Under the pieces are notes generated by a model. The model saw only the letters and a list, made by a program, of their open reading frames with translations, had not been told where the DNA came from and ran no database searches. The translations under genes were made by a program, and so were the position numbers. Positions 1 through 44,652 of a DNA stretch of 44,652 bases are shown here, one piece after another; position 1 is the first letter of the stretch, and each line of letters opens with the position of its first letter. The DNA comes from Gemmatimonadetes bacterium 13_1_20CM_4_69_16 (lineage in GTDB: Bacteria; Gemmatimonadota; Gemmatimonadetes; Gemmatimonadales; GWC2-71-9): NCBI GenBank assembly GCA_001919865.1, contig MNIR01000012.1, positions 1-44,652 on the forward strand, in the 5' to 3' direction.

Positions 1-1131
1 AATGCTCAGGAACTCGGCGACGCCAGCATAGGCGTAGGCAAAGTAGGGATCGCGGCTGGTGACGCGTTGCTCGATCGCAATCGCGCTGTCGAGCTCGCCC
101 GTGCCGTAGTACCCCCACGCCAGCTGATGCAGCGCCTCGATATTGGCGGAATCGATGCGCACGGCGCGTCGGTTGTAATCCAAAGCGAGCTCGGGACTGT
201 CGCTTCGCGCCCCCATCGCCGCTCCCAACCACGTCTCGCTGGTCAGGGAGTCGAGCGCGATGGCCCGTCGCGCCGCTCGCGTCGCGAGCGGGCCGAGGCT
301 GTCGTAGGTCACGCCTGGAACGTCCCAGCCCCAATCGGCGGCGACGTTGTACGCATGCGCCAGGCCGGCATAAGCCGGCGCGAAACTGGAGTCCAGGGCA
401 ATGGCGCGGTAGTAAGCCGCTATCGCCCGCGCGGCCGCCGCCACGGTCCGCCCGCGAATCGCCGCCCGCCCGGCGAGGTAGGCACGGTAGGCGTCACTGG
501 TGGTCGGCGGAGCGGCCGCCAACCGCGCGCGCTCGGCGCGCGTGAGGCGCCCCCGGACGGCCTCGGCGACGCGCACCGCCACCGAGTCCTGCACGGCGAA
601 CACGTCGCGCAGCGATTGATCGTACGTCTGCGCCCACGCGTTGTAGCCCGTCGCTGCCTCCGTGACCTCCACGGCGACGCGGACGCGGTCGCCGATGTGT
701 CGCAAGCTCCCCTGCAACACGTAGCGCACGCCCAGGTCGCGGCCCACGCGTTGTGGGTCGACGGGCCCGCGCGCCCGGAATCGCAGCGCCGCGTAGCGAC
801 TGGTCACGCGCAGGCCGGCCACGTCACTCAGTCGGGCGATGAGCTCCTCGGTGATGCCTTCGGCCAGGGCGATGTCGGCCGTGTCACCCGGCCCGGTCAC
901 CAGGTAGAGCACGGTCAACGATGGGGTGCGCTCGACAGGGGCCGCATGTCGGGAGGTTGCCGTGGGGCGCGCGCAGGGCGGCGGCGCGCCGTCGGGGCAT
1001 TGGGCGACGGACGGGCGGACGGCCGCACCGAGGGACAGGAACGCCAGCAGGGCGAGCGCCTGCGGCCGAGTGCGCGAGTGAACTCGCGGCTCGGCCCTCC
1101 CGCTGAAGCGGGCACCGACAGGCCCGTTCAC
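1..1131 (-). CDS. Exported TolB-like/TPR protein (3' end beyond window)
   Basis: The gene runs off the left edge, so only the first ~377 codons are visible. I chose GTG at 1131 because the frame then gives an Arg-containing N-terminus followed by the hydrophobic run ALALLAFLSLGAA (about residues 25-37) and SVAQ, which looks like a signal peptide. Residues ~75-190 match the TolB-N/FlgO-like module found ahead of TPRs in many adenylate-cyclase-associated proteins: AEGITEELIARL, GLRVTSRYAAL, DLGVRYVLQGSLR, YDQSLRDVFAVQD. From ~215 on the sequence is helical with TPR-like repeats (YYRAIALDSSFAPAYAGLAHAY). The role is probably periplasmic scaffolding; the substrate is unknown. It diverges from the propeller gene at 1168 with a 36-base gap. 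The start is uncertain, the family call fairly safe. Confidence 0.75.
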   Translation of the reverse strand, partial: MNGPVGARFSGRAEPRVHSRTRPQALALLAFLSLGAAVRPSVAQCPDGAPPPCARPTATSRHAAPVERTPSLTVLYLVTGPGDTADIALAEGITEELIARLSDVAGLRVTSRYAALRFRARGPVDPQRVGRDLGVRYVLQGSLRHIGDRVRVAVEVTEAATGYNAWAQTYDQSLRDVFAVQDSVAVRVAEAVRGRLTRAERARLAAAPPTTSDAYRAYLAGRAAIRGRTVAAAARAIAAYYRAIALDSSFAPAYAGLAHAYNVAADWGWDVPGVTYDSLGPLATRAARRAIALDSLTSETWLGAAMGARSDSPELALDYNRRAVRIDSANIEALHQLAWGYYGTGELDSAIAIEQRVTSRDPYFAYAYAGVAEFLSI

Positions 1132-1167
1132 GGGCAGGGCCGAGTCGCGGCTTGAGCCGCCGTCACC

Positions 1168-3915
1168 ATGCGTCCCACGTATCGAATTGTCCTCGCCCTT
1201 GCGTCAGCCATGCTGCTCGCCGCGGCCCCCCTCGTCGCGCAGAAGCCGACGCCCAAACGCTCCCCCCCGCCCGCGGCGCGCGCCGATACCGCCACTCGCC
1301 GCAGCGATAGCACCGCCGCTCCCAAGGACTCCCTCACGCGGTTCCTCGAGAGCTTCTCGTTCCGCAACCTCGGGCCAGCGGCGTACAGCGGGCGCGTGAC
1401 GGCGCTCGCCGTGCCGCGCACGGGCGGGTACTCGAAGACGTTCTACATCGGCGCGGCGGGCGGCGGGGTGTGGAAGACGTCCAACGGCGGGATCACCTGG
1501 CAATCCGTCTCGGAAGGATTGGGCGTCCAGACGATCGGCGACCTCGCCGTCGCGCCCTCGGACACGAACGTGGTGTGGGCCGGAACGGGCGAGAAGAACA
1601 GCCTGCGCTCTCAGTGGTGGGGCGACGGGGTGTACAAGTCCAACGATGGCGGCAGGAAGTGGACGAACATGGGCCTGAAAGACACCCGCTCGATCGGTCG
1701 CGTGGTGATCCATCCGACGAACCCCGACATCGTGTACATCGCCGCGCTGGGTCACCTGTGGGGCACCAACCCCGAGCGCGGCGTCTTCAAGACGACCGAC
1801 GGCGGTAAGACGTGGGCCAAGGTCCTGTTCGTGGACGACACCACCGGGTTCGTGGACCTCGAAATGGACCCGGCGAATCCCGAGGTGTTGTACGCCGCCG
1901 CGTGGCACCGCCTGCGCTGGGGCGGCAGCCACATGCAGGGCGTCGGAAAGGGCAGTGGCCTCTACAAGACCACCGACGGTGGAAAGACGTGGACGAGGCT
2001 GACGGACCCCGCGCGCAAGAACGGTCTGCCCACGGAGCGACTCGGCCGCATCGGTCTCGCCGTCGCGGCGCAGGACCCGAAGATCGTGTACGCCACCGTC
2101 CAGGTGGATCGCGGAGTGACCGACCCGCTCCAGGGGCGCTACGGCGGGGTGTTCCGCTCGAGCGATGGCGGCGCCACCTGGAGTCAGGTGAACGACCTCC
2201 AGGCGATTCCGCACTACTACTACGACGACATCTTCATCGACCCCGGCAATCCGGAGCACGTGTGGACCGTCTCCCCGTCGCTGCTCGAGAGCAAGGACGG
2301 CGGCAAGAGCTTCGCGCCCGACTCCATGCATCTCGTGCATGGCGACTACCACGCGTTGTGGATCGACCCCGGCGATCCGCAGCATCTCATCGTCGGGAAC
2401 GATGGCGGCGTCTACGTCTCACGCGACGGCGGCAAGGCGTGGGAGCATATGGCGATCCCGATCGGGCAGTTCTACACCGTGATCGTGGACAGCTCGCTCA
2501 CGCCGTATCAGATCTGCGGCGGCCTCCAGGACAACGGCGTGTGGTGTGGGCCCAGCCGCACCCGGGACACCCTCGGCATCACCGACGGCGACTGGTATCC
2601 CGTGAACGGTGGCGACGGGATGTGGGTGCAGATCCCGGCCAACGATCCGTACACCGTCTACTCCGGCTGGCAGTATGGGCATCTCTCACGGCTCGACCTG
2701 AAGACCTGGCAACGTGACGACATCACGCCACTCGCGCTCGACGCGGGTCAGGACTCAGGCTACCCGTACAACTGGGGCTGGACGACGCCCATTCTCGTCT
2801 CGCAGCACGACGCCACGGTCCTCTATCTGGGGGCGAATCACCTGATCCGCATGACCCATCGCGGGGACGATTGGGACGTACTCGGGCCCGACATGACCCG
2901 GGCAAGCCGCGAGCACCCGGCGCCCGAGGTGGCGCATACCAGCTATCACGCCGTCTTCACCATCGCCGAGAGCCCCCGCTCGAAGGACGTGCTGTGGACC
3001 GGGTCGGACGACGGGCTCGTGTGGGTCACACGGGATGGCGGGAAAACATGGGCCGAGGTGAGCGCGAGCTTCCCGAAAGGCGCGCCGACCGACTGCTGGG
3101 TCGCCACCATCGTGGCGTCCTACCACGTCGAGAGTCGGGCCTACCTCGTGTACGACTGTCATCACCGGGACGACTACGGGCCGCACGTGTACCGCACGGA
3201 GGATCTCGGGAAGACCTGGGTCGAGATCGGAAAAGGACTGCCGAGCGACCAGGGAAGCCTCACCGTGTTCGAGGATCCGGTGAACCAGCGACTCCTCTGG
3301 GTCGGCACCGCGACCGGGGCGTACGTGACCCTCGACGGTGGCAAGAGCTGGCGGCGGCTCGGCAAGAACCTCCCCAACGTCCCCGTCGAATCCATGGCGC
3401 TGTCGTTCGCACAGCGCGACCTCGTCGTCTCCACTCACGGGCGCGGTGTCTGGGTCACCAATGTGGGGCCGCTCGAGCAGATGACCGACACGCTGCTCGC
3501 GGAACCGATTCACCTGTTCGACGTCGCCCCGGCGTACCAATACCGCCCGCGCGACACCTACCCAGATTGGGGCAGCCGGCCGTTCGTGGCGCCGAATCCG
3601 CCGCGGGGCGCGGTGATCACGTATTACCTCAAAGAGATGGAGCCCGATGGCGTGAAGCTCGTCGTCACCACCGCGGCGGGCGACACGATCCGTCACCTCA
3701 CGGGCCCCGGGTACCCGGGCGTGCAGCGCGTCACGTGGGATCTGACCCGCGACAAGCCGCGGCCGCGCGAGCTGGGCGGCCCGACGTCGCGTGACGACCT
3801 GAAGCGCGTGGCGGCGGGGCAGTACGTGGTCCGGCTGTCGCTGCGGAAGCGCCAGCTCGAGCGGCGGATCGACGTGCAGGACTGGCCTGCGGACCGCCTC
3901 GGGAGGCTGCGCTGA
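1168..3915 (+). CDS. Exported Asp-box (BNR/VPS10-like) propeller protein
   Basis: This 915-residue protein starts with a clear signal peptide (residues 1-25, ending LVAQ), followed by a low-complexity Pro/Ala/Arg stretch. From ~65 onward it carries many Asp-box motifs of the form S/T-x-D/N-G-G-x-T-W: SNGGITW (~108), SNDGGRKW (~157), TTDGGKTW (~209 and ~270), SSDGGATW (~331), TRDGGKTW (~625) and TLDGGKSW (~720). Such repeats form sialidase/sortilin-like beta-propellers. The spacing suggests two propellers, followed by a C-terminal beta domain (~790-915). Proteins of this type are usually named glycosyl hydrolase, but no catalytic acid can be assigned, so a binding or peptidase-associated role is equally possible. 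It ends somewhat shorter than relatives I recall at roughly 1,000 residues. Confidence 0.88.
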   Translation: MRPTYRIVLALASAMLLAAAPLVAQKPTPKRSPPPAARADTATRRSDSTAAPKDSLTRFLESFSFRNLGPAAYSGRVTALAVPRTGGYSKTFYIGAAGGGVWKTSNGGITWQSVSEGLGVQTIGDLAVAPSDTNVVWAGTGEKNSLRSQWWGDGVYKSNDGGRKWTNMGLKDTRSIGRVVIHPTNPDIVYIAALGHLWGTNPERGVFKTTDGGKTWAKVLFVDDTTGFVDLEMDPANPEVLYAAAWHRLRWGGSHMQGVGKGSGLYKTTDGGKTWTRLTDPARKNGLPTERLGRIGLAVAAQDPKIVYATVQVDRGVTDPLQGRYGGVFRSSDGGATWSQVNDLQAIPHYYYDDIFIDPGNPEHVWTVSPSLLESKDGGKSFAPDSMHLVHGDYHALWIDPGDPQHLIVGNDGGVYVSRDGGKAWEHMAIPIGQFYTVIVDSSLTPYQICGGLQDNGVWCGPSRTRDTLGITDGDWYPVNGGDGMWVQIPANDPYTVYSGWQYGHLSRLDLKTWQRDDITPLALDAGQDSGYPYNWGWTTPILVSQHDATVLYLGANHLIRMTHRGDDWDVLGPDMTRASREHPAPEVAHTSYHAVFTIAESPRSKDVLWTGSDDGLVWVTRDGGKTWAEVSASFPKGAPTDCWVATIVASYHVESRAYLVYDCHHRDDYGPHVYRTEDLGKTWVEIGKGLPSDQGSLTVFEDPVNQRLLWVGTATGAYVTLDGGKSWRRLGKNLPNVPVESMALSFAQRDLVVSTHGRGVWVTNVGPLEQMTDTLLAEPIHLFDVAPAYQYRPRDTYPDWGSRPFVAPNPPRGAVITYYLKEMEPDGVKLVVTTAAGDTIRHLTGPGYPGVQRVTWDLTRDKPRPRELGGPTSRDDLKRVAAGQYVVRLSLRKRQLERRIDVQDWPADRLGRLR

Positions 3916-3999
3916 GCACAATCGTTTGCGCCTCCCGCCCCTACTCCCTATCATGGACAGCGCCCAAAACCGAAGATTACCCGAAACCGGAGGCGGTCC

Positions 4000-4539
4000 A
4001 TGAAGCGGTCTCTACTGCTGTGCCTCATCGGCGGGCTATCGGTTGGGGCGAGCCCAGCGTTAGCCCAGCATTCCCAAACTCGCCAAGGCTTCTGGTTCAA
4101 CGTCGGCCTTGGGTACGGCTCGCTCGGGTGCCAGGGCTGCAGCGGGCGTACCGGTGGACTGAGTGGCGGGCTCTCGCTCGGCGGAACGCTGACTCCCAAG
4201 CTCCTGCTCGGCGTCGGGACGACCGGCTGGAGAAAGTCGGAGAATGGTGCGACCCTGACCGTCGGCACGCTGGACGCTCGGGTGCGCTACTACCCGAGCG
4301 CCACAGGCGGCTTCTTTCTCACCGGTGGCCTGGGGCTCGGCTCGATCGGCGCGAATGCGAGCGGCTTCGGCAGCGCCAGCGAAACCGGCGTCGGGCTCAT
4401 GCTCGGTCTCGGCGTTGACCTGCGAATCGGGAACAGCCTCAGCGTGACACCGTTCTGGAACGGGTTTGCGATCAACACGTCGAACTCGGATGCGAACGTC
4501 GGCCAGATCGGGATCGGCTTGACGACTCACACGCACTAA
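4000..4539 (+). CDS. Small outer-membrane beta-barrel protein
   Basis: 179 residues. The N-terminus (MKRSLLLCLIGGLSVGASPALAQ) is a classical Sec signal peptide with an ALA-Q cleavage site. The mature part alternates polar and hydrophobic residues in Gly-rich strands (WFNVGLGYGSLG, GGLSLGGTLTPKLLLGVG, GFFLTGGLGLGSIG, GVGLMLGLGVDLRIG), the pattern of an eight-stranded outer-membrane barrel. The last residues are THTH rather than the usual terminal Phe. GGAGG lies seven bases before the ATG (GGAGGCGGTCC). It is followed by a strong hairpin at 4552-4585, so it is probably a single-gene unit. Function beyond barrel architecture cannot be told. Confidence 0.8.
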   Translation: MKRSLLLCLIGGLSVGASPALAQHSQTRQGFWFNVGLGYGSLGCQGCSGRTGGLSGGLSLGGTLTPKLLLGVGTTGWRKSENGATLTVGTLDARVRYYPSATGGFFLTGGLGLGSIGANASGFGSASETGVGLMLGLGVDLRIGNSLSVTPFWNGFAINTSNSDANVGQIGIGLTTHTH

Positions 4540-4551
4540 GGTTGCCGCGCT

Positions 4552-4585
4552 AGCCCGCTCGGTGCCGACAGGGGCCGAGCGGGCT
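4552..4585 (+). terminator. Hairpin after the beta-barrel gene
   Basis: GCCCGCTCGG at 4553-4562 pairs perfectly with CCGAGCGGGC at 4575-4584, extended by an A-T pair at 4552/4585, with a 12-base loop. It starts 12 bases after the stop codon. There is no T-run behind it, so it may act as a terminator with help or as an mRNA 3' stabiliser. Confidence 0.55.
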
Positions 4586-4733
4586 GGCACCCCGTTGACT
4601 GCGCGCAACAGCGTTGCGCGCTCCCACCCGCCGATGCGTTGCGCGGCCGCAAGTATCGACCGGTCGCGACGAGCCCCCTGATCTCGGAACGGAACTTGCG
4701 CGCGTAGCGCAGCGGACACCTCGCGAGGGAGCC

Positions 4734-5930
4734 ATGCGGGTACCGAGCTACGCAGCCACTGTCGCGCTTACGCTGTCGCTGGTCGCCTGCCAGGAAGCGG
4801 CGCGCTCCGTTGCACCGGTGTCCGATTCCGGGGGATCGGCACAGCGGAGCGGCCCCGAGACCGTGCCGGGGCAGTACATCGTCGTGTTCGGTGACGGCGT
4901 TGCCGATCCGGCCGCGCTGGCGCCGGCGCTCGTGACGAGCGCCGGCGGTACGCTGCTGCACGTCTATACGAGCGCCATCAAGGGTTTCGCGGCTCGGCTC
5001 CCTGCGTTGGCGGTCGACGCCCTCCGACTGAACCCGGCCGTCGCCTCGATCGAGCCGGATCAGGTGATGCGCGCCGATGTCACTCAGAGCATGGACGCGA
5101 ACGGCGATCCGTGGGGGCTGGATCGCATCGACCAGGGCGCGCTGCCGCTCTCCGGCACGTACACCTACACGTCGACCGGCGCGGGCGTGCACGCCTATAT
5201 CATCGACACCGGGATCTGGACGCTGCATCCCGAGTTCGGTGGCCGGGCGGACGACGTGTACGACGCCCTGCTCGGGGTTGCGGCCGGGACGGGCGAGGAC
5301 TGTAACGGCCACGGGACCCATGTCGCGGGGACGATCGGCGCGGCGACGTACGGCGTGGCCAAGGCGGTTTCCCTGCACGGGGTGCGGGTGCTAAGCTGCG
5401 CCGGCATCGGCCTCAACTCCGACGTGATCGCCGGTGTCGATTGGGTGACGGCAAACCACGTCACCCCGGCTGTGGCGAACATGTCGCTCGGCGGCGGCAA
5501 GTCGCCGGCGCTCGACCAGGCCGTCACCAACTTGTGGAACTCCGGGGTGTTCCTCGCGGTCGCTGCGGGGAACGACAACGTCGATGCCTGCACCGAGTCG
5601 CCGTCGGGTGCTCCCAGCGTCTTCACGGTCGCGGCGTCCGACAAGACCGACGCTAAGGCGTCCTATTCGAACTGGGGCAGCTGCGTGGAAGCGTACGGGC
5701 CCGGATCGGCGATCAAATCGACCTACCTCGGCGGGACTACCATGACGCTGAGCGGCACGTCGATGGCGACGCCGCACGTGGTTGGTGTCGCGGCGCTTTA
5801 CAAGGCGACCAACGGCGACCAGCCGTCCGCGACCGTCTCCGATTGGCTCATCACGAACGCCACCGCTGGCGTGATCACCGGGAATCCGTCCGGGACGCCG
5901 AACCGCTTGCTCTTCAAGTCGACGCTGTAA
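4734..5930 (+). CDS. Subtilisin-like serine protease (S8), lipoprotein
   Basis: 398 residues. The start at 4734 is preferred over upstream in-frame codons because it gives a lipoprotein signal (MRVPSYAATVALTLSLVAC, Cys 19 as lipid site) and has GAGGGAG just before it. Residues ~45-115 form an I9-type inhibitory propeptide (GQYIVVFGDG ... VASIEPDQ). The catalytic domain follows, with Asp in AYIIDTGIW (~160), His in NGHGTHVAGTIG (~193), the oxyanion Asn in AVAAGNDN (~280) and Ser in LSGTSMATPHVVG (~340). It belongs to the proteinase-K-like S8A group by these motifs. It probably acts on the outer face of a membrane. The stop codon abuts the stop of the convergent small membrane gene at 5931. Confidence 0.93.
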   Translation: MRVPSYAATVALTLSLVACQEAARSVAPVSDSGGSAQRSGPETVPGQYIVVFGDGVADPAALAPALVTSAGGTLLHVYTSAIKGFAARLPALAVDALRLNPAVASIEPDQVMRADVTQSMDANGDPWGLDRIDQGALPLSGTYTYTSTGAGVHAYIIDTGIWTLHPEFGGRADDVYDALLGVAAGTGEDCNGHGTHVAGTIGAATYGVAKAVSLHGVRVLSCAGIGLNSDVIAGVDWVTANHVTPAVANMSLGGGKSPALDQAVTNLWNSGVFLAVAAGNDNVDACTESPSGAPSVFTVAASDKTDAKASYSNWGSCVEAYGPGSAIKSTYLGGTTMTLSGTSMATPHVVGVAALYKATNGDQPSATVSDWLITNATAGVITGNPSGTPNRLLFKSTL

Positions 5931-6092
5931 TCAAGACAGGAACTTCGGCGCCCCCACTACGATCCGCCGCGCGAGCAGCACCACCGCGGCGGCGTACAAC
6001 AGGTGCACCGGCCCGTTGCCCACGTGGGCCACGAAAACGATAACTATCCACAGCGCCAGCAGCCCGATCGCAGCGACCAGCGTCAGGTTCAT
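5931..6092 (-). CDS. 53-residue membrane protein, lmo0937/DUF5670-like
   Basis: A short gene with an excellent ribosome site (GGAGG, seven bases before the ATG at 6092). The product is MNLTLVAAIGLLALWIVIVF, then a short polar turn (VAHVGNGPVH), a second hydrophobic helix (LLYAAAVVLLARRIVVG) and a short tail. Two helices around a Gly/His turn and ~50 residues are the layout of the lmo0937/DUF5670 family of small membrane proteins, often linked to envelope stress. The family match rests on architecture and general motif resemblance. Its stop directly abuts the stop of the subtilisin gene. Its upstream region overlaps the promoter of the putative RNA at 6173 on the other strand. Confidence 0.75.
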   Translation of the reverse strand: MNLTLVAAIGLLALWIVIVFVAHVGNGPVHLLYAAAVVLLARRIVVGAPKFLS

Positions 6093-6139
6093 GCAACGCC
6101 TCCACGGTTTTTCGTGACGATTTTGTGCCGTGCCCGCGC

Positions 6140-6167
6140 TTGACGTTTCCCGCCCACGTCGTATTGT
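6140..6167 (+). promoter_or_regulatory. Promoter of the structured RNA
   Basis: TTGACG at 6140-6145 and TATTGT at 6162-6167, separated by 16 bases, resemble a housekeeping-sigma promoter. The expected start (~6173-6176) coincides with the first paired base of the long stem of the RNA. Confidence 0.6.
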
Positions 6168-6172
6168 ACTTC

Positions 6173-6320
6173 AGGGACGAAGAGAAGAATTATTGAGCCA
6201 ACAGGCTCGATTGTGGACCCAGATACTGTGACCGATGTCATGCCCCCTTCGAGGGGAAGACAGACGCCATGGTGAGGGACCAGTCATTACCTTCGGGCTT
6301 CAATAATCCTCTTCGTTCCT
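6173..6320 (+). ncRNA. Candidate structured small RNA (~148 nt)
   Basis: The two ends pair over more than 20 base pairs. 6173-6184 (AGGGACGAAGAG) pairs with 6309-6320; after a small bulge, 6189-6196 (ATTATTGA) pairs with 6300-6307, and GCC 6197-6199 can pair with GGC 6296-6298. Inside are local hairpins: GAGCC-AACA-GGCTC (6195-6208, competing with the closing stem), CCCCT-TCG-AGGGG near 6244-6256 enclosed by TGTC/GACA, and TGGT-GAGGG-ACCA. A promoter lies just upstream and a terminator with a T-tract follows at 6328-6372. There is no convincing open reading frame. A long closing stem, an inner bubble and a distal hairpin resemble 6S RNA in outline, but the length is short and no conserved 6S sequence could be verified. 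Treat it as an unknown small RNA. Confidence 0.6.
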
Positions 6321-6327
6321 GATGTAC

Positions 6328-6372
6328 CGGTCGGCCGGGTCGTGTTACAGCGATGCCGGCCGATCGTGTTTT
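6328..6372 (+). terminator. Intrinsic terminator of the small RNA
   Basis: CGGTCGGCCGG (6328-6338) pairs with CCGGCCGATCG (6356-6366), 11 pairs with one G-U, followed by TGTTTT. The loop contains the stop codon of the convergent exchanger gene, so the same hairpin may also end that transcript. Confidence 0.65.
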
Positions 6373-7556
6373 CCGCGTGGCGTTCGCACCGTCTCCCAAA
6401 AGTATTTCGGCGCCAGCAACGCGTGCCCCCGCACCACGAACCCGATCAGCAGGATCACGATCCAGATGCCGTAGGCGACCGCCACCTCGTCGCGCAGCGT
6501 GGGCCGCAGGAACTGCGCGAGCCACAGCACGAAGATGATGGTCGCGTCGAGCCAGTCGAACTCCATGTTCGCGAGCAGGATCACGGCCAGGCCCGACTGC
6601 AGCAGCGTGAGCAGCAGCTCGAGGCGTTGCGCGTCGTCGAATCGGAAATCCAGCCACACCCCGTGGTGACGCAAGCTCGAGTAGCCGTACACGAGCGGGA
6701 TCATGGCGGCGAGCACGGTCCACTGGTTGATGTTGCTCGAGACCATGTTCATGAGGGCCATCGGCGCGTGGCTCACGCGTCTGGCCCAATAGAACGCGGA
6801 GACCTTCTCGGGGAACTCGGAGAGGAACGGCGCCACCCACTGCACCAGCACGAACTGGCTCACGCCGAACACGCCGGCGACCGCGAGCATGGATTCCAGA
6901 AACGGGTGGGCGGTCGCGTACAGCAGCCCGCCGCCGGCCGCGAACAGCCCGCCGATGGCCGCCTTCTGGCGCCAGCCCGGTTGGCGGTAGGCCCAGCGCG
7001 ACACCAGCGGCGCGTCGCCCAGGTGGTCAGCGCCCCGGGGCGCGACGCGGAACAGCGTCCACAGGTAGGCGACATACAGGGCGAGCAGCACGCCCGCGTC
7101 GACCCAGCTGAAGCTCCCCCGCAGTAGGATCACGATGAAATAGAGCAGCGGTGGCAGCAGCCCCACGACCTCCACCGCGTGCTCGCGTTCCAGTCGGATG
7201 GTAGGCAGTCGCTCCGTCGCCGTCTTCCGGCCCGCGGTTGCGAAGACGACGTACACCATCGGCCAGCCGAGGCCGAGCAGCAGCCGGATGGCGCCGGTCA
7301 AGTTGGCGATCGCGAGGTGGGCACGGGTGGGATCGCGTCCGGCGTCCCAGGCGATCACGGCTTCGACGGCAAATTCGGGCAGGGTCTGCAGCCACGCGAG
7401 GATCGCGAGGGCGAGGCCCTGGGAGATGAGGAACTGCGCGGCTTCCGCTCCCCACGCGACCAGGAACGCCGACGCGAGGATGCTGGGGAACGTCCACAGC
7501 GCGGACAGCGCGGAGCCTCCCGCCGTGGACAACAAAGCGAGTAGCTTTAGTTTCAC
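6345..7556 (-). CDS. Sodium/calcium exchanger (CaCA) family membrane protein
   Basis: 403 residues with about ten hydrophobic segments. The two internally related alpha-repeats of the cation/Ca2+ exchanger superfamily are visible. The first has LAWLQTLPEFAVEAVIAW (~52-69) and AIANLTGAIRLLLGLGWP (~82-100). The second has APFLSEFPEKVSAFYWARR (~237-255) and ALMNMVSSNINQWTVL (~262-277). In each, an acidic residue in a PE/SEFPE motif and an Asn in the second helix correspond to the ion-binding positions of this family. It is expected to exchange a divalent cation against Na+ or H+ in the inner membrane. The start is GTG at 7556 with no Shine-Dalgarno and a TATCTT box eight bases upstream. It diverges from folE. 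Confidence 0.85.
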   Translation of the reverse strand: MKLKLLALLSTAGGSALSALWTFPSILASAFLVAWGAEAAQFLISQGLALAILAWLQTLPEFAVEAVIAWDAGRDPTRAHLAIANLTGAIRLLLGLGWPMVYVVFATAGRKTATERLPTIRLEREHAVEVVGLLPPLLYFIVILLRGSFSWVDAGVLLALYVAYLWTLFRVAPRGADHLGDAPLVSRWAYRQPGWRQKAAIGGLFAAGGGLLYATAHPFLESMLAVAGVFGVSQFVLVQWVAPFLSEFPEKVSAFYWARRVSHAPMALMNMVSSNINQWTVLAAMIPLVYGYSSLRHHGVWLDFRFDDAQRLELLLTLLQSGLAVILLANMEFDWLDATIIFVLWLAQFLRPTLRDEVAVAYGIWIVILLIGFVVRGHALLAPKYFWETVRTPRGKHDRPASL

Positions 7557-7564
7557 GTGCGCCG

Positions 7565-7593
7565 AAGATAGTCCTGCCCCGGAGGCTCAACAA
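7565..7593 (-). promoter_or_regulatory. Leaderless-type promoter of the exchanger gene
   Basis: On the minus strand, TTGTTG (7593-7588) and TATCTT (7570-7565) are 17 bases apart. The -10 box ends eight bases before the GTG at 7556, so transcription should begin at or next to the start codon. Confidence 0.5.
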
Positions 7594-7595
7594 GC

Positions 7596-8252
7596 ATGGG
7601 ACGTGACAAGATGAAGTCCGCCAGCCTGCACAGCTTCCACGAGGAGCACGCCGAGCCGGTCGCCCCGGCGTCCTCCCCCGAGGCGCGGTCGGCATTCGAA
7701 AGCCTGGTGCGCGAAATGCTCGCCCAACTCGGCGAAGACACCGCCCGCGAGGGCCTGCGTAACACGCCGGCCCGCGTGGAGGCGTCCCTCAAGTGGCTCA
7801 CGCGCGGCTACCACATGGCCGTCGCGGACGTGATCGGCGACGCGCTGTACCGCGAGCGGCACGAGAATCTCGTGTGCGTGCGCGACATCGAGCTGTACTC
7901 GCTGTGCGAGCATCACCTGTTGCCGTTCTTCGGCAAGGCGCACGTGGCGTACCTCCCGAACGGCCGGCTCGTGGGGCTGTCGAAGATCCCGCGCGTGATC
8001 GAAGTGTTCGCCCGCCGGCTCCAGGTGCAGGAGCGCCTCACCGACCAGGTGGCCGACGCCCTAATGGAGGTGCTCGAGCCGCGCGGCGTGGGCGTGGTGA
8101 TCGAAGCCTACCACCTCTGCATGATGATGCGAGGCGTCGAGAAGCAAAACTCGAAGACCGTGACGAGCGCGCTGCGCGGCGCCCTGCTGCAAGACGCCAA
8201 AACCCGCGACGAGTTCCTGAGACTGGTGCACGGCGGTCGGGGCCTGGAGTGA
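7596..8252 (+). CDS. folE: GTP cyclohydrolase I
   Basis: 218 residues, the usual size for FolE. It converts GTP to 7,8-dihydroneopterin triphosphate, the first step to folate and other pterins, as a cytoplasmic zinc enzyme. The Zn and catalytic segment [14 protein letters not shown] (~105-118) and the second Zn cysteine in [19 protein letters not shown] (~172-190) are intact, as is [20 protein letters not shown]. The first ~40 residues are variable. GGAGG nine bases upstream supports the ATG at 7596; Met6 is an alternative. The stop overlaps the GTG start of the SDR gene (GTGA), so the two are co-translated. Confidence 0.97.
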
Positions 8253-8968
8253 GCCAGGCTCCCCTCAGCGGGAAGCTCACCCTCGTCACCGGCGCCTCCC
8301 GCGGCATAGGGCTCGCGGTCGCCGACGCGCTGCACGCCGCGGGCGCGCACGTCGTCCGCCTGGCGCGTAGCCTCCGGGACGGGGCGACCGAGCGGCGCAC
8401 CGACCTGCGCTGCGACGTCACGGATCCCGCGGCGGTGGACCGGGCGGTCGCGCGGGTGCTGGGCGAGCTCGGGGTCCCGGACGTCGTGGTGAACAACGCC
8501 GGGATCTTCTTCATCAAGCGGATCGAGGAAACGTCGCCCGCCGAGTTCGCGCAAACGCTCGCCGTCAACCTCACCGGGCCGTTTCTCGTGGCGCGCGCGC
8601 TCGTCCCGCACCTGGTGCGGCGCGGTGCGGGCGACCTCGTGACGATCGGCTCCGTTTCCGACCACGTAGCCTATTCGGGCTCGACCGCGTACGCGGCGAG
8701 CAAGTACGGCCTTCGCGGGATGCACGAAGTGCTGCGCCAGGACCTCGCGCGCACCGGGGTACGCACCACGCTCGTCTCGCCTGGGCCGGTAGACACGCCG
8801 ATCTGGGACGCCGTCGATCCCGATTCGAAGCCGGGCTTTACCAAGCGGAGTGCTATGATGCAGGCGGGGGATGTTGCCGCGGCTGTGCTGTATGCCGTCA
8901 CCCAGCCGCTGCGGGTGGACGTGACGGAGATTCGGTTGATGCCGACGGTTTATACGGCGAGAGGCTAG
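8249..8968 (+). CDS. Short-chain dehydrogenase/reductase (SDR)
   Basis: 239 residues from the GTG at 8249, which overlaps the folE stop; an earlier start would lie wholly within folE. Classical SDR features are present: the cofactor motif TGASRGIG (~13-20), [12 protein letters not shown] with the adenine-side Asp, VVNNAGIFF (~80-88), catalytic Ser in [13 protein letters not shown], and YAASK (Tyr-x-x-x-Lys, ~147-151), then [11 protein letters not shown]. The substrate cannot be told from sequence. Coupling to folE makes a pterin reductase-like activity possible, but that is context only. The next gene begins one base after this stop. Confidence 0.92.
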
Positions 8969-10807
8969 ATGTCACACGTCACACGTTGCACGTTGCCCGT
9001 GCTACTGGCGCTCGCCAGTCGCCTCGCTGCGCAGGCCCTGCCGCCCCTGCCGGACACCACCGGCTTCGGAGTACACGTACTGGCCGTCGCACGCGCGCCG
9101 GATAACGCGATCTGGGTCGGCAGCTATGGGCAGGGGATCTTCGTGCTGCGCTCGGGTGCCTCGAGCTGGGAGCACATCCGCTACGCGAACGACTCGGCGG
9201 CGCACTCCATCTCGTGGGACTTCGTGCACGCCTTCGGATTCGGCTCCAACGGCGCCGTTTGGTACGGCACCGTCGGGAACGGCTGGGGACTGTCGACCGA
9301 CGGCGGCAAGACTTGGACCAACTGGGAGCTCGGTGCGCTGGGCCCCGAGTGGCAGTACGTCGCGCCTAACGGCATCGCCACGCGGGGCGACACGGTGTAC
9401 ATCGGCACCGCGGACGGCATCAAGCTCTCGGGGGACCGCGGGGCGAGCTGGGCCGAGATCACCGATTCGGCTGGTGCGGCCACCGCGCGGCACCTATGGG
9501 GGCGCCTGCGCAGCCAGTACGTGCTGGCGTTGGTCGCCGGGTTGGACGGGAGTGTGTGGGCGGGTCACCTGCGCGGGCTGGCGCGCTCCACGGATGGTGG
9601 GCGCACCTGGACGGAGTATGCCGCACCGAGTCGCGTCCGCGCCCTCGCGCCCGACAGCGGCGCGATCGTGTGGGTGGGGACCGAGCGGGGACTGTACCGG
9701 CTCGACCCGACGCGCAACGCCTGGCTCGACGGCAAGGGGCGCCCGGCGTGCGGCCTCGGCCCGGTGGTGAAGGGCTGCCGCGAGGACATGCCGCCGATCC
9801 AGTCGCTCGGTCGCGTTGCACCGGGGCGGGTGTACGCCGCCACGCGCCAAGGCGTGTACGAGCAGGACGGCGGCGCGCTCAACCTGTGCGACCCCGTGCC
9901 CGCGGCCACCGGCTTCTTGCCGCTCGCGCCCGGGTGGTACGCTGTGGGGCGGCCGACGGGGCTCGTCTCCTGTCGCTTCGACCAGGGACTCACCCTCGTC
10001 GGCATCTCGTACCAGCAGCGACCCGACTCCGATCTGGAGGGGATGCGGCACAGCTGGTTCGAGCGCCCCATTCTCCCCGCCGATCAGCCGTACATCGACC
10101 AGACGTACCGCTACGGCTCGACCATGGGAGGCAACTTCCAGCAGCATCAGGGCGTCGAGTTCAACAACCCCGACGGTACGCCGGTCCACACCATCGGCGA
10201 CGGGGTGGTGGTGTTCGCGGGCCCGGCGGAGCAGGGCGCCAACACTGTGGCCGTCCGGCACGATCGCAGGTTCAAGGGCTTGTTCATCTATTCCGTCTAC
10301 TACCACAACACCACGCTGCTCGCGTCGCTGGGGCAGCGCGTCAAGACGGGCGACGTGATCGCCACGGTCGGTAACACCGGCCGGGCGACCAACGACCATC
10401 TCCACCTCGAGGTGCACGCCGCCCCCGTGGACTCCGTGCCACTGATCGTCGACCCCAACGAGCGGTACCCCAAGTTCACGGTGAACCCCGAGCTGTGGAT
10501 CCGCCCGTTGCCCGGCACGGGGATCGTCGCGGGGCAGGTGTGGGACGCCCAGGGTCGCGCCGTGCCGCAGGCGCGCGTGTACGGGCTCATGAAAGCCGAG
10601 CCGCAGGAGACGCCGTTCTCGTACGCGGAGACGTACGGCGAGCACAACCATCCCGATCCCGCGTATCGGGAGCACTTCGCCGTGAGCGACGTCGAGCCGG
10701 GCGATTATACCCTGGCGGTGTTGGTCGACGGCAAGCGGCTCACCCGCCGGATCCGCGTCGAGGCTGGCCGCGTGACGTGGGTCGTGTTCGGTTCCGGTGC
10801 ACATTGA
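8969..10807 (+). CDS. Exported Asp-box propeller with M23 peptidase-like domain
   Basis: 612 residues. A signal peptide (residues 1-21, ending RLAAQ) is followed by a propeller region with Asp-boxes STDGGKTWTN (~110) and STDGGRTWTE (~208). Residues ~365-485 look like a LytM/M23 metallopeptidase: HQGVEFNNPDGTPV, IGDGVVVFAG, VYYHNTTLLASLGQRVKTGDVIATVGNTG and HLHLEVH. The usual H-x-x-x-D zinc pair reads H-x-x-x-E, while HxH is kept. The last ~100 residues form a carboxypeptidase-regulatory-like beta-sandwich (GQVWDAQGRAVPQARV ... DVEPGDYTLAVLVDG). A periplasmic or secreted peptidoglycan or peptide hydrolase is likely, if the Glu variant binds zinc. It starts immediately after the SDR stop, and its first codons lie in a short-word repeat. 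Confidence 0.85.
   Translation: MSHVTRCTLPVLLALASRLAAQALPPLPDTTGFGVHVLAVARAPDNAIWVGSYGQGIFVLRSGASSWEHIRYANDSAAHSISWDFVHAFGFGSNGAVWYGTVGNGWGLSTDGGKTWTNWELGALGPEWQYVAPNGIATRGDTVYIGTADGIKLSGDRGASWAEITDSAGAATARHLWGRLRSQYVLALVAGLDGSVWAGHLRGLARSTDGGRTWTEYAAPSRVRALAPDSGAIVWVGTERGLYRLDPTRNAWLDGKGRPACGLGPVVKGCREDMPPIQSLGRVAPGRVYAATRQGVYEQDGGALNLCDPVPAATGFLPLAPGWYAVGRPTGLVSCRFDQGLTLVGISYQQRPDSDLEGMRHSWFERPILPADQPYIDQTYRYGSTMGGNFQQHQGVEFNNPDGTPVHTIGDGVVVFAGPAEQGANTVAVRHDRRFKGLFIYSVYYHNTTLLASLGQRVKTGDVIATVGNTGRATNDHLHLEVHAAPVDSVPLIVDPNERYPKFTVNPELWIRPLPGTGIVAGQVWDAQGRAVPQARVYGLMKAEPQETPFSYAETYGEHNHPDPAYREHFAVSDVEPGDYTLAVLVDGKRLTRRIRVEAGRVTWVVFGSGAH
8971..9000. repeat. Short-word degenerate repeat in signal-peptide codons
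   Basis: The words TCACACG, TCACACGT, TGCACGT and TGCCCGT follow each other over 30 bases, covering codons 2-11 of the propeller/M23 gene. It resembles, in reverse complement, the repeat inside tldE at 17286. Only one arm is present. Confidence 0.45.
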
Positions 10808-11423
10808 ACTGACGGAGATGCTGCGCTGCCCCGAGGCGCACGAGGAAGCGTTCCTCGTGCTGTCCACTGGGGAGATGGTGGGCCGGATGGTTCGGTCGGG
10901 CTTGCTGGGATGCCCAGCGTGCCAGCGCGAGTATCCGATCGTCCAGGGAGTCGCGCACTTCTCGGCGTCAGGGACCGGGGGGGAGCTCACTCCGCGACCA
11001 ACAAACGCGGTCGCTGCGGGAGCCCCGCCCCGGTCCCCCGACGCACAGACTCTCCAGGCGCTGCTCGAACTCTCGGGTCCGGGGGGCTACGTGGTGCTGG
11101 TCGGCTCCGCGGCCCGCCACGCGGTCGGGCTCGCGGGGCTGATGGGTGGGATTCACTTCGTGGGGATCAACGCTCCGTCCGACGTCGCCGAGCTTCCGGT
11201 TCTCAGTCTGCTCGTGTGCGACAAGCTGATTCCGCTGCGTCGCGCTATGGCGCGCGGCGTGGTCGTGGGGCTCGACCGTGTAGCTCCACCCTGGATCGAC
11301 GAGGCGCTGCGCGTGCTGTTGCGGGGGCGGCGGCTGGTGATCGAAGACGAACGCGCCACACCTGGCGCCGGTCTGAAGCAGCTCGCGGTGGGCGAGGGGC
11401 TGTGGGTGGGGGAGAAGACGTGA
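10797..11423 (+). CDS. Trm112-like zinc-ribbon protein with C-terminal alpha/beta domain
   Basis: 208 residues. It begins inside the end of the previous gene (GTG at 10797; ATG at 10818 is an alternative that starts right at MLRCPE). The first ~55 residues resemble the Trm112/UPF0434 fold: LRCPEAHE, LLGCPACQREYPIVQGVAHF. Three Cys plus a His could bind zinc. Residues ~80-205 form a Rossmann-like domain (GGYVVLVGSAARHAVGLAGL ... GVVVGLDRVAPPWIDEALRVLLRGRRLVIED) that resembles a degenerate methyltransferase without a clear SAM loop. The function is unknown. It ends directly against the stop of the convergent acyl-CoA synthetase (TGA|TCA). Confidence 0.7.
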   Translation: MHIELTEMLRCPEAHEEAFLVLSTGEMVGRMVRSGLLGCPACQREYPIVQGVAHFSASGTGGELTPRPTNAVAAGAPPRSPDAQTLQALLELSGPGGYVVLVGSAARHAVGLAGLMGGIHFVGINAPSDVAELPVLSLLVCDKLIPLRRAMARGVVVGLDRVAPPWIDEALRVLLRGRRLVIEDERATPGAGLKQLAVGEGLWVGEKT

Positions 11424-13241
11424 TCACCCCTCCAGCGTCGCCGCCGTGGGGTCCGCGTCCGCGTACACGCGGTCGATGACCGCTTTGTAGTTCTTCTCTA
11501 CCGCGCGCCGCTTGACCTTGAGGGTCGGGGTGAGCTCGCCCGACTCGATCGTAAAGTCGCGCTCGAGCAGCACGATTTTCTTGGGCATCTCGAACTTCGC
11601 CAGGTCGCGCAGTCCCCCCATCACCTCGCGCTCCAGCTTCGCCTGCACGTCGCTGAGCGCGATCAGCTCCGCGCGGGACGCGTACGTCAGGTTCCGCTCC
11701 CGCGCCCACGGCTCGAGGCTGTCGAAGTTCGGCACGACGAGCATGATGGGAAACTTGCGCTGATCGCCCAGCACCACGGCGTTGGCCACGAACTTGTTGA
11801 GCTTGACCGCGTTCTCGATCGGCTGCGGAGCGATGTACTTCCCGCCGGCTGTCTTGATCAGATCCTTCTTCCGATCGGTGATCTTCAGGTACCCCTCGGC
11901 GTCGAACTCCCCGATGTCGCCCGTGTGGAACCAGCCGTCCGCGTCGATCGCTTCGCGCGTCGCGTCGGGCAGGTTGTAGTAGCCCTGCATGACGTTCGGG
12001 CCCTTGGCGAGGATCTCCCCGTCGGGCGCGATCCGCACCTGCACCCCGGGGATCGGCTTCCCCACCGCGCCGAACTTCGGGCGGTCGAGCGGGCTCAGCG
12101 TCAGCACCGGGGACGTCTCGGTGAGGCCGTAGCCTTCGATGGTCGGCAGCCCGGCACTGTAGAAGAACCGCCCGATCTCGGCCGAGAGCGGCGCGCTGCC
12201 GGAGACGAACAGCTTGATGCGCCCGCCGGTACGCGCCCGCAGCTTCGAGAACACCAGCCGGTCGGCGATCGCATGCCGGATGGCGAGTCCGAGCGGGACG
12301 GGAATGCCGGAGAGCCGGTGGGTCGCCCACTGGTCTCCGGTGCGCTTCGCCCAGAGGAAGATCTTGCGTTTCAGTGCGCTCCCGGTGAGCGCGTTCTCGA
12401 GCACGCGGGCGTACACCTTCTCGTACAGGCGCGGGACCCCGATCAGGATCGTCGGCCGCACCTCGTTGAGGTTTTGGGGCACCGCTTCGATCGACTCCGC
12501 GTAGTTGATCGTCACCCCTACGTGGAAGAAGTAATAGTCCACCATCCGCTCGAGGATGTGCGACAACGGCAGCCACGAGAGGCAGCTGTCGTGCTCGCTC
12601 ATCCGTAACGCCGCGACCGATGCCATGACGTTGGACCAGATGTTGTTGTGCGTCAGGATGACGCCCTTCGGCTGGCCGGTCGTCCCCGAGGTGTAGATCA
12701 GAGTGGCGAGGTCTCCGGGCTCGACCGCCAACGCTTCTTCCCGGAAGCGCGGGTACCGCGGAGCCGCCGCCCGCCCTTTCGCTTCGACCTCGGCGAGCGT
12801 GAGTGCGCCGTCCCGCTTGGCTTCGGGCTCGAACACGATCACGTGCCGCAGTGTCGGCAGCGCACCGCGCAGCTCGACGATCTTGGCGAGCTGCGCGGCG
12901 GTGGAGCAGACGACCGCCGTGGCGCCCGAGTCGCGCAGGACATACTCGACTTGGCTCGCCGGAAGCGTCGGGTAGATCGGGACGTCGGCGGCGCGGGCAC
13001 AGAGGCAGGCGTAGTCGACCAGCGCCCACTCGAGGCGCGTCTCCGCCAGGATCGCGACCCGGTCGCCGGGCCGGATCCCGAGCTCGCGTAGGCCGAGTGC
13101 GATCGCCCCCACGCGCTCCTCCGCCTCGCGATGCGTGACCGGGGTCCACACGCCGGCGACCTTGCGACGAAACGCGGCCGGGTGACGGGCGTACTGCTCG
13201 ACCGCGTCGAAGAACAGCCGTGTCAGGGTCCCCTGGCTCAC
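11424..13241 (-). CDS. Long-chain acyl-CoA synthetase (AMP-forming)
   Basis: 605 residues, the size of bacterial FadD15-type enzymes. It activates fatty acids to acyl-CoA through an acyl-adenylate. Adenylate-forming signatures are intact: P-loop LIYTSGTTGQPKGVILTHNN (~182-201), GYGLTETSPVLTLS (~370), GWFHTGDIGEFDAEGYLKITDRKKD (~435-459) and the catalytic Lys region DLIKTAGGKYIAPQPIEN. The GTG start overlaps the TGA of the upstream lipoprotein gene (GTGA), so the two are coupled. It is probably membrane-associated in the cytoplasm and feeds beta-oxidation or lipid remodelling; an enoyl-CoA hydratase lies elsewhere in the window at 27421. Confidence 0.95.
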   Translation of the reverse strand: MSQGTLTRLFFDAVEQYARHPAAFRRKVAGVWTPVTHREAEERVGAIALGLRELGIRPGDRVAILAETRLEWALVDYACLCARAADVPIYPTLPASQVEYVLRDSGATAVVCSTAAQLAKIVELRGALPTLRHVIVFEPEAKRDGALTLAEVEAKGRAAAPRYPRFREEALAVEPGDLATLIYTSGTTGQPKGVILTHNNIWSNVMASVAALRMSEHDSCLSWLPLSHILERMVDYYFFHVGVTINYAESIEAVPQNLNEVRPTILIGVPRLYEKVYARVLENALTGSALKRKIFLWAKRTGDQWATHRLSGIPVPLGLAIRHAIADRLVFSKLRARTGGRIKLFVSGSAPLSAEIGRFFYSAGLPTIEGYGLTETSPVLTLSPLDRPKFGAVGKPIPGVQVRIAPDGEILAKGPNVMQGYYNLPDATREAIDADGWFHTGDIGEFDAEGYLKITDRKKDLIKTAGGKYIAPQPIENAVKLNKFVANAVVLGDQRKFPIMLVVPNFDSLEPWARERNLTYASRAELIALSDVQAKLEREVMGGLRDLAKFEMPKKIVLLERDFTIESGELTPTLKVKRRAVEKNYKAVIDRVYADADPTAATLEG

Positions 13242-13969
13242 GGGAGAAACCGTACGACGAAACTGACGGGCTGACTGGTCACGGGCGTGCCGATGGCGCG
13301 TCGCGCCCCGGCGGTGACGACGACACTGTCAGGGCGCGGGCCCGCGATCAGCCGCACTTTCACCGTGGCCACGCCGGCAGGGGTCGTGCTCACGGTCTGG
13401 AGCGTCGCGACCGCGTGCGCCGTGTCGCTCGTTACGAGCGTGACCGGTCCGGAGGTGGGGGGATAGGTGATCGTGTAGACGACGGGGCGTCCGGCGAGGG
13501 GCACCGGAGTACTAATCCCCGTCACGGTGTCGGCGAGCTCCACCTTGAGCGAGTCGGAGAGCGAGTCCGGCGGCGTGGTCGCGGAGATGGTGATCGTGTC
13601 CGCTACCCGGCCGGGCGCGAACAAGGTGTCGGCCGCGGCGAGCATGCGGATTTCGATCGGGTTGCTGCGGAAGTCGCCGACGCGTGCTTGGATGCGGGCG
13701 GGCGTCGGGCTCGGCTGCTTAGCGACCATCACCCCCGTCGTTTCGCTCACCACCTTGAGCAGCGCGGTATCGAGCGTGGCCCACAGGATCGTCGCCGCCA
13801 CGGAGTCGCCCCGGCCATCCAGGGCGAACGCGCGCGGCCGCAACGTGTCGAACTCCTCAACCGAGTCTCGGACGGCCACCGAGAGCGCGACCACGCCGTT
13901 GAGGTCGGGTCCGAGTTGGCCGCACGCAATCGCCGCCGCGAGCACCAGGGTGCTGGCCCTACCCCTCAG
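13238..13969 (-). CDS. Lipoprotein with bacterial Ig-like repeats
   Basis: About 243 residues. No ATG or GTG gives a sensible beginning, but a CTG at 13969 overlaps the stop of the upstream TPR gene (CTGA), has GGAGG four bases ahead and yields LRGRASTLVLAAAIAC, a credible lipoprotein signal with Cys 16. A GTG nine codons further in would leave too short a signal. The mature part is Ser/Thr/Val-rich and beta in character (LNGVVALSVAVRDSVEEF, GRPVVYTITYPPTSGPVTL, GVATVKVRLIAGPRPDSVVV), like Big/invasin-type Ig domains. Surface or periplasmic location is expected; function unknown. Confidence 0.6.
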   Translation of the reverse strand: MRGRASTLVLAAAIACGQLGPDLNGVVALSVAVRDSVEEFDTLRPRAFALDGRGDSVAATILWATLDTALLKVVSETTGVMVAKQPSPTPARIQARVGDFRSNPIEIRMLAAADTLFAPGRVADTITISATTPPDSLSDSLKVELADTVTGISTPVPLAGRPVVYTITYPPTSGPVTLVTSDTAHAVATLQTVSTTPAGVATVKVRLIAGPRPDSVVVTAGARRAIGTPVTSQPVSFVVRFLP

Positions 13970-14273
13970 GGCGCCTCCGCGGCGGCCGTCGAGGCGGGTC
14001 CCGACGCGCCCAGATCGCGCAGCGCTTGGGTGGCGTGCTCGATCCATTTTTGGGCGTCGGGGCCCTTGGGCGGATGCGTGAGGAAGGCCCGCAGGTGCTG
14101 CGTCGCGCCGTCGGGGTCGCCGCGCTTCAGCAGCAGGAACGCGAGCCCGTAGTGAGGGCGGCCTCGTAGTCACCCTGGCGCTCGAGGGCGAGCGCCTCGT
14201 TCAGGTAATCGAGACGCTGGGGGTGGACCTCGTCGGTGCCCGAGGCGCCGAACAGGCGACGCCAGAAACCCAT
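13966..14273 (-). pseudogene. Small TPR-like protein, broken by a one-base frameshift
   Basis: From ATG 14273 the frame reads MGFWRRLFGASGTDEVHPQR, then LDYLNEALALERQGDYEAAL, and soon hits TGA. The next frame continues naturally from ~14154 as HYGLAFLLLKRGDPDGATQH, LRAFLTHPPKGPDAQKWIEH, then ATQALRDLG and an Ala-rich end, stopping at 13966. Inserting one base between 14155 and 14154 restores a ~102-residue helix-turn-helix TPR protein with no other defect. It is either a recent mutation or a sequencing/assembly error. A promoter lies immediately upstream and the downstream lipoprotein overlaps its stop, so the operon structure still looks intact. Confidence 0.7.
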
Positions 14274-14279
14274 GGGCCG

Positions 14280-14309
14280 AAAATAGCTTGCGGCCGCTTA
14301 CGTCCGCAA
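14280..14309 (-). promoter_or_regulatory. Promoter of the TPR / lipoprotein / acyl-CoA synthetase operon
   Basis: Minus strand: TTGCGG (14309-14304), an 18-base spacer, TATTTT (14285-14280), then six bases to the ATG at 14273. It interleaves with the plus-strand promoter of the phosphoribosyltransferase gene in a 52-base divergent gap. Confidence 0.5.
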
Positions 14310-14317
14310 TGTAGCTT
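14289..14317 (+). promoter_or_regulatory. Leaderless-type promoter of the PRTase-tldD-tldE operon
   Basis: TTGCGG (14289-14294), a 17-base spacer, TAGCTT (14312-14317), then eight bases (CTCCCCCC) to the ATG at 14326. No Shine-Dalgarno fits in so short a leader. Confidence 0.55.
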
Positions 14318-14325
14318 CTCCCCCC

Positions 14326-14877
14326 ATGCCCGCCGCCCCCCGGACGCCCGCACCCAAGAAGACCGGCTTCGGCCGCAAGACACCGCACGGCGTCCTGCAG
14401 GTGGATTGGCCGTTCTTCGGCGAGCTGTGTCGGGCGCTCGCCCTGAAGATCTTCCGGGACTACGATCCCGACGTGGTGATCGGGATCGCCAGGGCCGGGG
14501 TGATCCCGGGCGCCGTGGTGGCGAGCATCCTGCAACGCGACTTCGCGTCCGTCGCCATCACGCGACAGGAGACGGGGGCGCGGCCGGTGGTGTTGGCGGG
14601 CCCGCCGCGCATCGTGACGGGGCGGCGCGTGCTCATCGTGGACGAGACCTGCGACTCGGGCGACACCATGAAGCTCGCCCTGAACGCCGTGCGCGAGCTC
14701 CAGCCGGCCGCGGTGAAGACCGCCGTCTCGTTCCGCACGGGCGAGTACAAGCCCGACTTCTACGCCCTCGAGACCGAGAACTTCATCATCCTTCCCTGGG
14801 ACCGCGAGATCATCGTCAACGGGGAGATCGTGGTGCGGCCGGACTACGCCGAGAAGCTCAAGGAACTAGGCGGTTGA
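14326..14877 (+). CDS. Phosphoribosyltransferase (PRTase)
   Basis: 183 residues. The PRPP-binding motif VLIVDETCDSGDTMKLAL (~104-121) is the V-L-I-V-D-E/D-x-x-x-T/S-G signature of type I PRTases. The PP-loop region VVIGIARAGVIPGAVVASIL (~52-71) and the C-terminal IILPWDREIIV fit the xanthine/hypoxanthine PRTase (Gpt-like) branch. It probably salvages a purine base with PRPP in the cytoplasm, though the base is not identifiable. The first ~25 residues are a basic, Pro-rich tail. It is the first gene of an operon with tldD and tldE; its TGA overlaps the TTG start of tldD. Confidence 0.88.
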   Translation: MPAAPRTPAPKKTGFGRKTPHGVLQVDWPFFGELCRALALKIFRDYDPDVVIGIARAGVIPGAVVASILQRDFASVAITRQETGARPVVLAGPPRIVTGRRVLIVDETCDSGDTMKLALNAVRELQPAAVKTAVSFRTGEYKPDFYALETENFIILPWDREIIVNGEIVVRPDYAEKLKELGG

Positions 14878-16253
14878 TCGACCGGCTGACCGCGGCGCTG
14901 CAAGGCTCCCGCGCCGACTTCACCGAAATCCGCGTCGAAACGAGCTGGAGCTCCGCCGTCTCCGTCCGCGGCCGGCGGCTGGAATCCGCCACCGCGAGCG
15001 AGGACCAAGGAGGGTTCGTGCGCGCCCTGAACCGGGGCTGCGGCTGGGGCACCGCGTCGTTCACGTCGCTCGACCAGCTCGAGGCGATGGTGGTCCGGGC
15101 GGACGAGCTATCGCGCGCCGTGCGGCTCGACCGGCCGATCCGGCTCGCCCCGGTCCCGCCGCAGCAGGCCGAGGCGATACTCGACCTGGACGGCGACGTG
15201 CGCGGCGTCCCGCTCGCCGACAAGAAGCGGCTCATCGAAGCCTACAACGGCGCGATGCTGGCGGTGAGCGACCGGATCGTGGACACGCTCGCGACCTACC
15301 GCGACGAGGTGAGCGAGTATTGGTACGTGAACTCCGAGGGCACGGTGCTGCACGAACTGCGGCCCGAAGTGACGCTTTCGGGGACGGCGGTGGCACGCCG
15401 CGACGGCACCATCGAGAAGGGGCTCGAATCGATCGGCCTGCGGCGTGGCTGGAACGCGGTCCAGCACGAGGCGGCGGGCTTCCGCGCCGCCGCCGAGCGG
15501 GCGGTCGGGCTGTTGGAGGCGTCGAGCGTGCAGGGCGGGGCCTATCCCGTTGTCCTCGATCCCGAGCTCGCCGGCGTCTTCATCCACGAGGCCTTCGGGC
15601 ACCTGTCGGAAGCCGACTTCGTCTACGAGAATCCCCAGGCCCGCGAGATGATGACCCTGGGCCGTCGCTTCGGCAAGAAGGTGCTGAACGTCGGCGACAA
15701 CGGGGCCGCCCCCGGCCTGCGGGGCACGCTGCCGTTCGACGATGAGGGCACGCCCACCCAGGACAGCGCGCTCATCCGCGAAGGGCTGCTCGTCGGCCGG
15801 CTGCACTCGCGCGAGACGGCCGCCGCGATGAACGAGCGGCCGACTGGCAATGCGCGGGCGATCTCGTTTCGCCACCCACCTATCGTCCGCATGACGAATA
15901 CCTACATCGGCAACGGCCGCGGGACGTTCGACGACCTGATCAAGGACATCAAGCTCGGGGTGTACGCCTGCTCGGCGTTCGGCGGCCAGACGTTGCTCGA
16001 GAACTTCTCCTTCACCGCCGCGTACGGACACATGATCCGCGACGGCGCGGTCGCGGAGCTGGTGAAGGACGTCGTGCTCGCAGGCAACCTGTTCCAGACA
16101 CTCGACCGCATCGATCACATCGCCGGCGACTTTCGCTGGAACCAGATGGGCGGTGGCTGTGGCAAGGCCGGGCAGTATCCCCTCCCCGTGACCGAAGGCG
16201 CCCCGCACGTGCGCATCGAGGAGGCCCTGATCGGGGGCGACGTCCCCGCGTGA
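14874..16253 (+). CDS. tldD: TldD metalloprotease subunit
   Basis: 459 residues. The start is TTG at 14874, overlapping the PRTase stop (TTGA); it gives the expected N-terminus (LIDRLTAALQGSRADFTEIR), and no better start exists. The zinc motif HEAFGHLSEADFVYE (HExxxH, ~240-254) marks the catalytic subunit of the TldD/TldE heterodimer, which degrades unfolded peptides and trims some ribosomally made peptide products. Other family blocks are seen: GLLVGRLHSRETAAAMN, ARAISFRHPPIVRMTNTYI, FGGQTLLENFSFTAAYG and the ending GGGCGKAGQYPLPVTEGAPH. It overlaps tldE by GTGA, so the subunits are made in step. Confidence 0.95.
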   Translation: MIDRLTAALQGSRADFTEIRVETSWSSAVSVRGRRLESATASEDQGGFVRALNRGCGWGTASFTSLDQLEAMVVRADELSRAVRLDRPIRLAPVPPQQAEAILDLDGDVRGVPLADKKRLIEAYNGAMLAVSDRIVDTLATYRDEVSEYWYVNSEGTVLHELRPEVTLSGTAVARRDGTIEKGLESIGLRRGWNAVQHEAAGFRAAAERAVGLLEASSVQGGAYPVVLDPELAGVFIHEAFGHLSEADFVYENPQAREMMTLGRRFGKKVLNVGDNGAAPGLRGTLPFDDEGTPTQDSALIREGLLVGRLHSRETAAAMNERPTGNARAISFRHPPIVRMTNTYIGNGRGTFDDLIKDIKLGVYACSAFGGQTLLENFSFTAAYGHMIRDGAVAELVKDVVLAGNLFQTLDRIDHIAGDFRWNQMGGGCGKAGQYPLPVTEGAPHVRIEEALIGGDVPA

Positions 16254-17602
16254 TCGACGGGCTGTTGGAGCTGGCGCGACATCGGGTGGAGGGGGGAGGA
16301 GGCGCGGACGCGCTCGAGCGTCGCGTGGAGCGCACCTCGATCGCGTTCGAGTGGGGCCGCCTCAAAGCGGCCGGCGTGACCCAAGAGGGCGGGGTGAATC
16401 TGCGCGTGCTGCACCGCGGCCGCGTGGGTATCGCGGGCACGACAAATGTCGGCGTCGGGGATGCAGCGGCGCAGCATGCCGCGCCCCTCCTGGAGCGCGC
16501 GCTCGCCTCGGCCGAGCTCGGGGAAGAAGTCGCGCTGGTCTTTCCAGCCCCGGCCAAGCTCCCCCGGCTGGTAACCCACGTGGCTCGCGCCGCCGACGCG
16601 TCGCTCGAGCGGCTGATCCAGATCGGTCAGGGGCTGCTCGAGCGCCTGGCGCGCGAGGGGTGCCAGGTCAACGTCGCCATCGAGCGCGAGGTGGCCGAAA
16701 CCCGCGTCGCCAACACCGCGGGGGCGCAGGGCACGTACCGCTCGACCGGCGTCGCGCTGAGCGCCGACCTCTGGCGCATTGCCGGGGACGACGTCCTCGC
16801 CATCGGCGACGCGCTCGAGGGGTGCGACCTTCCCGCGGACGACGCCCTCGACGGCGTGGTGCGGTCGATCACCACCAGGCTCGACCACGCCCTGCACATC
16901 GTGGCGCCCCCCGAGGGAGCCCTGCCGGTCGTGTTCACCCCTACGGGCCTCTCGGCCGTGCTGCTGCCGGTCACGCAGGGGCTGTCAGGCAAAGCCGTGG
17001 TGCAAGGCATCTCGCCGCTCGGGAACCGGGTCGGCGAGCAGGTCTTCCACGCAGGCTTGTCTCTGACCGACGACCCTCTCGCCTCGGGGCGGACCGCGTC
17101 CCGTCCGCTCGATGACGAGTGCGTGCCGTCCCGAGTCACATGCCTCGTGCAAGGTGGCGTGGTGCAACGCTTCGTGTACGATCTGGAAACCGCGGCCCGC
17201 GCCAAGACCGAGAGCACCGGCCACGGACAGCGCGGCATCTTCGGAAAGCCGGTGCCGGCGTACACGAATATCGTCCTTGGGGAAACGGGTAACGTGAAAC
17301 GTGAAGCGTGGAACGGGCTGGGCGGCGGCCTCCTCCGTGACATCACGGACGGCCTCCTCGTCGACGAGCTGATCGGCGTCGGGCAGGGCAACGTGATCGC
17401 GGGAGCGTTCAGCCATCCCGTGGCGCTCGCCTATCGCGTCGAGCGCGGCGAGATCACCGGGCGCGTGAAGGATGCGGCGGTCGCCGGCAACGCGTACGAC
17501 CTGCTCAAGCGGATCGGCGGCTTCGGGAGCGACGCGCGGTGGGCGGGATCACGCTACGCGCCGTCGGTGCTGCTCGAGGGCGTAGCCGTCGCGCGTCGCT
17601 AG
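16250..17602 (+). CDS. tldE: TldE/PmbA subunit
   Basis: 450 residues from GTG 16250. It is homologous to TldD but lacks HExxxH, as expected for the TldE (PmbA) partner that completes the peptide channel. Family blocks: GNRVGEQVFHAGLSLTDDPL, RPLDDECVPSRVTCLVQGG, VVQRFVYDLETAARAKTEST, GHGQR, TNIVLG, GLLVDELIGVGQGNVIAGAFSHPVALAY (split here for length only at GVGQ). An unusual stretch, NVKREAWNG (~347-355), follows TNIVLGETG and is encoded by a short-word repeat that looks like an insertion into a surface loop. It ends 19 bases before the convergent V4R gene. Confidence 0.92.
   Translation: MIDGLLELARHRVEGGGGADALERRVERTSIAFEWGRLKAAGVTQEGGVNLRVLHRGRVGIAGTTNVGVGDAAAQHAAPLLERALASAELGEEVALVFPAPAKLPRLVTHVARAADASLERLIQIGQGLLERLAREGCQVNVAIEREVAETRVANTAGAQGTYRSTGVALSADLWRIAGDDVLAIGDALEGCDLPADDALDGVVRSITTRLDHALHIVAPPEGALPVVFTPTGLSAVLLPVTQGLSGKAVVQGISPLGNRVGEQVFHAGLSLTDDPLASGRTASRPLDDECVPSRVTCLVQGGVVQRFVYDLETAARAKTESTGHGQRGIFGKPVPAYTNIVLGETGNVKREAWNGLGGGLLRDITDGLLVDELIGVGQGNVIAGAFSHPVALAYRVERGEITGRVKDAAVAGNAYDLLKRIGGFGSDARWAGSRYAPSVLLEGVAVARR
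17286..17317. repeat. Short-word repeat inside tldE
   Basis: Consecutive 8-base words GTAACGTG, AAACGTGA and AGCGTGGA are followed by ACGGG. The repeat keeps the reading frame and encodes NVKREAWNG in a loop. Its reverse complement resembles the repeat at 8971. Confidence 0.5.
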
Positions 17603-17619
17603 TCCCTGGCTGAAGCTTT

Positions 17620-17654
17620 GGTTACGCGCCGGCTCCCAGCGCCTCGCCGTAACC
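17620..17654. terminator. Possible bidirectional terminator between tldE and V4R gene
   Basis: GGTTACG (17620-17626) and CGTAACC (17648-17654) form a seven-pair stem around a 21-base GC-rich loop, between and partly within the convergent gene ends. No T-run. Weak evidence. Confidence 0.3.
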
Positions 17655-18185
17655 AGTGCCCTTCGTCATCTCTTCGTACACCGCGTTGAGCGTGTCCGGC
17701 GACGCCGAGAGGAAACGACAACGCGCGTCGTGCTTCGAGCGGCACTCGACTTCCATCACGGCTACCGGCTCACCCGACAGCCGTCCCAAAAAGTCCGACA
17801 GCATCCCCGCCGAGAAGAAGCACATCGGGGTCTCCGCGCTCCCGGGCTCGGCTTCGACCCAGTCCTCACTATCCACGCTGAGCGCCGCGCTGCCGAGCAG
17901 TGCCACCGTGACCGTGCCCCAGCCGTGCGCCTGGAAGAAGGCCGACAGCACGCCGCTCATCTGGCCCGCGTCGAGCTCTTCCGGCCGCGGCACGCCCGTC
18001 TCGAGCGGCAGCCACGCGCAAAACGATTGGTACACGCCTTCCCCCGCCGCGAACCCCGCCTCCTGGAGGATGGCCACCGCGCGATCGGCGGCGTCGCGGA
18101 GCAAACTGTGATGGAGTTGTCGCAGAGCCCCGCGACCGATGGTCAAGCCGTCGGTCGCGGCGGTGGGGTGAGCGGAGGCGCTCAT
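17622..18185 (-). CDS. V4R-domain (4-vinyl reductase-like) protein
   Basis: 187 residues from ATG 18185; the reading frame extends upstream, but that part falls in ligA. The C-terminal half carries the V4R signature: CFFSAGMLSDFLGRLSGEPV (~122-141) and EVECRSKHDARCRFLSAS (~145-162), where Cys and His residues can bind zinc. V4R domains bind small hydrophobic ligands in regulators and in bacteriochlorophyll and methanogenesis-related proteins; here there is no attached output domain. The N-terminal ~100 residues (LRDAADRAVAILQEAGFAAG) resemble the NO-binding-like half of the fold. It starts 13 bases after ligA and probably shares its transcript. Ligand unknown. Confidence 0.8.
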   Translation of the reverse strand: MSASAHPTAATDGLTIGRGALRQLHHSLLRDAADRAVAILQEAGFAAGEGVYQSFCAWLPLETGVPRPEELDAGQMSGVLSAFFQAHGWGTVTVALLGSAALSVDSEDWVEAEPGSAETPMCFFSAGMLSDFLGRLSGEPVAVMEVECRSKHDARCRFLSASPDTLNAVYEEMTKGTGYGEALGAGA

Positions 18186-18198
18186 ATGGGACGCCAAC

Positions 18199-21006
<2,808 letters not shown>

Positions 21007-21024
21007 TCAAGCGTCGCGACGCTG

Positions 21025-21053
21025 TTGCCGCGTCTCGGAGCGCACGGTAGCTT
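21025..21053 (+). promoter_or_regulatory. Leaderless-type promoter of the prolidase gene
   Basis: TTGCCG (21025-21030), a 17-base spacer, TAGCTT (21048-21053), then eight bases (CCGGGCCC) to the ATG at 21062. The -10 box is identical to that at 14312. Confidence 0.55.
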
Positions 21054-21061
21054 CCGGGCCC

Positions 21062-22426
21062 ATGCGATCCGTGGTTGCGTTGCTCCTGCTCGTCACTGGC
21101 GGCGGTGGCGCGGCCGCCGCGGCGGCGCAGGCCCGGACCGCGGCCCCCGCGCCGCTCGGCGCCTGGACGCCGACGCCCGAGCTCCCCGGCATGGGCCGGC
21201 CGGTGGACACCGCGGCCGTCGCCGCCCGACGACGCGCCCTGCTGCAACGCATCGGCCGTGGCATCGCGCTCATCCCCGCCTCACACGAGCGAGACCTGGA
21301 GAAGGAGTACATCCAGGACAACGACTTCCGGCAGAACAACACGTTCTTCTACTTCACCGAGCTCGAGACCCAGGACGCCTGGCTGCTCCTGACCGCGCGC
21401 GGTCCCGATTCCCTCGAGACGGTGCTGTTCCTCCCGCCGCGCAACCCCGGCCAGGAGCGCTGGACCGGCCTACGGCTCGGGCCCGACAGCGTGGCGACGC
21501 GGCTCTCCGGCATCGCCACCGTCCTGCCGGTCGATTCGCTCGAGCGGCGGCTGTTTGCGGCGCGCTTCCGCGTCCGCGGGCCGGTCTATGTGCCGCTCGA
21601 TGTGACCACCCGCGACGAGCGGCGCGTGATCGACCTGGTGTTCAGCGGCCAGGACGTGCGCAATCTGCGCCAGCTCGCCGACTCCCTGCGCGAGGTGAAG
21701 GACGCCGACGAGCTGGCCCGGCTGCGGCGCGCGGTGGACATCAGCGTGGCCGGCCACGTCGCGGCGATGCAGGCCGCGCGCCCGGGCATGTACGAGTACG
21801 AAATCGAAGCCGTGCTCGAGGCGGGCTTCCGCAGGAACGGCGCCGATCGGGTGGGCTATCCCTCGATCGTGGGGAGCGGGCCGAACTCGACCACGCTGCA
21901 TTACGACGTCAACCGCCGCCAGACGCGCGACGGCGATCTCGTGCTGGTGGACGCGGCGGCCGAATGGGGTCAGTACACGGCGGACGTCACGCGGACCTGG
22001 CCGGTGAACGGGAAATTCACGCCGCGCCAGAAGGCCGTCTACGACCTCGTGCTCGCCACTCAGCAAGTCGCGTTCGACTCCGTACGGCCCGGCACGACGA
22101 TGCGCGACCTGAATCGAGTCGCCCAGACCTACATGCGGGAGCATTCGGCGAAGCTGTGCGGCGATCAGACCTGCGACGCCTACTTCATTCACGGGCTCGG
22201 GCACCCGATCGGGATGGACGTGCACGATGTGACGGTGCCCGGGCGGCAGAAGCTCGAGCCGGGGATGGTGATCACGCTCGAGCCGGGGATCTACCTCGTG
22301 GAGGAAGGCCTCGGGGTGCGGATCGAAGACGACGTGCTGGTCACTCCCACGGGCGCCGAGTGGCTGTCCGCCAAGGCACCGCGCACGACGGCGGACATCG
22401 AGCGCCTGATGCGCGGCGGACGCTAG
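21062..22426 (+). CDS. Exported M24 Xaa-Pro aminopeptidase/prolidase
   Basis: 454 residues from ATG 21062, chosen because it directly precedes a signal peptide (MRSVVALLLLVTGGGGAAAA, cleavage near AQA) and lies eight bases after a promoter box. The N-terminal aminopeptidase-P domain (~50-215) includes the DNDFRQNNTFFYFTEL block. The pita-bread catalytic domain has its metal ligands: Asp in VLVDAAAEWGQYTADVTRTW (two Asp), His in FIHGLGHPIGMDVHD, Glu in ITLEPGIYL and Glu in GVRIEDDVLVT. It is predicted to remove N-terminal residues before proline, or cleave Xaa-Pro dipeptides, in the periplasm. It overlaps the stop of the convergent TPR gene in a CTAG. Confidence 0.93.
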   Translation: MRSVVALLLLVTGGGGAAAAAAQARTAAPAPLGAWTPTPELPGMGRPVDTAAVAARRRALLQRIGRGIALIPASHERDLEKEYIQDNDFRQNNTFFYFTELETQDAWLLLTARGPDSLETVLFLPPRNPGQERWTGLRLGPDSVATRLSGIATVLPVDSLERRLFAARFRVRGPVYVPLDVTTRDERRVIDLVFSGQDVRNLRQLADSLREVKDADELARLRRAVDISVAGHVAAMQAARPGMYEYEIEAVLEAGFRRNGADRVGYPSIVGSGPNSTTLHYDVNRRQTRDGDLVLVDAAAEWGQYTADVTRTWPVNGKFTPRQKAVYDLVLATQQVAFDSVRPGTTMRDLNRVAQTYMREHSAKLCGDQTCDAYFIHGLGHPIGMDVHDVTVPGRQKLEPGMVITLEPGIYLVEEGLGVRIEDDVLVTPTGAEWLSAKAPRTTADIERLMRGGR

Positions 22427-23223
22427 GTCTCGTCCTTCTCGCCCTTGATGTCTTCGAGGAGCTGTGCGGCGTTGTGCTGGTACGTGTGGTCGAGCACGTC
22501 GGCAATCGGCAGGGTGGCGAGCGCGCTGAGCTGCTCGCGCGCTTTGGAATACTTGCCGACGTCGACATACACCTCGGCCAGCTCGAGGCGGTGGAAGATG
22601 TTCTGCGGCTTGAGGGCGACGGCGCGCGCCAGGTACTTCTGGGCATCCTCCCAGTTGCCCTTGTCCAGGAAGCCGCCGCCGAACAGCGCCTTGGCGAAGA
22701 ACTTCTGGAACCCGGACAAACGCTTGACCTCGGCATGCCACGCGCCGATCAGGTGATGCGCGCCGTCATGCGTCGAGTCGAGCTCGATCGCCTTCATCCC
22801 CTCGTCGTAGATGATCTTGGCGAACCGCACCCGCTCCTTGCCGCCGCGCGTGCGCGACAGCCGGCCCAGCGCCTGGCCGACCGTGAAATGCCCGTCCGCG
22901 CCAGTGGGGTTCACCCGCACCGCCGCGTCGCCGTAGGCGCGCGCCCCGGTATAGAGGCTGTCCCGCAGGTGCTTGGACGAGTCGTCCTTGCCCTCGATCT
23001 GCTTGGCGATGTCCACCAGCTCGCGGCCCGCTTTCCACAGAGCGTCGTACCTCGTCGAGTCCAGCGCGAGCGCCGCCCGATAGTGCTCGAGCGCCTGCGC
23101 CGGCGCGAGCGCGGCGTGGGCGCTGTCGCCCAGCACGACGTGCTCCGCCGCGGTGGGATGGGTTTGGGCGCGCGCCGGGAGGGGAGCGACGAGCGACACG
23201 AGCAGCAAGGCGGCACCGCGCAT
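22423..23223 (-). CDS. Exported TPR protein
   Basis: 266 residues. The ATG at 23223 (GGAG seven bases before) gives the signal peptide MRGAALLLVSLVAPLPARAQ. The mature protein is a series of TPR helices: AQALEHYRAALALDSTRYDA, LWKAGRELVDIAKQ, AVRVNPTGADGHFTVGQALG, EGMKAIELDSTHDGAHHLIG, AQKYLARAVALKPQNIFHRL, ELAEVYVDVGKYSKAREQLS. The layout resembles the RMD1-like TPR family. It probably acts as a periplasmic protein-interaction scaffold; the partner is unknown. It shares a CTAG stop overlap with the convergent prolidase and diverges from deoA. Confidence 0.82.
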   Translation of the reverse strand: MRGAALLLVSLVAPLPARAQTHPTAAEHVVLGDSAHAALAPAQALEHYRAALALDSTRYDALWKAGRELVDIAKQIEGKDDSSKHLRDSLYTGARAYGDAAVRVNPTGADGHFTVGQALGRLSRTRGGKERVRFAKIIYDEGMKAIELDSTHDGAHHLIGAWHAEVKRLSGFQKFFAKALFGGGFLDKGNWEDAQKYLARAVALKPQNIFHRLELAEVYVDVGKYSKAREQLSALATLPIADVLDHTYQHNAAQLLEDIKGEKDET

Positions 23224-23261
23224 CAAACGCTCCGGCGTTGGGAAGGGGAGGGGGGCCGCTA

Positions 23262-26545
<3,284 letters not shown>

Positions 26546-26863
26546 CTAGCGTGTGAGAAGCCAGCGTATCGTCCTGATCCGTCCGGCGCCGCCCCCGCCG
26601 CCGCCGTTCAGCGCGGCCATGATCTGCGGCGCCATGAGCTGCAACTCGTTCATCCAGGCGCTCGTCGCGACGTGCACGAACAGCGTACCGTCGGGTGTGA
26701 CGCTCTGCGGTTCGGTCACGGCCGCGATTTGCGGGCCGACGAGCTGCGACCACTGCGAGATCACCTGGGCCTGCGCGAGCCGCGTCCCGAACCCCGCCCT
26801 CGCGAGGTAGCTTCGCAGGGCGTCGCCCAGCGATGTCGGTTTCCCCTGTCTGCGCTTAGTCAC
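26546..26863 (-). CDS. dciA: DciA-like (DUF721) helicase-loading protein
   Basis: 105 residues from GTG 26863. The DUF721 pattern is clear: SLGDALRSYLARAGFGTRL, AQAQVISQWSQLVGPQIAAV and the beta segment GTLFVHVATSAWMNELQLMA with the Trp that is conserved in the family. DciA loads the replicative helicase DnaB in bacteria lacking DnaC/DnaI. The tail is a Gly-rich linker (ALNGGGGGGAG) and a basic end. Adjacency to gyrB, with a six-base gap, is common in other bacteria and supports the call. Confidence 0.85.
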   Translation of the reverse strand: MTKRRQGKPTSLGDALRSYLARAGFGTRLAQAQVISQWSQLVGPQIAAVTEPQSVTPDGTLFVHVATSAWMNELQLMAPQIMAALNGGGGGGAGRIRTIRWLLTR

Positions 26864-26916
26864 GCGTCAGCCTTGCCTCCCCCCGCCGGCTCGCCGGCCG
26901 GCCCCGAATACCAGAA

Positions 26917-26942
26917 GCGCCACGGGGGGGGTCCCGTGGCGC
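26917..26942 (-). other. Strong hairpin in the dciA-gyrB leader
   Basis: GCGCCACGGG (26917-26926) pairs perfectly with CCCGTGGCGC (26933-26942) around a six-base G/T loop. It lies between the predicted promoter at 26982-27010 and the dciA start at 26863. It has no T-run in either direction, so it may be an mRNA-stabilising or attenuating element. Confidence 0.5.
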
Positions 26943-26981
26943 AGCGCGGTGAGCCCCGCGCGAGCCCCAGACAACCCCCCA

Positions 26982-27010
26982 AACATACTCAGAAGTCGTT
27001 GTCATGGCAA
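26982..27010 (-). promoter_or_regulatory. Promoter of the dciA-gyrB operon
   Basis: Minus strand: TTGCCA (27010-27005), a 17-base spacer, TATGTT (26987-26982). The predicted transcript has a leader of ~110 bases, unlike the leaderless promoters elsewhere in the window. The -35 box sits in a near-palindrome (GTTGTCATGGCAAC, 26999-27012), possibly an operator. Confidence 0.5.
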
Positions 27011-27031
27011 CACTTACTAAGTCGTTGGGGC

Positions 27032-27424
27032 TCAGGGGCCCACCGTGACGCTCGTGTCCCGCTCGCTCCGGAAACCGGCCACGTCCCGGGCCTCGACTTT
27101 GACTGTCAGCACCGTGCCCATGGCCAGCCCGGTGGGGACGAGGATGCGGAAGGGGCCGTCCAAAACCGTCTCGAACAAGCCGTCCGCGCCGAGCAGCGGT
27201 TCTTGGCCCAGCTGCACCCACACCGAGTCTATGCCGTCGGAGTCTTCCGCCCGGACGTGGACGATGAGCGTGTCCGGGGGGGGGCTGGGCCGCGACGTGA
27301 CGGTCGTCTTGCTGAGTGACAGGGCGAGCGTCGGCGGTGCTGGGCGGGGCCGGTCGCTCAGGCACCCGGCCGCGAGGCCCAAGCCGACAGCCGCAAGCGC
27401 CGCGGCGCCGGCCGCGCGCGTCAT
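27032..27424 (-). CDS. Small lipoprotein with an Ig/FN3-like domain
   Basis: 130 residues. The signal MTRAAGAAALAAVGLGLAAGC has a clear lipobox (LAAGC, Cys 21). A Pro-rich linker follows, then one beta-sandwich domain (PDTLIVHVRAEDSDGIDSVW, VLTVKVEARDVAGFRSERDT). It resembles the periplasmic Ig-like modules that recognise or space out surface proteins. Its ATG overlaps the stop of the enoyl-CoA hydratase gene (ATGA), so it is translated from the same message, although no functional link is obvious. Confidence 0.75.
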   Translation of the reverse strand: MTRAAGAAALAAVGLGLAAGCLSDRPRPAPPTLALSLSKTTVTSRPSPPPDTLIVHVRAEDSDGIDSVWVQLGQEPLLGADGLFETVLDGPFRILVPTGLAMGTVLTVKVEARDVAGFRSERDTSVTVGP

Positions 27425-28203
27425 CGTCCCGCGAAGCGGGGTGCGCGTTTTTCCAGGAACGCCGTGAGCCCTTCCTTCATGTCTTGGGTGGCCGCGAGCA
27501 GGCCGAAGTGGTTCGCTTCGAGCAGCAAGCCCTCCTCGAGGGTCATCTCGAGGCCTTGGTCAACCGCTTCCAGCGCGAGCCGGACGGCGAGGGGGCCCAT
27601 CGACAGTATACTCCGCAGCAGCTGTTCCGTTGTCGCGAGCAGCTCGCCCGGCGGCACGACCTTGTTGACGAGGCCGATGCGATGGGCCTCGTGGGCGTCG
27701 ATCAACTCGGCGGTGAGGATGAGGTAGAGCGCGTTCCCTTTTCCGACGATCCGCGGGAGCCGCTGCGTGCCCCCGTAGCCTGGGGCGATGCCCAGCTTCA
27801 CCTCCGGCTGGCCGAAGCGGGCGTGCTCGCTGGCAATGCGGAGGTGGCACGCCATGGCGAGCTCGCAGCCGCCGCCCAGCGCGTAGCCGTTGACGGCCGC
27901 GACGACGGGCTTGCCGCAGGTTTCGAAGCGCCGCAGCATCGCCTGGCCGCGCAGCGCGCGGGCCTTGCCGTCGAACGGCCCCTGCTTCGCGAGGTCGCCG
28001 ATGTCGGCGCCCGCGACGAACGCCTTCGTCCCGGCGCCGGTGAGGATTGCGCCCTTGATCGCGCCCTCGGTCGCCACCCGGTCGGCGGCGTGGGCCAGCT
28101 CATCTACTACCTGATCGTTCAGCGCGTTGAGCTTGTCGGGCCGGTTGATGGTGATGAACGCGATGGCGTCTTTGATCTCGAAGAGGAGCGTTTGGTATCC
28201 CAT
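27421..28203 (-). CDS. Enoyl-CoA hydratase/isomerase (crotonase family)
   Basis: 260 residues from ATG 28203. Crotonase features: oxyanion-hole segment FVAGADIGDLAKQG (~63-76), AVNGYALGGGCELAMACHLR (~101-120) with the first catalytic Glu, and FGQPEVKLGIAPGYGGTQRL (~129-148) with the second Glu. It hydrates 2-trans-enoyl-CoA in fatty-acid or amino-acid breakdown in the cytoplasm. An upstream frame extension lies in repeat DNA and should be ignored. A TAGGAT box seven bases before the ATG predicts a leaderless mRNA. The lipoprotein gene follows with ATGA overlap. Confidence 0.94.
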   Translation of the reverse strand: MGYQTLLFEIKDAIAFITINRPDKLNALNDQVVDELAHAADRVATEGAIKGAILTGAGTKAFVAGADIGDLAKQGPFDGKARALRGQAMLRRFETCGKPVVAAVNGYALGGGCELAMACHLRIASEHARFGQPEVKLGIAPGYGGTQRLPRIVGKGNALYLILTAELIDAHEAHRIGLVNKVVPPGELLATTEQLLRSILSMGPLAVRLALEAVDQGLEMTLEEGLLLEANHFGLLAATQDMKEGLTAFLEKRAPRFAGR

Positions 28204-28210
28204 GGCAGGA

Positions 28211-28216
28211 ATCCTA
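28211..28216 (-). promoter_or_regulatory. -10-like box of the enoyl-CoA hydratase gene
   Basis: TAGGAT on the minus strand, seven bases before the ATG at 28203. No convincing -35 box; the position where it should be lies in the left arm of the inverted repeat. Confidence 0.4.
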
Positions 28217-28222
28217 CAGGGA

Positions 28223-28338
28223 GATTGCGGATTGCGGAATGCGGATTGCGGATTGGCAGGGTTGGATCCGAAGCGCATTCTTGGGTTCGAGCCTAGCCCA
28301 TCCAATCCGCAATCCGCAATCCGCATTCCGCAATTGCG
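28223..28338. repeat. Inverted short-word repeat between echA-like gene and mtnA
   Basis: The left arm (28223-28256) is built of the 7-base word ATTGCGG with one ATGCGG variant. The right arm (28302-28338) is its near-exact inverse complement; the core ATTGCGGAATGCGGATTGCGG matches perfectly over 21 bases. The ~45-base centre is unrelated. As RNA or single-stranded DNA it would form a stem of about 30 pairs. It fills the divergent gap of 158 bases and leaves only the two -10 boxes outside. Confidence 0.85.
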
Positions 28339-28348
28339 GGCCACGCGG

Positions 28349-28354
28349 TAGGTT
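28349..28354 (+). promoter_or_regulatory. -10-like box of mtnA
   Basis: TAGGTT, seven bases (GGCAGCC) before the ATG at 28362; no Shine-Dalgarno and no clear -35 box. Near mirror image of the TAGGAT box of the divergent gene. Confidence 0.4.
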
Positions 28355-28361
28355 GGCAGCC

Positions 28362-29262
28362 ATGCCCGTCCAAGCCATCGCCTGGAGCCCTTCGGGAGCC
28401 GTGCGCATCGTGGACCAGCGCGCGCTGCCCGAGGCGTGCATCGAGCGCGATCTCGAGAGCGTCGAAGCCGTGGCCGATGCCATCCGGACCCTCCAGGTGC
28501 GGGGCGCGCCGCTGATCGGGATCGCGGCGGCGATGGGTCTCGTGGCGGGGACGCGGGAGCTGCGCGTCGCGCCCCGTGACGCGTTCCTCGCCCGGTTGGG
28601 CCGGCTGGTGGAGCTGCTCGCGGCAGCCAGGCCCACGGCGGTGAACCTCCGCTGGGCGCTCGATCGGATGGCGCGGCTGGCGGCGGCGACGCCGGGCGAC
28701 GGCGCCGCGCTGTGGGAACGGCTGCGCGCCGGGGCGACGGCGATTTGGGAGGAGGGCCCCGATCTACTTGGCCCATGAGGCCGGTCGCAAGCTGCACGTC
28801 TTGGTGGATGAGACGCGGCCGGTGCTGCAGGGCGCGCGGCTCACGGCGTGGGAGCTGTCGCAGGCGGGGATCCCCTGCACACTGATCGCCGATGCGGCCG
28901 CTGGCTCGCTCATGCGCTTGGCGCAGGTCGATCTCGTCCTCGTGGGCGCCGACCGGATCGCGGGAAACGGCGACTTTGCGAACAAGATCGGGACGTACTC
29001 CCTCGCGGTGCTGGCGCGCCACCACGGCGTTCCGCTGTACTGCGCCGCGCCCTCGTCGACCATCGATCCGTCGCTCAAGGACGGCGACGGCATCCCCATC
29101 GAGCAGCGCTCGCCCGACGAAGTGAAGACGGTCGCGGGCCGCCGCATCGCCCCGGCGGCCGTCGCCGCGCTGAACCCCGCGTTCGACGTCACGCCGGCGC
29201 GCTACGTCACGGCGTTCGTCACGGATCGCGGGCTGCGCCAGCCTCCGTTCGCCGTGGACTGA
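28362..29262 (+). pseudogene. mtnA: Methylthioribose-1-phosphate isomerase with internal deletion and frameshift
   Basis: The first frame (28362-28778) encodes the N-terminal part of MtnA ([34 protein letters not shown]) to ATAIWEE at ~28754. From ~28756 the next frame continues in perfect register as [20 protein letters not shown] and runs through [20 protein letters not shown] to the normal end at 29262. Intact MtnA has about 40 residues between these points, including the catalytic Cys in its THCNAGALATGG-type motif. That whole segment is missing, with a frame change (missing length congruent to 2 modulo 3). The other catalytic residue, Asp in GADRI, remains. Methionine salvage through this enzyme is therefore predicted to be lost, unless the assembly is wrong here. 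Confidence 0.85.
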
Positions 29263-29330
29263 TGGTTGCCGGACTCGCCCAGAGCGTATGGCAGGCGCGG
29301 CGCGAGTTCCTCGCCGGCAACCGCCGATGA
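29262..29330 (+). CDS. Possible 22-residue coupling peptide
   Basis: The ATG overlaps the mtnA stop (TGATG) and its TGA overlaps the next ATG (ATGA at 29327). The product would be MVAGLAQSVWQARREFLAGN plus two Arg. The double overlap could serve to carry ribosomes from mtnA into the next gene. There is no homology evidence that the peptide itself matters, and chance is possible. Confidence 0.3.
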   Translation: MVAGLAQSVWQARREFLAGNRR

Positions 29331-29797
29331 GACGCCTGCTGATCGGCGTGGTCGGCGGAAGCAGCTGCAGCTCGGAAGAAGCGGAGTGGGCCGCGACGGT
29401 GGGCCGTCTCCTGGCGGAGCACGGCGCCGTGCTGCTGTGCGGCGGGCTGGGCGGGGTGATGGAGGCCGCCGCGCGCGGCGCACAGCAGGCGGGCGGGCTG
29501 ACCGTGGGCATGCTGCCGGGCGCGGATCCGAACGAAGCCAACCCGTATATCGACGTGCCGCTGGCGACCGGGATGGGGGAGATGCGCAACGCGCTCATCG
29601 TGCGCGCCGCCCAAGCCGTCATCGCCATCGGGGGTGGGTGGGGAACGCTGTCGGAGATCGCGCTGGCGCAGCGCATCCAGACGCCCGTGGTCGGGTTGCA
29701 CGATGCCTTCACGTCGACTATCGAGATCCCCCGGGTCCCCACGCCGCAAGCTGCGGTTGACTGGGCGGTGGAGCAGGCGGGGCGCCGCGAGGTATAA
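29327..29797 (+). CDS. TIGR00725-like SLOG/Rossmann-fold protein
   Basis: 156 residues. The pattern IGVVGGSSCSSEE (~6-18), VLLCGGLGGVMEAAARGAQQ (~35-54), GLTVGMLPGADPNEANPYID and VIAIGGGWGTLSEIALAQRI (~101-120) is that of the TIGR00725 branch of the lysine-decarboxylase-like/SLOG superfamily. GGxGT and PGxxxxx motifs in relatives bind nucleotides or cleave cytokinin-type nucleotides; the reaction here is unknown. It lies between mtnA and the ccm genes, and its stop codon is inside the TATAAT upstream of ccmE. Confidence 0.85.
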   Translation: MRRLLIGVVGGSSCSSEEAEWAATVGRLLAEHGAVLLCGGLGGVMEAAARGAQQAGGLTVGMLPGADPNEANPYIDVPLATGMGEMRNALIVRAAQAVIAIGGGWGTLSEIALAQRIQTPVVGLHDAFTSTIEIPRVPTPQAAVDWAVEQAGRREV

Positions 29798-29798
29798 T
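29793..29798 (+). promoter_or_regulatory. TATAAT box just before ccmE
   Basis: A consensus -10 hexamer overlapping the stop codon of the upstream gene, five bases before the ATG at 29804. In this GC-rich sequence a perfect TATAAT is striking, but no -35 box lies at 16-18 bases. Confidence 0.35.
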
Positions 29799-29803
29799 TG
29801 AGC

Positions 29804-30211
29804 ATGAACGCAGGCACCAGGTTCGCCATCGGGGCCGTCTTGATCGTCGGGTCGGTCGGGTACCTGATGGCCTCCGGCGTGAAGCAGACGGGGCAGTACT
29901 TCCTGACCCCGAGCGAGCTGTCGCAGAAGATCGCGGTGGACCCTTCCTTTTATAACGTAGGGATGAAGGTGGGGGCGCACGTGGTGCCGGGCTCGGTCAC
30001 GCGCGACGTCGCCACCCAGACCCTGCGCTTCCAGATCACCGACGGCAGCGCCCGGTACACGGTGCTGTATCACGGCCTGCCGCCCGACACCTTCAACGAC
30101 TCGGTCGAGGTGGTCGTGGAAGGCCGACTCCACAAGGAGGACGGAGTCCTGTACGCGACCAACGTCCTCGCCAAGTGCGGGTCGCGCTACGAGGCGGTAC
30201 CCAAGGCGTAG
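29804..30211 (+). CDS. ccmE: Cytochrome c maturation heme chaperone CcmE, CxxxY type
   Basis: 135 residues from ATG 29804 (a TTG two codons upstream is possible). An N-terminal membrane anchor (FAIGAVLIVGSVGYLMASGV, ~6-25) precedes the OB-fold periplasmic domain: YFLTPSELSQ, VGAHVVPGSVTRD, LRFQITDGSARYTVLYHGLP, PDTFNDSVEVVVEGRLHKED. The heme-attachment motif, normally AKHxxxY, reads AKCGSRY: Cys replaces the heme-binding His. Such CxxxY CcmE proteins are known from archaea and some sulfate reducers. It hands heme to CcmF for attachment to apocytochromes in the periplasm. CcmF starts directly after its stop codon. Confidence 0.9.
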   Translation: MNAGTRFAIGAVLIVGSVGYLMASGVKQTGQYFLTPSELSQKIAVDPSFYNVGMKVGAHVVPGSVTRDVATQTLRFQITDGSARYTVLYHGLPPDTFNDSVEVVVEGRLHKEDGVLYATNVLAKCGSRYEAVPKA

Positions 30212-32242
30212 ATGACGATCCTCGGCGGCGTGTGTCTCTGGCTCGCCTTCCTGGTGGGGATCTGGGGCGCGCTCGCCGGCTTCGTGGGCGGCCTGCAGGG
30301 GCGGCCCGACCTGCAACACAGTGCCCGCCACGCCGTGTTCGCCATGTGCGGCGCGCTGCTGGTCGCCGTTTTCTCGCTCGAGTGGGCGCTGTTCCAGCAC
30401 GACTTCAATGTCGAGTACGTCGCCGCCTACACGAGCCGTAACCTGCCGATCTTCTACACCTGGTCGGCGCTGTACGCCGGTCAGAAGGGTAGCCTGCTCT
30501 TCTGGGCGACCGTGCTCTCACTGTTCGGCTCGTTGGCGCTGCTCCTCACGGCCCGCCGGCACCGCGAGCTGTTGCCGTATGTGGCCGGCGTCGTGTGCAC
30601 GGTCGCGACGTTCTTTATCTCCGTGATGCTGTTCGGGCAGGCGAATCCGTTCCACCGCCTCGCCTACACGCCGCTCGACGGGAACGGACTGAACCCCCAG
30701 TTGCAGAACCCCGGGATGGTGTTCCACCCCCCGATGCTGTACCTCGGCTACATCTCGATCACCATCCCGTTCGCGTTCGCGATGGCGGCGCTGATCTCCA
30801 AGCGACTCGACGTCGATTGGCTGGTCGCGATCCGCAAGTGGACGCTGCTGTCGTGGCTGTTCCTCTCGATCGGGATCTGCCTCGGGATGTGGTGGGCCTA
30901 CGTGGAGCTGGGCTGGGGCGGTTACTGGGCGTGGGACCCGGTTGAGAACGCCTCGCTCCTACCGTGGCTCACGATGACCGCGTTCCTGCACTCGGTGATG
31001 ATCCAAGAAAAGCGCGGCATGCTGAAGAAGTGGAATCTCGCGCTCATCATCGGATCGTGGCTGCTCTCGATCTTCGGAACGTTCATCACCCGCTCGGGGG
31101 TCATCTCGAGCGTGCACTCGTTCACGCAGTCGAGCGTGGGATACTTCTTCCTCTTCTTCCTGATCGCGGCGGCGGTGGCGAGCTTCGCCGTGTACGCCAG
31201 CCGCCTGCCGCTGCTCACGGCCGAAGCGAGGCTCGAGTCGATGGTGAGCCGCGAGGCGAGCTTCCTCTTCAACAACCTGCTGTTCGTGGGGATCGCCTTC
31301 TCCGTCCTGTGGGGCACGCTGTTCCCGATCCTCTCGGAGCTCGTCCAGGGGACCAAGGTCACCGTCGGCCCGCCGTTCTTCAACCAGGTGAACATCCCGC
31401 TTGGCCTGGCGCTGCTCGGCCTGACGGGGATCGGGCCGCTCATCGCGTGGCGCCGCGCTTCGCTCCCCAACCTGCGGCGTCAGTTTGCGGTACCGGTGAC
31501 GGCGGGGGTGTTCACGGTGCTCGTGCTGCTGGTGGGTGGGATGCGGGACCTCTACGCCGTGATGGCGATCGGGCTGGGCGGGTTCGTCACCGCGACGGTC
31601 GTGCAGGAGTTCGGCCGCGGAGCGGGGGCCCGCCACCGCCAATACGGTGAAGCCTACCCGCTCGCCCTCGGCCGCTTGCTCGCCCGCAACCGCCGGCGCT
31701 ACGGTGGCTACATCGTGCACGTCGGCATCGTCATCCTGTTCATCGCCTTCGCGGGCATGGCGTTCAAGACCGAGACGGAAGCCACGCTCCGGCCGGGAGA
31801 GGCGGCGACACTCCGCAGTCCGTACGGGTGGACGTACCGATTCACCCACCTCGGCGTCTCCCAGTACGACGCGCTCAACCGCCAGGTGACCGCGGCCGCG
31901 CTCGAGATCGAGCGCAACGGGAAGCGGCTCGGCGTGCTCACGACCGAGAAGCGACAGCACGTGGATGGGCTCGGCCGACCCACATTCCAGCCCTCGACCG
32001 AAGTCGGCATCCGCAGCGACCTGCGCGAGGACTTGTACGTGGTGCTGGCGGGGCTCGTGAACGGCACCGAGCAGGCGGTGTTCCGCTTTACGATCAACCC
32101 GCTCGTCTGGTGGGTGTGGTACGGCGGCATGATCGTGGCGCTCGGCGGGCTGATCGTGATGTGGCCGGGGGGGGGTTCGCCCGCCGTCAAGCGGACCCAG
32201 GCGGGATATGCGGTGCGCTTGGTCGAGGATGTGAAGGCGTGA
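30212..32242 (+). CDS. ccmF: Cytochrome c maturation heme lyase CcmF
   Basis: 676 residues with about 15 membrane segments, typical of CcmF. The heme-handling WWD motif is present as GWGGYWAWDPVENASLLPWL (~235-254). Other conserved blocks: AYTSRNLPIFYTWSALYAGQ (~73-92) followed by KGSLLFWA, QNPGMVFHPPMLYLGYISIT (~166-185) and FGTFITRSGVISSVHSF (~288-304) with conserved His. The C-terminal periplasmic part (~515-660) and a last helix complete the protein. It ligates reduced heme from CcmE to CxxCH cytochromes. The TGA overlaps the GTG of the CcmH-like gene. ccmABCD and ccmG are not in the window. Confidence 0.96.
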   Translation: MTILGGVCLWLAFLVGIWGALAGFVGGLQGRPDLQHSARHAVFAMCGALLVAVFSLEWALFQHDFNVEYVAAYTSRNLPIFYTWSALYAGQKGSLLFWATVLSLFGSLALLLTARRHRELLPYVAGVVCTVATFFISVMLFGQANPFHRLAYTPLDGNGLNPQLQNPGMVFHPPMLYLGYISITIPFAFAMAALISKRLDVDWLVAIRKWTLLSWLFLSIGICLGMWWAYVELGWGGYWAWDPVENASLLPWLTMTAFLHSVMIQEKRGMLKKWNLALIIGSWLLSIFGTFITRSGVISSVHSFTQSSVGYFFLFFLIAAAVASFAVYASRLPLLTAEARLESMVSREASFLFNNLLFVGIAFSVLWGTLFPILSELVQGTKVTVGPPFFNQVNIPLGLALLGLTGIGPLIAWRRASLPNLRRQFAVPVTAGVFTVLVLLVGGMRDLYAVMAIGLGGFVTATVVQEFGRGAGARHRQYGEAYPLALGRLLARNRRRYGGYIVHVGIVILFIAFAGMAFKTETEATLRPGEAATLRSPYGWTYRFTHLGVSQYDALNRQVTAAALEIERNGKRLGVLTTEKRQHVDGLGRPTFQPSTEVGIRSDLREDLYVVLAGLVNGTEQAVFRFTINPLVWWVWYGGMIVALGGLIVMWPGGGSPAVKRTQAGYAVRLVEDVKA

Positions 32243-32874
32243 CACGAGGGCACGACGGCACGTTCCCCGTAAGTCGGCGGGAGTTCCTCGCGCTCGGGGC
32301 ACTCGGACTGCTTGGTGTTTCGGGCAACGTGCCGTCGTGGCGTCGTGTACCGCCTCAGGCGCAGGACTCCCTCCCGGGCACCGGACCTTCGGGAAAGCTG
32401 TGGGACCCGTCCCGCGCCGGCCGGCCCTTCGAGCCCGTCCGCGCCGCCGACAACGACGCCGCCATCCAGGCGATCGAGAAGCAGATCCATTGCACCTGCG
32501 GCTGCAATCTCGACGTCTACACCTGCCGCACTACGGACTTCACGTGCGGCACGAGCCCGGCGATGCACCGGCGCGTGGTCGCACTGGCCGAGCAGGGGAA
32601 GACCGCCCAGGAAATCCTCGCGGCGTTCGTGAAGCAGAATGGCGTGTCGATCCTGATGGCCCCGCCCAAGCGCGGCTTCAACCTGGCGGGCTACTTCGTC
32701 CCATCGCTCGTGATTCTGATCGCGGGAGCGATCCTCACTCTCGTGCTGCGGCGCTGGTCCCGCGCCGCTCGACCCCCGACCCCCTCGCGCGTCTCGTCGC
32801 TTTCCTCCGCAGTCGCCGCTTCTCCGGAAGAGCTCGAGCGGCTGCGCCGCGAGCTCGACCAGCTGTCCAGCTAG
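32239..32874 (+). CDS. CcmH-like protein with Tat-type signal and CxCxC motif
   Basis: 211 residues from GTG 32239 (GTGA overlap with ccmF). The N-terminus has SRREFLALGALGLLGVSG (~12-29), a Tat-like twin-arginine signal. Residues ~78-145 match the CcmH family: the segment RHxxC-like IHCTCGCNLDVYTCRTTDF plus TCGTSPAMHRRV, then GKTAQEILAAFVKQNG and LMAPP. The usual LRCxxC thiol pair is replaced by a run C-x-C-x-C with two further Cys (YTC, FTC). A C-terminal membrane helix (VPSLVILIAGAILTLVL, ~155-171) is followed by a short coiled tail. It should reduce apocytochrome thiols for CcmF. The signal codons lie in the loop of an inverted repeat. Confidence 0.85.
   Translation: MTRGHDGTFPVSRREFLALGALGLLGVSGNVPSWRRVPPQAQDSLPGTGPSGKLWDPSRAGRPFEPVRAADNDAAIQAIEKQIHCTCGCNLDVYTCRTTDFTCGTSPAMHRRVVALAEQGKTAQEILAAFVKQNGVSILMAPPKRGFNLAGYFVPSLVILIAGAILTLVLRRWSRAARPPTPSRVSSLSSAVAASPEELERLRRELDQLSS
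32242..32348. repeat. Inverted short-word repeat around the Tat-signal codons
   Basis: Left arm 32242-32264 (ACACGAGGGCACGACGGCAC plus GTT) and right arm 32326-32348 are inverse complements at 21 of 23 positions. The word is ACGACGGC/ACGAGGGC. The 61-base loop encodes the Tat signal core (SRREFLALGALGLLGVSG). Both arms are inside the CcmH-like reading frame. Confidence 0.8.
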
Positions 32875-32879
32875 CTGGC

Positions 32880-33395
32880 ATGCTCGAGCTCGTCGCCGGG
32901 GTCCTGTTCGCGACAGGAGTGGTCTGGTTCGTGCTCAGGCCGATCTTCCGGCCCGCCCTGACGGGAGGGGCGATCGGCGATGCCGGTGACGTAGATGACG
33001 GGGAGGACCCCGAGGACGACTTGAGTCCCCGCGCCGTGGCGCTGCGCGCCCTCAAGGAGATCGAGTTCGACCGGGCCACCGGCAAGCTGTCGGATACCGA
33101 CTACGATGAGCTGAAGGGCAAATACACCGCCGCAGCCGTCGCGGCGCTCCGCACCGAGATGGGAAATGCGGGAAGTGGGATGCGAGACGCGGCCGCATCG
33201 CAAACGCATCCCGTATCCCGCATCCCCCAGCCCGCCTGTCCGATGCACGGTCCGCGCCCGGAACCGGCTGCCGTCTTCTGCTCCGAGTGCGGCCGTCGGC
33301 TCGGAGCCGCCCCCGGTTATTGCGCTCGCTGTGGAACCGTGCTCGAGCGAGAGGCCAAGTACTGTCACTCCTGCGGGGCCCGCGTCGCGGCGTAG
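32880..33395 (+). CDS. Membrane-anchored zinc-ribbon protein of the ccm cluster
   Basis: 171 residues from ATG 32880, five bases after the CcmH-like stop. One N-terminal helix (MLELVAGVLFATGVVWFVLR), an acidic stretch, then RAVALRALKEIEFDRATGKL and SDTDYDELKGKYTAAAVAAL (~50-90), a block typical of CcmI-like and related c-type cytochrome biogenesis proteins. A repeat-encoded linker (~93-117) leads to a C-terminal double zinc ribbon: CPMHG ... CSECGRR ... CARCG ... CHSCG (~120-168), eight Cys in all counting the flanking ones. It probably assists cytochrome c maturation. The linker is encoded by a short-word inverted repeat. Confidence 0.75.
   Translation: MLELVAGVLFATGVVWFVLRPIFRPALTGGAIGDAGDVDDGEDPEDDLSPRAVALRALKEIEFDRATGKLSDTDYDELKGKYTAAAVAALRTEMGNAGSGMRDAAASQTHPVSRIPQPACPMHGPRPEPAAVFCSECGRRLGAAPGYCARCGTVLEREAKYCHSCGARVAA
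33156..33232. repeat. Inverted short-word repeat in linker codons
   Basis: The left part (33156-33192) is built of GGGAAATGC, GGGAAGT and GGGATGCG; the right part (33195-33232) is built of CGCATCC, CGTATCC and CGCATCC, roughly its inverse complement. It encodes a Gly/Ala/Ser/Pro-rich linker between the coil and the zinc ribbon of the protein at 32880. Confidence 0.7.
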
Positions 33396-33539
33396 CCGGG
33401 CTCGTCGGGCTGCTGGGTCGCGTTCAGGCTTACCTTCGCTCGATCGAATCGCTGGGATTCTTAACATTGCGCCCTCCGCGCCGTCCCTACCTCGGAATTG
33501 GGGTCATCCTTTCGGGACTTCGCACAGGAGAGGCCGTCC

Positions 33540-34466
33540 ATGCGTACGACACTTCCCATCACCGTCATCGCGGTCGTTGCAGGGCTTACGGCGCTCGCGT
33601 GTACCGAGGGCGTGGCGCCCTCGTCGGACCAGGCGCAGGTGCTCGCGGCCGAGCAGGAACAGCTGGGCGCGATGATCGACAGCGACTTCGGCGCCGTCGG
33701 TGCCTCAGCCACCGCCTCCATCGTGACGCCCGGCTCGGGGGCGTCCTTCGCCGTGAGCGGCACGCAGGGTGACACCGCACCGACCTTCTGGGGCCGGCTC
33801 CGCGTGGTACCGGGCGGTCCGCGGCCGGTCTACCATCGTGACGTCACGATCGCGAACGACACCGCGACCGTGGAGCACGACGTCAGCTTCGCCGGCGTGT
33901 TCCTGGTCGACACCAGCGCCGACGGAGTGTTCAACCCGAGCGCGAAGCCGCTCGCCGACCGGATGACCCAGCACGCCGTGCTGGTCCGCGACCGGGCCGT
34001 GGGCCGCGGGTGGCGAGTGGTCAAGTTGTCGCCCCAGGACTGGACCGTAGTGGACCTCGGCCGCCAGACCGTCGCCGTCAAGGACGTCAAGGTGTACCGG
34101 AACGACACCTTGCTCGTGGACGTGGCCGACCCAAGCGCGCTGTACGATGTGACGAACCGTGTGCCGCACTTCCACTTGGGCGACACGGTGAAAGTGGTCG
34201 CGGCGGTCTCGAACACCACGAACAGCGGCTTCACGCCGTCGACCTTCATGTTCCTCCACGTACGCCATCTGGATCCATCGGGCACGTCGTGGCGTCGCCT
34301 CAAGATGACCGACAACGGCGACGGCACATGGGAGCGCGCCTGGATCGCGCGCCGCAGCGGCATCGACCGCTTCGTTGTGGACGCGCTCGATGCGGCCACA
34401 CTGCTGCTGGGCACGCCCGACAACTACCGGACGAACGAAGTGGCAATTCCGTACCGGATCGAATAG
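33540..34466 (+). CDS. Lipoprotein of unknown function
   Basis: 308 residues. The ATG at 33540 has AGGAGAGG seven to eight bases ahead and gives the lipoprotein signal MRTTLPITVIAVVAGLTALA followed by Cys 21. Further in-frame codons upstream add a charged extension and are rejected. The mature protein is beta-rich: VTIANDTATVEHDVSFAGVF and LVDTSADGVFNPSAKPLADR (a DTSADG loop that may bind calcium), HFHLGDTVKVVAAVSNTTNS, TWERAWIARRSGIDRFVVDA. No family is recognised with confidence. Repeat DNA at 34466-34546 follows its stop. Confidence 0.75.
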   Translation: MRTTLPITVIAVVAGLTALACTEGVAPSSDQAQVLAAEQEQLGAMIDSDFGAVGASATASIVTPGSGASFAVSGTQGDTAPTFWGRLRVVPGGPRPVYHRDVTIANDTATVEHDVSFAGVFLVDTSADGVFNPSAKPLADRMTQHAVLVRDRAVGRGWRVVKLSPQDWTVVDLGRQTVAVKDVKVYRNDTLLVDVADPSALYDVTNRVPHFHLGDTVKVVAAVSNTTNSGFTPSTFMFLHVRHLDPSGTSWRRLKMTDNGDGTWERAWIARRSGIDRFVVDALDAATLLLGTPDNYRTNEVAIPYRIE

Positions 34467-34546
34467 GGCGGCAGGGGCGACAACGGACGGCGGGGGCGGC
34501 ACGGCATCCGATACGTGCCGCCCTTGCCGCCCTTGCGTTTGCCGAC
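34466..34546. repeat. Inverted short-word repeat between lipoprotein and barrel genes
   Basis: The left arm (34466-34506) carries GGGCGGCA, GGGGCGAC and GGGGCGGCACGG; the right arm (34511-34546) carries the inverse words TGCCGCCC, TTGCCGCCC, TTGCG, TTTGCCG. It fills most of the 125-base intergenic gap and may act as a hairpin terminator for the lipoprotein mRNA. Confidence 0.7.
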
Positions 34547-34591
34547 CTGGCTCCCTATCAGTGTGCGTCCACTCACTCGAGGATCCACGTT

Positions 34592-35077
34592 GTGAGCAGC
34601 CTCACACTCCGAATTGCGCTGGTCGCGCTCGGCCTCGCGCTCGTGGGGTCACGAGCGGACGCGCAACGCCGCATGCGGGGAGGCCGTGCCGTGTCGGTCG
34701 CGCGCCCGGGAGTCGGCGCGCGGTTCGGGTACGACTTCGACGCGCAGCACACGTTTCTCGGCGGGCAGTTCGACTTCCCGGTCGGACGCCGCTGGGCGCT
34801 CGCGCCGTCGGCCGACTTCTATCTCGGCGCCACCGGCACGCCGTACCGGCTGAACGTGGACGTGAAGTTCCATCCGCCGACCGCCTACGGGTTCTTCTAC
34901 TTCGGCGGCGGGCTCGCGGTGCTGCACGCGACGGGCAACACCAGCACGGGGGCGAACCTGTTCGCGGGGTGGGAAGGCCGGCGCTACTCGCCGGTGAAGC
35001 CGTTCCTCGAGGCACGGTTCGTGTTCGCCGACCGGACCTCGTTCAATATCCTGGGCGGGCTCAACTTCCCGCTCTAG
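34592..35077 (+). CDS. Small outer-membrane beta-barrel protein
   Basis: 161 residues from GTG 34592. The signal peptide (MSSLTLRIALVALGLALVGS, cleavage ADA-Q) is followed by alternating strands: VGARFGYDFDAQHTFLGGQF, RWALAPSADFYLG, YRLNVDVKFHPPTAYGFFYF, GGLAVLHA and PFLEARFVFADRTSFNILGG with a final NFPL. This suits an eight-stranded porin-like barrel. The protein is unlike the barrel at 4000 in sequence. The stop codon shares a CTAG with the stop of the convergent ABC permease. Function unknown. Confidence 0.75.
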   Translation: MSSLTLRIALVALGLALVGSRADAQRRMRGGRAVSVARPGVGARFGYDFDAQHTFLGGQFDFPVGRRWALAPSADFYLGATGTPYRLNVDVKFHPPTAYGFFYFGGGLAVLHATGNTSTGANLFAGWEGRRYSPVKPFLEARFVFADRTSFNILGGLNFPL

Positions 35078-36765
35078 AACTCGAAGTTTTCCATCCTCCG
35101 CAGGCCGATCCGCAGTGGGATGGCCGTGGCCGCCGCGCAGATCGCGGCGGCCACGGCGAACCAGAAGATCATCCACGCGTCCACCACAACGGGCTCCCCG
35201 ACGTACACGGCTCGAACGTAGGCGTAAACGGCTTGCCACAACGCGACGATCACCGCGGCGAGCAGCGCGATCGTGGCCATCATGTAGACGAGCCCGCCGA
35301 ACGAGGTCGGGATCTGGGCGGCATTCTCCGTCTCGAATTGGGGGTACAGCGCCCCGAAGCCGAGCGCCAGGGCGGCGATCGCGAAGGTGAGCCCGCAGAT
35401 CGTCACCAGCCCGACCGCCATCATGAACGGCCCCACCTGGAGCAACACGTTGGTGAGCCCGGTGAGGAGCAGCGCGAGCAGCAGTAGGGGCACCGTGCCG
35501 ACCCAGTACTTGGACCACAGCAAGGTTCGGAGATCGAGCGGGCTCGAGCGCAACAACCACATCTGCCGGCCCTCGAGCGAGACGGTGGGGAAGATGAACC
35601 GCGCCGCGATCGACGCGAGTACGAACCCTGCGAGGCCGAGGTTCAGAAACGACACCAGCGTGACGTAGAAGAACCCCACCGGCTCGCCGCGGTGCAGCGG
35701 CAGGGCGTTGATGTTGAAGAGGTACACCACCACCAGGGCACCCAGCAGGATCAGCTGGCTCCACTGAGTGGTGTCCCGGAAGAAGAGCCGGATATCCTTG
35801 AGCACGAACTCTCGTTTCGCCACCGGGAGCGGCGCGAGCACCCAACCCACCGTCCAGCGCCAGAACGTCCCACGCACGAACCGCTCCGCCCCCTCTTGCG
35901 CCTTCGTGAACCCTTGCGCGAACAGCTCGCGGTGCAGCATCGCGCCCAGCGTCACGAAGGCCGCCGCCGTGGTCCAGAGCAGCAGCAAGGGCAGGGGATC
36001 AGGCGCGTGGCGGAGGTAGCCCATGATGGCGTTGGTCGCCCATTCGCTGGGAAGGAACGGCGAGGTCGGTGTGCGCAGCACCGCGAGGAAGTCGAGCAGA
36101 TTGCGGAAGCCTTCGGGACGGGCGAGCCGCTCGGGGCGGATCAGTCGCAGCAGCAGGATCAATCCGGCGGCCGCGCCGAGGGCGACGATCGAGAGCAGAT
36201 CCCGGGTGCGGCGCGCGGGGAACAGGTTCACCAGGATCAGCGTGACGGCGCTGCCCACCACGGCCGGGAGCACGAGCATGGGCAGGATCGCCAGCACGGC
36301 GTAGGGGATGAACAGCAGGCCGCCCCGGTAGATGACGCCGTACGCCGTCAGGATCGGGACGGCCATCAGCGCCACCATCCAGGAGGAGTACAGCAGGGTC
36401 TCGCCCAGCTTCGCGAGGTAGAGCCGTAGCCAGTCCACCGGCGCGGACACGAGCAGGTCGAGGTCTTTGGCCAGGAAGAAGCTGGACAGCGCCGTGATGA
36501 CGTTCGACAGCACCAGGATGGTGACGAACGAAAGCAACACCAGGCCGAGGATCTTCGCCGCGAGAAACGGCCCCAGCTCCTCCGCGCCGCGCACGTGCTT
36601 CAAGATGAGGTACAACACTCCGTACACCCCGACCCAGAACAGCAGAGCCACGCTCGTGAGGAGCAGCAGTTTCCCGCTGCCGCCGCGCGACCGCTCCTCG
36701 CGCACGCGCTGCAGGGCGGTGCGCCATTTCGGTTGCAGCACATGCCACAGCGACGGCTGCCTCAT
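35074..36765 (-). CDS. ABC transporter permease
   Basis: 563 residues from ATG 36765, overlapping the stop of the ATPase gene (ATGA). About 12 hydrophobic helices in two halves: LLLLTSVALLFWVGVYGVLY, LGLVLLSFVTILVLSNVITA and further ones, and in the second half LILLGALVVVYLFN, FYVTLVSFLNLGLAGFVLAS, IPTSFGGLVYMMATIALLAA, MIFWFAVAAAICAAATAIPL. The SFFLAKDLDLLVSAPVDW segment (~93-110) is typical of ABC-2-like permeases of the 'putative ABC exporter' type. Together with the ATPase it should export a substrate, not identified here. It is the last gene of the six-gene operon. Confidence 0.85.
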   Translation of the reverse strand: MRQPSLWHVLQPKWRTALQRVREERSRGGSGKLLLLTSVALLFWVGVYGVLYLILKHVRGAEELGPFLAAKILGLVLLSFVTILVLSNVITALSSFFLAKDLDLLVSAPVDWLRLYLAKLGETLLYSSWMVALMAVPILTAYGVIYRGGLLFIPYAVLAILPMLVLPAVVGSAVTLILVNLFPARRTRDLLSIVALGAAAGLILLLRLIRPERLARPEGFRNLLDFLAVLRTPTSPFLPSEWATNAIMGYLRHAPDPLPLLLLWTTAAAFVTLGAMLHRELFAQGFTKAQEGAERFVRGTFWRWTVGWVLAPLPVAKREFVLKDIRLFFRDTTQWSQLILLGALVVVYLFNINALPLHRGEPVGFFYVTLVSFLNLGLAGFVLASIAARFIFPTVSLEGRQMWLLRSSPLDLRTLLWSKYWVGTVPLLLLALLLTGLTNVLLQVGPFMMAVGLVTICGLTFAIAALALGFGALYPQFETENAAQIPTSFGGLVYMMATIALLAAVIVALWQAVYAYVRAVYVGEPVVVDAWMIFWFAVAAAICAAATAIPLRIGLRRMENFEF

Positions 36766-37520
36766 CCGCCCAGCACTTCCACCAGCTCGCGCACGTGAGC
36801 GCCGCCGGTGAGCTTGAGAAACAGCTCTTCCAGGGTGGCGTCGCCGGCCCGATGCTGGCGTCGCAGGTCGTCCACCGCGCCGTCCGCGACGATCCGCCCG
36901 TGCTGGAGGATGGCGACGCGGTCGCACATCGCTTCGGCGACCTCGAGCGTGTGGGTGCTCATCAGTACCGTGCCGCCGCGCCCCACGAACTGGCGGAAGA
37001 TGTCCTTCAGGAGGCGCGCCGCCTTGGGATCGAGCCCGACCATCGGCTCGTCCACGACGATGCACTCGGGCCGGTGAATCAGTGCGCTCGAGATGATGAG
37101 CTTCTGGCGCATGCCGTGACTGTAGGCCTCCACCAGCTCATCCTTCCAGCTCGCGAGCTCGAACACCTCCAGCAGCTCGGCGATCCGGCGCTCGACGGCC
37201 TCCCCCTCCTGGCCGTACAGGCCCGCGACGAACCGGAGGAACTCGGCCCCAGTGAGCTTGTCGTACACGAACGGCCGGTCGGGGATGAAGCCGAGGCGCA
37301 TCTTCGCGGCGAGGGGGTTCTGCTGCACGTTATCCCCGCCGAGCAGGACCCGGCCGTCGGTGGGACGCAGGATCCCGGCGATCATGCGGAGCGTCGTCGT
37401 CTTGCCCGCGCCGTTCGGCCCGAGGAACCCGTAGAGCACGCCGCGCGGCACCTCGAGGGAGATGTCGTCCACGGCCACGAAGCTGCCGTAGTGCTTCGTC
37501 AGATTCTCCAGCCGGATCAT
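36762..37520 (-). CDS. ABC transporter ATP-binding protein
   Basis: 252 residues. Walker A GFLGPNGAGKTTTLRM (~33-48), Q-loop-like GFIPDRPFVYDKLTG (~79-93), signature SHGMRQKLIISSAL (~135-148; SHGM replaces the usual LSGGQ-type), Walker B CIVVDEPMVGLD (~153-164) and the H-loop MSTHTL (~187-192). It is of the ABC-2/CcmA-like DRA family and powers the permease encoded next. Its ATG overlaps the transglutaminase-like gene (ATGA) and its end overlaps the permease start. Confidence 0.95.
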   Translation of the reverse strand: MIRLENLTKHYGSFVAVDDISLEVPRGVLYGFLGPNGAGKTTTLRMIAGILRPTDGRVLLGGDNVQQNPLAAKMRLGFIPDRPFVYDKLTGAEFLRFVAGLYGQEGEAVERRIAELLEVFELASWKDELVEAYSHGMRQKLIISSALIHRPECIVVDEPMVGLDPKAARLLKDIFRQFVGRGGTVLMSTHTLEVAEAMCDRVAILQHGRIVADGAVDDLRRQHRAGDATLEELFLKLTGGAHVRELVEVLGG

Positions 37521-39064
37521 AGCACCTCGAGCTTGAGCCGCCCGATGGGGCGCGCCAGCTCCACGTGGCTGGCCAGACCGCCCCTCACCAGCCGCACGTG
37601 GGCCGCGTCGGCCGGGAGTTGACCGAAGGTCGGGTCCACGGCGACCCAGTCGCCCAGATAGATCTCGGCCCACGCGTGGTAGTAGAAGCGGCCGTCCACG
37701 AGCAGCAGTCCCGCGACGGGGCGCGCGGGCAGCCCGGCGGCACGGGCGAGCGCGACGTACAGCACTGTGTGCTCGTTGCAATCCCCGCGCCGTCGCGCCA
37801 GCACCTGCACGGCGCTGGGCAGCCGGACGGCGACGGTTTTATCCACGTGATCCGCGACCCAGCGTAACAGCAGCTCGCCCGCCCGGGCGGGATCCCCCTC
37901 GCGACCGACGATCGCTCGGGCGTGCGCGCGGATGCGCGGGTGGTCGCTCTGGATCAGCGGCGCTGGCTCGAGATACGCCTGCAGGCTGGTGTCCCGCGCC
38001 GGAAGCGTGTAGCGCGCCGCGAGCTGGGCCGCCGTCTCCTGGCGTACCACCAGCGTATCCCCGGCGAGTCGCTGGCGCCCCGTGCCGAGATCGAGGCCGA
38101 GCACGTCCCCGCCGCTGAGCCGCAGGCGCAGCTCGTTGAGCGCGGAGCGGGAGGGGGAGGCAGGGAGCCGCACGCCTGCGGCGATGGCGGTTGCCGGTAC
38201 GACGTCGCCCACCTGGGGCACGGCGCTCGCCCGGGCGACGCGCGCCGTGTCGCGGTGACGGAAATTCTCGTAGGCGATCTCGAATGCCGAGCGCTCCATC
38301 GTGAAGGCCACCGGGCTCGTGGCACGCACGATGTGGCCCGCGGCATCGATCCACGCGCTGCTCCTGACCCCGCCCGTCTGCTGCTCGATCCGGAACGCGC
38401 GCACGGTGTCCGAGTGGACGGCGACCCAGGCCATCGCGGTCGAATCGTAGTCCGCGCTGTCCGCGACGACCAGCGTCGATTCGGCGGCGATCGTCACCTT
38501 GACGTCGCGCTGCGCCAGCAGCAGCGGATCGAACACGCCGACGGAGTAAGTCTTGCCGGGCTTCAGCTCGCCGCCGAACGCCAAGCGCAACGGCAACAGC
38601 GTCGGGAGCACGATCGGGCGGCTGAGCGGGACTCGGGTGAACTGCGAATCGCTGCCCGCGACGAGCCACACGGAAAAGACGGTATCGCCGGCCACGGTCC
38701 CGTGCGCGGAGTAGCGCCCGATGTCGCCGTCGACAGTCGCATCGAGATCCTGCAGCCGCAGCGCCCGCGACAGCGTGGCACGGCTCTTCGCGGTCGTGCG
38801 GTGCAGCACACCCAGGGCCGGGACGTCCAGCACGAGCACGTCCTCCACCAGGATGCTCGAGCCGGCGGTATCGATCGTGGAGGAGGCGAAGCCGACCTGC
38901 TGGCCGCCGACGTCGAGGCGGTAGTAGACCGCCCCGGGTGGCACCGACAGCGCGGCCTCGGTTACACGCGTGCCCGTGGAGCGGAAGAACTCACGCCGGG
39001 CGAGCCATCCGAGCGATGCCGCCCACGCCACCAGGATCGTGCCTGCCCAGCCGCGACGGGTCAC
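37517..39064 (-). CDS. Membrane-anchored transglutaminase-like protein
   Basis: 515 residues from GTG 39064 (GTGA overlap with the macro-domain gene). One N-terminal helix (AGTILVAWAASLGWLARREF) is followed by a long beta-rich periplasmic region (~30-395). The transglutaminase core lies at ~405-500, with Cys in RRGDCNEHTVLYVALARAAG, His in FYYHAWAEIYLGDWVAVDPT and the Asp of VDPT, a complete Cys-His-Asp triad. Such proteins act as cysteine proteases or peptide transferases at the membrane. Operon membership with an ABC exporter suggests that it processes or handles the transported material, but this is inference. Confidence 0.88.
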   Translation of the reverse strand: MTRRGWAGTILVAWAASLGWLARREFFRSTGTRVTEAALSVPPGAVYYRLDVGGQQVGFASSTIDTAGSSILVEDVLVLDVPALGVLHRTTAKSRATLSRALRLQDLDATVDGDIGRYSAHGTVAGDTVFSVWLVAGSDSQFTRVPLSRPIVLPTLLPLRLAFGGELKPGKTYSVGVFDPLLLAQRDVKVTIAAESTLVVADSADYDSTAMAWVAVHSDTVRAFRIEQQTGGVRSSAWIDAAGHIVRATSPVAFTMERSAFEIAYENFRHRDTARVARASAVPQVGDVVPATAIAAGVRLPASPSRSALNELRLRLSGGDVLGLDLGTGRQRLAGDTLVVRQETAAQLAARYTLPARDTSLQAYLEPAPLIQSDHPRIRAHARAIVGREGDPARAGELLLRWVADHVDKTVAVRLPSAVQVLARRRGDCNEHTVLYVALARAAGLPARPVAGLLLVDGRFYYHAWAEIYLGDWVAVDPTFGQLPADAAHVRLVRGGLASHVELARPIGRLKLEVL

Positions 39065-39576
39065 GACTCGGCCGCTCCCCGACGTTTGAGAGCGGCTTCG
39101 AACGCCTCCCGGTCTTCCGGGGTCTCTACGACGATGGATACGTCGGATGGAAACGCCGCGTTCCCGGCGTGGGCCTTCAGAACCTGCACCATGACCTCGG
39201 CGGCGTCTTCGATCGCGAGGTTGCCGGCGCCGGTGCCGATCGGGGGCGCCGTGAGGCTGGCGAACTCCCACTCCTGCGCCCGCTGCAACGCCGATTGCCA
39301 GGCCCGCGCCACACCGTCCCGCGTGACCGGCTCGGTATCGCTCCGGATCACGGCGTGAATCACGAATTCAGCGGGAAGGTCCCCCCCGGCGGCGGTCACG
39401 ACCGCAGCGCCGACCGCCAACTCCTTCTGGATCCGGAGATGGCCGGTGAACTCTGGCCCACCCACCTGCTCGAGTCGCCGTACCACCGGCGTCGTGGGAT
39501 CGAGTCGGGTCGTCGCGGGGCGGACGATCGCGTCGGAAGCGAGGAACGCGAGATCGTCCACGACCACACGGATCAC
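39061..39576 (-). CDS. Macro-domain protein with altered ligand loop
   Basis: 171 residues from GTG 39576 (GTGA overlap with the TPR gene). The fold pattern of macro domains is visible: VIRVVVDDLAFLASDAIVRP (~1-20), VRRLEQVGGPEF, VGAAVVTAAGGDLPAEFVIH (~57-76), TRDGVARAWQSALQRAQEWE and SLTAPPIGTGAGNLAIEDAA (~112-131). The glycine loop IGTGAG is intact. The first ligand loop, usually VNxAN, reads VRPATT, so the Asn that helps hydrolyse ADP-ribose esters is absent. It may bind ADP-ribose or another nucleotide without catalysis. Confidence 0.8.
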   Translation of the reverse strand: MIRVVVDDLAFLASDAIVRPATTRLDPTTPVVRRLEQVGGPEFTGHLRIQKELAVGAAVVTAAGGDLPAEFVIHAVIRSDTEPVTRDGVARAWQSALQRAQEWEFASLTAPPIGTGAGNLAIEDAAEVMVQVLKAHAGNAAFPSDVSIVVETPEDREAFEAALKRRGAAES

Positions 39577-40238
39577 CTGCCCGCGGCCTCCCGCGAGCGG
39601 CGGTACATCCGGGTGGCCTCGTCGGGCCGGTTGAGCCGGTCGAGCACGATGCCGAGGCCGTACAGCGCCTTCGGGTTGCGGGGCTCGAGCTCGACCGCGC
39701 GTTCGTAGGCCGCGCGGGCGCCCGGGAGATCGTCGACCTTGTTGAGGGCCTCGCCCAAGTGATACCACGCGATCGCGCGACCGGGCTCGGTCTCCACTAC
39801 GCGCCGCAGCTGCAGCACCGCTTCGCCCCACAGACCTTTGCGAGAGAGCACGAGGCCGAGCGCCGCGAGGGCGTCGGCGTGCGCCGGATCACGCGCCAAA
39901 GCCCGCTCGAGGTCGCGCTGCGCCGCGCTGTGGTGGCCGGCCGCCGTCAATCGCTGCGCGCGCTCGACGAGCAACGCCACGTTCTCCGGATCGTCCGCCA
40001 GGGCGCCATCGAGGCTCGGCGGGACGGGGGGCGGCTGCGCCGCCGGGGCCATCGGCAGTGGGACGGCGGGCTCGGGCGGCAGCTCCACTCGGATCGGCGG
40101 CGGGAGACCCGCGCGTCGTACGTCCGCCGGCGTCGCGATCGTGCTGGTCTCGGTCAGCGACTCCGCTTCCTCGAGTAGCTCGGCCGCGACGCGGGCCCGC
40201 TCGGCCGCCGACTGCCACCGCGGCTCGCGCTTTCGCAT
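39573..40238 (-). CDS. TPR protein
   Basis: 221 residues from ATG 40238, which overlaps the cutA stop (TGATG). No signal peptide. The N-terminal part is charged and helical (MRKREPRWQSAAERARVAAE, LLEEAESLTE), then a Pro-rich linker (~45-80). At least four TPRs follow: NVALLVERAQRLTAAGHHSA, AQRDLERALARDPAHADALA, EAVLQLRRVVETEPGRAIAW, ARAAYERAVELEPRNPKALY. It is cytoplasmic and probably a scaffold for partners in the operon. It overlaps the macro-domain gene at its 3' end (GTGA). Confidence 0.85.
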   Translation of the reverse strand: MRKREPRWQSAAERARVAAELLEEAESLTETSTIATPADVRRAGLPPPIRVELPPEPAVPLPMAPAAQPPPVPPSLDGALADDPENVALLVERAQRLTAAGHHSAAQRDLERALARDPAHADALAALGLVLSRKGLWGEAVLQLRRVVETEPGRAIAWYHLGEALNKVDDLPGARAAYERAVELEPRNPKALYGLGIVLDRLNRPDEATRMYRRSREAAGR

Positions 40239-40561
40239 CACACGACCACCTCGCTGGTCAGCCACGATAGGTATAGGTCCAGCCCGCGGTCCACCGGAAG
40301 CGCGAGCAGCTCGGGTACCTCGTACGGGTGCCATTCCCCCACCGCCCGGCACAACGCTTCCCAGCGCGACACGTCGGTCTTGAGCAGCACCACCACCTCA
40401 CTCTCCTCGCTGACCGCGCCCTCCCACCGATAGATCGAGCGCGCGCCCGGCAGGAGGGTGCCGCAAGCTATCAGTCGATCCGCCAGCAGGGCTGTGACGA
40501 GCGCCCGGGCGTCGTCGTCGTTTGCCAGCGTCGTCAGCACCACCAGCGCGGTCGAAGCCAT
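40238..40561 (-). CDS. cutA: CutA1 divalent-ion tolerance protein
   Basis: 107 residues from ATG 40561 (codons upstream in frame are part of repeat DNA). The family pattern is clear: ALVVLTTLANDDDARALVTA, LLADRLIACGTLLPGARSIY (with the conserved CxxxxPGxxSxYxW), RWEGAVSEESEVVVLLKTDV, HPYEVPELLALPVDRGLDLY and LSWL. CutA forms a ferredoxin-like trimer. It is linked to copper tolerance in Escherichia coli, but the precise role is unsettled. It leads the operon cutA-TPR-macro-transglutaminase-ABC. Confidence 0.93.
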   Translation of the reverse strand: MASTALVVLTTLANDDDARALVTALLADRLIACGTLLPGARSIYRWEGAVSEESEVVVLLKTDVSRWEALCRAVGEWHPYEVPELLALPVDRGLDLYLSWLTSEVVV

Positions 40562-40603
40562 GGGGAGGGCTAACGTAGGGAAAGGGCGGGGGTTAAGCAA
40601 GAC

Positions 40604-40690
40604 GAAGGCGGCATGGGGCGGCATACGGCGGCAACGAGGTGCCGTGCTACTTCTGCCGCCCCTGCCGGCGCTGCCGCCCTTTGCCGCCTG
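40604..40690. repeat. Inverted short-word repeat upstream of uvrA
   Basis: The left arm (40604-40636) has AAGGCGGCA, GGGGCGGCA and ACGGCGGCA; the right arm (40653-40690) has CTGCCGCC, CCTGCCGG, GCTGCCGCCC and TTTGCCGCC, the inverse words. It lies in the divergent cutA-uvrA gap, just ahead of the predicted uvrA promoter. Confidence 0.75.
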
Positions 40691-40700
40691 CTCCCGAGAG

Positions 40701-40730
40701 TTGACCGGGAACCCGTCTGCCTTCTAGCCT
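40701..40730 (+). promoter_or_regulatory. Leaderless-type promoter of uvrA
   Basis: TTGACC (40701-40706), an 18-base spacer, TAGCCT (40725-40730), then eight bases to the ATG at 40739. No Shine-Dalgarno is possible. No LexA-type palindrome was recognised. Confidence 0.55.
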
Positions 40731-40738
40731 ACGAGTCT

Positions 40739-43591
<2,853 letters not shown>

Positions 43592-43625
43592 GTCGGTAAG
43601 TTCACGAGAGGGAGGACACGGTCAC

Positions 43626-43931
43626 ATGGGAGAGTGGGCACCCGCCGTCGGGATGATCGGCCTGGCCTTGGTGATTGGCGCTACGCTCGTCTTGAGGGGG
43701 CCGATGGGAAAGGCACTCGCGGAGTGGATCCGTGGGTGGTCCAAGACGGACGAGCACTGGCTGGCCGTCGAGGCGGCCAAGCATGGTGCCACTCCTGGTC
43801 CATCGGAGAGCGTGCTCGCCGAAGTCGACGAGCTGAAGCGGCGACTGTCCGAAGTCGAAGAGCGCCTCGATTTCGCCGAGCGCCTGCTGGCGCGAGAGCG
43901 CGACCCGGAGCGGCTCGCGCCGCCGCGCTGA
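43626..43931 (+). CDS. Small membrane/coiled-coil protein, array member 1 (PspB-like)
   Basis: 101 residues. One N-terminal membrane helix (GMIGLALVIGATLVL), a basic boundary (RGPMGKALAEWIRG), a linker and a C-terminal coiled coil (ESVLAEVDELKRRLSEVEER) that ends in the array motif RLDFAERLLARER ... RLAPPR. A TM helix followed by a short coiled coil of this kind resembles PspB, the membrane partner in phage-shock-type stress responses; the sequence is too short to be sure. GGGAGG lies ten bases before the ATG. The next gene starts two bases after its stop. Confidence 0.75.
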   Translation: MGEWAPAVGMIGLALVIGATLVLRGPMGKALAEWIRGWSKTDEHWLAVEAAKHGATPGPSESVLAEVDELKRRLSEVEERLDFAERLLARERDPERLAPPR

Positions 43932-43933
43932 TC

Positions 43934-44227
43934 GTGGACATCGAAGGCGTGCTCGCAATCGTGTTCATTTTTGGGGGAGGCTCACTGTTCCTGCTCGCCA
44001 TCTCCCCGATCGGCAAGGCCGTCGCCGAGCGTATCCGCGGCAAGGGCGCACACCCCGACGCCGGCGAGCTGCGCAACGAGCTCGCCGAGCATAAAGAGAC
44101 GCTCGACCAGGACCTCGAGGCCGTGCGGCGCGAGGTGGCGGAGCTCGCCGAGCGCCTGGACTTCGCCGAGCGGCTGCTGGCGAAGCAGCGTGAGGGCGAC
44201 CGTCTCGCGCCGCCGGGGGCCCGGTAA
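43934..44227 (+). CDS. Small membrane/coiled-coil protein, array member 2
   Basis: 97 residues from GTG 43934. Same plan as its neighbours: helix VLAIVFIFGGGSLFLLAI, basic stretch (GKAVAERIRGKG), coiled coil (AELRNELAEHKETLDQDLEA, start shown from Gly-Glu) and the ending ELAERLDFAERLLAKQREGD with RLAPPGAR. The coil is longer than in member 3. Its TAA overlaps the next ATG (TAATG). The order of repeats and strong conservation of the tail show that it arose by tandem duplication. Confidence 0.75.
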   Translation: MDIEGVLAIVFIFGGGSLFLLAISPIGKAVAERIRGKGAHPDAGELRNELAEHKETLDQDLEAVRREVAELAERLDFAERLLAKQREGDRLAPPGAR

Positions 44228-44496
44228 TGCCCAGCGAAGGTGTGGTCTTCCTGTCAGCGATCACGGTCATCGGCGGTTTCGTGCTGCTGTTCCCCGTGGT
44301 CCGGGCGCTCGCGGCACGGATTCGTGCGCAGGCCGAGGCCCCGCCAGGGCAGCTCCAGGCTTGGCGCGAGGACATCCTCCAGGAGCTTCGCCAGGTACGC
44401 CACGAGGTCGACGAGCTCAGCGAGCGGTTGGATTTCGCCGAGCGGCTCCTTGCCAAGCAGCGCGAGGGCGAGCGGCTGGCGCCGCCGAGGAGCTGA
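44227..44496 (+). CDS. Small membrane/coiled-coil protein, array member 3
   Basis: 89 residues. Helix VVFLSAITVIGGFVLLFPVV (~6-25), basic turn (RALAARIRAQAE), coiled coil (EDILQELRQVRHEVDELSER) and the shared ending RLDFAERLLAKQREGERLAP with PRS. The ATG overlaps the previous stop and its TGA overlaps the next ATG (TGATG). Only the tail and the membrane layout are conserved across the array; the linkers vary in length, which suggests that the tail is the functional part. Confidence 0.75.
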   Translation: MPSEGVVFLSAITVIGGFVLLFPVVRALAARIRAQAEAPPGQLQAWREDILQELRQVRHEVDELSERLDFAERLLAKQREGERLAPPRS

Positions 44497-44652
44497 TGGT
44501 CCCGGACGCCCTGGCTGTCTTTATCCCCATCGTCGCGATCGGCGGGTTCTTCACGTTGATGATCGTGCGGACCATCAGCAAGGCGTACACCGCGAAGCTG
44601 CAGGTGGGGAATCAGGCGGGCGCCGCCGGCGAGGCGAAGCAGGAGGAGCTGG
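44496..44652 (+). CDS. Small membrane/coiled-coil protein, array member 4 (3' end beyond window)
   Basis: The first 52 codons are visible. Helix ALAVFIPIVAIGGFFTLMIV (~5-24), basic boundary (RTISKAYTAKLQ) and the start of a linker (GNQAGAAGEAKQEEL). It begins in the previous stop (TGATG). The membrane helix shares IGGF with member 3. Whether it ends with the RLDFAERLLA motif is not visible. Confidence 0.65.
   Translation, partial: MVPDALAVFIPIVAIGGFFTLMIVRTISKAYTAKLQVGNQAGAAGEAKQEEL

Follow-up and report, generated by a model that had tools for sequence, protein, structure and literature searches.

A 6S RNA of the Gemmatimonadota, recognized by homology and mostly missed by the standard Rfam model

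What kind of RNA is encoded between a subtilase gene and a Na/Ca exchanger gene in Gemmatimonadetes bacterium 13_1_20CM_4_69_16? A first-pass annotation of the window (the whole 44,652-nt stretch of DNA that was analysed) had pointed there to an RNA of 6S-like outline with a promoter and a terminator of its own. 6S RNA imitates an open promoter and restrains RNA polymerase, and the model 6S RNAs are about 180–200 nt long. Taken as a whole, our explanation, which we hold with high confidence, is that the locus is a 6S RNA (ssrS) gene, whose product would act and be released in the 6S manner. The features on which the argument draws are as follows.

4614-5930, + strand: subtilase gene, upstream
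5931-6092, − strand: 53-aa hydrophobic membrane ORF, DUF5670-like (Pfam PF18919), a divergent upstream neighbour and not part of the RNA
6140-6145, + strand: -35 element TTGACG, by sequence; TTGAC kept in homologs
6162-6167, + strand: -10 element TATTGT after a 16-base spacer, by sequence; TAnnnT kept in homologs
6173-6320, + strand: 6S RNA (ssrS) by covariance-model matches and covariation, about 148 nt, predicted start at about A6173/G6174
6173-6184, + strand: closing (terminal) stem, 5′ strand, partner 6309-6320 (covariation)
6189-6199, + strand: helix P2 ("downstream helix"), 5′ strand AUUAUUGAGCC, partner 6296-6307 (94.6–95.9% of cells paired)
6189-6202, + strand: predicted product RNA (pRNA) template, +1 at C6202, pRNA 5′-GUUGGCUCAAUAAU-3′, deduced from the homologous pRNAs of B. 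subtilis and E. coli
6204-6210, + strand: helix of the central-bubble-collapse type, 5′ strand (distal 5′ central bubble), partner 6293-6299 (pairing, folding)
6214-6282, + strand: apical (internal) arm, 6214-6220/6276-6282, 6225-6230/6268-6273, 6236-6239/6259-6262 and 6243-6246/6253-6256 (covariation)
6293-6299, + strand: helix of the central-bubble-collapse type, 3′ strand, overlapping the P2 3′ strand (pairing, folding)
6296-6307, + strand: helix P2, 3′ strand GGCUUCAAUAAU (conservation, pairing)
6309-6320, + strand: closing (terminal) stem, 3′ strand (covariation)
6326-6372, + strand: intrinsic terminator, hairpin 6326-6369 and U-run 6367-6372 (fold)
6345-7556, strand opposite to the RNA: Na/Ca exchanger gene, next downstream

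The promoter TTGACG-16-TATTGT that had been proposed is present at 6140-6167, and the first paired base, A6173/G6174, falls 6–7 bases 3′ of the -10 element, in agreement with the start that had been predicted there. At least 9 of 12 positions match TTGACA/TATAAT in 63 of 90 upstream regions of homologs, compared to 3% of shuffles, and the mean sigma70-type score of these 90 regions is 8.8 out of 12 against 6.8 in shuffles. Folding of the whole unit extends the 11-pair hairpin described earlier to 18 pairs, 11 of which form an unbroken GC-rich run, and the hairpin (6326-6369) overlaps the expected TGTTTT (6367-6372). Downstream U-runs resembling intrinsic terminators occur in 49 of 91 loci, about half, so across loci the terminator is less uniformly recognizable than the promoter. 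From these signals, transcription is predicted to start at a housekeeping-type promoter and to end at an intrinsic terminator. As for the neighbours, the Pfam match of the 53-aa ORF is weak (E 0.083, below the cut-off), and a similar divergent ORF stands no more than 140 bases upstream of the 6S RNA in 49 of 91 loci (tblastn). A GTP cyclohydrolase I gene also lies downstream of the RNA.

The predicted transcript region is strongly structured. Positions 6173-6322 fold with −59.1 kcal/mol, compared to −42.6 ± 3.9 for shuffled sequences (z −4.27, 0 of 200 as good), and the ends, which had been described as pairing over more than 20 bp, do so over 12 bp (6173-6184/6309-6320) and 12 more (6187-6199/6296-6308). 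In an alignment of 53 non-redundant sequences of the window's family, RNAalifold returned a single unbranched structure with double-sided changes in 24 of 39 pairs; when this structure was completed, 94.5% of cells were paired, and 27 of 46 pairs carried double-sided changes, in 158 cells. Shuffled alignments, which leave relatedness in place, reached 88.3% of cells and 11.8 double-sided pairs, none of the 500 attaining the observed values, and sliding the partners by 1–3 columns, which keeps relatedness too, left only 40–51% of cells paired. Lack of covariation, which the first-pass annotation had named as evidence against its reading, is therefore not what the alignment holds. The closing stem shows double-sided changes in 9 of 11 consensus pairs with 95.7% of cells paired, and in the apical arm most pairs show them. 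The RNA is thus a rod of closing stem, central bubble and apical arm, without branches. Its bubble motif, UGAGCC-purine-A opposite GG..UUCAA, is nearly invariant in the 53 family sequences and in 69 wider ones; UUGAGCC of the P2 5′ strand is likewise nearly invariant. A local hairpin that could be drawn in the bubble, GAGCC-AACA-GGCUC, is not general, given that its second arm reads GGUCC and not GGCUC in half of the family.

A BLASTN search of the 102 genomes of the family returned homologs from 83 of them, spread over 36 of 41 genera, a result that together with the fold and the compensatory changes bears out the 148-base structured RNA that had been proposed. Two covariance models, R1 from sequences of the window's family only and the phylum-wide R2, match it at 6173-6321 with E 6e-31 and 3e-28, respectively; Infernal E-values of R1, R2 and the R3 described below are rough, and the argument rests on bit scores and positions. 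R1 has matches in 230 of the 246 class genomes, nearly always in single copy, and R2, run on a sample of 150 genomes from across the phylum, finds the RNA in 147, including 5 of 6 outside the class. The few genomes without it may reflect incomplete assemblies or filters. Among the records listed by name, those carrying the core motif are nearly all Gemmatimonadetes or Gemmatimonadota, with a few labelled "unidentified bacterium", "bacterium" or Bacterium HR33.

Is this conserved RNA 6S RNA? The check suggested by the first-pass annotation, a search with the Rfam 6S model RF00013, gave a divided answer. In the window itself no Rfam family reached its own cut-off, and RF00013 was absent even at E ≤ 10, yet the same RNA is matched elsewhere. 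In the window's own family RF00013 picks out the RNA with 30.9 bits (E 0.008) in L061 and with 28.9 bits (E 0.02) in L067, where no other Rfam family reaches E 3 in the 27.6 kb scanned; in sister families it scores 23–29 bits at the RNA; and a homolog of the class outside the window's family, L071, passes the curated cut-off of 46.4 bits, a database criterion and not a biological one, with 56.6 bits. Across the 246 class genomes RF00013 gives a weak or better match in 14, above the cut-off in 2, and it coincides in place with R1 in G107 (56.6 bits, above the cut-off; R1 E 1e-16), G242, G302, G149, G155, G203, G133, G291 and G267. We take the miss in the window to mean that the model does not reach this far, not that a structural feature is absent.

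The reverse comparison was made with a third model, R3, of 60 Gemmatimonadota sequences without those that RF00013 had matched in the class scan. R2 already held L072, itself above the RF00013 cut-off, hence R3 was built without it; given that R3 contains L061 and L067, with their sub-threshold matches, its freedom from RF00013 matches holds only with respect to the class scan. Both sequences that pass the cut-off of RF00013 are recovered by R3, L071 with 102.5 bits and L072 with 59.1. When R3 is run on 50 kb of E. coli K-12, ssrS comes out on top (22.2 bits, E 0.002; the next match scores 11.1), at full length and with boundaries within the annotated gene. The ssrS scores are modest, 10.6 bits with R1 and 22–24 with R3 and R2. 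The motifs that align with 6S RNA are UGAGCCGAUA in the bubble strand, CAUGC...GAAG in the apical arm and GGUUCAA in the partner strand. Homology, the unbranched rod, the bubble motif, the housekeeping promoter and a gene usually single in each genome are all as in 6S RNA. Because the structure covaries, the promoter is conserved and both Rfam 6S sequences and E. coli ssrS are homologous to it, we call the RNA by homology a 6S RNA and not only 6S-like, as its outline had first suggested, even though the sequence in the window does not pass the Rfam threshold.

Some matches stand apart. L072:995-1145(-), in genome G111, is above the RF00013 cut-off and differs from the other Gemmatimonadota copies, with UUUCGAUCCUAAA in place of UUUUGAGCCAACA; it may lie on a foreign contig of that assembly. 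In two sister-family genomes purine-rich repeats lie just downstream of the 6S RNA (L074:1718-1974, L076:1718-1969), and the plant miRNA and other eukaryotic Rfam matches that fall in them are chance. A resemblance to SRP domain IV, noticed by eye from a GGGGAAGGCAG motif, was discarded, the apical motif aligning with CAUGC..GAAG of 6S RNA and no Rfam SRP match being present.

Set beside RF00013 and E. coli ssrS, the RNA has the same rod of closing stem, P2, central bubble and apical arm, the same UGAGCC(G/A)A bubble motif paired with GG(N)UUCAA and the same CAUGC...GAAG apical motif (here CAUGCCC..GGGGAAG), UUGAGCC occurs in both, and the alignment runs from end to end. It differs in its length of about 148 nt, with a shorter closing stem and apical arm, and in an additional base in GGGCUUCAA. 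These departures in length and sequence from RF00013 are what would speak for a 6S-like RNA of changed function, as in Ms1, which binds core RNA polymerase, is structurally related to 6S RNA and is found in Actinobacteria, some groups of which lack 6S (PMC9130861). Such an RNA would share the outline and not serve as a pRNA template, whereas the template and its partner strand (UUGAGCC..., GGGCUUCAA) are the most conserved part here and are common to E. coli ssrS; we consider an Ms1-like function very improbable. That RF00013 misses the window and, at the cut-off, most of the class might instead suggest a different structured trans-acting RNA that had merely converged on the outline, but convergence would hardly account for the shared primary-sequence motifs, the placing of both models at the same loci and ssrS as the top E. 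coli match, and we give it almost no credence.

The intergenic position and the terminator would also suit a leader that regulates a neighbouring gene in cis (a riboswitch or attenuator) or a part of a mobile inverted repeat, the latter a source of doubt that had been raised at the outset. A leader is rejected because the next gene, for the Na/Ca exchanger, is encoded on the opposite strand. A mobile repeat is rejected because the RNA is single copy in its own 2.8-Mb draft genome, as nearly always elsewhere; moreover, the closing stem covaries. Among relatives a gene in the same orientation downstream of the RNA was not the rule, and sets of nearly identical copies within a genome were not seen. 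We regard either origin as extremely unlikely.

On the reading as 6S RNA, homology also indicates how the molecule would work. 6S RNA leaves the polymerase after the enzyme has used the 5′ strand of the bubble and of P2 as template for a short pRNA and P2 has opened; in B. subtilis 6S-1 the freed P2 3′ strand pairs with the distal 5′ bubble in the "central bubble collapse helix", where changing a tandem G:U to G:C shortens the pRNAs (PMC8876501). In the present RNA the counterpart of that helix (6204-6210/6293-6299) is paired in 97.3% of cells, and its mean probability rises from 0.33 in the free RNA to 0.77–0.80 with the template blocked. A helix of the collapse type thus exists and is conserved, and by analogy with B. 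subtilis 6S-1 it would act in release. E. coli differs, having a 9-bp 3′-bubble hairpin (PMC8876501). The two central positions of the helix read CU in 26, UC in 26, UU in 1 and CC in 0 of the 53 sequences, and UC or CU in 108 of the 111 distinct motif matches; since they are CU or UC and never CC, one G:U and one G:C pair are kept. Exactly one of each is found in 52 of the 53 family sequences, as opposed to the tandem G:U of B. subtilis, whose 6S-1 RNA shares the distal 5′ bubble/P2 3′ strand helix (PMC8876501) and is longer. A further difference from B. subtilis is that the window's own genome yielded no second 6S paralog at the sensitivity used.

The template AUUAUUGAGCCAAC predicts the pRNA GUUGGCUCAAUAAU from C6202. 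In the relatives, UUGAGCC-AAC would give GUUGGCUCA and UUGAGCC-GAU would give AUCGGCUCA, as in E. coli, whose pRNA starts AUCGGCUCAGGGGACU (compared here in the form AUCGGCUCA). Most relatives have the AAC start, with 72 AAC, 39 GAU and 0 mixed among the 111 motif matches, and wider alignments add a few GAC, AAU and UAC templates. The predicted start is therefore usually GUU and not AUC as in E. coli, resembling B. subtilis 6S-1, whose template also ends in AAC and whose G-started pRNA is GUUCGGUCAAAACU, with the start GUUCGGUCA set against the AAC template (PMC12005410).

From membership in the 6S family, binding to RNA polymerase, accumulation in stationary phase and pRNA synthesis would be expected. 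The RNA would fill the active site of the housekeeping-sigma holoenzyme, mimicking an open promoter, and while bound would lower transcription, chiefly in stationary phase. When nutrients return, the polymerase would start at C6202 and transcribe the bubble's 5′ side into 5′-GUUGGCUCAAUAAU. This synthesis would open P2; the P2 3′ strand, now free, would form the helix 6204-6210/6293-6299 with the distal 5′ bubble, and the RNA would leave the polymerase. A further suggestion, which we put forward tentatively and think rather doubtful, is that within this one phylum 6S RNA has switched repeatedly between G-started (GUU..., B. subtilis type) and A-started (AUC..., E. coli type) pRNA, with template positions +1 and +3 changing in step, and that exchange of CU and UC has preserved exactly one G:U and one G:C in the release helix. 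If true, Gemmatimonadota would be a natural experiment on the tuning of initiating-nucleotide sensing and release strength.

The RNA in the window is, by homology, a further member of the 6S family, which the standard model misses in almost the whole phylum Gemmatimonadota. That model makes 6S RNA look absent, with 2 of 246 class genomes passing the Rfam cut-off, while the lineage model R2 finds it in 147 of 150 across the phylum. An annotation gap is thereby filled in a common soil phylum, with a warning that RF00013 alone is poor ground for calling 6S RNA absent, and a large natural alignment becomes available for testing both the model of release through a collapse helix and how the start nucleotide of the pRNA is chosen. 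Our search for literature pairing 6S RNA with Gemmatimonadetes, Gemmatimonas or Gemmatimonadota returned none; the main survey, "Dissemination of 6S RNA among bacteria", lay outside it and may already list the phylum, and so a first description is not claimed.

A few genomes carry more than one copy. G110 has two diverged 6S copies, L273:801-953(-) and L274:801-956(+), each followed by a same-strand tRNA gene 8–10 bases downstream, and these are possibly 6S paralogs co-transcribed with tRNA. In G061, of the window's own family, a normal 6S RNA is accompanied by a second, diverged 6S-like copy that scores 44.5 bits with R3 (the copies lie at L271:801-958(+) and L272:801-947(-)), and G256 and G300 have two R1 matches each.
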